Positions 1-48,867 of a stretch of DNA of 48,867 nucleotides are shown here, in pieces. A program made the translations under genes and the position numbers. Within the stretch, counting starts at the first letter, position 1, and each line of letters opens with the position of its first letter. Under the pieces are notes generated by a model. The model was not told the DNA's origin. It searched no databases and saw only the letters and a list, made by a program, of their open reading frames with translations. Origin of the DNA: Barnesiella sp. (GTDB lineage: Bacteria > Bacteroidota > Bacteroidia > Bacteroidales > Muribaculaceae); NCBI GenBank assembly GCA_014800945.1, contig JAAVFD010000037.1, positions 1 to 48,867 on the forward strand, given 5' to 3'.

Positions 1-9
1 ACCTCTTTG

Positions 10-83
10 TGACTCCTACAGGATTCAAACCTGTAACCTTCTGATCCGTAGTCAGATGCTCTATTCAGTTGAGCTAAGGAGCC
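10..83 (-). tRNA. tRNA-Arg (anticodon ACG), copy 1
   Basis: Read on the minus strand this folds as a complete cloverleaf. The acceptor stem pairs GGCTCCT with AGGAGTC (one G-U pair), the anticodon stem pairs TCTGA with TCAGA, and the 7-nt loop CTACGGA gives anticodon ACG. The T arm is ACAGG/CCTGT. The discriminator base is A and CCA is not encoded. It is identical over 74 nt to the copy at 116-189, 32 bp away, and the two probably share one transcript. Confidence 0.93.
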
Positions 84-115
84 TTAATAGAATTTTGTCT
101 TACGATAATAAGTTG

Positions 116-189
116 TGACTCCTACAGGATTCAAACCTGTAACCTTCTGATCCGTAGTCAGATGCTCTATTCAGTTGAGCTAAGGAGCC
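116..189 (-). tRNA. tRNA-Arg (anticodon ACG), copy 2
   Basis: This is identical in all 74 positions to the first copy: same acceptor stem, anticodon loop CTACGGA and T arm, no encoded CCA. It is the promoter-proximal gene of the pair, with a well-formed Bacteroides-type promoter about 35 bp upstream (223-253, minus strand). An exact tandem copy suggests a recent duplication or gene conversion. Confidence 0.93.
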
Positions 190-222
190 ATGCTCCGACA
201 GCCTAAGCTGCGTTTGCGACTG

Positions 223-253
223 CAAAGTTAATTGAATTGACTTAAATCACAAA
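223..253 (-). promoter_or_regulatory. Promoter of the tRNA-Arg pair
   Basis: On the minus strand a TTTG at 253-250 is followed after exactly 19 nt by TAACTTTG at 230-223. This matches the Bacteroides primary sigma factor pattern (TTTG near -33, TAnnTTTG near -7). It lies directly upstream of the tRNA at 189. Confidence 0.7.
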
Positions 254-321
254 ATTTTTTCTATTAAAAAAGACCATGTAAATAATGAAGGAGTCGATAA
301 TAGTGGATAATCAATTGATAG

Positions 322-822
322 TCATAAGAGTGACATTGCTATTTTAGCACAACATTCAGCATCTGCCTCAGCGTTGTGATGATTGTAAAATGGTATTCCT
401 AAAAAATCGGCGAGATTAGGAAGTGAAAATGAAGAGCACAAGGAGCGGGGGATTGTTTTACGAGCCTTTTCAAGTGTGCAATAAAACGGATAGTCCGGAT
501 AATCAATTCCATAGCATCTGCAAGCAGCTTTGATGCAGCTTTCATCAAAACGTTTATTGTGTGCAACAAGAGGAAGATTGCCGATGAATTTCGACAAATC
601 TGTCCAAACATCGCAAAATAGTCTTGCATTTTCCGTGTCGCTTTTTCCAATGCCATGAATGTTTTCGGTGAAATGCCTGAAATAGTATTCCGGTTCAGGT
701 TTCACCAACTCGTAGAATTTTCCGGTAATGGTACCGTTTTCCACTTTTACAGCTCCTATAGCACAGATGCTTGTGGGGTGATTGTTTGCGGTTTCTACAT
801 CTATGGCAACGAAATTATCCAT
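322..822 (-). CDS. DnaQ-family 3'-5' exonuclease
   Basis: A 166-residue exonuclease of the DEDDh superfamily, related to the epsilon subunit of DNA polymerase III. Exo I is the N-terminal AIDVET (acidic metal ligands), Exo II is in the region around VAHNKRFD, and Exo III is the C-terminal HNAEADAE with its His and Asp. It is a bare exonuclease domain with no extra module, as in small proofreading or RNA-trimming enzymes, so the substrate is not defined. The ATG at 822 is chosen because the exonuclease fold begins there; the frame stays open to 972, but that part lies inside ispH and matches nothing. It overlaps the ispH stop by 8 bp, suggesting translational coupling as last gene of the porQ-cmk-ispH operon. 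Confidence 0.88.
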   Translation of the reverse strand: MDNFVAIDVETANNHPTSICAIGAVKVENGTITGKFYELVKPEPEYYFRHFTENIHGIGKSDTENARLFCDVWTDLSKFIGNLPLVAHNKRFDESCIKAACRCYGIDYPDYPFYCTLEKARKTIPRSLCSSFSLPNLADFLGIPFYNHHNAEADAECCAKIAMSLL

Positions 823-1705
823 TGGGTTCGTCTGCAGTTGAGCTTTTATTAATCTCCAGAACTTTAGTGCGGACATTTTCCATAAGCCACCTCGGGGTGG
901 ATGTTGCACCGCATATTCCAATTTTTCCGGCGTCAGTGAGCCATGCCGGATCAATATCTTCAGGGTTTGCAATCAGATGAGTTCTCGGATTTACTCCGGC
1001 ACATTCAGCGCACAGTACTTTGCCGTTGCTGCTCTTCGCACCGCTTACAAAGAGAATCACATCATGAGCGGCAGCAAATTCGCGAAGGCTTCCGGCTCTG
1101 CCGCTTACCTGCCGGCAAATGGTGTCGAAATGTTCAAACCGGGTATCTTTGTCTTTGCGTCGGTTAATCTCATCAATCATACCGTGGAAACCTTGAGGTG
1201 ACTTGGTGGTTTGGGAATAAAGACTTATTCCTCTTGAAAAATCAACTTTATCAAGGTCTGATATGCTCTCTGCAACAATAGCTTTTCCGTCTGTCTGCCC
1301 TACGAGACCGTTCACTTCGGCATGACCGTTTTTGCCGTAAATAACAATCTGAGTGTCGGAGTCATTGTCAAAAGTATGCTTGATGCGCTGTTGGAGTTTA
1401 AGAACAACCGGACAGGTTGCATCAATTATTTCAATATTGTTTTCTTTTGCAATCCGGTAGGTTGACGGAGGTTCTCCGTGAGCTCTCAGGAGCACCTTGA
1501 CATTTTTCAGTTTGGCAAGTTCATCGTGGGTAATGGTAATGAGTCCTCTGCTACGCAGCCGTTCCACTTCATCACTATTGTGTACAATATCTCCGAGGCA
1601 GTAAAGGGTGCCACATTTGTCAAGCACCTCCTCCGCTTTTCGGATTGCAGTGACAACACCGAAGCAAAATCCGGATTCGGAATCTATTTCAACCGTTGCA
1701 CTCAT
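815..1705 (-). CDS. ispH: 4-hydroxy-3-methylbut-2-enyl diphosphate reductase
   Basis: This is the last enzyme of the methylerythritol phosphate route. It reduces HMBPP to IPP and DMAPP with a [4Fe-4S] cluster in the cytoplasm. The three cluster cysteines are visible: C14 in SGFCFGVV, C98 in DATCPVV and C197 in DTICRQ. The GICGATSTP motif sits near the C-terminus. The protein is 296 residues, normal for the family. I chose the ATG at 1705 because family members start just before this EIDSESGFCFG stretch; a TTG five codons upstream (1720) is less likely. The start lies inside the end of cmk (17-bp overlap), and the stop overlaps the exonuclease start. Expression is probably driven from the porQ promoter. 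Confidence 0.96.
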   Translation of the reverse strand: MSATVEIDSESGFCFGVVTAIRKAEEVLDKCGTLYCLGDIVHNSDEVERLRSRGLITITHDELAKLKNVKVLLRAHGEPPSTYRIAKENNIEIIDATCPVVLKLQQRIKHTFDNDSDTQIVIYGKNGHAEVNGLVGQTDGKAIVAESISDLDKVDFSRGISLYSQTTKSPQGFHGMIDEINRRKDKDTRFEHFDTICRQVSGRAGSLREFAAAHDVILFVSGAKSSNGKVLCAECAGVNPRTHLIANPEDIDPAWLTDAGKIGICGATSTPRWLMENVRTKVLEINKSSTADEPNG

Positions 1706-2405
1706 TAATATCTTTTTCAATTCGATTAAACAAGTCCATCAGCCATTTTTCCTGTTGTGGCAGCGACATATCTGAATTGTCAAGCACAACAGCATCGTCA
1801 GCTTTTCTCAAGGGACTCTCTGTTCTTGTCTCGTCAATATGATCTCGCTCAATAACATTAGCCAAAACATCCTCATAGCTGGATGGTGTGCCGTTTTGCT
1901 GAAGTTCAATGTATCTTCTGTGCGCTCTTTTTTCAGGCGAAGCGGTTACAAAAACTTTCATTTCAGCTTGAGGAAACACAGTTGTGCCAATATCTCTGCC
2001 ATCCATAACGATACCTTTTTCTGCTCCAAAACGTTGCTGCTGGGCTGTGAGCGCTTTTCTTACAGAATGAATCGCAGCCACCGGAGAAACATGATTGCTA
2101 ACCTGAAGTGAACGGATGAGATGCTCAACATCCTTACCGTTAAGCAGGGTGTGCTGTCCCTGGGGCGTTACGGCAAAGTCTATCCGGATATTTTTCAGGG
2201 CTTCGGAGAGAGCCTTTTCATTAACAACACCGGAGTCTGAAATCATTCCATGCTCCATAGCGTAAAGAGTTACCGCTCGGTACATTGCCCCGCTGTCAAT
2301 GTATCTGTAACCGAGGTCTGAGGCAAGTTTCTTAGCCATAGTGCTTTTTCCTGATGAGGAGTAGCCGTCAATGGCAACAATTATTTTGTGTCTTGAAGTT
2401 GTCAT
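1689..2405 (-). CDS. cmk: Cytidylate kinase (CMP/dCMP kinase)
   Basis: It phosphorylates CMP and dCMP with ATP in pyrimidine nucleotide salvage. The 238-residue protein opens with the Walker A loop GYSSSGKST (about residues 14-22). The YRYIDSGAMYRAVT motif typical of CMP kinases follows, then the VMDGRDIGT motif in the middle, and the lid-region arginines after it. The length is normal and the ATG at 2405 is clear. It sits between porQ (16 bp upstream) and ispH (17-bp overlap), so it is co-transcribed. The order porQ-cmk-ispH is, to my knowledge, a common arrangement in Bacteroidales. Confidence 0.96.
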   Translation of the reverse strand: MTTSRHKIIVAIDGYSSSGKSTMAKKLASDLGYRYIDSGAMYRAVTLYAMEHGMISDSGVVNEKALSEALKNIRIDFAVTPQGQHTLLNGKDVEHLIRSLQVSNHVSPVAAIHSVRKALTAQQQRFGAEKGIVMDGRDIGTTVFPQAEMKVFVTASPEKRAHRRYIELQQNGTPSSYEDVLANVIERDHIDETRTESPLRKADDAVVLDNSDMSLPQQEKWLMDLFNRIEKDINECNG

Positions 2406-2421
2406 ATACTGAGAGATTTAA

Positions 2422-3447
2422 TTATTTGCCAATCAAGTCTGAAATGCCTGCGCTTAGGCTTACCATCAGTGTCGTGGCTCCCGTGTGAGGTTGCGCAAAT
2501 GCGAGTCCTACGCCCCAGGTGCCGATATCAAGCCCTGCACCGAGCGACCATCCGCTGAGCAAATTCCTATTATAAGTACTCATATCCGTGCGGGTTTTGT
2601 AGTTATATCCGAGTGAAATATAGAATTTGTCGGAAGGAATTATGTCGGCTCCGAAAATAAGGTGTCTTAAAAGGTTTGAAGCAAACGATGATTTAAGTTC
2701 CGGTTTATCGTCAATAGTGCCGTCACCGGTATGGTAGTAGGGGAGATTCCACTTGGTCAGATTCCATGCGGTAATTGAGAATCTAACAGGGAATCCCGGA
2801 AAAGACTGCGTCCAGCCAAGCCTTAAATCAACCGGCAGCCGGTCATAGCTTTCATTGAATCTTTTAATCTGTCCGCCAAGGTTTACAGCCACTGCACTAA
2901 GTGAAAGATCCCGCTCGGCATCGTAGTAATTCAGTCCTAAGTCCACTCCGAGTGCAAAAGCTGTGTAAGAATCATAGGCGCTATATAAGGCTTTGATTGC
3001 GAAACCGCCACGCAAGCGTTCAGTGAAATCATGAGAGTATAGACCTGAAATAGCCAGATCCTTTGGTGAGAAAGTGCCCATGCTAACTCCTGAAGCATCC
3101 GTTCTATCTATCTCCCCGTAACCGAAATAATGTAGCGATGCAGCCCAGGCTCCTCTTTCGCTGACAGAGTGTGAGTAGGCTATTGAAGCAAAATTGCTAT
3201 CGGATATGTATCTCATATAGCTTAGCGCGAGCCGAGTGCTGTGCTCCTGTCCGAGCAGAGCCGGATTTTGTTCAGTAGCAAGCAATCCGGCATCGGTTGA
3301 TGAGATATTAACACCTCCGAGACCGTAAATTTTCGGTGATGATGTGATATTAAGGAAGTTGTATGCGGGGCTGCTGTCTGCACCACAAGCACAGATATAG
3401 GCAAATGCCAGCATACCGGCAGTTATTATGTGTCTGATAATATTCAT
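2422..3447 (-). CDS. porQ: PorQ-family outer-membrane beta-barrel protein
   Basis: A 341-residue protein with a signal peptide (hydrophobic residues 7-20, then a short polar stretch) and then alternating beta-strand segments up to the C-terminus, as in an FadL-like outer-membrane barrel. The early motif SPKIYGLGGVNIS and the pattern NPALLG are typical of PorQ. PorQ was named from the type IX secretion system of Porphyromonas, but many Bacteroidales keep the gene without a type IX system, and no other type IX component is in this window. Its exact job is unknown here. The ATG at 3447 is preceded by GGAG; an in-frame GTG at 3465 lies further upstream but would put the ribosome site inside the gene. 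It is first gene of its operon. Confidence 0.85.
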   Translation of the reverse strand: MNIIRHIITAGMLAFAYICACGADSSPAYNFLNITSSPKIYGLGGVNISSTDAGLLATEQNPALLGQEHSTRLALSYMRYISDSNFASIAYSHSVSERGAWAASLHYFGYGEIDRTDASGVSMGTFSPKDLAISGLYSHDFTERLRGGFAIKALYSAYDSYTAFALGVDLGLNYYDAERDLSLSAVAVNLGGQIKRFNESYDRLPVDLRLGWTQSFPGFPVRFSITAWNLTKWNLPYYHTGDGTIDDKPELKSSFASNLLRHLIFGADIIPSDKFYISLGYNYKTRTDMSTYNRNLLSGWSLGAGLDIGTWGVGLAFAQPHTGATTLMVSLSAGISDLIGK

Positions 3448-3535
3448 GAATGTAATTTTCTCCACTTAATAACGTGTAATTTGGCTGCACTATTATATAA
3501 GGAGTGGATAAAATCCGGTATCACAAAATTGTCAA

Positions 3536-3566
3536 CAAAGATAAAACAATAATAATCATTCTCAAA
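3536..3566 (-). promoter_or_regulatory. Promoter of the porQ-cmk-ispH operon
   Basis: Minus-strand TTTG (3566-3563), 19-nt spacer, TATCTTTG (3543-3536). Spacing and both elements fit the Bacteroides vegetative promoter exactly. It implies a leader of about 80 nt before the porQ ATG. Confidence 0.65.
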
Positions 3567-3667
3567 ATAGAGGTTTAGCTTTTGAAAATTTCGGATTCAA
3601 GAGGTAATTTTGTCAATACCTTAGTTTAATACCTCTGAGGAGGAAGTTAATAAAAAAGAATATTATA

Positions 3668-4132
3668 TTGTATAAATTTTATCATATCTCTTTCCGATTA
3701 GCTCGCTTGCTTGTAGCCTTGGCATCAATAGCTTTTGCTGCTGAAGCACAGGCTCAATTCAGGCGTGTTGTTACTTATCAGACGGTTGTTTCAGGCAACC
3801 GAATGGTTGAACTTGAGGCTTTTACGTATGACTCGGTTGATGAGCAGCCTCATTTTCCCGGTGGAGACGGAGCAATGACAAAATTTATAAACAGAGAACG
3901 TAAATATCCTCACACTGCTTACGCGGCAGGAATAGAAGGCAGAGTGCTGTGTAGTTTTATTGTGAATGCAGACGGCTCCATATCAAATGCAGAGGTGATA
4001 AAAGGAGAGTATGAACCGTTGAATAAGGAGGCGCTGAGAATAATATCCCGGATGCCGAAGTGGGTTGCAGGTAAGATTAATGGAACGAGTGTGCCGGTCT
4101 ATTGTATAATGCCTATCTCATTCAGACTCTAA
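3668..4132 (+). CDS. Small secreted protein with a TonB C-terminal domain
   Basis: About 154 residues. The N-terminus is a signal peptide (hydrophobic RLARLLVALASIAFAA, then AEAQA before Q). The rest is a TonB C-terminal domain (roughly residues 60-152), with the family pattern FPGGDGAMTKFI, YP..A...GIEGRVLCSFIVNADGSI and a final PVYCIMPISFRL. There is no proline-rich linker and no retained membrane anchor, so it is probably soluble in the periplasm rather than a classical ExbB/D-coupled transducer. The start is uncertain: no ATG lies upstream of the signal sequence; TTG at 3668 or ATT at 3662 are candidates, with a GAGGAGGA ribosome site near 3637-3644, rather far away. It is convergent with the methyltransferase gene. 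Confidence 0.75.
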   Translation: MYKFYHISFRLARLLVALASIAFAAEAQAQFRRVVTYQTVVSGNRMVELEAFTYDSVDEQPHFPGGDGAMTKFINRERKYPHTAYAAGIEGRVLCSFIVNADGSISNAEVIKGEYEPLNKEALRIISRMPKWVAGKINGTSVPVYCIMPISFRL

Positions 4133-4150
4133 AAACCGGATTTTCTAACC

Positions 4151-4609
4151 TTAATAAAATTTTTTTGCTTCTAATCCACCGGCATAGCCGTTTAGGGTTC
4201 CCGTGGAACCAATAATTCTGTGGCAAGGGATGATAATGCTTATCGGGTTTTGCGAAATGGCGTTTGCCACGCTTCTTGCTGCTGATTTATTTCCGATTTT
4301 TTCAGCAATATCCGAATAGCTTGCGGTGGTTCCATAACTTACGCCCGCAAGCTCAGTCCAAACCTTTAACCGGAAATTAGTGCCAATGGGTGCTACATTC
4401 ACATCAAAATATTTCCTGTTTCCGGCAAAATACTCCTTAATCTGAGATATTACATTGAGTGTATAATCCTGGTCAAGGTCAAAGTTTTTTAATTGGTTAA
4501 CATGAGAATTGTAGTGACGGGAGTTGATCCAATCACAAAGCATCAGCTTGCCACGGTAAGCTCCAACAGCCAAAGTGCCGGCAGGAGTATCAAATATGAC
4601 GGGATACAT
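4151..4609 (-). CDS. ogt: Methylated-DNA--[protein]-cysteine S-methyltransferase, C-terminus probably frameshifted
   Basis: It repairs O6-alkylguanine by moving the alkyl group to its own cysteine. The acceptor is C129 in the IIIPCHRIIG motif; the helix-turn-helix before it (ASYSDIAEKIG, then ARSVANAISQNP) binds DNA. The 152-residue protein stops at LEAKKFY, whereas relatives usually run on as KKFLLxLE. The reading frame crosses an A7T4 run; adding one base there would read LEAKKFLLRLEN and continue 11 codons past the join, to a stop inside the neighbouring convergent gene. This is therefore a short indel or a sequencing error at the very end, probably not fatal since all catalytic parts precede it. 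It starts 6 bp after the penicillin-binding protein stop and is co-transcribed with it. Confidence 0.88.
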   Translation of the reverse strand: MYPVIFDTPAGTLAVGAYRGKLMLCDWINSRHYNSHVNQLKNFDLDQDYTLNVISQIKEYFAGNRKYFDVNVAPIGTNFRLKVWTELAGVSYGTTASYSDIAEKIGNKSAARSVANAISQNPISIIIPCHRIIGSTGTLNGYAGGLEAKKFY

Positions 4610-4614
4610 TCACC

Positions 4615-7002
4615 TTAGTCAAACACACCCTCCATTGATGTTTCTTCGGCATCATTGTCATAATCAACTGATGCACCGTAAAACTCTTTTTCACACAAAT
4701 CAATACCGGGGAAAGTGAATCTGACATCCTGTGAGTACGGTAGAGTCGGGTCGGCATATACTTTCTTCATAAAGTTACCGTAAATCGGTAGTGCGGCAGA
4801 TGCGCCCTGACCAATGGCACCGCTATTGAAGTGAATGAATTTTTCATCACCGCCAACCCACGCTCCGGCAACAATCTGCGGGGTGAATGCCATGAACCAT
4901 CCATCGGAGTTGGAGTTTGTTGTACCGGTTTTACCTCCAGTCTGTGCAGTGAGGTTGTATGGCGGACGGCGGAGTCGGCTACCTGTACCACCGTCAACAA
5001 CATTTAGGAGCATGGATAGTATTTTCCAATAAGCAACTTCAGAAATAACTTCGGTGTGTCTCGGTGTGAATTCTGAAATAATATTACCGTTTGAATCAGC
5101 GATAGCTGTTACATACATCGGGTCAACTCGCATACCGTTGTTTGCAAATGCGGAGTATGCACCAACCATTTCCTTTAGGGAAATGTCAGGGGTGCCGAGG
5201 CAAAGCGAGAGTACCGGGTCAAGATGACTTGTTATGCCGAAATTGTGCATTGTTCTCACAAGTGATGCAGGAGAAAGCTCATTCATGAGTCTTGCACTAA
5301 TCCAGTTATTGGAGTTTGTCAGAGCCCAGCGGAGGGTAACCATCTCACCGATACGTGACGTTCCGGTGTTTCTTGGTGCCCATTCTCTGCCGCTTTCATC
5401 TGTTAGAATCGGTTGTTCATTAAGAAATTCATCACAAGGAGTGTAGCCTTCCTCCATGGCATAGGTATAAAGGAATGGCTTACCGGTTGAACCGATTTGG
5501 CGTCTGCCTGTGCTGACCATATCGTACTGGAAATGAGTGAAGTCCGGGCCACCAACATATGCTTTGACATGACCGGTTACCGGATTCATAGCCATAAATC
5601 CGGTGCGAAGGAAGTGCTTTGTATATAGAATTGAATCGCGAGGTGTCATAATGGTGTCAATTTCACCGGAATATGAGAACACTTTCATTTCAGTTCGAGT
5701 GTCAAATGCCTTCTGAATTTCAGCTTCAGTGTGTCCGGCTCTTTTCATTGTGCGATATCGGTCGGAGTTTTTAATGGCAAAGTTGATAAGTTGCTGAATT
5801 TGTTTGAGACTTACCTCCTGGCGATTGGTAGAGTAAGGTGCGAAATTAGTGTTTCGTTTCTCCTTAAAGAATGCCGGCTGCAATGTTTTGCTCATGTGAT
5901 CATGAACCGCTTCTTCTGCATAGCGCTGCATTCTGGAGTCAATGGTTGTGTATATTTTCAGCCCATCTTCGTAAATATCATATTTAGAGCCGTCGGGCTT
6001 GGGATTTTTCTCAATCCAGCCATAGAGTGGATTTGTTGCCCAGGCAATGGAGTCATCAACATACTGCTGTTTTTCCCATTCGCGGTAATCGCTCTTATTA
6101 GGCCGCTTGGCTTTAAGCATTCTGCGCAATTCCTCGCGGAAGTAAGGAGCCGGGCCTTCTTTATGGTCAACTCTGTGGAAATCAAGAACAAGAGGCAGTT
6201 CTTTAAGCGAATCAAGTTCCTCTTTTGTGATTTTGTCGTTTTTATACATCTGCTCAAGTACCACATTTCTTCTGAGACGAGTACGTTCAGGATGACGAAC
6301 CGGATTGTAATGTGCCGGGTTTTTAACCATTCCGACAAGAGTAGCCGCTTCCTCAATGGTAAGATCCTCCGACTGTTTGCCAAAATAAACGTTGGCGGCA
6401 CTTTTAATACCTACCGCATTATATAGAAAGTCAAACTGGTTGAGATACATTTTCAGAATCTCATCTTTACTATAAAAGCGTTCAAGTTTCACTGCGATCA
6501 TCCATTCGATAGGTTTCTGAATGATTCGTGAAGCAATTCCGTTAGATTCGGGTGAATATAGCTGTTTGGCAAGCTGCTGAGTAATAGTGGAGCCGCCTCC
6601 GCTATTTCTTTGTCCCATAAGGAATGTTTTGAATGCAACGCGTGCTAACGCTCGTACATCAATACCGGAGTGGTCTTCAAAACGACTATCCTCTGTCGAT
6701 ATGAGTGCATCCACAACATGAGAGCTGATTTCATCGTAATCAGCGTAAACCCTGTTACCTGTGTTTCTGAAATATCTGCCGAGTTCCTCTCCGTCAGCAG
6801 AGTAGATTACTGAGGCAAATCTGTCATTAGGGTTCTTAAGTTCCTCGACGGGAGGCATATAGCCGATAGCACCGTTATATGCAAGTACTAATATGGTAAT
6901 GATGAGGATTACACCAACACCAAACGTAATCCACAATGCGTTGATTATTTTGCGTTTGTTCGGTGATAGTGCTCTATAGGTATCTGATAAATAATTTTTC
7001 AT
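4615..7002 (-). CDS. mrcA: Class A penicillin-binding protein 1A (glycosyltransferase/transpeptidase)
   Basis: A 795-residue bifunctional enzyme that polymerises lipid II and cross-links peptidoglycan at the outer face of the inner membrane. A short cytoplasmic N-terminus precedes one membrane helix (about residues 22-42). The GT51 domain has the catalytic glutamate E104 in STEDSRFEDHSG and the GGSTITQQLAKQL motif. The transpeptidase domain has the SxxK motif in GSTGKPF (near 500), SNN in LTNSNNW and KTGTT (near 690). Length and order are normal. The ATG at 7002 follows a -7-type promoter by about 20 nt. The repair gene downstream is only 6 bp away. Confidence 0.96.
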   Translation of the reverse strand: MKNYLSDTYRALSPNKRKIINALWITFGVGVILIITILVLAYNGAIGYMPPVEELKNPNDRFASVIYSADGEELGRYFRNTGNRVYADYDEISSHVVDALISTEDSRFEDHSGIDVRALARVAFKTFLMGQRNSGGGSTITQQLAKQLYSPESNGIASRIIQKPIEWMIAVKLERFYSKDEILKMYLNQFDFLYNAVGIKSAANVYFGKQSEDLTIEEAATLVGMVKNPAHYNPVRHPERTRLRRNVVLEQMYKNDKITKEELDSLKELPLVLDFHRVDHKEGPAPYFREELRRMLKAKRPNKSDYREWEKQQYVDDSIAWATNPLYGWIEKNPKPDGSKYDIYEDGLKIYTTIDSRMQRYAEEAVHDHMSKTLQPAFFKEKRNTNFAPYSTNRQEVSLKQIQQLINFAIKNSDRYRTMKRAGHTEAEIQKAFDTRTEMKVFSYSGEIDTIMTPRDSILYTKHFLRTGFMAMNPVTGHVKAYVGGPDFTHFQYDMVSTGRRQIGSTGKPFLYTYAMEEGYTPCDEFLNEQPILTDESGREWAPRNTGTSRIGEMVTLRWALTNSNNWISARLMNELSPASLVRTMHNFGITSHLDPVLSLCLGTPDISLKEMVGAYSAFANNGMRVDPMYVTAIADSNGNIISEFTPRHTEVISEVAYWKILSMLLNVVDGGTGSRLRRPPYNLTAQTGGKTGTTNSNSDGWFMAFTPQIVAGAWVGGDEKFIHFNSGAIGQGASAALPIYGNFMKKVYADPTLPYSQDVRFTFPGIDLCEKEFYGASVDYDNDAEETSMEGVFD

Positions 7003-7021
7003 TTTAATATAGAATATGATG

Positions 7022-7029
7022 CAAAGTTA
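7022..7029 (-). promoter_or_regulatory. -7 promoter element of the penicillin-binding protein gene
   Basis: Minus-strand TAACTTTG matches the Bacteroides TAnnTTTG element and stands 19 bp before the ATG at 7002. No TTTG is found at the expected -33 position, which is occupied by the upstream hairpin (7033-7056). Confidence 0.5.
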
Positions 7030-7032
7030 AGT

Positions 7033-7056
7033 AAATCCCGAAATTAAACGGGATTT
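7033..7056 (-). terminator. Hairpin between malQ and the penicillin-binding protein gene
   Basis: AAATCCCG (7033-7040) pairs with CGGGATTT (7049-7056) across an 8-nt loop. It lies downstream of malQ on the minus strand. The run of T on that side is short (ATTTACTT), so termination may be partial. Confidence 0.55.
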
Positions 7057-7088
7057 TTTACATTTCCTAACCACATAATTAAGAAAAA

Positions 7089-9758
7089 TTATTGTCTGCC
7101 GGAGGTTTCGTTCTTTTTTTTGAGATAGGAATTAAATTCTTTTGCCTTAAGTAGTTTCTGTAGGGTAAGGTGCATACGGTAGTTCCAGCGGTTGTTTGGA
7201 TCTGCCGGATTATTGATTTGCTCCTCAAGTGGATTATCTCTTCTGAGTTTATCATCAAGTGCGAGCCAATCCTGTAGTGGTAGAATGCAGAGCATGGCAG
7301 GGCTTGTGAGGTGGTCAGTGACCACTCTGTCGCAAATCCATGTCTCAGCTTTAGCAGGAGCCTCACCTTTTAAGCCTAACCCATCATTATAAAAACGCTG
7401 AGCTCTTTGGTTGTCATCTTCCCACCATTGACGGAATCCACACATGTCATGGGTGCCTATTGTGGCAACACAATAATAGGGGTATTTACGAGTGTCAGCG
7501 AACTCCTTAAAAGGTTCATCCGGCATTCTCTGAACCTTAAGCGACAGTATTTCAAGTTCCTCCATTACTGAGGGAACGCAGGCAGGAATCATTCCAAGGT
7601 CTTCTCCGCAACACAGCATTCCTGTTGAGTCAATTAGCGGTGGAAGTTTCCACATTGCTTTCTCGCGCCAGTATGAGTTGTTTCTGTTAAAGAAAAAGTC
7701 GTGATAAAGTGCGTAATATCTATCTCTTTCATATTGAGAGAGAGCATGAAAAGCAAATGTATTATCAGCCGAAATACGTGGATGCCAATGATTGGGTCTG
7801 TAAGGGTCTTCGATGAATAAAACATTCTCGGCAATAGTGAAAAGCCCTTCACGAATCAAGTGATTGCTCACCGATTGCTCGCGGCACTCAAATGCCTTAG
7901 CAATTTTATGCTGAGTATCATATTCACTTCTGAGCTGATAGCGGTTGCCATAATAACCTGTAAAGAATTCAGCGCGCACTTCTTCAGCAAAATTTCCGAA
8001 AAGTTGCTCAATGATTTCATCAGTGATATATGGCACAGCATGGAGACTGCGGTCGAAATTGAAATCATAGTCATATTTCATTTCTTCCGGAGTGAATGGG
8101 AGTGCTGAATTGAATATGCCGAGTAATCCGTGAACCGCCGACAGAGGTATTTGCCAGATTCTGAAGAATCCGAGAAGGTGGTCAATGCGGTAAGCGTCAA
8201 AATAGTCTGCCATTTTTCCGAATCTCGCTTTCCACCAGGCAAATCCGTCCTTACTCATATTATCCCAGTTGTAAGTAGGAAAGCCCCAGTTCTGACCGTT
8301 AACGGCAAATGCGTCCGGTGGTGCTCCGGCACTGGCGTCAAGATTGAAGAGATCCGGATTAATCCAAGCATCCACGCTTGTTCTGTTCACACCGATAGGA
8401 ATGTCACCCTTGAGGGTTACTCCCTGGCAGATTCCATGGTCTCTTGCCTCGCGAAGCTGTGCGTCAAGATGATATTGTAGAAAGCGGTAAAAGTCAGCCG
8501 CTTTTTTATTGGCGGTTATTACCTTTTGCGCTTTTTCGGGTGAATAATGTGTGAAATCACCCCAACTATTCATATCGGTAGTGCCGAACTTATCTCTAAG
8601 AATACAGAATGCGGTATATGGTGTAAGCCAGTGGGCATTTCTATCAACAAACCTTTTGTATTGTTCGCTTTTAAGTGTTTTAGCTCCCTGCTCGTCAAAT
8701 ATGCCGTGGAGATACTCCATTTTGGCTGAAAAAACAGCAGGATAATCAATTTGCGGAAAAGAATTGAGTTGGCGGGCAAGTGTGGTGAAATGATCCCTTT
8801 TCTTCTTTTCTGCAAACATTCCTACTTGCTGCAATCTCAGGTATATAGGGTTAAGTGCAAATGTGGAAATTGCACTGTAAGGATATGAGTCACCCCAGTC
8901 TCCGTTTGTAGTAGTATCATTAACCGGAAGAATCTGTACAATTTTTTGTCCGGTAGCCGCAGCCCAGTCTATTATCAATTTTAAGTCTGCAAAATCACCT
9001 ATACCCATATCGTCATCGCTGCGTAGCGAAAATACAGGAATGGCAACGCCGGCACCCCTCCAGAGCGGCATAGGATTAGCCATGCCTCCACAATGGTTTA
9101 TAATTGCAGTTGAAGAAGGGAATCCGGTAGGGTGAAAGGTCCGGTGATCTCTATGCTCCCAAATCTTGTTGCCCGCATTGTCTTTCACAAGGAATTTATA
9201 TTCGAGTGAAATGTTTGGAATGGGTATGTCAATTTTCCATAGCGGGAAATCGATGGGTGTCATCTCTGCCGCCAAATCCAGATTCCAGTTGCCAAGTTCT
9301 TCAGTATTACCGCAAATCAATACTGATTGTTCCGGTGATATCATCGGGGCTTCCACAACAAGGGTAAGCATTCCCGGATGTGGTTCTATATAGACTTTTT
9401 CAGTTTTATTTCTTTTGAAAATACAGCTGCTGAATGCGCTTGAATAGAAGGGACTGTTTTGGGGTCGGTCATGCCAAATGTCTATGATTTCAATAGATGT
9501 TGGACGGTATCCCGGATTGATAGTGCGATGTTTTCCCCATTCCCGCCTGATTACTCCTGAATCGTTTTTCAGGAGATAAGAATAGGTGAATTCCTCTCCT
9601 GGATTAGTATCAACGGTAAGATACCAGTATTTGCCATCAACGGTTTGCATCTCGAGCGCATTCTCTTCGTTATTATTACCCAAAGATGCTGATGAACCGA
9701 GGATGCAAATTCTCTCTCCCCAGGCAGTATGATACTCTATATGAAATCCGATAGTCAT
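7089..9758 (-). CDS. malQ: 4-alpha-glucanotransferase (GH77) with tandem starch-binding domains
   Basis: An 889-residue amylomaltase that moves alpha-1,4-glucan segments between maltodextrins in the cytoplasm. Residues about 1-110 and 130-240 are two CBM20-type starch-binding domains (GERICILGSSASLG and QSVLICGNTEELGNW), an arrangement typical of Bacteroidetes and plant DPE2-type enzymes. The GH77 barrel follows: nucleophile Asp in YRIDHLLGFFRIW (near 522), acid/base Glu in CCGEDLGMIP (near 717) and the stabilising Asp in TIGTHDMCGF (near 769). There is no signal peptide. The gene lies 15 bp downstream of nrdJ and may be transcribed with it; a hairpin follows it. Confidence 0.96.
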   Translation of the reverse strand: MTIGFHIEYHTAWGERICILGSSASLGNNNEENALEMQTVDGKYWYLTVDTNPGEEFTYSYLLKNDSGVIRREWGKHRTINPGYRPTSIEIIDIWHDRPQNSPFYSSAFSSCIFKRNKTEKVYIEPHPGMLTLVVEAPMISPEQSVLICGNTEELGNWNLDLAAEMTPIDFPLWKIDIPIPNISLEYKFLVKDNAGNKIWEHRDHRTFHPTGFPSSTAIINHCGGMANPMPLWRGAGVAIPVFSLRSDDDMGIGDFADLKLIIDWAAATGQKIVQILPVNDTTTNGDWGDSYPYSAISTFALNPIYLRLQQVGMFAEKKKRDHFTTLARQLNSFPQIDYPAVFSAKMEYLHGIFDEQGAKTLKSEQYKRFVDRNAHWLTPYTAFCILRDKFGTTDMNSWGDFTHYSPEKAQKVITANKKAADFYRFLQYHLDAQLREARDHGICQGVTLKGDIPIGVNRTSVDAWINPDLFNLDASAGAPPDAFAVNGQNWGFPTYNWDNMSKDGFAWWKARFGKMADYFDAYRIDHLLGFFRIWQIPLSAVHGLLGIFNSALPFTPEEMKYDYDFNFDRSLHAVPYITDEIIEQLFGNFAEEVRAEFFTGYYGNRYQLRSEYDTQHKIAKAFECREQSVSNHLIREGLFTIAENVLFIEDPYRPNHWHPRISADNTFAFHALSQYERDRYYALYHDFFFNRNNSYWREKAMWKLPPLIDSTGMLCCGEDLGMIPACVPSVMEELEILSLKVQRMPDEPFKEFADTRKYPYYCVATIGTHDMCGFRQWWEDDNQRAQRFYNDGLGLKGEAPAKAETWICDRVVTDHLTSPAMLCILPLQDWLALDDKLRRDNPLEEQINNPADPNNRWNYRMHLTLQKLLKAKEFNSYLKKKNETSGRQ

Positions 9759-9773
9759 GACCTTAGTCTTGGT

Positions 9774-12305
9774 TTATCCGCATTTAGATGTTCCGCATGA
9801 GGTGCAGATAAGGCATCCTTCCTGATAAATAAGTGTCTCGTTGCCGCAGTTAGGACACTTCTGTCCCTTAGCCTGAGTGCCGTTGGGCAGATACTTTTTC
9901 AGCGCACGCTCAACACCCATTTTCCATGTGTTGATACTTTGGCTGTCCAGTTCAAGTCCACCAACCAGTTTTAGTACCTGGTCGATTGGCATGCCATATC
10001 TGAGCACTCCGGAAATAAGCTTTGCGTAGTTCCAGTACTCAGGGTTGAATTTGTCACTGAGTCCTTCAATGGTAGTTTTGTAACCACGCTTGTTTATAAA
10101 CTGGAAGTCATAGCGCTTGTTACCTTTCTCATCAACTGCCTTGATGATTTTACCGTGAGTCACGCTTTTCGGGCAGAATATGCCGTCTTCATCATCAGCA
10201 AGACCTGTGAATATTTCATAAGGCTTGTCGTTGATGAGTCCTACAAATGCAATCCATTTTTCCTTATTATTCTGGAAGCGGACAACATCTGCTTCAAGCT
10301 CGTTGGGGCGTTTGATAACATGCTGCTCGGCATCAAATGCAGTATAGTCTTTTTTCTTGGATATGGAAACAAGAACACCTGAACGGCTGCCATCGCGGTA
10401 AACGGTACATCCTTTGCATCCGCTCTTCCATGCTTCCACATATAATTTATTGACGAGATCTTCGGTTACATCCGCGGGAAGATTGATGGTGACAGAGATA
10501 GAATGGTCAACCCATTTCTGTACCCTACCTTGCATTCTCACTTTTTCAAGCCAGTCAACATCATTTGAAGTGGCTTTATAATAAGGTGATTTGGCAACGA
10601 GCTCGTCAATCTGCTCCTGAGTGTAATCTTGTCTAACCTCTATTCCGTTGGTTTCCATCCAAGTGATGAATTTAGGATGATAAACGATATATTCCTCAAA
10701 TGCATCCCCGTTTTCATCAACGAAGTCAATTCTTACATCTGTGTCTCCCGGATTGATTTTTCTGCGGCGTTTGTAAACCGGCATAAATACCGGTTCTATT
10801 CCACTGGTAGTGCGGGTCATCAGGCTTGTAGTGCCGGTGGGCGCGATCGTTAGACAAGCAATGTTTCTTCTACCGTATTTTTTCATATCCTCATAAAGTT
10901 CCGGATCTGCTTCTTTAATACGGTTGATATAAGGATTGTTCTGTTCGCGGGTGGCATCGTAAATCTGGAATGCACCTCTTTGACGGGCAAGTTCTACTGA
11001 TTCGCGATAAGCGGCAAGTGCGAGCGCACGATGCACCTTTTCGGAAAAGTCGGTAGCTTCCGGTGTTCCGTATCTGAGTCCGAGAGATGCAAGCATATCA
11101 CCCTCACCGGTGGTACCAACTCCTGTTCTTCTACCGAGAAGTGTTTTTGTGCGTATTTTGTGCCAGAGGTTAAGCTCGGTCTGTTTAACTTCTTCAGTTT
11201 CAGGATCCGATTCAACTTTAGCGATAATTTTATCAATTTTCTCGGCTTCAAGATCAATAATGTCATCCATTATTCGCTGAGCCTTACGAATATGATCGGC
11301 AAAAAGCGTGAAGTCGAATTCAGCTTGCGGAGTAAATGGATTCTTTACGTAGCTGTAAAGGTTGACAGCGAGTAATCGGCAGCTGTCGTAAGGGCAAAGA
11401 GGAATCTCTCCGCAAGGGTTTGTTGAGATTGTCTGGAATCCAAGGTCCGCATAGCAATCTGGAACGGATTCACGGATGATAGTGTCCCAGAACAGCACAC
11501 CCGGTTCAGCGCTTTTCCATGCATTGTGCACAATTTTCTCCCAAAGCGGTTTCGCTTCTATCTCCTTGGTAATGTCAGGATTGGCTGAAGTAGTGGGAAA
11601 TTGTTGTAGATATTTTGAATCACTGGTGGCAGCATTCATGAATTCGTCATCGATTCTAACCGAAACATTGGCTCCCGTGACTTTTCCCTCTGTCATCTTG
11701 GCATCGATAAATGATTCTGAATCCGGATGCTTGATGCTTACGCTTAGCATGAGAGCACCGCGACGTCCATCCTGAGCTACCTCACGTGTGGAATTTGAAA
11801 ATCGTTCCATAAAGGGAACAAGTCCGGTGGAGGTGAGGGCAGAATTTTTCACCGGTGTACCTTTGGGACGTATATGTGACAGGTCGTGACCAACACCGCC
11901 TCTTCGTTTCATGAGTTGCACCTGCTCTTCATCAATCTTGATGATACCTCCGTAAGAATCAGGCTTACCATCAAGCCCGATAACAAAGCAGTTGCTAAGC
12001 GATGCAACCTGGTAATCATTACCGATACCGGTCATAGGGCTTCCCTGAGGAACAATGTATTTGAATTTATCAAGAAGGTTGAAAATCTCCTGTTCACTCA
12101 TTGGGTTCTTGTAGTTGTTCTCAATTCGAGCAATTTCTCTTGCGAGACGGCGGTGCATGTCAGCAGGAGTTTTTTCATATAAATTGCCATAGGAATCCTT
12201 AAGAGCGTATTTGCTCACCCATACTCTTGCAGCGAGTTCATCGCCGTCAAAATATTTCAATGAAGCTTCATTAGCCTCATCATGACTGTAGGTAGTGTTG
12301 TCCAC
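9774..12305 (-). CDS. nrdJ: Adenosylcobalamin-dependent (class II) ribonucleotide reductase
   Basis: An 843-residue enzyme that reduces ribonucleotides to deoxyribonucleotides using adenosylcobalamin, without need for oxygen. The ten-stranded barrel contains the active-site cysteine/glutamate signature STNPCGEIPL and the TIAPTGTTSLM loop. Near the C-terminus lie a second pair of cysteines (GCKGCTVY) and a zinc-ribbon-like tail, CPNCGNETL then CTSCGTSKCG, that carries the redox cysteines. Length is normal. The ATG at 12305 follows a long AT-rich gap; I found no clear promoter. It suits a strict gut anaerobe that must obtain or make cobalamin. A cobalamin riboswitch was not recognised upstream. 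Confidence 0.95.
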   Translation of the reverse strand: MDNTTYSHDEANEASLKYFDGDELAARVWVSKYALKDSYGNLYEKTPADMHRRLAREIARIENNYKNPMSEQEIFNLLDKFKYIVPQGSPMTGIGNDYQVASLSNCFVIGLDGKPDSYGGIIKIDEEQVQLMKRRGGVGHDLSHIRPKGTPVKNSALTSTGLVPFMERFSNSTREVAQDGRRGALMLSVSIKHPDSESFIDAKMTEGKVTGANVSVRIDDEFMNAATSDSKYLQQFPTTSANPDITKEIEAKPLWEKIVHNAWKSAEPGVLFWDTIIRESVPDCYADLGFQTISTNPCGEIPLCPYDSCRLLAVNLYSYVKNPFTPQAEFDFTLFADHIRKAQRIMDDIIDLEAEKIDKIIAKVESDPETEEVKQTELNLWHKIRTKTLLGRRTGVGTTGEGDMLASLGLRYGTPEATDFSEKVHRALALAAYRESVELARQRGAFQIYDATREQNNPYINRIKEADPELYEDMKKYGRRNIACLTIAPTGTTSLMTRTTSGIEPVFMPVYKRRRKINPGDTDVRIDFVDENGDAFEEYIVYHPKFITWMETNGIEVRQDYTQEQIDELVAKSPYYKATSNDVDWLEKVRMQGRVQKWVDHSISVTINLPADVTEDLVNKLYVEAWKSGCKGCTVYRDGSRSGVLVSISKKKDYTAFDAEQHVIKRPNELEADVVRFQNNKEKWIAFVGLINDKPYEIFTGLADDEDGIFCPKSVTHGKIIKAVDEKGNKRYDFQFINKRGYKTTIEGLSDKFNPEYWNYAKLISGVLRYGMPIDQVLKLVGGLELDSQSINTWKMGVERALKKYLPNGTQAKGQKCPNCGNETLIYQEGCLICTSCGTSKCG

Positions 12306-12601
12306 TTTAGTAAAAATTGAACTATTAGTTAATTATGCGAAGGAATAAAAAAAGGAAAGTATATCCTTCAAAAGAAGTATTTCATAGCTGAGCGCAAAAT
12401 TTGTTATTTTTTTTCAATTGTACAAATAGGCGGTGATTTTTTTTAGCCAATGTTGATAAGTTTTCTGAATTATAAAATTAGATTGCTGAAATACAATGTA
12501 AAAGGAAAAATGGGATTGGTGAAAAGTTTCCAAAAAAATATTATTTGTATTGTGATTACATAATGTAATTGTTAATTTTGACGCAAGATAAATATGTTGA
12601 T
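12306..12601. other. AT-rich intergenic region between nrdJ and the nitroreductase gene
   Basis: 296 bp between two divergent genes. Besides the promoter at 12550-12580 for the rightward gene, I see poly-A/T runs but no open reading frame, RNA gene or convincing riboswitch. The nrdJ promoter must lie here but was not identified. Confidence 0.6.
12550..12580 (+). promoter_or_regulatory. Promoter of the nitroreductase gene
   Basis: TTG (12550-12552), 20-nt spacer, then TAATTTTG (12573-12580), matching the Bacteroides promoter pattern. The ATG at 12602 follows after 21 bp, giving a very short leader. Confidence 0.55.
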
Positions 12602-13357
12602 ATGACGAATAAAAAATTTTTTGAAGACAGAAGGACTATACGCAGGTATGCTCCAAGGCATATTGAGGACGAAATGCTGGCTGAGATTGTGAAAGAGGCA
12701 TCACATGCACCCACGACTGGAAATATGCAACTTTACAGCGTTATTGCAACCCGTTCAAAGGATATCAAGGAGATGCTTTCGCCTTGCCATTTCGATCAAC
12801 CGTCAGTAAAGGAGTGTGACGTGGTACTAACTTTTTGTGCAGACTTCAGTAGATTTTCACGCTGGTGTGTTCTAAATGAGGCAAATCCCGGATATGATAA
12901 TTTTCAGTCGTTTGTAACCGCTCTTTTGGATACTTCAATATTTGCGCAACAGTTTTGTACAGCGGCTGAAATGAGAGGACTTGGTTGCTGCTATCTGGGT
13001 ACCACCACTTATAATGCTCCCATGATTGCTGAAATTTTGAGATTGCCTTCTCTTGTGGTTCCAGTGACAACCCTGACTCTCGGCTATCCGGCAGACCCGG
13101 GTGTAGATGTCGGTCGTCTTCCGGTGAGTGCGGTACTCCATCTGGAGCAGTATCACGATTATACCGATGAAGAGATTATTGATCTTTATTCCGAAAAAGA
13201 GGGACGTGAAGATAGTAAACGTTTTGTTGAGGAAAACAATAAGAAAAATCTTGCGCAGGTTTTCACAGATGTCCGTTATACTAAAGAAGCGAATGAGCAC
13301 TTCTCAAAAGTGTATTATGATTTCATAGTCAGTCAGGGCTACGCTATGCCTGAATGA
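12602..13357 (+). CDS. Nitroreductase-family FMN-dependent oxidoreductase
   Basis: A 251-residue flavoprotein of the nitroreductase/NfsA-like family, reducing nitro compounds, quinones or flavins with NAD(P)H. The N-terminal FFEDRRTIRRY motif binds the FMN phosphate, followed by EASHAPTTGNMQLYS. The central stretch GLGCCYLGTTTYN and TLGYPADPG are also family-typical. The C-terminal 50 residues (YSEKEG...SKVYYDFIVSQGY) are charged and helical, as in NADPH-dependent members. The physiological substrate cannot be told. The ATG at 12602 is chosen over a TTG at 12569, which lies before the -7 element. It is monocistronic, ending at a bidirectional terminator. Confidence 0.85.
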   Translation: MTNKKFFEDRRTIRRYAPRHIEDEMLAEIVKEASHAPTTGNMQLYSVIATRSKDIKEMLSPCHFDQPSVKECDVVLTFCADFSRFSRWCVLNEANPGYDNFQSFVTALLDTSIFAQQFCTAAEMRGLGCCYLGTTTYNAPMIAEILRLPSLVVPVTTLTLGYPADPGVDVGRLPVSAVLHLEQYHDYTDEEIIDLYSEKEGREDSKRFVEENNKKNLAQVFTDVRYTKEANEHFSKVYYDFIVSQGYAMPE

Positions 13358-13366
13358 TATGTAACG

Positions 13367-13400
13367 AAAAAATCCGGTTTTGAATGAAACCGGATTTTTT
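13367..13400. terminator. Bidirectional terminator between the nitroreductase gene and dnaA
   Basis: The arms 13367-13380 and 13386-13400 pair over about 14 bp, core AATCCGGTTT with AAACCGGATT, flanked by A on the left and T on the right. It can end both the rightward nitroreductase transcript and the leftward dnaA transcript. Confidence 0.85.
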
Positions 13401-13429
13401 TATCTGTAATAAAAAATATTGCGTCTTGA

Positions 13430-14818
13430 TTAAGAGAGCAGCGTGCTTTCTATTGCATTCACATCCTCTTGTAGTTTCTTTTCAAGCGGCAGGCGCTCTT
13501 CTATGTTCTTGCAAGCGTATAGCACAGTGGCGTGAGTGCGGTCAAGTCTTGTACCTATCGCTTTCAGCGGCATCTTGGTGTGCTTCTTGGCAAGGAACAT
13601 TACCATTTGGCGCGCGTCACTAATCTCTCTTTTTCTTGATTTAGTGAAAAGTTGATCGGGCTCAATATTATAGTAACTGCTTACTTCCTGAGTGATTATC
13701 TCGAAGTTGATTTGACGCAGATTAATTTTGACCGCATTTGAAAGTACTCGTCGTGCAAGGTCAATATTAATATCCATATTGAGCACTGTGGCATGTGCTA
13801 CAAGTGACACCATAATACCTTCAAGTTCGCGGATACTTTCGGTGACATTTCCCGCAATGTAGTCCAAAACATCATCGGGCAGATTAAGTCCTTCCTGTTT
13901 TGCCTTAAGCTCCAAAACGTTGCGGCGCAGTTCATAATCCGGTTTCTCCAATTCAGCTGTCATGCCCCATTTGAAACGATCCAGCATTCTTTGCTCCATT
14001 CCCTCCATCAGCGACGGTTTGGTGTCGCTTGAAAGAATTATCTGCTTTTGATTAAGCTGAAGATGGTTGAAGATATGGAAGAATGTGCGCTGAGTTGAGG
14101 TTTTGCCTATCAGATCCTGAATATCATCCAGAATCAGGGTGTCAATGCTTTGATAGAAGTTTATGAAATCATTGATGCGATTGTTTTTCATAGCAGTGGT
14201 GAACTGGCTTTCAAACAATCTTGCTGTTACATATAATACTCGTGCGCGAGGATTACGCTCTTTGATGCGGATACCTATAGCTTGAATAAGGTGAGTCTTA
14301 CCTACTCCCGGGGCACCGAAAACAAACAAAGGGTTGAATGTCTTGCATTTTGGGTCTGTAGCAATGGCTTCGCCTATGGAGCGGGCAACGCGATTGCTAA
14401 CACTGTTGCAATAGTTTTCAAAAGTATAGCGAGGGTTGAGCTGAGCATCGATATCTGCAGTGTCTTCCTGACGGGTGAACGGATTGGATGTAGCTCCACG
14501 TATAGGGGATACATCCTGGCTACGACGATCACTTTCTATGGTAACACCGGTCTGTGGATCTTCCTTTACCTGATTGAAGTGGTAGAACAACTTCACATCA
14601 GGACCATATACTCTGTGGAGAGTGGATGTAATGAGTTTGATGTAGCGCTCATCCAGCTGCTCTACAAAGAACGGCGAAGGTACGAGCACATTGAGTTTGT
14701 TATCCTGATAGCTGATAGAGCTGACAGGCTTAAACCATGCGTCAAATTGTTCTTCAGGAAGAATGTCACGGAATATAGCGAGACATTTCTCCCACAAAAT
14801 TGTGTGGTTTTGCTCCAT
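13430..14818 (-). CDS. dnaA: Chromosomal replication initiator protein DnaA
   Basis: A 462-residue AAA+ protein that binds DnaA boxes and opens the replication origin. Domain I covers about residues 1-85, followed by a variable linker. The AAA+ domain has Walker A GAPGVGKTH (169-177) and Walker B LILDDIQDL. The C-terminal domain IV has the DnaA signature, from SKRKREISDARQ-like residues to RTHATVLYACKNI. It is complete and monocistronic, ending at a strong terminator. The long upstream gap (14819-15153) holds an inverted repeat that could be regulatory. No dnaN or recF lies next to it, and a dense array of DnaA boxes was not seen here. Confidence 0.98.
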   Translation of the reverse strand: MEQNHTILWEKCLAIFRDILPEEQFDAWFKPVSSISYQDNKLNVLVPSPFFVEQLDERYIKLITSTLHRVYGPDVKLFYHFNQVKEDPQTGVTIESDRRSQDVSPIRGATSNPFTRQEDTADIDAQLNPRYTFENYCNSVSNRVARSIGEAIATDPKCKTFNPLFVFGAPGVGKTHLIQAIGIRIKERNPRARVLYVTARLFESQFTTAMKNNRINDFINFYQSIDTLILDDIQDLIGKTSTQRTFFHIFNHLQLNQKQIILSSDTKPSLMEGMEQRMLDRFKWGMTAELEKPDYELRRNVLELKAKQEGLNLPDDVLDYIAGNVTESIRELEGIMVSLVAHATVLNMDINIDLARRVLSNAVKINLRQINFEIITQEVSSYYNIEPDQLFTKSRKREISDARQMVMFLAKKHTKMPLKAIGTRLDRTHATVLYACKNIEERLPLEKKLQEDVNAIESTLLS

Positions 14819-14944
14819 AAAAATACTTTGTTGTAGGCTATACTTTCCGATACAAAATTCTGCTTTTTTTTTGTTATAATAAAATGCTTTTTTATTTGGA
14901 AAATATAGTAAGATATTAAGGGTGTTGTGTTTCAGTGACTTAAA

Positions 14945-14973
14945 GAAATGTTAATAAATTAGTTTAACATTTC
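14945..14973. repeat. Perfect 10-bp inverted repeat upstream of dnaA
   Basis: GAAATGTTAA (14945-14954) and TTAACATTTC (14964-14973) are perfect inverted copies separated by 9 bp. The element is about 130 bp upstream of the dnaA ATG. It lacks a GC-rich stem and T-run, so it resembles an operator for a dimeric regulator more than a terminator. Confidence 0.6.
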
Positions 14974-15077
14974 ACGGCTTATTATGGCGTAATGCGGTGA
15001 TTATTAGGGATATCCTATGCTATACTATTACCGTAAAGTATAATTGGTTCATGTACCGTTTAGTGCTGAAAACAGCA

Positions 15078-15111
15078 GTCCCACACGTTTTCAAGAGAAA
15101 ATATGTGGGAC
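15078..15111 (-). terminator. Hairpin after the amidase-MCE operon
   Basis: GTCCCACA (15078-15085) pairs with TGTGGGAC (15104-15111), extended inward by TTTT/AAAA after a two-base mismatch. It lies about 40 bp past the stop of the MCE gene on the minus strand. The T-run is weak. Confidence 0.55.
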
Positions 15112-15153
15112 CATATAAAATGCTGCTATTTGTAATTATTCCAAATAAGAATG

Positions 15154-16074
15154 TTACAGTAATTTAATACTTATGTACCTCTTCGGATTTTTCTTTATAT
15201 CAATGAGGAGGGAATCAACTGAGGCAGTAGCATTAACCAGGTTGTTGTACAGGGTCGGATCTGTTAGGAGAAGACCCGCGGACGAATTCTTAGAGTTGAG
15301 CTGTCGTGTAATGTATTCCAGATTTGCCGTTATACGATAAACATTGTTTAGAGTGGAGTCCAGCGGCATTTTCTTCAATTCCGCAGCTGCGGCACTTAGA
15401 TCAGCGCTCAGTCCTGTGAGATTCTGAGATATTTCCCTGACATTACCCATGGTAACTTTTGCATCACCGGCAATATTGGGCACCGAAGCCATAACCGCAC
15501 TTAGCTGTCGGGTACTTGTTTCCAGATTTGCCATAATGTTGTCAAGACGTTTTACCGAAGATGTCATTGCCGGATTTGTGACGAGTGCGGTTACAGCTGT
15601 GAGCAGAGAGTCAATTTTCGGAACCATGTTTCCCACAGCCGGAAGAATTTCGTTACTCACATTATCCATAAGTCCTTTGGAATTCACACCGATAAGTTTG
15701 TCACCTACTGCATGATACTCTTTTCCGGAAGCCATTTTAAGTTCAATAGATGATGTGCCGAGCATATCAGTGACAAGAACAGCTTCTGTTCCGGCAGGCA
15801 CTTTGAGTTTTCGGTCAAGACTCAGTTCAACTTTCACATGTCCGGGATTGTCATATTCATACTCTATCTCGCGCACAAGTCCCACTTTGTAGCCGTTAAC
15901 AGTTACGGGGGCTGATTGTGCGAGTCCGGCAACATCAGTATATGAGGCGTAATAGTAGTTTGCCGCTTTGAAAACATTGATTCCTTTCAGGTAGTCAATG
16001 CCGAAGAATAAAATCAGCAAAGTTGCAAGAACGCATAGCCCGATAAGTAGTTCTTTAGAAAATGTCTTTTTCAT
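15154..16074 (-). CDS. MlaD/MCE-family membrane-anchored lipid-transport protein
   Basis: A 306-residue protein with one N-terminal membrane helix (about residues 9-27) and a single MCE domain (about 38-115: YYASYTDVAGLAQSAPVTVNGYKVGLV). A long helical region follows, with repeated heptad-like leucines. MCE proteins form hexameric rings in the periplasm that carry phospholipids or other lipids between the membranes; partner permease (MlaE) and ATPase (MlaF) genes are not in this window. It follows the amidase gene by 31 bp and is likely co-transcribed with it. Substrate unknown. Confidence 0.88.
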   Translation of the reverse strand: MKKTFSKELLIGLCVLATLLILFFGIDYLKGINVFKAANYYYASYTDVAGLAQSAPVTVNGYKVGLVREIEYEYDNPGHVKVELSLDRKLKVPAGTEAVLVTDMLGTSSIELKMASGKEYHAVGDKLIGVNSKGLMDNVSNEILPAVGNMVPKIDSLLTAVTALVTNPAMTSSVKRLDNIMANLETSTRQLSAVMASVPNIAGDAKVTMGNVREISQNLTGLSADLSAAAAELKKMPLDSTLNNVYRITANLEYITRQLNSKNSSAGLLLTDPTLYNNLVNATASVDSLLIDIKKNPKRYISIKLL

Positions 16075-16105
16075 ATGACCGTTTGATATGAGTATTATTC
16101 TATTG

Positions 16106-17275
16106 TCATTTAATCCGCTTGCCTCCGCGGGTTTTTATTATAAACGCATCCGGAAATTTCCGTTTCACTTCATTGAGTCTTTTTGCGGCATCCCGGCTGT
16201 CGGTGAACTGTCCGGTGGTGTATTTCAGAATGTTTCCGTCTTTATAGTATTCAACATTTGTAATACCTTTCAACGCCGGAGAATTTTTCGGTAATTTGGT
16301 AGGAGATGTGCAAAACTGCACCTTATATATAATAGGTGTATCCTCAACTGCTATTGGGTTCACAGATTCATCCTTATCTGGAGTCGCGTCTTTATCTTGT
16401 TTATGTTCTTGTGCTCGCTCGTTGACAGAGTCAGTTTTGCTTTCTTTGGGAGCGGATAGAATCTTAGCGGGGGCGGAAATAATTCCATTTCTCTTATCTG
16501 CAAGAATTTTATAGCGTGCAAATCCGTTATATATAGCGGTAGCGAGTTTTTCCTTGCCTTCTGATGAATTCATGAAACGTTCCATCTCAGGATTGCAGAT
16601 AAAATCTAATTCAACAAGAATAGCCGGCATACTGGTTTTGAAAAGAACCCAGAAATTAGCCTGCCTAACACCTCTGTCATATCTGCCGGCTGTAGTTACA
16701 AGCTCTTTCTGAATTTCATTTGCCGCCTCTATGCTCTGAACCATGTGAAGATTCTGGCTCATCTCAAAAATAATGTAGGATTCTGTGGATGATGGGTCAA
16801 ATCCTTCATAAGTAGTGGAGTAGTCGCTTTCAAGTTTCATAACAGCGTTTTCGCGCATTGCAACCGCAAGGTTTTCATTGCTCTTCTTGAACCCGAGAGT
16901 GTAAACCGACGCTCCTTGCACTGTTCGGTAATTTTTTGATTTCTTGTCAACAGAATTGGTGTGAATTGAAATGAAAAGATCACCTTTAGCTTTGTTTGCA
17001 ATATCTGCACGCCCCTGCAATGGCACAAAAGTGTCATCGTCTCGTGTAAAAACAATCTTTACATCAGGCATATTCTTTTTTATCATTTCTCCTACCCTCA
17101 GGGCTACAGCAAGGTTGATATCTTTCTCACTCGATATTTTTCCTATTGCCCCATGATCTTGATCGCCATGACCAGGATCAATGATTACGGTAAACTTTGC
17201 CTCAGCTACAAAAAATGTAGCGATTGCTGCAAACAGTAGTGTGGTTATTCTTCGTATGGAGAAATTGACAATCAT
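16106..17275 (-). CDS. N-acetylmuramoyl-L-alanine amidase with a C-terminal SPOR-like domain
   Basis: A zinc amidase that cuts the bond between muramic acid and the stem peptide of peptidoglycan in the periplasm. A signal peptide (about residues 1-25, ending VAEA) is followed by the Amidase_3 domain. Its zinc ligands are the His in IDPGHGDQDHGA, the Glu in SSEKDIN and the His in FISIHTNSVD; the catalytic Glu is in ILVELDFICN. A charged linker (about 265-315) leads to a C-terminal segment beginning IYKVQFCTSP, which looks like a SPOR peptidoglycan-binding domain. The ATG at 17275 gives 389 residues; a TTG six codons upstream is less likely. Confidence 0.92.
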   Translation of the reverse strand: MIVNFSIRRITTLLFAAIATFFVAEAKFTVIIDPGHGDQDHGAIGKISSEKDINLAVALRVGEMIKKNMPDVKIVFTRDDDTFVPLQGRADIANKAKGDLFISIHTNSVDKKSKNYRTVQGASVYTLGFKKSNENLAVAMRENAVMKLESDYSTTYEGFDPSSTESYIIFEMSQNLHMVQSIEAANEIQKELVTTAGRYDRGVRQANFWVLFKTSMPAILVELDFICNPEMERFMNSSEGKEKLATAIYNGFARYKILADKRNGIISAPAKILSAPKESKTDSVNERAQEHKQDKDATPDKDESVNPIAVEDTPIIYKVQFCTSPTKLPKNSPALKGITNVEYYKDGNILKYTTGQFTDSRDAAKRLNEVKRKFPDAFIIKTRGGKRIK

Positions 17276-17316
17276 ACTCGAAAATTTCCACAAAATTAGT
17301 AAAAAGTAAATTAAAA

Positions 17317-17342
17317 CCCCCGATTTTTGGTAAAATCGGGGG
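17317..17342 (-). terminator. Terminator of the susC-susD-sulfatase operon
   Basis: CCCCCGATTTT (17317-17327) pairs perfectly with AAAATCGGGGG (17332-17342) across a 4-nt loop. Read on the minus strand the stem is followed by TTTTAATTTACTTTTT. It lies 41 bp past the sulfatase stop. Confidence 0.9.
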
Positions 17343-17382
17343 AATAGTAAGGCATTTTAGCCCAATTGGAGAACTTTTATTT

Positions 17383-18900
17383 TCAGTAGGGAATCATTTC
17401 AGATAATATCTTCTGAGTGTACCATGGATCATCCGCTTCTTTGAGCAAGGGCACCATTTCTGCGCAGAGTTCCGACACGATATCCTTATGTTTTTCCAAA
17501 GAAAGATTGTTCATCTGATAAGGGTCTGCCACATCATCAAAAAGGAGTGAGCTTTTAAGTTTGCCTGTTTTTTTGTCAATCGTTAGTGCCAGAGTATATC
17601 TGTCTGTCTTTATGCCACGCGACACAGGGAAATAGCTGATAACGTTGCCGAGTGAATCGCGGTTGCCGTCACTGTTTTTAATATATAGAGCTCCCTTGCG
17701 TAATGGAGTGACATTGCTTGTTCCGAGAAATCTGCCGGAGTAATCGCGTCCCTCAATCTCTGCGGGTATTGAATCAGCAAGTCCTGCAATACCGAGGATG
17801 GTAGGCATGATATCCGGGCTCGACATAATCAGCTCAGTATCAATGCCGGGGGTTATTTTGCCGGGGAGTCTCACGAGCATAGGCACATTCATGCTTTCTG
17901 CGTAAGGTGAATTTTTGGGGTCATTAGTGCCTTGGCTACACATTGTTTCACCGTGGTCTGACGAAAATATTACCAATGTGTTGTCTGCGAGTCCAAGGCT
18001 GTCAAGAGCGTGGAGTATTCGTCCGAACTGACGGTCAACACCTGTTACTGAGGCAAAATAGTATCTTATACTTGGAGCTTTAGCCATAGTCGTGTCGGCA
18101 TTCGGGCGCACATACAGTTCACTTAAAGCCTTGTCAGCATACAGCGCATAATCCTCTTCAGGGCAATCCTCTGTGGAGCGGTACGGGCTATGAGGAGGGT
18201 TATAGCTCACCATCATAAAGAATGGTTTCTCAGGGTCGCGCACATTATCCTTGTTGGTCATGTAATCGATAGCCTTGTCCGTTTCATGTTCGGGTGACCA
18301 TTGGTTGATGTCATAGCGATGTCCTTCTGTATCCCAGTAATGGGGATGCTTGTGCACATCGAATGTGCCGTAGCTGTACCAGTAATCAAAGCCGTGCCGT
18401 TTTTCGGGTGGAGTGTAAGCATCCCAGGCAGGAACCTGAGTCTCAACATAGTGTCCCGGATTTTCGGGGTCATTTGGAGTGGGATGATTTGCATGAAGTT
18501 TACCTATGTAAGCGCAGTTATACCCTGCGTTGTGGAACACGTCGCTTATGCACATGGCATCGTCTCGCAAATCACTCACCGGGCGGTTTGCAACGCAGTT
18601 GGTGCTTATCCCGGAATTGTTGCTGAACATTCCGGTGAGAAGCATTCCGCGGTGAGGTGAACTTAACGGGAAATTACTCTGGCATGAGGTAAGTACTTTC
18701 GCCTGTTTCGCAAAACCGTTAAGATTCGGTGTTACAACCGGGTCACCTGTAAAGTTTACTGAGTCGCGAAATCCGTCCTCACTCCAGAATCCCATGGCAT
18801 GGTTGCGCATCTGGTCAGGAAAAACATAAATAACATTTGGTGCCTTTGCCACAGCAAGAGTTGCTGATAGAGACAACACACCAGTGAGAATATGTTGCAT
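17383..18900 (-). CDS. Secreted S1-family sulfatase (serine-type)
   Basis: A 505-residue arylsulfatase-fold enzyme with an N-terminal signal peptide (LTGVLSLSATLAVAKA). The sulfatase signature is S80-S-P-H-R, the C/S-x-P-x-R type; S80 would be converted to formylglycine by an anaerobic sulfatase-maturing enzyme, which is not in this window. Calcium-site residues are visible in VFPDQM (D29, Q30) and in IFSSDHGE. It likely removes O-sulfate groups in the periplasm so that the lyase or GH88 products can be processed. As third gene after susC and susD it indicates a sulfated glycan. The exact sulfate position cannot be read from sequence. The ATG at 18900 is clear. Confidence 0.9.
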   Translation of the reverse strand: MQHILTGVLSLSATLAVAKAPNVIYVFPDQMRNHAMGFWSEDGFRDSVNFTGDPVVTPNLNGFAKQAKVLTSCQSNFPLSSPHRGMLLTGMFSNNSGISTNCVANRPVSDLRDDAMCISDVFHNAGYNCAYIGKLHANHPTPNDPENPGHYVETQVPAWDAYTPPEKRHGFDYWYSYGTFDVHKHPHYWDTEGHRYDINQWSPEHETDKAIDYMTNKDNVRDPEKPFFMMVSYNPPHSPYRSTEDCPEEDYALYADKALSELYVRPNADTTMAKAPSIRYYFASVTGVDRQFGRILHALDSLGLADNTLVIFSSDHGETMCSQGTNDPKNSPYAESMNVPMLVRLPGKITPGIDTELIMSSPDIMPTILGIAGLADSIPAEIEGRDYSGRFLGTSNVTPLRKGALYIKNSDGNRDSLGNVISYFPVSRGIKTDRYTLALTIDKKTGKLKSSLLFDDVADPYQMNNLSLEKHKDIVSELCAEMVPLLKEADDPWYTQKILSEMIPY

Positions 18901-18994
18901 CTTACTCTGTGTTTTTTTAGAAAGAGTGAAGACAATGGAAGCTATTGAGACTCACCATTGCCTTCACAATAAAGATTATGTGAAAAGTTCAAGT

Positions 18995-20713
18995 TTATTG
19001 CCAACCGGGGTTCTGGGTCAGATCCGGGTTCTTGTCAATTTCACCGCTTGGAATAGGCCAGAGATAGTCACGGTCTGAAACAGAGCGTGTGTAGAGGCTC
19101 TTGGAACCGGTGATATACATCTCTTTCTTACTGTTGAGTGTTTCAAGAAGCCCCCAACGCTTCATGTCGAAGTAGCTCTGTCCTTCGCAGGCGAGTTCAA
19201 CTGCGCGCTCATGACGGATGCGTGAGAACACCTCGTCTTTAGAGTTAGCACTCAAGAAAGCGGGTCCACTGTTGATTCCGGGCATTCCGGCACGTGTGCG
19301 CACCTGATTGATAAGAGCTACCGCACCGGTCTGATCACCAAGCTCGTTCAAGCATTCAGCTTGCATAAGAAGCACATCTGCATAGCGGATGAGAGGGAAG
19401 TTGATAGGAGTATCTTCACGGTTGTTGATTGCACCGTTCATATTACCTTCCGGTACGAATTTACGCCAAAGATAAGCCTCATGGTTGCCGTTAACATTGA
19501 TGAAAGCACCATCGTTTGGAATACCCATACCCTTGAAGATAGCGAATTCAAAAGTTTTGTTGGCGTTTTTGGACCAACCGGCATAAGTTGTATAAGGCAG
19601 GATGATTGAAGCAGCCATGCGTGGGTCACGCTGAGAATACATCTGAAGAAGTTGTTCTTTATAGGGGGTGTATTCCTCAATCGCTGTTTTTGTGGTATTA
19701 GGTTTGGAATACCATACCTCCTGTTTGATTGTATTGCTGCTGTTATAACCCGGTACCACTTCATCCCAGTCAAAAGGTCTGCCATCAGCCCATTCGTATG
19801 AATCAACGAATGTAGTAGCAGGCATTACATTGTTCCAGCAAGAACCGTATGCAGCACGCGCGCCAAGATAGAAACACATCGGCATACCTATGTCCTGGCC
19901 AACACCACCGAGATTCTGAATGGCGAAAATCATCTCAGAACTTTCGTCTCCGGCTGGTTTGAACAGATTGGCATAATTGGAGTAGAGGGCATATTTGCCT
20001 GAGTCAATGATATTTTTGAAACAATCGGATGCTGCCTGATACTGCTTGGCGTAGAGATAAACCTTTCCCTTGAGAGCAGTAGCCGCGCCTGAGGTCGCTC
20101 TGCCTGCATTAGCTGCATCCCATGATGCCGGAAGGGTTGTTTCAGCATCCTTAAGGTCAGCGATAATGAAGTTGCGCACTTCCTCTTCAGTGTTACGGGG
20201 TTTCAACATCTGAGTAAATTCTTCGGCAATAATGGTGGTCTCATCATAAATGGGTACACCGCCATAAAGATTCAACAGATTGAAGTAGAACAAGGCTCTC
20301 ATGAATTTAGCTTCTCCTTTGTACTGCGCTTTTAACTGGTCAGTCATATCTACATTGTCGATGTTCTGAAGCACATTGTTTGCGCGTGCGATACCCTCGT
20401 AGGTATATGTCCAGGTATTGGAGAAGTAGGCTGCATTAACAGCAACTGTACCACGCTGAATTGTCTGATAAGAGGGGTTGTCATATCCAAATGATACTCC
20501 GCCCAGACAATCAAACGAAAAGTACATGCCAAAAGTAGCGGTGCTGTGCATCTGGCTGTAAACACCCATCATAGCCTGCTTGGCGTGAGATTCGGTCTTG
20601 AAGAAGGTACCCGAACTCAACTGGTTGTCAGGGTAGCGATCGAGATCGTAGCAGCTTGAGAGCGATAATGTGGAAATAGTCGCTGCTGCTATTAGTATTT
20701 TATTGAATTTCAT
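18995..20713 (-). CDS. susD: SusD/RagB-family glycan-binding lipoprotein
   Basis: A 572-residue outer-membrane lipoprotein that closes over its SusC partner and binds oligosaccharides at the cell surface. The signal peptide ends in the lipobox SLSSC (Cys near residue 21), followed by YDLDRYPDNQLSSGTFF, which is typical of the family. The C-terminus has the common RHERAVELACEGQSYFDMKRWG and WPIPSGEIDKNPDLTQNPGW motifs. It starts 15 bp after susC and belongs to the same transcript; 94 bp separate it from the sulfatase gene. The ligand is inferred from its neighbours to be a uronate-containing glycan. Confidence 0.97.
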   Translation of the reverse strand: MKFNKILIAAATISTLSLSSCYDLDRYPDNQLSSGTFFKTESHAKQAMMGVYSQMHSTATFGMYFSFDCLGGVSFGYDNPSYQTIQRGTVAVNAAYFSNTWTYTYEGIARANNVLQNIDNVDMTDQLKAQYKGEAKFMRALFYFNLLNLYGGVPIYDETTIIAEEFTQMLKPRNTEEEVRNFIIADLKDAETTLPASWDAANAGRATSGAATALKGKVYLYAKQYQAASDCFKNIIDSGKYALYSNYANLFKPAGDESSEMIFAIQNLGGVGQDIGMPMCFYLGARAAYGSCWNNVMPATTFVDSYEWADGRPFDWDEVVPGYNSSNTIKQEVWYSKPNTTKTAIEEYTPYKEQLLQMYSQRDPRMAASIILPYTTYAGWSKNANKTFEFAIFKGMGIPNDGAFINVNGNHEAYLWRKFVPEGNMNGAINNREDTPINFPLIRYADVLLMQAECLNELGDQTGAVALINQVRTRAGMPGINSGPAFLSANSKDEVFSRIRHERAVELACEGQSYFDMKRWGLLETLNSKKEMYITGSKSLYTRSVSDRDYLWPIPSGEIDKNPDLTQNPGWQ

Positions 20714-20728
20714 ATTGCTCTTTCGATA

Positions 20729-23700
20729 TTAGAATGTAACATTTATACCGAGCACAGCCTGACGCATGGTGGGATAGTTCATGCCGGAAACTTCGGGGTC
20801 AAAGCCTTTGAAGCTTGTGAATGTGAAGAAGTTTTCAAGTGTGCCATAAATACGCACTTTGCTGAGCTGGCAAGCATCTGTCCATTTGGAAGGAAGTGTG
20901 TAACCAAGCTCAATGTTACGTATCTTGAGGAAAGCAAGGTTCTGGAGATAGAAGTCACTTGCCTGCTGGTTTATTGTAGTCTGGTACTGGAGAAGACGGG
21001 GATATGTGGCGTCTGTTCTGCCGGGATACCAGCGACCGTCAGCCACCTCTTTGTTGATCTGATAACCGTAGCGAACAGTCGGAGTGTTGTATGCAGTGGA
21101 CTGCCAGTAGCGTTTTGCACCGAGCTGTGACTGCATGAGCATGCTGAAGTCAATGCCTTTCCAGCTTGCGTTGAGAGTAAGACCCATATACCATTTGGGG
21201 TTGGGACCGTCAGACACAATCACACGGTCGTCAGCGTTGATGATACCGTCACCATTGGTGTCTTTATAGAGGAAGTCACCGAGCTGAGGTGTGCCATAAG
21301 ACGCGAAAGGATTCACTTTCTTACCGTTGCTTCCGAGGGGTGCGTTGTCAATCATATCCTGAACAATTTTCATATCCTCTTCTGTCTGAAGAATACGGTC
21401 AACTTTCAGGAGGTACTGTGAGTTGATTGAGTGGCCTTCCCATATAAGGTTAGCGCCTGAAATAGACATACCGTCTTTATCTTTTCCACGGAATTTGTCA
21501 ACAACATTGGTTACGTATGTAGCGTTGGCGCTGATACCATATCTGAAATCACCGATATTGTCATTCCATGTAGCGGTAAGTTCAAAGCCCTGGTTGGTTA
21601 CACCTGCGCTGTTGAGTTTTGGAAGTGAAGTTGTTCCGTGAACAGCTGGAGCGGGGAGTGAGATAAGAATGTTTGAAGTCTTTTTGTTGAAGTAGTCAAC
21701 AACTGCTGTGAAGCGGTTGCGGAACAGGCTGAAGTCAACACCTACGTCAAATACTTTGGTTTTCTCCCAAGTAACAAGCGAATTAGGAATTGCGCTCATT
21801 GCCATACCGGTTGCAAGAGCGTTGCCAAGTACATAGCTCATGCCTGAGTTGGTGTAAAGTGCCTGATAGTCATAGTTGCCGATAGAGTTGTTGCCGAGTT
21901 CACCATAGCTTGCACGGAGCTTGAATGAGTTAAGACCCTTGTCAACAATACCCTGCATGAAGGGCTCCTGCTCAAGACGCCAGCCTATTGAACCTGAGGG
22001 GAATGTGCCCCAACGGCGCTCTTTTGCAAAACGGCTTGAACCGTCACGGCGCAGGTTGAATTCAACGAGATATTTTTCAGCCCAGTTAAGGTTGATACGG
22101 CCGAAGAAGCTGCGCATTGACCATTCTGTTGAGCTTCCGCTTGCGCTTGCATCACCTGTGCAGGCACTGAGAGCCCATAGGTTGATATCGATAAGATCCT
22201 GTTTTGAAGCAGAGAAGCTCTTTGAACGATACAACTCGTTTGAAGCACCAACCATGAGATTGAGCTGGAGGTTGTCAAAGAATTTCTTATCGTAGCGACC
22301 AACAAAGTCATAGAAATAACGTTCTACCTTGCCGTCAGAGTTGCTGACAGAGATTTTACCGGTGCTGTCGTATGTTATCTGATCGGTGAGGAAGTTCCAA
22401 CCCTGGGTAACTTTCGGTTTATTGCGTTGCTCGGTATCAGTCATCTGATAGTTGTAGCTTGCTGTGAAAGAAAGTCCTTCGTAGGGGCGTAATGTACCGT
22501 AGAATTTAGCGCGGATATTATTCTTTCTATTGTCACCCTGAATGCGGTTGGCACGGGAAATCGGGTTGTTTACCGCACACTGGCTGTCATCCTCGGGATT
22601 GTTCATAGCACCGAAACGGCCGTCAGGAGCCTGGAATACCATACCGGGGGTTGTTGCGGATGCGTATGTGAAGATGTCACTTACGGCGCGTGCACCGGCC
22701 TCGGTAATACCAACATAACCGCTGGCATTGGTTCCGAGAGTAAGCCATTTCTTGACATCTGCTTCTACATTTACGCGGCCGTTATACTGAGTGTAGCCTG
22801 CGTTAGGCATTACACCGGGGTTGTAGTTATAGCCGAATGAACTGTAGAAACGGATTTTATCTGTACCACCGCTCATAGACACCACATGGTTTGTAGCTAC
22901 AGAAGATTTGAAAGTAGCGTCAATCCAGTCTGTGTTAGGATATTTGAGCGGATCGTTGGTGTTAGCTCTCCATTCTTCAATAATGGCATCACTGAAAGTA
23001 TAGTTCTTACTTCCGTAAGTATTTTCCATACCTTCATTAACAAGTTCCATATAATCTGCATAGTTGCTTACCGGGGTAAGGGTTTTGCGGATTGACTGGA
23101 ATGATACATAACCGTGGTAGTTCACTTTTATTGAGCCGGCGGTACCTCTCTTGGTGGTGATGAGGATAACACCGTTAGCAGCACGGGAACCGTAGATAGC
23201 TGCTGAAGCCGCATCTTTAAGTACAGACATTGATTCGATGTCGGCAGGGTTTACAGTATTGATACCGGCTTCAACACCATCGATAATTACAAGGGGAGAA
23301 GCGGTATTAAGTGTTCCGACACCACGCACACGTATTGTTGCATCGTTGGCACCGGGCTGGTTGGCGGCGGAGGTGACGTTTACACCTGCAGCAAGACCTG
23401 CAAGGGCCTGGGACACGTTTGAAATAGGTCGGTTCTCAGCAATCTTTTCAACATTGATTGATGAAACAGAACCGGTAAGGTTAACTTTTTTCTGCTGACC
23501 GTAACCCACAACAACAACTTCTTCAAGTGAAGTTTCGTCATCTTCAAGGGTTACATTGTAAACGGTAGCGCCTTTTGATGTCTTGACGTTTTTAGGAAGA
23601 ACGCCGATGCATGAGAACTCAAGTACACATCCTTCTGGCACTTGAAGAGTGTAGTTACCATCAATATCGGTCATTGTACCGATTTTGGCATTGCCTTGCA

Positions 23701-23929
23701 CCTTGACAGTTGCACCTGTCAGAGGCTCGCCGGAAGAGTCGAAAACCTGTCCTTTGACTGTTACCAGGTTCTCGGCAGCGCTCACCGCGTAGGGCGAAGG
23801 AGCTGCATAGGCAGTCTGTGTACCCACCATGGGGAATGCACAGAGAGCAGCCATAGCCGCTACAGCCGACACCTTATTTATAAGAGAGCGGTTTGCAGCA
23901 GCTTTGTTCTGTGTTGCCTTGTGAATCAT
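20729..23929 (-). CDS. susC: SusC/RagA-family TonB-dependent outer-membrane transporter
   Basis: A 1066-residue beta-barrel that imports large oligosaccharides across the outer membrane using TonB energy. A long signal peptide (ends AYAAP) is followed by a carboxypeptidase-like domain (about 57-135; VKGQVFDSSGEPLTGATVKV). The TonB box and SusC hallmark region EEVVVVGYGQQKKVNLTGSV comes next, then the plug (SPLVIIDGVEAGINTVNPADI) and the barrel with the C-terminal LGINVTF. It is the first gene of the leftward susC-susD-sulfatase operon, preceded by a candidate activator-type promoter at 24016-24084. There is no Shine-Dalgarno sequence before the ATG, as is common in this phylum. Confidence 0.97.
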   Translation of the reverse strand: MIHKATQNKAAANRSLINKVSAVAAMAALCAFPMVGTQTAYAAPSPYAVSAAENLVTVKGQVFDSSGEPLTGATVKVQGNAKIGTMTDIDGNYTLQVPEGCVLEFSCIGVLPKNVKTSKGATVYNVTLEDDETSLEEVVVVGYGQQKKVNLTGSVSSINVEKIAENRPISNVSQALAGLAAGVNVTSAANQPGANDATIRVRGVGTLNTASPLVIIDGVEAGINTVNPADIESMSVLKDAASAAIYGSRAANGVILITTKRGTAGSIKVNYHGYVSFQSIRKTLTPVSNYADYMELVNEGMENTYGSKNYTFSDAIIEEWRANTNDPLKYPNTDWIDATFKSSVATNHVVSMSGGTDKIRFYSSFGYNYNPGVMPNAGYTQYNGRVNVEADVKKWLTLGTNASGYVGITEAGARAVSDIFTYASATTPGMVFQAPDGRFGAMNNPEDDSQCAVNNPISRANRIQGDNRKNNIRAKFYGTLRPYEGLSFTASYNYQMTDTEQRNKPKVTQGWNFLTDQITYDSTGKISVSNSDGKVERYFYDFVGRYDKKFFDNLQLNLMVGASNELYRSKSFSASKQDLIDINLWALSACTGDASASGSSTEWSMRSFFGRINLNWAEKYLVEFNLRRDGSSRFAKERRWGTFPSGSIGWRLEQEPFMQGIVDKGLNSFKLRASYGELGNNSIGNYDYQALYTNSGMSYVLGNALATGMAMSAIPNSLVTWEKTKVFDVGVDFSLFRNRFTAVVDYFNKKTSNILISLPAPAVHGTTSLPKLNSAGVTNQGFELTATWNDNIGDFRYGISANATYVTNVVDKFRGKDKDGMSISGANLIWEGHSINSQYLLKVDRILQTEEDMKIVQDMIDNAPLGSNGKKVNPFASYGTPQLGDFLYKDTNGDGIINADDRVIVSDGPNPKWYMGLTLNASWKGIDFSMLMQSQLGAKRYWQSTAYNTPTVRYGYQINKEVADGRWYPGRTDATYPRLLQYQTTINQQASDFYLQNLAFLKIRNIELGYTLPSKWTDACQLSKVRIYGTLENFFTFTSFKGFDPEVSGMNYPTMRQAVLGINVTF

Positions 23930-24015
23930 AAGCTGGTTTAATTTAAGATTAAAAAAATAGTTAATAAATATTTTCTTGAATTTCGTTTGGAGGGTCTGTG
24001 CCCTTTTAGCGGGGG

Positions 24016-24023
24016 TAAAGTTA
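24016..24023 (-). promoter_or_regulatory. -7-like element of the susC promoter
   Basis: Minus-strand TAACTTTA resembles the Bacteroides TAnnTTTG element. No -33 TTTG is present. Instead a direct-repeat element ends exactly 25 nt upstream (24049). A 5-bp palindrome GCCAC-GGTT-GTGGC (24029-24042) lies between them. This geometry suggests an activator-dependent promoter. Confidence 0.45.
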
Positions 24024-24048
24024 CAGACGCCACGGTTGTGGCATACGC

Positions 24049-24084
24049 TAAAATTGTCCTAATTACTTACACTAATTGTGCAAT
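24049..24084 (-). promoter_or_regulatory. Two 22-bp-spaced direct repeats upstream of susC (inferred HTCS site)
   Basis: Read on the minus strand: ATTGCACAATTAGT (24084-24071) and TTAGGACAATTTTA (24062-24049), starting 22 bp apart. The second shares GGACAATTTTA with a repeat at 32857-32867, upstream of the uronate operon. The proximal element ends 25 nt before the -7-like box. Binding by the hybrid regulator is an inference. Confidence 0.5.
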
Positions 24085-24110
24085 CTTATTGAAATACTGA
24101 ATTTTGCGTA

Positions 24111-24146
24111 AGTGGATTATTGTGCATGGTATTTTGGATTAAATTG
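24111..24146 (+). promoter_or_regulatory. Two 22-bp-spaced direct repeats upstream of the lyase gene (inferred HTCS site)
   Basis: Plus strand: AGTGGATTATTGTG (24111-24124) and TTTGGATTAAATTG (24133-24146), exactly 22 bp apart, both close to the element (A/T)GTGGATAATTTTG also found at 32854 and 32876. The second ends 24 nt before a weak -7-like TAATTTCA at 24171-24178. Confidence 0.5.
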
Positions 24147-24199
24147 TATTGCATTTATAATTAAAGAGAGTAATTTCACGGCAAAATCATTTTAACATC

Positions 24200-26110
24200 A
24201 TGAAAAAACTATTCGCATTTGCTGCTGCTTCGCTAATTGTTTTAAGCGCATCAGCCTACACTGAACGAAACCTTATAGCTTCAAGAGCTAATAAGGCTGA
24301 ATTGAAGGAAATGCTCGTGACGGATCAGAAATGGGTAAACCTTCCGGCTTATTCCGATAGAGCTGCTTGGGATTCACTCTTAGGTGACAATAAGGAGTAT
24401 TATATAAAAAGAGGTGAAAAGGCTCTTTCGCATGACTGGCCGAGAGTAAAGGCTACAGACTACCTTGAATATGAGCGTAGCGGTAACCGTAAGATTATGG
24501 AAGACCCATTGGATGCGAATAATAAGGCTGTTGCGGACCTCCTTCTTGCTGAACTTGCTGAAGGCAAAGGCAGATTTATTGACCAACTTATCAATGGTGT
24601 GTATGCAGCCTCAGAAATGACATCATGGGCATTGAGCGCACACATTCCCGCAATCAAGCCGGGACGTTCCATTCAGCCATACGACAAACCGGTAATTGAC
24701 CTCGTTGCCGGTGACATGGGAAATCTTTATTCATGGGTGTACTATTTCATGCAGCCCGAGTTCGATAAAATCAATCCGGAAATTTCACGCCGTCTGCGTC
24801 ATGAACTCAAAACCAGAGTGCTTGATCCCTATCTGGAGTATGATAAATGGTGGTGGGACGGTAGCCGTAACTATAACGGCAGAATGTTAAACAACTGGAA
24901 TCCATGGTGTCTTAGCAATGTGCTTATGACAGCTATGCTTATGGAGGATGATAAGGATAGATATACCGATATTGTTTATTACACCATGCTCGGTGTTGAC
25001 AAATTCCTTAATTATATAAAAGGTGATGGAGCTTGTGAAGAAGGACCATCTTACTGGGGGCATGCTGCGGGTAAGACTCTCGACTATGTTGATATGCTCT
25101 CGCTCGCTACAGGCGGAAAACTTGATATGAGCGACGAAAAACTCATCAAGGATATGGGTGAGTATATAGCCCGCTCATACGTTGGTGATGGATGGGTAGT
25201 TAACTTTGCCGATGCAAGTGCTCGCGGCGGTGGTGATCCTTATCTTGTTTACCGGTATGGCAAGGCAGTTGATTCGGACCTTCTGAAAAGTTTCGCAGCT
25301 CTAATGCTCAAAGAAGATAAGGCTCCCCAGAACGGACGTGATATTTACCGCACATTCGCTGCGTTTGAAATCGCTCCCGAACTTAAGGAATATAAAGCGG
25401 AGTTCAAACGTCCCGCTTACACATGGTATCCGGAAACCGAATTCTGCTACATTTCCACTCCTCAGAATCTTTTCTTTGCAACAAAAGGTGGATTCAACGA
25501 CGAAAGCCATAACCATAATGATGCCGGAACTTTCTCTGTATGGGCAGATAATTATCCTATCATTATTGATGCCGGAGTGGGAACTTATACGCGCCAGACA
25601 TTCAGTAAGGAGCGGTATTCAATATGGACAATGCAGAGTGGCTGGCACAACCTCCCTGTAATCAACGGTTTTGAACAGCCTCACGGTAGAAAATTCAAAG
25701 CTAAGGATGTTAAGGCTGGTAAAAACAGCATTGAGCTGAATCTTACAGACGCTTATCCTGCTGAGGCCGGTATTAATAACTGGACAAGGGCTTATAATGT
25801 GAAGGGACGCGAAGTGAAGGTTACTGACAAATTTGATATTAAGGAGGTTAATACACCCAATGTGGTTAATTTCCTGAGCTGGGGTGACATTGACGCATCA
25901 AAGCCGGGAGTTGTAAAAATCAATGCTAATGGTCATAAAGCTACCCTTACATATGATGCATCCCGTTTTAATGCAACAGTTACCGATAAGGATCTTCCCG
26001 ATACACGTCTAAGCAATGTATGGGGACCGAAAATCAGCAGAATTTCACTGACTGATAAGAATCCCACCAAAAAAGGTACATATACTTACACTATAAAAGC
26101 TGAAAAATAA
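24200..26110 (+). CDS. Secreted heparinase II/III-family polysaccharide lyase
   Basis: A 636-residue protein with a signal peptide (KLFAFAAASLIVLSASA). The N-terminal 370 residues look like the alpha/alpha-toroid of heparinase-type lyases (ESWxxAHI-like helices, a KWWWDGSRNYNGRMLNNWN stretch). The C-terminal half is the heparinase II/III beta-sheet domain with the hallmark ESHNHNDAGTF...IIIDAGVGTY. Such enzymes break uronic-acid polysaccharides by beta-elimination, leaving a 4,5-unsaturated uronate at the new end, the substrate of the GH88 enzyme encoded next. Which glycan is cut (heparan/heparin, chondroitin, hyaluronan or another) cannot be told from sequence alone; the sulfatase favours a sulfated one. 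It is first gene of a three-gene operon. Confidence 0.88.
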   Translation: MKKLFAFAAASLIVLSASAYTERNLIASRANKAELKEMLVTDQKWVNLPAYSDRAAWDSLLGDNKEYYIKRGEKALSHDWPRVKATDYLEYERSGNRKIMEDPLDANNKAVADLLLAELAEGKGRFIDQLINGVYAASEMTSWALSAHIPAIKPGRSIQPYDKPVIDLVAGDMGNLYSWVYYFMQPEFDKINPEISRRLRHELKTRVLDPYLEYDKWWWDGSRNYNGRMLNNWNPWCLSNVLMTAMLMEDDKDRYTDIVYYTMLGVDKFLNYIKGDGACEEGPSYWGHAAGKTLDYVDMLSLATGGKLDMSDEKLIKDMGEYIARSYVGDGWVVNFADASARGGGDPYLVYRYGKAVDSDLLKSFAALMLKEDKAPQNGRDIYRTFAAFEIAPELKEYKAEFKRPAYTWYPETEFCYISTPQNLFFATKGGFNDESHNHNDAGTFSVWADNYPIIIDAGVGTYTRQTFSKERYSIWTMQSGWHNLPVINGFEQPHGRKFKAKDVKAGKNSIELNLTDAYPAEAGINNWTRAYNVKGREVKVTDKFDIKEVNTPNVVNFLSWGDIDASKPGVVKINANGHKATLTYDASRFNATVTDKDLPDTRLSNVWGPKISRISLTDKNPTKKGTYTYTIKAEK

Positions 26111-26128
26111 TCAATAATCACATACTGT

Positions 26129-27355
26129 ATGAAAAATAGTTTTTGGATAAGTGGAATTGCAGCGCTGGTACTTACCGGTTGCGCCAATTCCGGAAAAAAT
26201 GCACAATCGGCGGAGTGGTTTGACGGTGCAGTGAAAAATGCTTCGGAGCAGATGGCTCTCCAGATTGAGGCTATAGAGGCTGACACTTCTTCAAAGGTGC
26301 TTAATCCGGTGACTGTTAAGCGTAACAGATTCAGCACATCTTACTGTGGATATGCAGATTGGCGCAGCGGATTCTTCCCCGGTTCCGTATGGTATTTATA
26401 CGAACTCACCGGAGATTCTACCCTTGTACCTCTTGCAGAGAAATATACCGAAGCTATTGCTGAGGCTCAGCATCTTACAAGTCATCATGATATAGGTTTC
26501 ATCATCAACTGTTCATATGGGAACGGAAGACGTTTTGTAAAGAAAGCAGAATATGATTCAGTTCTTGTAACAGCAGCCAAGAGCCTTTGCACCCGTTATC
26601 GCCCCGGTGCAGGTATAATCCAGAGCTGGAACACAAGCCCCGGTTCATGGCAAGCGAGCAAAGGATGGACATGTCCTGTCATCATTGATAATATGATGAA
26701 TCTTGAGCTTCTTTTCGAGGCTACCAAAATCAGCGGTGACTCAACTTTCTATAACGTTGCTGTCAATCATGCCAATACAACTATGAAAGAACACTTCCGT
26801 CCTGATGGAAGCTGCTACCATGTTATCGATTACAATCCCGAGACCGGTGAAGTGCTTCACCGTATGACCGGTCAAGGTTATGCCGATGAGTCATCATGGG
26901 CTCGCGGACAGGCTTGGGCTATTTACGGTTACACAATGTGCTACCGTGAAACCGGTGACAAGCGATATCTCGATCAGGCTGTCAAGACATTTGATTTCAT
27001 GCGCAATCACAAGAACATGCCGGCAGACAAGATTCCTTACTGGGATATGGATGCTCCTGATGTTCCAAACGAACCTCGTGATGCGTCAAGCGCTGCTATT
27101 ATCGCTTCAGCACTTTATGAACTGTCCGGTTATCCTGTAGAAAATCCCCGGTCATATAAGGAATATGCCGATGAAATCATGGCATCTCTCGCATCTGACG
27201 AATATACAGCTAAACCCGGTGAGAACGGAAGATTTATACTTAAACACTCTACCGGTTCAATTCCCCACAACAGCGAGATTGATGTGCCTCTGAATTATGC
27301 GGACTATTATTTCCTCGAAGCGCTAAAGCGGAAACGCGATATTGAGAACAACTGA
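26129..27355 (+). CDS. GH88 unsaturated glucuronyl hydrolase, lipoprotein
   Basis: A 408-residue enzyme that removes the unsaturated uronic acid from the non-reducing end of lyase products; the released sugar rearranges to 5-keto-4-deoxyuronate. The signal peptide ends in a lipobox VLTGC (C18), so it is membrane-anchored, facing the periplasm or the surface. The two GH88 aspartates are visible: D121 in SHHDIGF and D187 in PVIIDNMMN. The conserved ARGQAWAIYGY motif of the (alpha/alpha)6 barrel is also present. It starts 18 bp after the lyase gene and 15 bp before the DUF2264 gene. GH88 activity in this compartment provides the substrate for the apparently secreted KduI. Confidence 0.93.
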   Translation: MKNSFWISGIAALVLTGCANSGKNAQSAEWFDGAVKNASEQMALQIEAIEADTSSKVLNPVTVKRNRFSTSYCGYADWRSGFFPGSVWYLYELTGDSTLVPLAEKYTEAIAEAQHLTSHHDIGFIINCSYGNGRRFVKKAEYDSVLVTAAKSLCTRYRPGAGIIQSWNTSPGSWQASKGWTCPVIIDNMMNLELLFEATKISGDSTFYNVAVNHANTTMKEHFRPDGSCYHVIDYNPETGEVLHRMTGQGYADESSWARGQAWAIYGYTMCYRETGDKRYLDQAVKTFDFMRNHKNMPADKIPYWDMDAPDVPNEPRDASSAAIIASALYELSGYPVENPRSYKEYADEIMASLASDEYTAKPGENGRFILKHSTGSIPHNSEIDVPLNYADYYFLEALKRKRDIENN

Positions 27356-27370
27356 TAATTTATTGTGGTT

Positions 27371-28624
27371 ATGAAAAAACTGATTTTAGCTACACTTCTC
27401 GTATCTGTTTCTCTTGTCGGTTTCGCTGCTAAGAAAAAGAAGGCTCCGGAAAAAACCGACCGAGAGAAATGGGTGGAGGTATGCTACAATATAGCCGCAC
27501 CGGTTCTTGAGAATATGAGTCGAGGTGAGCTCCAGAAAAATATGGAGCTTGAACTGAGTCCGAACTGGGATGGACGCGACCCGAAAGTTTCATATATGGA
27601 GTGTTTCGGACGCCTGATGGCAGGTATTACTCCCTGGTTGGCACTGCCTGATGATGACACGGAAGAGGGCGCGAAGCGTAAACAATTGCGCGAGTGGGCA
27701 CTTGCGGCATATAAAAATGCGGTTGATCCCGAAAGCCCCGACTGTTTACTCTGGGGTGGCTCACACCCTCAGCCGCTTGTTGATGCCGCTTATGTGGCTG
27801 AAAGTTTTCTCCGTGCGCCAGAGGCAACTTGGCAGCAACTTGACAGTGTGACACAGCGCCGGTACCTTGACTGCTTCAAAGGTATGCGCAAGCATCGTCC
27901 CGCTTACAATAACTGGTTGCTTTTCCGTGGATTAATAGAGGCTTTTATTCTTATGGCTGAACCGGAAAGCGCTGATAATTTCATATTTACCACAGTAGGT
28001 CGTAAGATTGATGAGTGGTATCTTGGCGATGGAATGTACGGTGACGGACCGGAACTGGCTCTGGATAATTACAATTCATACGTTATTCACCCTATGTACA
28101 TTGAAATGCTTGAAACAGTGGAGCAGAATCCCACTCCGAGCAACAGATGGGTAGGTAATATTAAATCGGAGCTGGCAGTAAAAAGAATGCAACGTTACAA
28201 TCAGTTTATCGAACGTCTCATTTCTCCTGAAGGCACTTATCCGGCATTCGGCAGATCTGTGGTGTATCGTCTCGGAGCTTTCCAGACACTTGCTATGGCT
28301 GCATGGAAGTATGGTATGCCTAAGGGGCTGACAAACGGGTCAGTACGTTCTGCTCTTACCGCCGTTATGGAAAATATGTTCAATGTGCCCGGTAATTTTA
28401 CCCCCAACGGTTATCTTGCCCTTGGGTTTGTAGGTCATCAGCCGGAATTGAGCAATAGCTATACAAATAACGGTAGCTTGTACATCACATCTACTATGTT
28501 TCTTCCTTTAGGCTTACCTGCAGATCATCCGTTCTGGACTGACCCCGCAGAGCCTTGGACACAGAAACGAGCATGGACAGGAGGTACAATTCCTATTGAC
28601 GGACATGTGTCATTGAAAAAGTAA
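27371..28624 (+). CDS. Secreted DUF2264-domain protein
   Basis: A 417-residue protein with a signal peptide (KLILATLLVSVSLVGFAA) and a domain matching DUF2264: SYMECFGRLMAGITPWLAL near the start, then HRPAYNNWLLFRGLIEAF, GDGMYGDGPELALDNYNSYVIHPM and RSVVYRLGAFQTLAMAAW. The many paired helices suggest an (alpha/alpha) barrel like GH88, GH105 and toroid lyases. The function is not established; the position after a lyase and a GH88 makes a glycoside hydrolase or lyase role on the same glycan likely, but that is inference. The ATG at 27371 is preferred over the GTG at 27365. It is last in its operon, convergent with the regulator gene. Confidence 0.82.
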   Translation: MKKLILATLLVSVSLVGFAAKKKKAPEKTDREKWVEVCYNIAAPVLENMSRGELQKNMELELSPNWDGRDPKVSYMECFGRLMAGITPWLALPDDDTEEGAKRKQLREWALAAYKNAVDPESPDCLLWGGSHPQPLVDAAYVAESFLRAPEATWQQLDSVTQRRYLDCFKGMRKHRPAYNNWLLFRGLIEAFILMAEPESADNFIFTTVGRKIDEWYLGDGMYGDGPELALDNYNSYVIHPMYIEMLETVEQNPTPSNRWVGNIKSELAVKRMQRYNQFIERLISPEGTYPAFGRSVVYRLGAFQTLAMAAWKYGMPKGLTNGSVRSALTAVMENMFNVPGNFTPNGYLALGFVGHQPELSNSYTNNGSLYITSTMFLPLGLPADHPFWTDPAEPWTQKRAWTGGTIPIDGHVSLKK

Positions 28625-28672
28625 ATAATAGGTTAAGATATAAATTAGGTTTTATAGTTAGATTAAGGTTTA

Positions 28673-31600
28673 TCATTCTCCGATGGGTTCAGAATCGGTA
28701 GTGCCTTTACGATAGGCGAGCGGTGAAACACCGAATTGTTTTCTGAAACAACGGCTGAAATAGATAGGGGTAGCAAACCCGGATTTATCAGCAACATCGG
28801 CAATACTAAGATGCGGCTGCGCTGTTAGAAGCGCGGCCGCATATTTTAAGCGGTAGTTGAGAATGAATGAGTTAGGAGTCATTCCTGTGAGAGTCTTGAA
28901 TTTGTTAAAGAACAGCGAGCGAGACACTCCCACCTCCCGGCAAAGAGCAGGTATATCAAACTCAAGGTCATCGATATGCTTTTCAATTGCCTCAGTGGTT
29001 CGTTTAAGCAGGTCGCGGTCCATTGGATTGACGATTGACATATCAACCTCAGCGATAGGCTGTTTTTCAAATTGTTTTCTCAATATTCTTCGCAGACGCA
29101 ACAGATTATCCACACGAGCCAGCAAAAGTGTTGATTCAAATGGCTTGGTCACATAGTCATCGGCATTGGTGTTAAGTCCTTCAAGTTTAGACTCAGATGC
29201 ACTCAGAGCTGTGAGCAGAATCACCGGAATATGACATAGGTCTATATCCGCTTTTATAATCCTGCACATATCTGTACCGCTCATTTTCGGCATCATGACA
29301 TCGGATATAATTATATCGGGAGTAAGTTCTCTTGTCTTGGTCAGTCCGTCTTCTCCGTTGTCTGCTTCCGCTATTCGGAAATATGAAGAGAAGAATTCAA
29401 CAAGATTTTTTCTCAGCTCCTCATTATCCTCCACAATAAGAAGAAGAGGTCTGTCAGAGTTGTTATCTTCATCTGTTTCAGCATTATCGTTTGGCTCGTT
29501 TTCCCCGTGAGTAGCTGTTGTGTTTACAGTGCTTTCTTCCGGTGATTCGTCAGTCAATAATGAACGGGTGTCAAACACAACGTTGTTGTCTCCTGAGAAA
29601 TCATCAAGATTTGCCGGAATGACAACGCAGAACACAGAGCCCTCACCCTCACGGCTCTCAACACTTATAGCCCCGTGGTGTTTATCCACAATAGATTTTG
29701 CAAATGCAAGACCAATTCCGGTGCTGTGGTAATCAACACTGAGATTTTTCTGCTCGTCTGCCGTACCGTTATAGAACCGGTCAAAAATGAACGGCAAATC
29801 TTTTTGAGCTATTCCGCGACCGTTATCCTTCACTTCAAAAACAACCTCACCGTTATCATCAGTTTTAACAAGACATGAAATGATGCCGTTGTCCGTTGTG
29901 TATTTGAAGGCATTTGACAAAAGATTGACAAGCACACGATTTAACAGTGCGGGGTCAAACGCACCGATAACATCTGAATCGGGTGTGTTTATTGAAAATG
30001 AAATGCCTCGTCTTTCAGCATAGTCGCAGAAAGGAGTAGCTGTTTCAAGCAAAAATTCATTTGCGTTATGAAGCCCAATGCGCAGAACCTGCTGATTTTG
30101 CTGTAATTTCCTGAATTCCAGTAGCTGAGTAACAAGATGGCTCATCTGCTCGGAATGTGTGCGCACACGCAGCAGGCTCTCTGTTAGTTTGGGATGACGC
30201 TTATATCTTGAAATCAGATTATCTACGTAGCTAATAATCAGGGTGAGCGGCGTTTGGAATTCATGGCTGATGTTTGTGAAGAAAACAAAACGTTCCTGAT
30301 TGAGTTTTTCAATCTGGGCTCTTTCAGTCTTCTCTTTTTTAAGCGAAATGTTGAGCTTGTGTGCCACCAGATTTTTATGAATGATAAACCAAGCTATGGC
30401 AATAACTATTGCCGAGTAAATCAACCATGCCCACCACGACCTGTACCATGGTGCAGGCACTATTACATTGAGCGATATTTCTTTTCCGTTGGCTAATCTT
30501 GCCCTTAATTTGTAAGATCCGATGGGTAGATTCTTATATTTCACCTCATTGTTTGTTGCCGTCTGCCATTGGGAATCCATACCATCCAAACGGTATTCTA
30601 TACTGTGGGTGCCTGTGGTTGCAAGATAATCGCTTACACCTATAATAATAGAGAACCCGTTATTATCGCTGGGTAATTTAATCTGTTTGGAATAGGGGAG
30701 AGCCTGTTCCATTATTCCGGAACCGTCCTCAGGATTTATATCCTTGTTCTGCATAATCAGTTTTGAGAAATATATCCCGGGAGACATATCGGCAGTGCCG
30801 GAACCTTCGAAATCTGATCGGTTGAGCCGGGTTATTCCTTTGGTGCTACCCACAAGAATGTCATCACCGATTCTTAAAAGAGCGCACTCATTAATTATAT
30901 ACGATTCAGGGAAGAAATCTGAAAAGCTGACACTCTGCACCGAATTGTCATAAAGATTGAGCTTTACTACATTTGCACCGGTAGTAAAATAAACATCGGA
31001 ACCGGGTCCGGCACTTACCGCATAACAATAATCATCAGGCAGTTTGCTGTTAATTGTGTTGAAGTGATGAACTTCGTCAGAATCATAGGGAAAATAAAGC
31101 AATCCGTTGCCAAGGGTTGACATCAGAATACCTCTGTCGGTAGTGCATAGGTGAGACGGTACAATCTTGAAATCGGCATCATATATTTTTGACAGAGAAG
31201 GTTTATCTGATGTTGGAGCGGTGATTTTGTAAAGATTGTGTAAAGTAGGTGAGCTGCAATATATGTTACCCTCCTTGTCAAAATCAAAAAATGTAGGCTT
31301 GATATTTGATTTCACAGCTTTGATTTCACCGGTTGACAAGTTCATCCATGACAATCCTGTTCGTGACGCAATGAAGAGTTTGCCGTCATGAATCTTCAGT
31401 TGATGAATCACATTCCCGGGAATAGACTGATAGCCGGGCACATCAATGAGATTCGTCATAGCCTTCCGGCCGAGATCGTATATGGAAAGTCCGCCAAGGT
31501 GGGTGCCTATAAACAGTCGGTTGGACTCTTTATCATATTCAATACTTCTTACATTGTTTTGCCGGAGAGTATTGGCGCTGTTTCCGCTATAAAGGTGGGT

Positions 31601-32749
31601 AGTCATATTCCAGTTCGCATCAAGACATCCAACACCCGCACCGTCTGTGGCGAACCAAAGATTGCCATCTTTGTCCACCACCATATCCTTTACAAAAGAG
31701 TTTGACAGATTCTCCTGACCGAATCCGTAGTAGTCAAAATTCAGGTATTTGTCGTTTTCAGGGTAAAAATAGTTAACCCCTCCATAATATGTTCCAACCC
31801 AAAGGTTGCCTTTTCTATCACGATACATCCCAAACACCGAAGAGTGAGTGAGACCTCCAATATTCATAGGTATTTTGATATGACGAGTATCACCTGTGGA
31901 AGGACTATAGCAGAATAGTCCGTTGAAAGAACCATACCAGATGTTTCCCCTATGATCCTCGATGGCGTGGCGGCATTGAGCTGCTCCCATTACCCCTTCA
32001 GGAGCGTATGGCACCGATACCAGTTTGGGAGTTGAATCTCCGCTGCCATACCTGTAAAGACCTTTGTTAAGTGAGGTAATCCATAGGGTGCCGTCTTTAG
32101 CGATAAGTGATGAATAAACATCAGTTCCCGGCAGTAAAACCGAATGCTTGCCGGTGTTTCGGTTGAAAACATGGAGTCCGTTTTCTGTGGAAATATAGAA
32201 ATTGGTGTTGTCAACCGACAGATGTGTCAGTGATTTGGTATTTGGAATAGTGAGTGCGAATTGGGCTTCGTCAGTATTCGTCTTTTTAACAAAGAGTGAA
32301 TCACCGGCAGCAAATACAATCTCGCCATTGTTAGCCGCGAGTGCCGTAATATTATCATGCTGATAAGGGTGACTGAAAACTCCGGTGCGGATGTCATACT
32401 TAACCAAATCATGATCAATATGGATAAAAACATTGTCGTTTGAATCGCTGACTATGGAGCTAACCTCATTCCCAATCCATAACTTCTCTCCCTCCGAGCC
32501 GGATGGCACCCATCCTTTGTATGCCGTTATCCTGCTTCCGTCATATATATTGATGCCCTCTCTTGTACCGAGCCAGATACGACCCAACGGGTCCTGGGAT
32601 ATTGCCATGACGGATGGCTGACTCAAACCGTCTCCGATAGTCAGATGCCTAAAATATTCAGCTTTAGCCGAAACAGGGGTAAAAAGAATGGTAATTATAA
32701 CCGCTATATATATATATATATATAGTTGAATTTGGCGGATTTTATGCAT
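28673..32749 (-). CDS. Hybrid two-component system sensor/regulator (HTCS)
   Basis: A 1358-residue single-protein signalling system that senses a glycan fragment in the periplasm and activates the locus. In order: a signal peptide (residues 1-29), about 14 beta-propeller repeats of the reg_prop type (for example RIWLGTREGINIYDG, NLWVGTYYGGVNYF) to about 700, a Y_Y_Y domain (SIEYRLDGMDSQWQTA...), one membrane helix (WWAWLIYSAIVIAIAWFII, near 780), HisKA with its histidine in FTNISHEFQTPL, HATPase (NLLSNAFKYTTDNG), a receiver (LLIVEDNEE; phospho-Asp in IIISDVMMPKMSG) and a C-terminal AraC-type helix-turn-helix. All key residues are present. The ATG at 32749 is chosen over a TTG at 32806. A (TA)10 run lies in the signal-peptide codons. 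A -7-like TATTTTTG is at 32787-32794. Confidence 0.95.
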   Translation of the reverse strand: MHKIRQIQLYIYIYIAVIITILFTPVSAKAEYFRHLTIGDGLSQPSVMAISQDPLGRIWLGTREGINIYDGSRITAYKGWVPSGSEGEKLWIGNEVSSIVSDSNDNVFIHIDHDLVKYDIRTGVFSHPYQHDNITALAANNGEIVFAAGDSLFVKKTNTDEAQFALTIPNTKSLTHLSVDNTNFYISTENGLHVFNRNTGKHSVLLPGTDVYSSLIAKDGTLWITSLNKGLYRYGSGDSTPKLVSVPYAPEGVMGAAQCRHAIEDHRGNIWYGSFNGLFCYSPSTGDTRHIKIPMNIGGLTHSSVFGMYRDRKGNLWVGTYYGGVNYFYPENDKYLNFDYYGFGQENLSNSFVKDMVVDKDGNLWFATDGAGVGCLDANWNMTTHLYSGNSANTLRQNNVRSIEYDKESNRLFIGTHLGGLSIYDLGRKAMTNLIDVPGYQSIPGNVIHQLKIHDGKLFIASRTGLSWMNLSTGEIKAVKSNIKPTFFDFDKEGNIYCSSPTLHNLYKITAPTSDKPSLSKIYDADFKIVPSHLCTTDRGILMSTLGNGLLYFPYDSDEVHHFNTINSKLPDDYCYAVSAGPGSDVYFTTGANVVKLNLYDNSVQSVSFSDFFPESYIINECALLRIGDDILVGSTKGITRLNRSDFEGSGTADMSPGIYFSKLIMQNKDINPEDGSGIMEQALPYSKQIKLPSDNNGFSIIIGVSDYLATTGTHSIEYRLDGMDSQWQTATNNEVKYKNLPIGSYKLRARLANGKEISLNVIVPAPWYRSWWAWLIYSAIVIAIAWFIIHKNLVAHKLNISLKKEKTERAQIEKLNQERFVFFTNISHEFQTPLTLIISYVDNLISRYKRHPKLTESLLRVRTHSEQMSHLVTQLLEFRKLQQNQQVLRIGLHNANEFLLETATPFCDYAERRGISFSINTPDSDVIGAFDPALLNRVLVNLLSNAFKYTTDNGIISCLVKTDDNGEVVFEVKDNGRGIAQKDLPFIFDRFYNGTADEQKNLSVDYHSTGIGLAFAKSIVDKHHGAISVESREGEGSVFCVVIPANLDDFSGDNNVVFDTRSLLTDESPEESTVNTTATHGENEPNDNAETDEDNNSDRPLLLIVEDNEELRKNLVEFFSSYFRIAEADNGEDGLTKTRELTPDIIISDVMMPKMSGTDMCRIIKADIDLCHIPVILLTALSASESKLEGLNTNADDYVTKPFESTLLLARVDNLLRLRRILRKQFEKQPIAEVDMSIVNPMDRDLLKRTTEAIEKHIDDLEFDIPALCREVGVSRSLFFNKFKTLTGMTPNSFILNYRLKYAAALLTAQPHLSIADVADKSGFATPIYFSRCFRKQFGVSPLAYRKGTTDSEPIGE
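32705..32724. repeat. (TA)10 dinucleotide tract inside the regulator signal peptide
   Basis: Ten uninterrupted TA units encode YIYIYI at about residues 10-15 of the regulator. With nine units the frame meets a stop within about 15 codons; with eleven units the stop TAG arises at once after the tract. Only changes of three units keep the frame. Such tracts are prone to slippage. Confidence 0.9.
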
Positions 32750-32831
32750 ATTTTCATGGATGAATCTAACAGGTGTATTGGCATTGCAAAAATAATAAAA
32801 AATCAATCAAGAAATACCCCGTAATTAATAG

Positions 32832-32889
32832 AGTTGATAAAATTAGAGGGGGTTGTGGACAATTTTATAAAAAGATATGGATAATTTTG
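32832..32889 (+). promoter_or_regulatory. Three 22-bp-spaced direct repeats upstream of the uronate operon (inferred HTCS site)
   Basis: Three 14-bp elements start at 32832 (AGTTGATAAAATTA), 32854 (TGTGGACAATTTTA) and 32876 (TATGGATAATTTTG), each exactly 22 bp (about two helical turns) apart. The last ends 25 nt before the -7 box at 32915. Related pairs occur upstream of susC and of the lyase gene. The common element is near (A/T)GTGGATAATTTTG. Confidence 0.6.
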
Positions 32890-32914
32890 TAGGCTGAAAA
32901 AAGCATTATCAACA

Positions 32915-32922
32915 TACTTTTG
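32915..32922 (+). promoter_or_regulatory. -7 element of the seven-gene uronate operon
   Basis: TACTTTTG matches TAnnTTTG and lies 31 bp before the ATG at 32954. No TTTG exists at the standard 19-20 nt distance upstream; the direct repeats occupy the upstream region, consistent with an activator-dependent promoter. Confidence 0.6.
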
Positions 32923-32953
32923 TAGGGTAAATGCTAATTATTTCACAGAGTTT

Positions 32954-34066
32954 ATGACCAATCGACGCATTTTTTGTTTGTGTGCAGCTTTGCTTTCTGT
33001 AGCAGCCGGTTTTGCCGCCAAGCCATTGGCAAAAATTTGTGTAAGCAATAAATTGCCTCAATGGCGAACCGAGATGGTAGAGGTGGATGCCTCAAAGCTA
33101 CCCGAAGGCAATTTTGTGATTACAGATAATAACGGTATCGAAGTACCATGGCAGCGCACTTACGATAACAAAGTTATTTTTCCGGCATCAGTGGCACCTG
33201 CTTCAACAGATATGTTCATAGTTAAGGAGGGTAAACCGACTGCAATTGACAATATTGTTTATGCCGCTTTTTATCCTGAACGTGTTGATGATTTTGCGTG
33301 GGAAAATGATTTTGCGGCTTACAGAGCTTACGGAGCGGCTTCAGGAGGCGGAGTCTCCGGATATGATGTGTTCACTAAATCGACAACACGTCCGGTGGTG
33401 CCTGAAAGATATTTCAAAGAGCTTGTTCAGAAAGTGTCCTATCATATAGACCATGGTGACGGTATGGATCAGTATGATGTAGGTGCTACTCTTGGCGGAG
33501 GTGCTTCCGCTCCTTTGGATAAGAGTGGAAATCTAATATTTCCCGGAGCTTTCTCGCAATGGAGAATTTTGGATAACGGACCTCTTCGCACTACTTTTGA
33601 ACTGGTATATGAGTATGGTGGCGGTAAAGATATACGCACAATCACGCTGGATGCCGGCTCACCTTTCAATCACTCTGTATGCCGAATAGAAAATATAGAT
33701 GCTGATTCAATAGCAGCCGGAATCGTGGTTCACAAACCGGCGACTGAAGACTACCTTTTAGGAGATGGATTTGCTGCATACTCTGATCCTACAACCGGAC
33801 CCGGAAGAGGATACGGAAATATATATATAGGTGTGATAAACCCTGCCAAGGGTGGTGCATACTATAAACCTCTGAGTAAGGAGAAAGGTACAGCAGTAGG
33901 ACATCTGCTCACAACGGCACCTTACTCTCCCGGAAAAGAATTCTCTTACTACTGGGGCTCGTCCTGGAGCAAAGGTAGAACCTTGACTTTCAATAACTGG
34001 ATAGCTCAGGTTAAGGATTTTCAAACCCGCCTGGAGTCACCGCTTGAAGTAAAAGTAACACGTTGA
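32954..34066 (+). CDS. Secreted DUF4861-family protein
   Basis: A 370-residue protein with a signal peptide (FCLCAALLSVAAGFA). It matches my memory of the DUF4861 family: KICVSNKLPQWRTEMVEV at the start, VPWQRTYDNKVIFPASV, SGGGVSGYDVFTKSTTRPVVPERYF and YHIDHGDGMDQYDVGATLGGGASAP. The composition is mainly beta-strand with several conserved acidic and aromatic residues. The biochemical function is not established to my knowledge; relatives are found with GH88/GH105 enzymes and lyases. As first gene of the uronate operon (22 bp before kduD) it probably acts in the periplasm on lyase or GH88 products, for example as a lyase, hydrolase or binding protein. Confidence 0.78.
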   Translation: MTNRRIFCLCAALLSVAAGFAAKPLAKICVSNKLPQWRTEMVEVDASKLPEGNFVITDNNGIEVPWQRTYDNKVIFPASVAPASTDMFIVKEGKPTAIDNIVYAAFYPERVDDFAWENDFAAYRAYGAASGGGVSGYDVFTKSTTRPVVPERYFKELVQKVSYHIDHGDGMDQYDVGATLGGGASAPLDKSGNLIFPGAFSQWRILDNGPLRTTFELVYEYGGGKDIRTITLDAGSPFNHSVCRIENIDADSIAAGIVVHKPATEDYLLGDGFAAYSDPTTGPGRGYGNIYIGVINPAKGGAYYKPLSKEKGTAVGHLLTTAPYSPGKEFSYYWGSSWSKGRTLTFNNWIAQVKDFQTRLESPLEVKVTR

Positions 34067-34088
34067 ATATTAAAATAAAAAAGGTAAT

Positions 34089-34883
34089 ATGGTAAATTTT
34101 TCACTTGATGGGAAAGTGGCTCTCGTAACAGGCGGAGCTTATGGTATAGGTCTTGCTATCGCACAGGCACTCGCTGAGGCAGGGGCTAAAATCGTTTTTA
34201 ACTGCTCACGCCAGGAGACAGTTGATCGCGGACTCAAAGCTTATAAAGACCTCGGAATAGAAGCTAAAGGTTACTTATGTGATGTAACTGACGAGGCTGC
34301 CGTAAAGGCTATGATAGCTGATATTGAGGCTACAATAGGCACCGTAGATATCCTTGTAAATAATGCCGGTATTATCAAGCGTATTCCAATGGAGGAAATG
34401 GCTGTGGATGATTTCCGCAAAGTAATTGATATTGATCTTGTAGGTCCATTCATCTGTGCTAAGGCTGTTATACCCGGAATGATAAAGAAGGGTCATGGCA
34501 AAATTATCAACATTTGCTCGATGATGAGCGAGCTTGGCAGAGAAACAGTGAGTGCATACGCATCGGCTAAGGGTGGTCTCAAGATGCTCACACGCAACAT
34601 CTGCTCCGAGTATGGAGAGCATAATATCCAGTGTAATGCAATAGGTCCGGGCTACATTGCTACAGAACAGACCGCACCTCTCCGCGAGTTACAGCCGGAT
34701 GGTAGCCGCCATCCTTTTGATTCGTTTATTATATCAAAAACTCCTGCTGCTCGTTGGGGTGTTCCGGAAGATTTGATGGGTCCGGCTGTATTCCTTGCAT
34801 CGGATGCATCTAACTTTGTAAACGGTCACATTCTATACGTGGACGGAGGTATTCTCGCATATATCGGAAAACAGCCTAAATAA
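34089..34883 (+). CDS. kduD: 2-dehydro-3-deoxy-D-gluconate 5-dehydrogenase-like SDR
   Basis: A 264-residue short-chain dehydrogenase, cytoplasmic (no signal peptide). The cofactor loop is TGGAYGIG (about residues 15-22), NNAG is in ILVNNAGII, and the catalytic Tyr-Lys pair is YASAK. Databases often name this group gluconate 5-dehydrogenase; the neighbours kduI, kdgK and eda argue that it reduces 2,5-diketo-3-deoxygluconate (DKII) to 2-keto-3-deoxygluconate with NAD(P)H. A ribosome site AAAAGG precedes the ATG at 34089. Its stop overlaps the start of the permease gene by one base, so translation is coupled. Confidence 0.88.
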   Translation: MVNFSLDGKVALVTGGAYGIGLAIAQALAEAGAKIVFNCSRQETVDRGLKAYKDLGIEAKGYLCDVTDEAAVKAMIADIEATIGTVDILVNNAGIIKRIPMEEMAVDDFRKVIDIDLVGPFICAKAVIPGMIKKGHGKIINICSMMSELGRETVSAYASAKGGLKMLTRNICSEYGEHNIQCNAIGPGYIATEQTAPLRELQPDGSRHPFDSFIISKTPAARWGVPEDLMGPAVFLASDASNFVNGHILYVDGGILAYIGKQPK

Positions 34884-36304
34884 TGGAAGCGGTTTTCAGT
34901 TATATAATAGGACTCGGCGCTGCTGTGATGATGCCTGTGATTTTCACGGTGCTCGGGCTCTGTATCGGTATCAGATTAGGCGATGCTCTAAAGAGTGGAC
35001 TTAAAGTCGGTGTAGGTTTTGTAGGGCTTTCAATAGTTACCGCACTGCTGACTTCCGCTCTCGGACCTGCGCTTAATTCAGTAGTAGATATTTATCACTT
35101 GCAGCTCAAGGTGTTTGACATGGGGTGGCCTGCAGCGGCATCAGTTGCTTACAATACAGCTGTGGGTGCATTTATAATTCCGGTATGTCTTGGTGTCAAT
35201 ATACTTATGCTTATCACCAAAACCACCAGAACTGTGAATATCGACCTGTGGAACTACTGGCATTTCGCATTTATAGGTGCCGTTATTTTCTTTGCAAGCG
35301 ATTCTCTTGCGTGGGGATTTTTTGGAGCGATTATTTGCTATATCTTCACCCTCATTCTTGCGGATATGACAGCTAAGAAGTTTCAGGATTTCTATAAGGA
35401 CATGGATGGAATATCCATTCCTCAGCCTTTCTGTGCCGGATTTGCGCCATTTGCGTGGGCTATAAATAAAGGTCTTGATAAAATTCCCGGAATTGAAAAG
35501 ATAGAAATTGATGCCGAGGGTATGAAGAAGAAATTCGGATTACTTGGCGAACCCCTGTTTCTCGGAGTGGTTGTAGGTGTAGTTATCGGATGTCTCACTT
35601 GCTCTTCATGGGGTGAGATCGTAGATAAAATTCCTTATATACTGGGTTTAGGCATCAAAATGGGCGCTGTGATGGAGTTGATTCCGAGAGTCACAGTGCT
35701 GTTTATTGAAGGACTTAAACCGATAAGCGATGCAACCCGAAGTTTGATTGCACGCAGATTCAAGGGAGCCGACGGGCTAAATATCGGCATGAGCCCGGCT
35801 CTGGTAATCGGTCATCCTACCACTCTTGTAGTGTCTCTCCTTCTTATTCCGGTTACTTTGGTTTTGGCAGTATTGCTTCCGGGAAATCAGTTCCTGCCTC
35901 TTGCCTCCCTTGCCGGTATGTTTTATGTGTTCCCTCTTGTGCTTCCGTTCACAAAGGGTAATGTTGTGAAAACTTTCATTGTCGGTCTCGTGGTTCTCAC
36001 AGCCGGACTCTATATGGTTACAAACCTTGCACCCGCATTTACTCTGGCGGCTAAAGATGTTTATGCTGTAACGGGAGATGCTGCGGTGGCAATACCTGAT
36101 GGATTTGAAGGCGGAAGCCTCGACTTCGCATCCTCACCTTTGGCTTGGGTTATTTACCAGTGTACCGAAAATCTGAAATGGATTGGTGCAGGTGCGCTTG
36201 TGCTTATTACCATGGTGATGATGTGGTGGAACAGGGTTCACATCATTCGCAATCAGCAGGCTATGATAAAAGCGAATTCCGACAGGATACAGACAACAGA
36301 ATAA
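34883..36304 (+). CDS. Orphan GatC-type PTS EIIC membrane permease
   Basis: A 473-residue inner-membrane protein with about ten to twelve membrane helices, resembling the IIC component of galactitol-type PTS. Family stretches include VGLSIVTALLTSALGPALNSVV, MGWPAAASVAYNTAVGAF and MSPALVIGHPTTLVVSLLLIPVT. No IIA, IIB, HPr or enzyme I gene is in the window, and the protein has no fused IIB domain. It overlaps kduD by one base and lies within a uronate operon, so I infer that it is a PTS-independent carrier for a keto-uronate rather than for galactitol. The hydrophilic loop near residues 190-220 is charged. Confidence 0.88.
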   Translation: MEAVFSYIIGLGAAVMMPVIFTVLGLCIGIRLGDALKSGLKVGVGFVGLSIVTALLTSALGPALNSVVDIYHLQLKVFDMGWPAAASVAYNTAVGAFIIPVCLGVNILMLITKTTRTVNIDLWNYWHFAFIGAVIFFASDSLAWGFFGAIICYIFTLILADMTAKKFQDFYKDMDGISIPQPFCAGFAPFAWAINKGLDKIPGIEKIEIDAEGMKKKFGLLGEPLFLGVVVGVVIGCLTCSSWGEIVDKIPYILGLGIKMGAVMELIPRVTVLFIEGLKPISDATRSLIARRFKGADGLNIGMSPALVIGHPTTLVVSLLLIPVTLVLAVLLPGNQFLPLASLAGMFYVFPLVLPFTKGNVVKTFIVGLVVLTAGLYMVTNLAPAFTLAAKDVYAVTGDAAVAIPDGFEGGSLDFASSPLAWVIYQCTENLKWIGAGALVLITMVMMWWNRVHIIRNQQAMIKANSDRIQTTE

Positions 36305-36316
36305 GCTATTAAATTA

Positions 36317-37633
36317 ATGACAGAAGATTTTACTGAAGTAAATGAACGCTATTCTCTGCCTGAAGCTATACGCGAGGCGCAGAGATGTCTTCATTGTAAA
36401 GTTCCCTCATGCAAAAAGGGATGTCCCATAAACAATGATATTCCCGAATGGATTGCTGAACTTGCCAAAGGCAATTTCGGTAATGCCATGTCCATTATCA
36501 ATGAGCGCAGCAATTTGCCTGCCGTTTGCGGTAGAGTGTGTGGTCATGAGAGACAGTGCGAGGGTAACTGCGTTCTTGCCAAAAAAGGACAGCATATAAA
36601 TATTGGTAAGCTTGAACGCTTTGTAGCTGATTTTGACTCGGAGGCAGATCTCAGCCATGAGGCTATCCCGGAAAAACACCGCGGAAAGGTGGCGGTGATA
36701 GGAAGTGGACCGGCGGGTCTGACTATTGCAGGTGATTTGTCAAGACAAGGTTTTGCTGTTGAAATTTTCGAAATGGAGCCGGAACCGGGCGGTGTGCTCA
36801 TGTACGGCATTCCTGAGTATCGCTTGCCGAAGGAAGTGGTTCGCCGGGAAATCAAGAAAATTGAAAATCTCGGGGTAATATTTCATTTGAATACCACCAT
36901 AGGAGAGAATTTTACAATAGATGACCTGTTTGCCAAAGGTTTTGATGCAATATTTATGGGAACAGGCACCGGTGTACCCAAAAGACTGGATATTCCCGGT
37001 ATAAATCACCCGGCAGTTCGTCAGGCAATCCGTTTTCTAAGGCGCGTTAGTCTGTTTGAAAGTGGTTGGATGTCAAGAGATGAGGTTATTGTCGGCAATG
37101 GTGACAGGGTGTTTGTGATTGGTTGCGGCAACACAGCCATTGATGCAGCACGCACAGCTCTCAGAATGGGTAGTAAAGAGGTGAATGTGATATATCACCG
37201 GACTGTTGACAATATGAATGCACTGCGTGCGGAGTACGACGATGCTGTTAAGGAAGGCGTTAATTTTTTCTGGAAAACAAATCTTGTGAGTATTCAAGCA
37301 CTGGATGATAAGCGTATTAAAGAAGTGACTCTGAATATTGACGGCAAGGAAACAGTGCTTCCCGCAGATCATGTGATTATGGCTATAGGTAGTGCACCGG
37401 CATCAAGAATCGTTTCATCAACAGATGGAATTGAGGTGGATAACAAAGGCTATGTGCTTACAAGAGAAAGTCCTTATGGTATGACGAGCCGAAAAGGTGT
37501 GTTTGCAGGAGGCGATGTTACCAACCGTCCGGCAACAGTTGTTCATGCTATGCGTGATGCCAAGCTTGTTGCAGAAGGAATTGCACGCTATGTAGATGCT
37601 GTTAAGCTGATGGAAAGTATTAATAATGAATAA
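36317..37633 (+). CDS. GltD-like FAD/[4Fe-4S] NAD(P)-dependent oxidoreductase
   Basis: A 438-residue flavoprotein with the architecture of the glutamate synthase small subunit and of the N-terminal part of dihydropyrimidine dehydrogenase. The N-terminus binds two iron-sulfur clusters (CLHCKVPSCKKGCP and CGRVCGHERQCEGNC). The FAD loop is VIGSGPAGL (about residue 124) and the NAD(P) loop is VIGCGNTAIDAA (about 270); the C-terminal GGDVTNRPATVVHAM closes the FAD site. No glutamate synthase large subunit or other partner is nearby. Here it lies between the permease (12 bp) and kdgK (10 bp) genes in a uronate operon, so it may move electrons between NAD(P)H and an unknown acceptor. Function is unassigned. 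Confidence 0.85.
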   Translation: MTEDFTEVNERYSLPEAIREAQRCLHCKVPSCKKGCPINNDIPEWIAELAKGNFGNAMSIINERSNLPAVCGRVCGHERQCEGNCVLAKKGQHINIGKLERFVADFDSEADLSHEAIPEKHRGKVAVIGSGPAGLTIAGDLSRQGFAVEIFEMEPEPGGVLMYGIPEYRLPKEVVRREIKKIENLGVIFHLNTTIGENFTIDDLFAKGFDAIFMGTGTGVPKRLDIPGINHPAVRQAIRFLRRVSLFESGWMSRDEVIVGNGDRVFVIGCGNTAIDAARTALRMGSKEVNVIYHRTVDNMNALRAEYDDAVKEGVNFFWKTNLVSIQALDDKRIKEVTLNIDGKETVLPADHVIMAIGSAPASRIVSSTDGIEVDNKGYVLTRESPYGMTSRKGVFAGGDVTNRPATVVHAMRDAKLVAEGIARYVDAVKLMESINNE

Positions 37634-37643
37634 TAGAGAAGTA

Positions 37644-38666
37644 ATGAGCAAAATAATAACTCTTGGAGAAATAATGCTTAGATTGTCACCCGCAGGTTGT
37701 AACCGATTTGTGCAGGTTGACAGTTTTGATGTGATATGGGGTGGTGGAGAAGCCAATGTAGCAGTGAGTTGCGCAAACTACGGGCATGACGCTTTCTTTG
37801 TCAGCAAGCTACCAACTCATGCAATCGGGCAGGCGGCAGTAAGTGCACTGCGTAGATACGGTGTTTGTACAGATTATATAGCCCGTGGTGGTAATCGTGT
37901 GGGAATTTATTATTGTGAAACAGGTGCTTCTATGCGCCCCTCTAAAGTGATATACGATCGCGCCAATTCAGCTATTGCAGAAGCAAATCCTGAGGATTTT
38001 GATTTTGATGCGATAATGGAAGGTGCTGACTGGTTTCATTGGAGCGGAATCACTCCGGCAATCAGTGATAAGGCGGCAGAGTTAACGCGTCTTGCATGTG
38101 AGGCGGCAAAGCGCAAGGGAGTAACTGTGAGCTGTGACCTTAATTTCCGTAAAAAATTGTGGACGAAGGAAAAAGCGCAGAGCATCATGCGTCCCCTTAT
38201 GCAATATGTTGACGTGTGTATCGGTAATGAGGAGGATGCTGAATTGTGTCTCGGATTCAAACCGGCTGCCGATATTGAGAACGGTGTGACAGATGCTTCC
38301 GGTTATAAAGAAATATTCAAAGCAATGGCTGCTGAATTCGGTTTCAAGTATGTCGCATCAACTCTCCGGGAATCCTTCTCGGCAACTCATAACGGATGGA
38401 AAGCTATGATTTTCAATGGCGAGGAGTTTTATGAAAGCAAGCGTTATGATATCAATCCCATAATTGACAGAGTTGGAGGCGGTGACTCTTTCTCGGGAGG
38501 ACTTATTCACGGTTTGCTGACAATGAGTACTCAGGGTGAAGCTTTGGAGTTTGCGGTAGCGGCTTCAGCGTTGAAGCAGACTATTCCCGGAGATTTCAAT
38601 CTTGTAACTGCCGACGAAGTTAAAGCTCTTGCCGGTGGTTCGGCTAACGGAAGGGTTCAGCGTTAA
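37644..38666 (+). CDS. kdgK: 2-keto-3-deoxygluconate kinase (PfkB family)
   Basis: A 340-residue sugar kinase that phosphorylates KDG to KDPG with ATP in the cytoplasm. N-terminal [12 protein letters not shown] and [23 protein letters not shown] bind the sugar; the C-terminal [16 protein letters not shown] is the PfkB signature, with the catalytic Asp in GGGDSF. The ATG at 37644 is chosen because relatives start just before this motif and an AGAGAAG precedes it; another ATG at 37626 overlaps the preceding gene. Its neighbours before and after in the pathway (kduD, eda) support the assignment. Confidence 0.92.
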
Positions 38667-38682
38667 TTATAAAGATGTTACT

Positions 38683-39351
38683 ATGGCAAAATTTGATAAA
38701 ATTGCAGTTCTGAATAAAATGGCTCAGGCACCTATGGTACCGGTATTTTATCACAGTGAGGCTGAGGTTGCTTGCAATGTGGTTAAAGCTTGTTACGAAG
38801 GAGGAGTCAGAGTATTTGAGTTTACAAACCGTGGAGACTTTGCACAGGAAGTATTTGCACAGGTGGTTAAATTTGCTGCAAAGGAGTGCCCGGACATGGC
38901 GATAGGTGTTGGGTCGGTTGTTGAACCGGCAACAGCCGCTCTGTATATGCAAAACGGTGCTTGCTTTGTTGTTGGGCCCCTGTTTAATCCTGCAGTGGCA
39001 GCCGTGTGCAATCGTAGGGGAGTTCCTTATGTACCCGGTTGTGGTAGTGTGTCTGAAGTAGGTGCTGCTCAGGAAGTGGGATGTGATGTTTGTAAGGTAT
39101 TCCCCGGCGATGTGCTCAGTCCGAAATTCGTTAAGGGTCTGCTCGCGCCAATGCCTTGGAGCAGGCTTATGGTTACCGGAGGAGTCGAACCCACTGAAGA
39201 GAATCTTACGGCATGGTTTAAGGCGGGAGCATTCTGTGTGGGTATGGGATCCAAACTATTTCCAAAAGAAAAGGTGCTTGCCGGTGACTGGCAATATATA
39301 ACCGAAAAATGTAAGTATTCGTTCAATCTAATATCCCTGATAAAGAAATGA
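38683..39351 (+). CDS. eda: KDPG/KHG aldolase
   Basis: A 222-residue aldolase that splits 2-keto-3-deoxy-6-phosphogluconate into pyruvate and glyceraldehyde-3-phosphate. The Schiff-base lysine is K138 in [10 protein letters not shown] and the acid/base glutamate is E46 in FEFTNRG; the GVGSVVEP and [13 protein letters not shown] segments fit the family. The ATG at 38683 lies 16 bp after kdgK. The stop overlaps the kduI start (ATGA, 4 bp), so the two are translationally coupled. There is no signal peptide; it acts in the cytoplasm. Confidence 0.93.
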
Positions 39352-40268
39352 AAAAAGTAATTATGTCCATAGCCATTAGTGTGGCTGCTATTGCTGCCGG
39401 TGCACAGACATCTTACACCGTGATGCGTGCTTGTCATCCGGATGATGTGAAAAAGTATGATACCGACCAGTTGCGTTCTCATTTCATGATGCCTAAAGTT
39501 ATGGAAGAAGACAAGATAAATCTTACATACTCGATGTATGACCGTCTTATCTTCGGCGGAACAATTCCTGTAAACAAAACAGTAGTTCTTGAAACAATAG
39601 ATCCTCTTAAGGCTGAATATTTTCTTGAGCGTCGTGAGCTTGGTGTAATCAATATCGGTGGTGACGGAATAGTATCTGTTGACGGTAAAGATTATGAACT
39701 TCACTTTAAGGATGCGCTTTATGTTGGCAGAGGTAATAAAAACGTTACATTCCGTTCAAAGAATCCGGCAAACCCTGCAAAATTCTATATCAATTCAACG
39801 CCGGCGCATAAAGAATACAAGACTCAGCTTATCACTATTGACGGAAGAAAAGGTTCGTTAAAGGCAAACAGCTTTGCTGCCGGTAAAATGGAGGATAGTA
39901 ATGACAGAGTTATAAATCAACTCATTGTAGCAAATGTTCTTCAGGAAGGACCGTGCCAGTTGCAGATGGGTCTCACTGAGCTAAAGCCCGGATCTGTTTG
40001 GAACACCATGCCTGCTCATACTCACGACCGTAGAGTGGAAGCATATTTCTATTTCAACGTGCCTGATGGTAATGCTATTTGTCATCTTATGGGTGAACCT
40101 CAGCAGGAACGTCTTATATGGCTGCACAACGAACAGGCTGTAATGGCGCCCGAGTGGTCTATCCATGCTGCTGCCGGAACTTCAAACTATATGTTCATCT
40201 GGGGCATGGGTGGAGAAAACCTTGATTATGGTGATATGGATAAGGTTTCTTACACAGAAATGAAATAA
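39348..40268 (+). CDS. kduI: KduI-family 5-keto-4-deoxyuronate isomerase with a signal peptide
   Basis: A 306-residue isomerase that converts 5-keto-4-deoxyuronate (DKI) to 2,5-diketo-3-deoxygluconate (DKII). The zinc ligands are all present: H224 and H226 in [10 protein letters not shown]231, and H273 in WSIHAA. They are offset by exactly 28 from E. coli H196, H198, E203 and H245, so the fold is full length. The extra N-terminus is MKK, a hydrophobic stretch (residues 4-17) and GA before Q20, which reads as a signal peptide cleaved after A19. KduI enzymes are normally cytoplasmic. An internal ATG (codon 26, 39423) could make a leaderless form, but no ribosome site is seen there. It overlaps eda by 4 bp and ends the operon. 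Confidence 0.93.
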
Positions 40269-40301
40269 GGAATTCCCGCACATTAAAAATCTATTTAAGA
40301 G

Positions 40302-40338
40302 ACTGTGTCGTTTAGCCACGGCACAGTTTCTTATTTTG
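40302..40338 (+). terminator. Terminator of the uronate operon
   Basis: ACTGTGTCG (40302-40310) pairs with CGGCACAGT (40319-40327) across an 8-nt loop with one G-U pair, followed by TTCTTATTTT. It lies about 35 bp past the kduI stop. Confidence 0.8.
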
Positions 40339-40397
40339 TAAGATAACTGATCATCTATGTTAACTTCATGAGTTCTGTCATTGAAGGATTGTGCTTT

Positions 40398-40428
40398 TTT
40401 GGTAAATCATGGAATTTTTGTACTTTTG
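40398..40428 (+). promoter_or_regulatory. Promoter of efp
   Basis: TTTG (40398-40401), 19-nt spacer, TACTTTTG (40421-40428): a full match to the Bacteroides vegetative promoter. The ATG at 40495 follows after about 60 nt of leader. Confidence 0.75.
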
Positions 40429-40494
40429 CAGCGTTATTGACTCAATTTATTTACTGTCAATCTGAAATTTATATAAGAAATCACAATATTTTTT

Positions 40495-41061
40495 ATGGCT
40501 ACAACTGCTGATTTTAAAAACGGAATGTGCCTCGATATCGATGGCAACTATTTCTTTATCGTTGAGTTCCTTCATGTTAAGCCCGGTAAAGGCCCGGCTT
40601 TTGTGCGTACAAAACTGAAAAATGTTAAAACCGGTCGTGTCATTGACAAAACATGGAATAGCGGTGTGAAAGTTGAGGAAGTTCGCATTGAGCGTCGTCC
40701 TTATCAGTACCTTTACAAAGATGACATGGGCTACAACTTTATGCACACTGAAACATTTGAGCAGGTTGCACTTCCCGGTGAAAGCATTGAAGGGGTTCAG
40801 TTCCTCAAGGAAGGCGACATTTGCGAAGCTATGGTTCATGCTGCAACCGATACAATTCTTACTTGCGAGATGCCCACAAGCGTTGTTCTTGAAATTACCT
40901 ACACCGAACCCGGTATCAAAGGCGACACAGCTACAAACACTCTTAAGCCCGCTACTCTCGAAACCGGCGCTGAAGTGCGTGTTCCCCTTTTCTGCAACAT
41001 CGGTGACAAAGTAAAAATCGACACTCGCGACGGTTCATACGTTGAACGTATCAAGGCTTGA
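40495..41061 (+). CDS. efp: Elongation factor P
   Basis: A 188-residue translation factor that helps ribosomes through polyproline stretches. The three-domain layout is intact: domain I with the loop KPGKGPAF (modification-site lysine K32), domain II with [12 protein letters not shown], and domain III ending in the EF-P signature [24 protein letters not shown]. It has its own promoter and terminator, and separates the uronate operon from the GH84 gene, so it is a housekeeping gene and not part of the utilization locus. Confidence 0.97.
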
Positions 41062-41088
41062 TAAACCTTGTTATGCAAAATACTAAAC

Positions 41089-41129
41089 AGTGTCTGCGGT
41101 TCTATCGAATTGCGGGCACTTGTTTTTTA
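41089..41129 (+). terminator. Terminator of efp
   Basis: AGTGTCTGC (41089-41097) pairs with GCGGGCACT (41112-41120), with two G-U pairs, followed by TGTTTTTTA. Its T-run overlaps the -33 element of the GH84 promoter. Confidence 0.8.
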
Positions 41130-41150
41130 TGTGTTTATAGCTTAACTTTG
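41120..41150 (+). promoter_or_regulatory. Promoter of the GH84 gene
   Basis: TTG (41120-41122), 20-nt spacer, TAACTTTG (41143-41150). It fits the Bacteroides pattern and gives a leader of about 35 nt before the ATG at 41193. Confidence 0.65.
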
Positions 41151-41192
41151 TCGCATAACAGTGCAATTCAAATAAATAACAGATAAATAACC

Positions 41193-43736
41193 ATGAATTT
41201 CAAACAAATTTTTATCACGGTAGCGGCAGCATTGACTCTTAACGCTGTTCACGTTGCCGCTCAGGTAGATTTGAACTCGCAGCGGAAAGAGGTGCAGAGC
41301 TATCTGAAGGTCCCGGGTCATAAAGTTGACCACAAGGGTATTATTATTAATCCAACACCACATACTCTCGCTGTTGATTCCACAACAACGGTGAATGTTG
41401 CGGCAGGTTTCAAACCCGATTCTAAATTTCTCGCTGATTTTGCAGGCGATTTTACCACTTTGAATATTCCGGGCTCTCCTAAAGGGCTTAAAATTAAGGC
41501 GGATTATGGTGAAAAAGCTGCCGCTAAGGCAGGAGTAAAAGCGGTAAAAGGCGCATACTCGCTTAATGTCGGCAAGAATGACGTCAAGATTTCTGCTTAT
41601 GATAAGTCAGGCGTTTTCTACGCGCTCCAGACTTTGCGTCAGATTCTTGACAGCCCCATTGCAAAGACTGGCTCTATTCCGGCAATTTCTATTAATGACT
41701 ATCCCGACCTGCCTTACAGAGGTGTGGTCGAGGGATTCTATGGCAACCCCTGGAGCCATGAGGTTCGTCTCTCTCTTATTGATTTCTATGGAAAAAATAA
41801 GATGACCGATTACATTTTCGGTCCTAAAGACGATCCCTACCACAGCTCACCTTATTGGCGTCTCCCTTATCCCGAAGATCAAGCTAATAAAATTAAGGAG
41901 CTTGTTGAAGCGTGTAAGAAAAACCATGTAAATTTCGTGTGGGCTATCCATCCGGGACAGGATATTCGCTGGGACAAGGCTGATTATGACAGCCTTGTAG
42001 GTAAACTCAATATGATGTATGACCTCGGTGTGCGTTCTTTCGCTATTTTCTTTGACGACATCAGCGGCAAAGGCACTGACTCTAATATGCAGGCTCAGCT
42101 CCTCAATGATCTCACCGCCGACTTTGTGAAAGCAAAAGGTGATGTTACAAACCTTATGATTTGTCCTACAGACTACACTGAACTTTGGGCTAACCCAAAA
42201 CCCACAGGTCAGCTGACTGTTTATGGTGAAAAGCTTAATCCGGATGTAGAGGTATTCTGGACCGGAAAAGTTGTTTGTAGCGATTTGACACCTTCTACTC
42301 TTGAATTCGTGAATTCAAGAATCAAACGCCCGGCTCTTTTCTGGTGGAACTTCCCGGTTACAGACTACTGCCGTAATATCCTTCTTCAGGGACCGGTCTA
42401 TGGACTTGACACTAATCTCACGGCTAAGGATGTTGCCGGTATTGAGAGCAATCCGATGGAACATGGCGAAGCAAGTAAGCTAGCACTTTACGGTGTGGCT
42501 GACTATGCTTGGAATATTGCGGACTATAATCCTATTGACAACTGGGAGCGCGGCCTTGTAAACATTGCGCCTGAAGCTGCTGAGGCTTACAGACTTTTTG
42601 CCATTCACTCTGCTGACACACAAACCGGTTATCGTCGTGATGAATCGTGGGAAACAACCACATTCCCTTACAATAACTATACTCCTGAGCAGTTTGAGGC
42701 TCTTCGCAAGGAATTTAACAAAATCACTAAAGTGCCGGAGCAGATGCAGACCATTTCAAACAAAGGACTTTTGGCTGAAATCAATCCGTGGCTTACCGAA
42801 TTTGGTAAACTTGGTGAAAGAGGAAATAAAACGCTCGACCTTATCAAAACTTTTGAAGGTGAGAATCCGGCTGAATTCTGGGCTGCTTATGTGCAGAATC
42901 TGATGTCTCCCGAGGATCTTCAGGCATATCAGGCACACAAAGTAGGCACAATGAAGCTGCAGCCGTTCTATGAAAACGCTATGGACGATATGCTTTATGC
43001 CTTTTACAAAAGTGTTACCGGTTCATTACCCGGTATCCACCGTCCGATAGGTTCTTATAAAAATCTTTCTTCACCTCAGGGCAAACTGATGCTTGATAAT
43101 GACACAACAACATTCTATCATTCAGGAAACGGTCAAAGAACCGGACACTGGATTGGGCTTGACCTTGGGCAGCCTACTGATGTAGAGGATATCGTTATTT
43201 ATCAGGGACGTAAAGACGGTGATGTGGACTTCTTCGACAAAGCGGTTGTAGAGGCATCTGTTGATGGAAAGGAATGGCAGCCGCTTACTGATGAATTTGA
43301 AGGTCAGTATTTTATTAATTGGAAAGGTAAGCCTGTTAAAGCGAGATATGTCCGCCTGCGCAAGCTTGAGAGCAAGAAGTCAAACTGGGCGGCTATACGT
43401 TCTTTCAGAGTAAACCCCGTTACTGAGAAAAATATCGGCATCAAGATTGACGCTGAAAATCCGGCAACAGCGCTTCTCGCCTTCGACAATAATCCCTCTA
43501 CAGCTTACACAAGTAAAGGCTCTGTAAAATTCAGTCGCAAACCCGATTCCAATTCTGCCATCTTCCTTTTCGATACCCTCACCGCTGATGTGCTTCTCAA
43601 GCAGCTCAACGATAAAGGAGAGGTAATTGAAACACGCAAGATTGATACCCCTTATACAAACATTACCTTTGCACCAGAAGCAAAAAATCTTCTTCTCGAA
43701 GGTCCGGTGCGTATTTTTGAAATAATTCAGAAATAA
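41193..43736 (+). CDS. Secreted GH84 beta-N-acetylglucosaminidase
   Basis: An 847-residue enzyme with a signal peptide (IFITVAAALTLNAVHVAAQ). Residues about 25-165 are the GH20b-like N-terminal domain. The GH84 barrel follows from NDYPDLPYRGVVEGFYGNPWS (about 168-188), with the catalytic Asp pair D288-D289 in FAIFFDDISG, as in the Bacteroides thetaiotaomicron O-GlcNAcase homologue. A helical region follows, and near 650-760 a discoidin-like carbohydrate-binding domain (HWIGLDLGQPTDVEDIVIYQG, ARYVRLRKLE). It removes terminal beta-GlcNAc from glycans, such as mucins or glycosaminoglycan fragments, in the periplasm. It has its own promoter and terminator; whether it works with the uronate locus is unknown. 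Confidence 0.95.
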   Translation: MNFKQIFITVAAALTLNAVHVAAQVDLNSQRKEVQSYLKVPGHKVDHKGIIINPTPHTLAVDSTTTVNVAAGFKPDSKFLADFAGDFTTLNIPGSPKGLKIKADYGEKAAAKAGVKAVKGAYSLNVGKNDVKISAYDKSGVFYALQTLRQILDSPIAKTGSIPAISINDYPDLPYRGVVEGFYGNPWSHEVRLSLIDFYGKNKMTDYIFGPKDDPYHSSPYWRLPYPEDQANKIKELVEACKKNHVNFVWAIHPGQDIRWDKADYDSLVGKLNMMYDLGVRSFAIFFDDISGKGTDSNMQAQLLNDLTADFVKAKGDVTNLMICPTDYTELWANPKPTGQLTVYGEKLNPDVEVFWTGKVVCSDLTPSTLEFVNSRIKRPALFWWNFPVTDYCRNILLQGPVYGLDTNLTAKDVAGIESNPMEHGEASKLALYGVADYAWNIADYNPIDNWERGLVNIAPEAAEAYRLFAIHSADTQTGYRRDESWETTTFPYNNYTPEQFEALRKEFNKITKVPEQMQTISNKGLLAEINPWLTEFGKLGERGNKTLDLIKTFEGENPAEFWAAYVQNLMSPEDLQAYQAHKVGTMKLQPFYENAMDDMLYAFYKSVTGSLPGIHRPIGSYKNLSSPQGKLMLDNDTTTFYHSGNGQRTGHWIGLDLGQPTDVEDIVIYQGRKDGDVDFFDKAVVEASVDGKEWQPLTDEFEGQYFINWKGKPVKARYVRLRKLESKKSNWAAIRSFRVNPVTEKNIGIKIDAENPATALLAFDNNPSTAYTSKGSVKFSRKPDSNSAIFLFDTLTADVLLKQLNDKGEVIETRKIDTPYTNITFAPEAKNLLLEGPVRIFEIIQK

Positions 43737-43754
43737 AAAGGAAATATTAAGCAG

Positions 43755-43797
43755 AAAAAGATGGTGTGTCGCAAAAAATACGACACACCATCTTTTT
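43755..43797. terminator. Bidirectional terminator after the GH84 gene
   Basis: A perfect 17-bp stem: arms 43755-43771 and 43781-43797 with core GATGGTGTGTCG/CGACACACCATC, A-rich on the left, T-rich on the right, 9-nt loop. It serves the GH84 gene (plus) and the acetyltransferase gene (minus). Confidence 0.92.
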
Positions 43798-43813
43798 ATA
43801 AATAGACAGACAC

Positions 43814-44377
43814 TTATAGTGTTTTCAATACCTTAGCCGGAATTCCACCGACAACAGTTCGCGCCGGCACATCTTTGTTTACAACAGCTCCAGCGGCTAC
43901 AATGGCACCTTCTCCAATTGTTACACTCTGAAGTATAGTCACATTGGCACCTATCCAAACCTTATCGCATATTTTCACCGGGGCAGCAGTCATATCAGCA
44001 CGCTTATCAGGATCCATAGAGTGGTTTAGGGTAGCGATTACGCAATTATGTCCGATAAGAACATCATCTCCAATCGTTATGCCACCCTGGTCCTGAAACT
44101 TGCAGCCTGCATTGATAAACACACGTTTGCCAATTTTTATATTTTTGCCACAGTCGGTGTAGAAAGGTGGAAACAGACCGAAACTCTCATGAATCTCAGT
44201 GCCGGTCAACTCTGACATCAAGGCAACAATCTCAGCATGGTTATGATAGGCGTTATTGATTTCCATTGTTATTCGTATAGCCTCCTGACTTAGCTCATGC
44301 ATTTTTGCATGAACCTCAGACCCTGCTTCAATGACATTGCCCGACTCCATGATGCCGATGAATTCTGCTGTAGTCAT
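43814..44377 (-). CDS. Sugar O-acetyltransferase (left-handed beta-helix, maltose/galactoside type)
   Basis: A 187-residue hexapeptide-repeat acetyltransferase. An N-terminal helical segment (about 1-60) precedes the beta-helix, with repeats such as IGKRVFINAGCKF, ITIGDDVLIGHNCVI and VWIGANVTILQSVTIGEGAIVAAGAVV. The catalytic His lies in ATLNHSMDPDKR. It would transfer acetyl from acetyl-CoA to a sugar hydroxyl; the acceptor is unknown. The start overlaps the stop of the hydrolase gene by 4 bp (ATGA), so both are translated together. Confidence 0.9.
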   Translation of the reverse strand: MTTAEFIGIMESGNVIEAGSEVHAKMHELSQEAIRITMEINNAYHNHAEIVALMSELTGTEIHESFGLFPPFYTDCGKNIKIGKRVFINAGCKFQDQGGITIGDDVLIGHNCVIATLNHSMDPDKRADMTAAPVKICDKVWIGANVTILQSVTIGEGAIVAAGAVVNKDVPARTVVGGIPAKVLKTL

Positions 44378-45447
44378 TTCAGATACTCTTTATAGAAAGC
44401 GGCAATTTCATCAAAGGGTATTATGTCAAGCCGGTCATAAAGATCGCAATGAGACGCACCTTTAATAGTAAGCATCTGCTTGTTGTCCCCTTTAAGTTTT
44501 GCAAAAGTATCTTTGCCGAAATAGTATGAATGTGCCTTGTCTCCATGCACTATCAGCACAGCCCCCTCAAGTTCGTCTGCATACTCAAAAAACTTAAAAT
44601 TCATGAAGGGGAGAGCTGAACTGCTGTTCCAGCCGTCAGTTGAGTTCCCGGAGCGGGGATGAAAACCACGGGGTGTTTTATAATATGCGTAATAATCCTT
44701 TACAAATTCCGGAGCATCATCAGGCAGCGGGTCAACCACGCCGCCAGCGCGTGAGTATTCACCCTTTCGGTAGTCCTCTGTTCGTTGCTGTGCTAAAGCA
44801 GCTCTATTGGCATTGCGCTTCTCTTTGGAATTGTCTGCGTCAAAATAGCCGTTGGCGGTCACTCTGGTCATATCATACATGGTTGACGCAACGGTAGCCT
44901 TGATGCGCGGATCATTGATGGCTGACTGAATGGCTATTCCACCCCAGCCGCACACTCCGAGAATGCCGATTTTGTCAGAATCAACCTCCGGCAGAGAGGA
45001 CAAATAGTCAACAGCTGCCGAAAAGTCCTCGGTGTTGATGTCGGGTGATGCAACTCTGCGGGGCATTCCACCGCTCTCTCCGGTAAAGGACGGATCGAAG
45101 GCAATAGTGAGATACCCTCTTTCTGCAAGCTGCTGAGCGTACAAGCCCGAACTTTGTTCCTTTACCGCACCAAAAGGACCGCTCACCGCAATGGCAGAAA
45201 GTTTCTCCGAAGCATTCTTGGGAATGAACATATCGGCAGCTAAAGTGATTCCGTAGCGGTTTACAAAAGTTACCTTTTTGTGGTTTACCTTATCGCTTTT
45301 AGGAAAAACTTTATCCCATTCCTGGGTCAGTGAAAGCTCCTGGGTTGGAGCAATTTTAGTAATGGTGTTAGGATTATTCATATCTTGAGAATTTATTGGT
45401 GATACAGACAAAAAGAGAATGATTGTACATAATAGCAACTTGTTCAT
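44374..45447 (-). CDS. Secreted alpha/beta hydrolase (dienelactone-hydrolase-like, cysteine nucleophile)
   Basis: A 357-residue protein with a signal peptide (KLLLCTIILFLSVSPINS). The alpha/beta hydrolase core shows the nucleophile elbow GVCGWGG with Cys in place of the usual Ser, an acid residue in IVHGDKAHSY and a C-terminal histidine in KGASHCDLYD. Cys nucleophiles are characteristic of dienelactone hydrolases and of some secreted Bacteroidetes hydrolases. The substrate is unknown. The ATG at 45447 is selected; the frame stays open upstream to 45567 but crosses the promoter region and has no signal peptide there. It is the first gene of a two-gene unit, divergent from the AraC-type regulator. 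Confidence 0.86.
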   Translation of the reverse strand: MNKLLLCTIILFLSVSPINSQDMNNPNTITKIAPTQELSLTQEWDKVFPKSDKVNHKKVTFVNRYGITLAADMFIPKNASEKLSAIAVSGPFGAVKEQSSGLYAQQLAERGYLTIAFDPSFTGESGGMPRRVASPDINTEDFSAAVDYLSSLPEVDSDKIGILGVCGWGGIAIQSAINDPRIKATVASTMYDMTRVTANGYFDADNSKEKRNANRAALAQQRTEDYRKGEYSRAGGVVDPLPDDAPEFVKDYYAYYKTPRGFHPRSGNSTDGWNSSSALPFMNFKFFEYADELEGAVLIVHGDKAHSYYFGKDTFAKLKGDNKQMLTIKGASHCDLYDRLDIIPFDEIAAFYKEYLK

Positions 45448-45574
45448 AAGCCGATAGCTAAAACTTATTTGATTCAAATTAAACAATGATAAAAAACACT
45501 TTTCACAGTGCAAAAGTATTAGAGAACTCATCAAAAAATAAAACAGATTTTCCTGAAAGCAAACCATTTTTTTG

Positions 45575-45582
45575 TAACTTTA
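45575..45582 (+). promoter_or_regulatory. Candidate -7 element of the AraC-type regulator gene
   Basis: TAACTTTA resembles TAnnTTTG and lies 30 bp before the ATG at 45612. No -33 TTTG at the expected spacing. The divergent hydrolase promoter must lie in the same 164-bp gap. Confidence 0.35.
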
Positions 45583-45611
45583 CATTCCGCAATCAATTCC
45601 CCGGAGCTTAT

Positions 45612-46526
45612 ATGAGCAATATTCTTAAGGTAAATATCCCAGCTGACTATAGTGCTTGGTTAGGGCAGTCAGACCCACACGAGCTGATTACAGTTGTCAA
45701 CTTCAGTGAAGTGTCGCCGATACGCTTCAGTCTCAATCGCTATGAGGTATATGGACTGTTTCTTCAAGGCAAGGAGTCCGGATTTGAACTTGTATATGGA
45801 ACCGGAAAATATGAATTTTCCCAAGACACACTTATATGTGTTGCTCCGGGACAGATTGGCGGCAAAGAGGACAACGGCGAATTCATAACCCTGTCAGGAT
45901 GGGCGGTTCTTTTCCATCCCGACATATTGCAGGGCACCGCACTTGAAAAAGAAATAAATACCTTTCCATTCTTTGATTACCGCATCAACGAAGCTCTGAG
46001 AATGACACCTGAAGAGAGAGACGTGATGGTCGGTATTATCAGACAGTTGAACCGGGAGCTTAAGTTTGAAAGAGACTCCGTGCAGAACCGCATAATTGTA
46101 GGCTTTATAAACCTATTGCTTAGATATGCCCAGCGATTCTATAACCGGCAGTTTGAAACACGCAACATAACTAACAATGATATTCTCGCAAGGTTTGAAA
46201 TCCTTCTTAAAGACTATTTTGAAGCAGGACAGCAGCACATATCCGGAGTACCCACCGTCAGCTACTGTGCAGAAAAGCTCTTTATGTCACCAAGCTATTT
46301 CAGCGATGTTGTAAAGCGTACGACCGGCGACACGGCAAACCAGTACATCAAGAAATTCATTATCCAGCTTGCCAAAAACAGACTCATTTCAGGACTGAAC
46401 TCATCTGAAGTAGCATACTCATTAGGTTATGAATACCCACAGCATTTCTCACGCACATTCAAAAGAATAACAGGGGAGACCCCTTCGGAATACTGCAACA
46501 GACGAGCTAAATGGCAAAGCACCTGA
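45612..46526 (+). CDS. AraC-family transcriptional regulator
   Basis: A 304-residue regulator. The N-terminal half is a cupin-like sensing domain (YEVYGLFLQGKES...YEFSQDTLICVAPGQIGG). The last 100 residues carry the two helix-turn-helices: YCAEKLFMSPSYFSDVVKRTTGDTANQYI and the AraC signature SSEVAYSLGYEYPQHFSRTFKRITGETPSEY. The ATG at 45612 is used; the frame is open further upstream but without domain content. The divergent position next to the hydrolase-acetyltransferase pair suggests that it controls them, in response to an unknown ligand. Its stop is one base from that of the convergent membrane-protein gene. Confidence 0.92.
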   Translation: MSNILKVNIPADYSAWLGQSDPHELITVVNFSEVSPIRFSLNRYEVYGLFLQGKESGFELVYGTGKYEFSQDTLICVAPGQIGGKEDNGEFITLSGWAVLFHPDILQGTALEKEINTFPFFDYRINEALRMTPEERDVMVGIIRQLNRELKFERDSVQNRIIVGFINLLLRYAQRFYNRQFETRNITNNDILARFEILLKDYFEAGQQHISGVPTVSYCAEKLFMSPSYFSDVVKRTTGDTANQYIKKFIIQLAKNRLISGLNSSEVAYSLGYEYPQHFSRTFKRITGETPSEYCNRRAKWQST

Positions 46527-46527
46527 C

Positions 46528-47277
46528 TCACCCTTCTCCACGGGGATAAATAAACCGTGCCAGCCCGTAAATGTAGCGGCGAAACCCCGGACGATAGTCA
46601 AGAAGACGGTCAAACCAACCTAAATGTGGACTTATGAGCTTTACAACATAACCCACATAAAACATTGCAAACAAAGTACCGGCACCAACAACTGTCCAAG
46701 GCCAGCAGCCAAAGAAGCAGAAACCCGAAACTACCGCCAATACCACCAGAACAGTATCCACGATTATCTTTATCACAGGAAATGGTTTCCTCGATACACG
46801 CGATATAGCAACCTGAATACCCTCGCCAGGCATCGTAACCGACCCACATCTTATTTCAGCGGCAACCGCACACCCAAGAATTGTAGCACCCATAAACTGA
46901 GCAATAATTTGAGCCGCCAAAGACTGATAATCTGAGAAATAAGATGTAATCCACATATTCACGTCAAGCAGGCAACCAAACACAAAACCTATAAGAAGCT
47001 GAAACAACTGAATCGGTTCAAATTTCCGACCCAGAACAGCTACTTGAGCAGCCACCAGAATTATATTCATAATATTAGTGTAGCCACCTATCGTCCATCC
47101 CGGAGTAATGCCCGCTTCACCTGCAAGAGAAAAAGACATTGGAATTGATGAAATCACACCGCTCCCAAGATTAGACCTCACGCACAGAGCCACACCGAAA
47201 GTCATGAAAAACATTGACATAATCAGCAGAAAATGCTGCCAGATAAATCCGATTACCCTATCCTTTGTCATCGCCAT
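46528..47277 (-). CDS. YczE/YitT-like integral membrane protein
   Basis: A 249-residue protein with about five membrane helices (for example LLIMSMFFMTFGVALCV, LFQLLIGFVFGCLLDV and IIVDTVLVVLAVVSGFCFF). It resembles the YczE/YyaS/YitT group of uncharacterised bacterial membrane proteins (SNLGSGVISSIPMSFSL and CGSVTMPGEGIQVAISR). These are thought to be transporters, without proven substrates. The ATG at 47277 or at 47271 could be used. It is convergent with the AraC-type gene, with only 1 bp between stops, and no terminator hairpin is visible there. Confidence 0.82.
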   Translation of the reverse strand: MAMTKDRVIGFIWQHFLLIMSMFFMTFGVALCVRSNLGSGVISSIPMSFSLAGEAGITPGWTIGGYTNIMNIILVAAQVAVLGRKFEPIQLFQLLIGFVFGCLLDVNMWITSYFSDYQSLAAQIIAQFMGATILGCAVAAEIRCGSVTMPGEGIQVAISRVSRKPFPVIKIIVDTVLVVLAVVSGFCFFGCWPWTVVGAGTLFAMFYVGYVVKLISPHLGWFDRLLDYRPGFRRYIYGLARFIYPRGEG

Positions 47278-47338
47278 AAAAAATACATTTTTGATATCGC
47301 CTATCTAAAAAACCATGCAAAATTAGCAAAAATAAAAA

Positions 47339-47692
47339 AGTCCGCACCCCCAGCAGCTACCAACAATATTTCCAGACAGACAAGAGTTCGAGAGCTTCCG
47401 CAAATCAACAGAGCAAAAGTTCCTCTCTGCCGATACCTTCAAGGACTACAAGAAGTCTCTTGAAACGCGTCTGAAATTCATAGAAGAAAAACTAACTCAC
47501 CGTTACGCTCTCCTTACAATCAACCGTCATGATAAAAACGGAAACTCTGAAAATAAAAGCTATTTCAATCTCGATTCAATTATCAGGGCTTTCAGGACAG
47601 GAAACCTCCAATGGCTCAAATCCATCATCGCCTCCCTCGCCATAGCCTTACTAGCCCTCTACCTGATAAGTAGCATAACCAACTGGGCTTAA
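47339..47692 (+). pseudogene. 5'-truncated remnant of an unidentified membrane-anchored protein gene
   Basis: A reading frame of 117 codons, open from just after a TAA at 47333-47335 to the TAA at 47690-47692, without any usable start codon. It encodes a charged, probably coiled-coil segment (FRKSTEQKFLSADTFKDYKK, then RLKFIEEKLTHRYALL) and ends with a membrane helix (SIIASLAIALLALYLI). This looks like the 3' part of a gene whose beginning was lost. I cannot name the family; a link to a mobile element is a guess from the neighbouring methyltransferase gene. The first 15 or so codons may not be original. Confidence 0.6.
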
Positions 47693-47852
47693 CAATCTAC
47701 GTCCCAACATAACAATCCCTAAACAAAAGTAAAACACTGATATCGGGCCTTTGAGTTTCAATTCTGACGCAACCCTCCCGACCTCTCCTTATACAGCAAT
47801 TTGCGCTCAATAATTTCCGACTGATTTATAGCTGTAATCTCAGAATAATTAC

Positions 47853-47860
47853 TAATTTTG
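47853..47860 (+). promoter_or_regulatory. Candidate -7 element of the methyltransferase gene
   Basis: TAATTTTG matches TAnnTTTG and lies 29 bp before the ATG at 47890. No TTTG at the standard -33 distance. The rest of 47693-47889 shows no other feature. Confidence 0.4.
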
Positions 47861-47889
47861 CTTAGGATAGATTCCAAATAATAATCACA

Positions 47890-48867
47890 ATGGCAAATGA
47901 ATCCCTTTCGGCGGCTAAGGCCGCTAAAAACGATGAGTTCTACACTCAATACTACGATATTGAGCGTGAAATAAATGCCTACCTCGAATTTAATCCAAAT
48001 GTATTCCGAGGCAAGACCGTTCTGTTGCCATGCGACGACCCGGAGTGGAGCAACTTCACGCTCTACTTTGCACAGCATTTTCAGACACTCGGCCTAAAAA
48101 AAATGATTTCTACATCATACGCTCCTGACAGCAAGAAATACAAGACTGCATGGCAACCGTCACTCTTTGAGCAGGACGCACCACAATTCGACCCGTCCAA
48201 AACTTCAGTGCGCGGTAAAATATTTGTACTTGACCATGACCGTAGCGGAGATGGTGTTATTGATTTTCATGATATAGAATGGCAGTATCTTGATGGAGAC
48301 GGAGACTTCCGTAGCTCAGAAGTCACAGCCCTGCGTGACAAAGCCGACATCATCGTCACCAACCCTCCTTTTTCTCTTTTCCGCGAGTTTCTTGCATGGA
48401 TTGTCGAAGCAAACAAAAAACTTCTTATAATAGGAAACACAAACGCCATTACCTATAAAGAAGTTTTCCCTCTTATTAAGGATAATAAGCTATGGCTCGG
48501 AGCTACAGGATTTTCTACTGATATGGTATTCGGTGTTCCAGAAGGCACAATTGTACCTGAGGCATACAAGAGAAAAGCTGAGAAAATGGGATACGTTGGT
48601 AATTACACCAGACTGGGTAATTCTTGTTGGTTTACCAATATGGAGCATGGCCGTCGCCACCAACCACTTTCGTTGATGACGATGGAGGAAAATGTTATGT
48701 ACTCAAAACATAAGGAAATCCGCGGAAAAGGATATCAACATTACGATAACTACGATGCAATCGAGGTGCCTTTCACTGATGCGATACCCTCCGACTACGA
48801 TGGCGCTATTGGCGTTCCCATCACATTCCTTGATAAATATTGCCCGGAGCAATTTGAAATCTTAGGG
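47890..48867 (+). CDS. EcoRI-type adenine-specific DNA methyltransferase (partial, runs off the window)
   Basis: An open frame of 326 codons from the ATG at 47890 to the window end, without a stop. It resembles the EcoRI methylase family of N6-adenine methyltransferases: DEFYTQYYDIEREINAYL near the start, then KTVLLPCDDPEWSNFTLYF, and the catalytic motif IV in IIVTNPPFSLF (about residues 155-165). An SAM-binding DPPW-type motif appears in the variant form CDDPEWS. A relative of the EcoRI enzyme would methylate adenine in a palindromic site, either protecting against a cognate nuclease or as a solitary methylase. The restriction partner, if any, would be beyond the right edge. It follows a gene remnant, so this looks like an accessory island. 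Confidence 0.88.
   Translation, partial: MANESLSAAKAAKNDEFYTQYYDIEREINAYLEFNPNVFRGKTVLLPCDDPEWSNFTLYFAQHFQTLGLKKMISTSYAPDSKKYKTAWQPSLFEQDAPQFDPSKTSVRGKIFVLDHDRSGDGVIDFHDIEWQYLDGDGDFRSSEVTALRDKADIIVTNPPFSLFREFLAWIVEANKKLLIIGNTNAITYKEVFPLIKDNKLWLGATGFSTDMVFGVPEGTIVPEAYKRKAEKMGYVGNYTRLGNSCWFTNMEHGRRHQPLSLMTMEENVMYSKHKEIRGKGYQHYDNYDAIEVPFTDAIPSDYDGAIGVPITFLDKYCPEQFEILG

Follow-up and report, generated by a model that had tools for sequence, protein, structure and literature searches.

A KduI isomerase with a predicted signal peptide and its EIIC permease neighbor: a proposed periplasmic step of uronate breakdown in gut Bacteroidales

The stretch of DNA analyzed here (the window: 48,867 nucleotides from Barnesiella sp., contig JAAVFD010000037.1) carries on its forward strand an operon in which the genes are ordered DUF4861, SDR, EIIC-GAT, GltA-like oxidoreductase, PfkB kinase, aldolase, and KduI. 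The DUF4861 protein (32954 to 34066) was recognized by Pfam and has a signal peptide according to our scorer. It is followed by an SDR reductase (34089 to 34883), proposed for the next, cytoplasmic step, which scores 490 bits against NF005488 (cut-off, 369) and falls outside KduD as defined by TIGR01832 (227.9 bits; cut-off, 338.85). The EIIC-GAT (GatC-like) permease (34883 to 36304) was characterized by Pfam, TIGR, and genome searches and a model, and is our proposed importer of the KduI product. Three genes identified by profile matches come next: a GltA-like Fer4_20/pyridine nucleotide-disulphide oxidoreductase (36317 to 37633), a PfkB sugar kinase resembling KDG kinase (37644 to 38666, with the start set at the second ATG), and a KDPG/KHG aldolase (38683 to 39351, with the start set at an ATG). 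The kduI-type gene (39348 to 40268) encodes 306 amino acids, a proposed exported 5-dehydro-4-deoxy-D-glucuronate isomerase, and its description rests on the open reading frame, the NF002091 profile, the signal scorer, an AlphaFold model, and a PDB match. Its ATG at 39348 overlaps the stop codon of the aldolase gene as ATGA (39348 to 39351). Directly after kduI, at about 40300 to 40340, an inverted repeat and then a T-rich stretch can be seen by eye; this looks like a terminator that ends the operon.

Further genes of the locus lie upstream. On the forward strand, scorer and domain matches identified a heparinase II/III-like lyase with a signal peptide (24200 to 26110) and a GH88 family hydrolase (26129 to 27355). 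The first-pass annotation had described the GH88 enzyme as a lipoprotein, and a lipobox was indeed found. On the reverse strand (17383 to 23929) are a sulfatase, identified by a domain match, and genes that we take, from their sequence, to be SusD-like and SusC-like. An SGSH_C domain on the sulfatase, a DUF2264 gene, and a hybrid two-component regulator are also present, and the locus is GAG-like.

The KduI protein scores 396.4 bits against the KduI equivalog profile NF002091 (cut-off, 250) and therefore belongs to that family; it is the sole KduI match of its own genome, which is 82% complete. Its residues H224, H226, E231 (codons within 40017 to 40040, forward strand), and H273 (40164 to 40166, forward strand) do not vary across 49 aligned relatives. 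We take His-His-Glu-His to be the KduI metal site and these four residues to be its ligands. The ligands of the Escherichia coli enzyme are H196, H198, E203, and H245, and with these numbers the constant offset of 28 noted in the first-pass annotation holds for all four. The same annotation placed all 28 extra residues at the N terminus, and this part has to be revised, as the N-terminal extension amounts to about 22 residues (if this native numbering holds), with internal insertions and deletions contributing the net 6 that remain. When the protein is aligned with 1XRU, the shift relative to the chain numbering grows from 19 at query residue 24 to 25 at H224, and the biggest of the internal differences lies near residues 166 to 172. 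The signal-bearing clade described below has an internal insertion at about window residues 165 to 180, and the cytoplasmic-type rows shown lack it. This insertion could possibly alter the oligomer or the substrate.

The window protein was read in the first-pass annotation as starting with a signal peptide cleaved at A-G-A/Q. Our scorer likewise called the N terminus as a Sec-type signal comprising residues 1 to 19 (39348 to 39404, forward strand), with the predicted cut between AGA and Q at residues 19 and 20. By this heuristic it has the features of Sec export, namely, a charged n-region, a hydrophobic core, and small residues at positions -3 and -1, which are kept in relatives, and the cleavage-site consensus of the relatives' alignment is A-Q. 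The scorer is purpose-written and not a general predictor. When applied to window genes, it called seven of nine exported-type proteins (the sulfatase and a membrane-anchored PBP were missed) and none of 15 cytoplasmic-type or membrane entries, among which KdgK was entered with two starts; no export signal was called for the window SDR, KdgK, or KdgA. Other protein families gave 72/76 calls for DUF4861, 11/12 for GH88, and 13/17 for SusC, and 0/47 for KdgK, 1/52 for KdgA, 0/27 for UxaC, and 0/12 for mannitol-dehydrogenase-like proteins. Under the all-starts rule there were false positives in the SDR cluster (27/130), LacI (6/46), and EIIC, which are membrane proteins (32/61), and because of these the value of the scorer here is comparative. 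Gln at position +1 was up-weighted after the window-gene controls, which alters the chosen site but leaves the decision between signal and no signal unchanged.

The scorer was applied to 188 KduI loci, consisting of 80 from named genomes (the best 80 of 594 relatives), 107 from a sample of the order, and the window. In this set, including the best 80 of the 594 named relatives, a signal was called in 61 loci and was absent in 127. Gln occupies position +1 in 55 of the 61, a number that the scorer itself raises in part by favoring Gln when picking sites. All 29 KduI loci read from the window's own family have the signal. In a second family, it was present in 30/30 fetched KduI loci, of which 28 are EIIC-linked, and in 37/37 other EIIC-linked loci. 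This family has 60 further KduI places not linked to EIIC, of which 43 were scored, 3 were cytoplasmic loci from the first set (L164, L195, and L197), and 14 were unread; two of the 43 were called, both spurious on inspection. One locus of this family (L384) has what looks like a signal-bearing second copy without a start codon, near an N in the assembly. The consistency of the same-family, second-family, and EIIC-linked sets, together with the tree split described below, rules out chance or a lone-gene artifact as the source of the signal. Two other possible signs of export were considered. The motif D[ST][ALIVMT], which we take to be an O-glycosylation motif, shows no enrichment in the signal-bearing proteins (0.23 per protein, compared to 0.57 in shuffled sequences), and cysteine content showed no clear difference between signal-bearing and other KduI proteins; these counts do not support either feature as an independent sign of export.

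The alternative is that the N terminus is not a working signal, or that translation starts at codon 26 (39423), and that the enzyme is cytoplasmic as usual. The window KduI does have Met26, the NF002091 match begins at residue 26, and in 24 of the 61 signal-bearing loci the stretch from the cleavage site to five codons after residue 28 contains an ATG, often at position 25. In the same stretch, however, 37 of the 61 loci have no ATG and 26 have no start codon of any kind, and Met26 itself, the start that the first-pass annotation had named as the case against export, is found in just 3 of the 61. Among the other KduI genes with an ATG up to 30 codons upstream (n = 120), the nearest ATG corresponds to query positions 15 to 21 in 118 and to position 25 in 2, so that a codon-26 start would make the protein shorter than almost all relatives. 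The fold argues in the same direction. In the AlphaFold model, built from 49 rows (mean pLDDT, 88), most of residues 1 to 17 have values below 50, and the first strand comprises residues 21 to 26, which belong to the fold and would be removed by a codon-26 start. The ATGA overlap at 39348 also fits the upstream start, and the closest solved structure contains residues from Gln20 onward. The full-length protein was called by the scorer and the codon-26 version was not. We consider a start at codon 26 ruled out by conservation, fold, and the starts of relatives, even though 24 of the 61 loci have some ATG there, and a cytoplasmic enzyme in general is highly improbable.

Comparison with solved structures gives further support. 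The window model has the KduI fold, with TM scores to the target of 0.94 to 0.98 against 9KD0, 1XRU, and 7E4S. The closest is Bacteroides ovatus KduI2 (PDB 9KD0, released 2025-10-29), with 76% identity and a TM score to the target of 0.98, whose PDB title describes KduI2 as responsible for glycosaminoglycan metabolism. At position 2, the 9KD0 chain has a Gln that aligns with Gln20, the predicted mature start of the window protein. As only one residue, presumably Met, precedes this Gln, we infer that the makers of the construct evidently omitted the signal, and the signal-bearing KduI is thus evidently already known, as a protein, to at least one structure group. The sister entry 9KCZ, B. ovatus KduI1, aligns as the cytoplasmic type, and B. 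ovatus has both types according to the PDB titles and chains. B. ovatus KduI2 at full identity was absent from our 201-genome sample of the second family, where the best match was 89%. No paper naming 9KD0, 9KCZ, or B. ovatus KduI2 was found in the literature searched, which mostly excluded subscription papers. The cytoplasmic KduI proteins (E. coli 1XRU/1X8M, Lactobacillus rhamnosus 7E4S, and B. ovatus KduI1 9KCZ) share the fold, the metal ligands, and the family profile with the window protein; their aligned chains, however, have neither the signal peptide nor the internal insertion. Based on the conservation of the signal in relatives and on the KduI2 chain, the export of the window KduI that the first-pass annotation suggested is very probable as a prediction.

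A tree was calculated from 182 rows, with the signal region excluded and five short rows omitted. One branch separates 64 rows, including the window, from 118 rows in which no signal was called. The 64 rows consist of 59 with a called signal and five from Kiritimatiellae/Verrucomicrobia. Support for this branch was 81 by SH-aLRT and 0.63 by FastTree, and the group of 60 rows that contains the window has a support of 100. Because of this split, the signal-bearing KduI is to be regarded as one old clade and not as a local oddity. The comparison of N termini proposed in the first-pass annotation therefore shows a signal kept through one clade, mostly of Bacteroidales, which in sequence terms fits a single origin. 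The five nested Kiritimatiellae/Verrucomicrobia proteins (L048, L050, L051, L053, and L054) have a short, hydrophobic, uncharged N terminus that the scorer rejects, and four of them have an EIIC match nearby; this pattern resembles a lateral transfer in which the signal was altered. Both KduI types occur together in G078, G182, G388, G930, G975, G978, G982, G1000, G1014, and G1042, where the second copy is of the cytoplasmic type, and the stretches fetched for L035 and L042 each contain a second KduI gene. The presence of KduI by itself does not imply a cytoplasmic route.

The signal-bearing type is strongly linked with the EIIC permease. In the 188 loci, which include the best 80 of 594 named relatives, an EIIC match lies near 57 of the 61 signal-bearing KduI genes and near 4 of the 127 others, and these 4 are from the Kiritimatiellae/Verrucomicrobia branch nested in the signal clade. 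Wherever EIIC was matched (61 loci), it is upstream of KduI on the same strand. It is usually the gene immediately upstream, with intervening genes in L005, L006, L007, and the window, where the distance is 3 kb. Cytoplasmic-type KduI, on the other hand, was not found adjoining EIIC in the genome samples. The exceptions are L081, L047, L052, and G897 (85% complete), in which KduI has the signal but no EIIC was found in the searched stretch or genome; the stretch of L010 begins at a contig edge. Among 393 genomes of the order sample, KduI is present in 103 and EIIC in 10, and these are exactly the 10 genomes with signal-bearing KduI; 3 of them (G078, G182, and G388) have a cytoplasmic-type KduI as well. 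Fisher's exact test within the 103 KduI genomes gives a P value of 4e-14, with two unread N termini (G011, a fragment that was unfetched, and G262, a partial match) counted as unsigned and kinship uncorrected; four short KduI fragments (G011, G131:C219, G164:C246, and G370:C215) were left out. As the signal-bearing KduI fits a single origin, the EIIC link is inherited and such P values overstate independence.

A better argument that KduI and EIIC are a working unit is that their presence within a family is patchy but joint. Of 149 genomes from the window's family, 38 have both genes, 1 has KduI alone (G897), none has EIIC alone, and 110 lack both; the nine other listed members of the window's own genus lack both. 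In the second family (201 genomes), KduI is present in 115 and EIIC in 66, all 66 with KduI, and downstream of 65 of 67 EIIC places KduI follows on the same strand at a distance of less than 500 bp; for the remaining two, KduI is on another contig. For this count, a fragment from G1113 was omitted, and EIIC matches that were split in six genomes were joined manually. No genome in the three samples (393, 149, and 201 genomes) has EIIC without KduI. A phylum sample of 395 genomes gave four EIIC matches, three of them clear and known before, which rules out EIIC as a general Bacteroidota gene; the fourth, in G690 (66 residues, 18.9 bits), was taken as chance. A natural comparison is offered by L145 (G352), with SusC, SusD, sulfatase, lyase, and GH88 at 51 to 59% identity; its KduI is cytoplasmic-type, and EIIC was not found in the stretch or genome.

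The permease has the EIIC-GAT domain and fold (PF03611, 262.7 bits), shared with UlaA (4RP8/4RP9). It resembles GatC, the PTS galactitol IIC protein of Leminorella grimontii (9U82), with an E value of 2e-83 by sequence and a TM score of 0.78 by model, but with 386.7 bits it is below the cut-off of 542.2 of the galactitol EIIC profile TIGR00827. Another difference from GatC and UlaA concerns the phosphorylation partners. The search covered PTS-HPr, PTS_IIB, and the EI N-domain, and each of these three was found in none of the 10 EIIC genomes (the window's own genome is 82% complete); positive controls gave HPr in 7/14, PTS_IIB in 6/14, and the EI N-domain in 7/14. The permease therefore probably works without phosphorylation. 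There is a precedent in PMC10989795, where a mutated galactitol-type permease was deduced to carry unphosphorylated xylose in E. coli without ptsI, with the IIA and IIB genes present.

The combined results suggest a scheme in which some gut bacteria convert a uronate breakdown product outside the inner membrane and then import it. The lyase and the lipoprotein GH88 would release unsaturated uronate outside the inner membrane, and this would open to 5-keto-4-deoxyuronate (DKI, which is the same as DHU). The exported KduI may then convert DKI to the 2,5-diketo acid (DKII) in the periplasm, and the GatC-like EIIC, as a carrier without PTS, may bring DKII into the cell. There the SDR would reduce DKII to KDG, and KdgK and KdgA would finish the pathway. 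The first-pass annotation had already proposed that a secreted KduI acts on the GH88 product before import, and the conserved signal, the KduI2 chain, and the GH88 lipobox support this at the sequence level. The annotation did not include the linked orphan permease, which would provide the import step. That the exported KduI and the orphan EIIC form a periplasmic isomerize-then-import module is the reading we favor, and the KduI product is the probable substrate of EIIC.

It is also conceivable, though unlikely, that KduI is exported while EIIC imports another solute of the same glycan, such as a saturated hexuronate or an amino sugar, with DKII entering by an MFS transporter or with several carriers serving both uronates. 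We infer the substrate of EIIC, which scores below the galactitol profile and whose model shows the fold, not the substrate. Moreover, an MFS cluster is found near KduI in 14 of 64 signal-clade loci and 35 of 123 others (one member scanned); as it accompanies both KduI types, EIIC is not the sole candidate importer. The MFS gene is, however, optional and common to the cytoplasmic type, whereas EIIC is usually directly upstream of signal-bearing KduI and never occurs without KduI in the three samples.

A different reaction would be the isomerization of saturated glucuronate or galacturonate to fructuronate or tagaturonate in the periplasm, with EIIC importing these products. PMC3578941 reports that E. 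coli KduI facilitates the conversion of both hexuronates, isomerization being the hypothesis of its authors, and the signal clade has the internal insertion that is missing from the other-type rows shown; both points speak for this reaction. It nevertheless seems quite improbable, as the operon encodes an SDR, a kinase, and an aldolase that match the KDG route, the metal ligands and fold are unaltered, and the PDB title of the closest relative points to GAG metabolism.

The periplasmic module with DKII as the imported compound may include the DUF4861 protein as well. In g383, one genus of the window's family, the EIIC frame is 883 to 915 amino acids long in G792, G814, G835, and G854. In three loci (L254, L255 at 289 to 2925, and L256), a lipobox recognized by eye is followed in one frame by the EIIC N terminus, and Pfam confirmed both DUF4861 and EIIC on L255. 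In such a fusion, a periplasmic domain would sit directly on the permease. Taken with the frequent adjacency of EIIC and KduI, these three fusions would also agree with a physical inner-membrane complex of KduI, EIIC, and DUF4861 that passes the intermediate on directly. We regard such a complex as very improbable, since no fusion of KduI itself was noticed among the loci read and the window kduI is 3 kb away from EIIC. A broader proposal is that gut Bacteroidales have a second, extracytoplasmic uronate route, comprising the exported KduI, which would convert the reactive aldehyde to a diketo acid in the periplasm, a PTS-less EIIC as the DKII carrier, and an exported, sometimes fused DUF4861 partner, gained and lost as a unit; this we put forward only tentatively.

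Published work covers part of this scheme. In the kduI-dhuD clusters of Bacteroidota, which concern DHU metabolism, the reductase paired with KduI is one different from KduD, as in the window; the accessible portion of that study (PMC12838403) makes no mention of EIIC adjoining kduI, and the words "signal" and "PTS" are absent from its main text. Studies of GAG use by Bacteroides (PMC6994673, on the GAG locus of Bacteroides thetaiotaomicron, and PMC9067506) describe, in the parts available, monomer import in general terms and BT4653 as a putative hexose transporter for heparan sulfate, and leave the inner-membrane carrier of unsaturated uronate unnamed. Neither an exported KduI nor a KduI-linked EIIC is described in the accessible text of PMC12838403, PMC6994673, PMC7953866, PMC8072126, PMC9067506, PMC3578941, or PMC10989795. 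The permease link, the absence of PTS partners, and the DUF4861 fusion are apparently new, as they were not met in the literature searched (subscription papers being mostly outside it); that literature also yielded no paper on DUF4861. The module would supply an inner-membrane carrier for unsaturated uronate and predict in what form the compound crosses; it would also connect DUF4861 and an orphan permease of the PTS type with the use of GAG and pectin. A pectinesterase/GDSL cluster lies near KduI in several Bacteroides relatives (eight signal-clade loci and three others), and both GAG and pectin settings would feed unsaturated uronates. Genes for GltA-like oxidoreductases such as that of the window operon occur near 8 of the 61 signal-bearing KduI genes and 1 of the 127 others, in the set that includes the best 80 of 594 named relatives.
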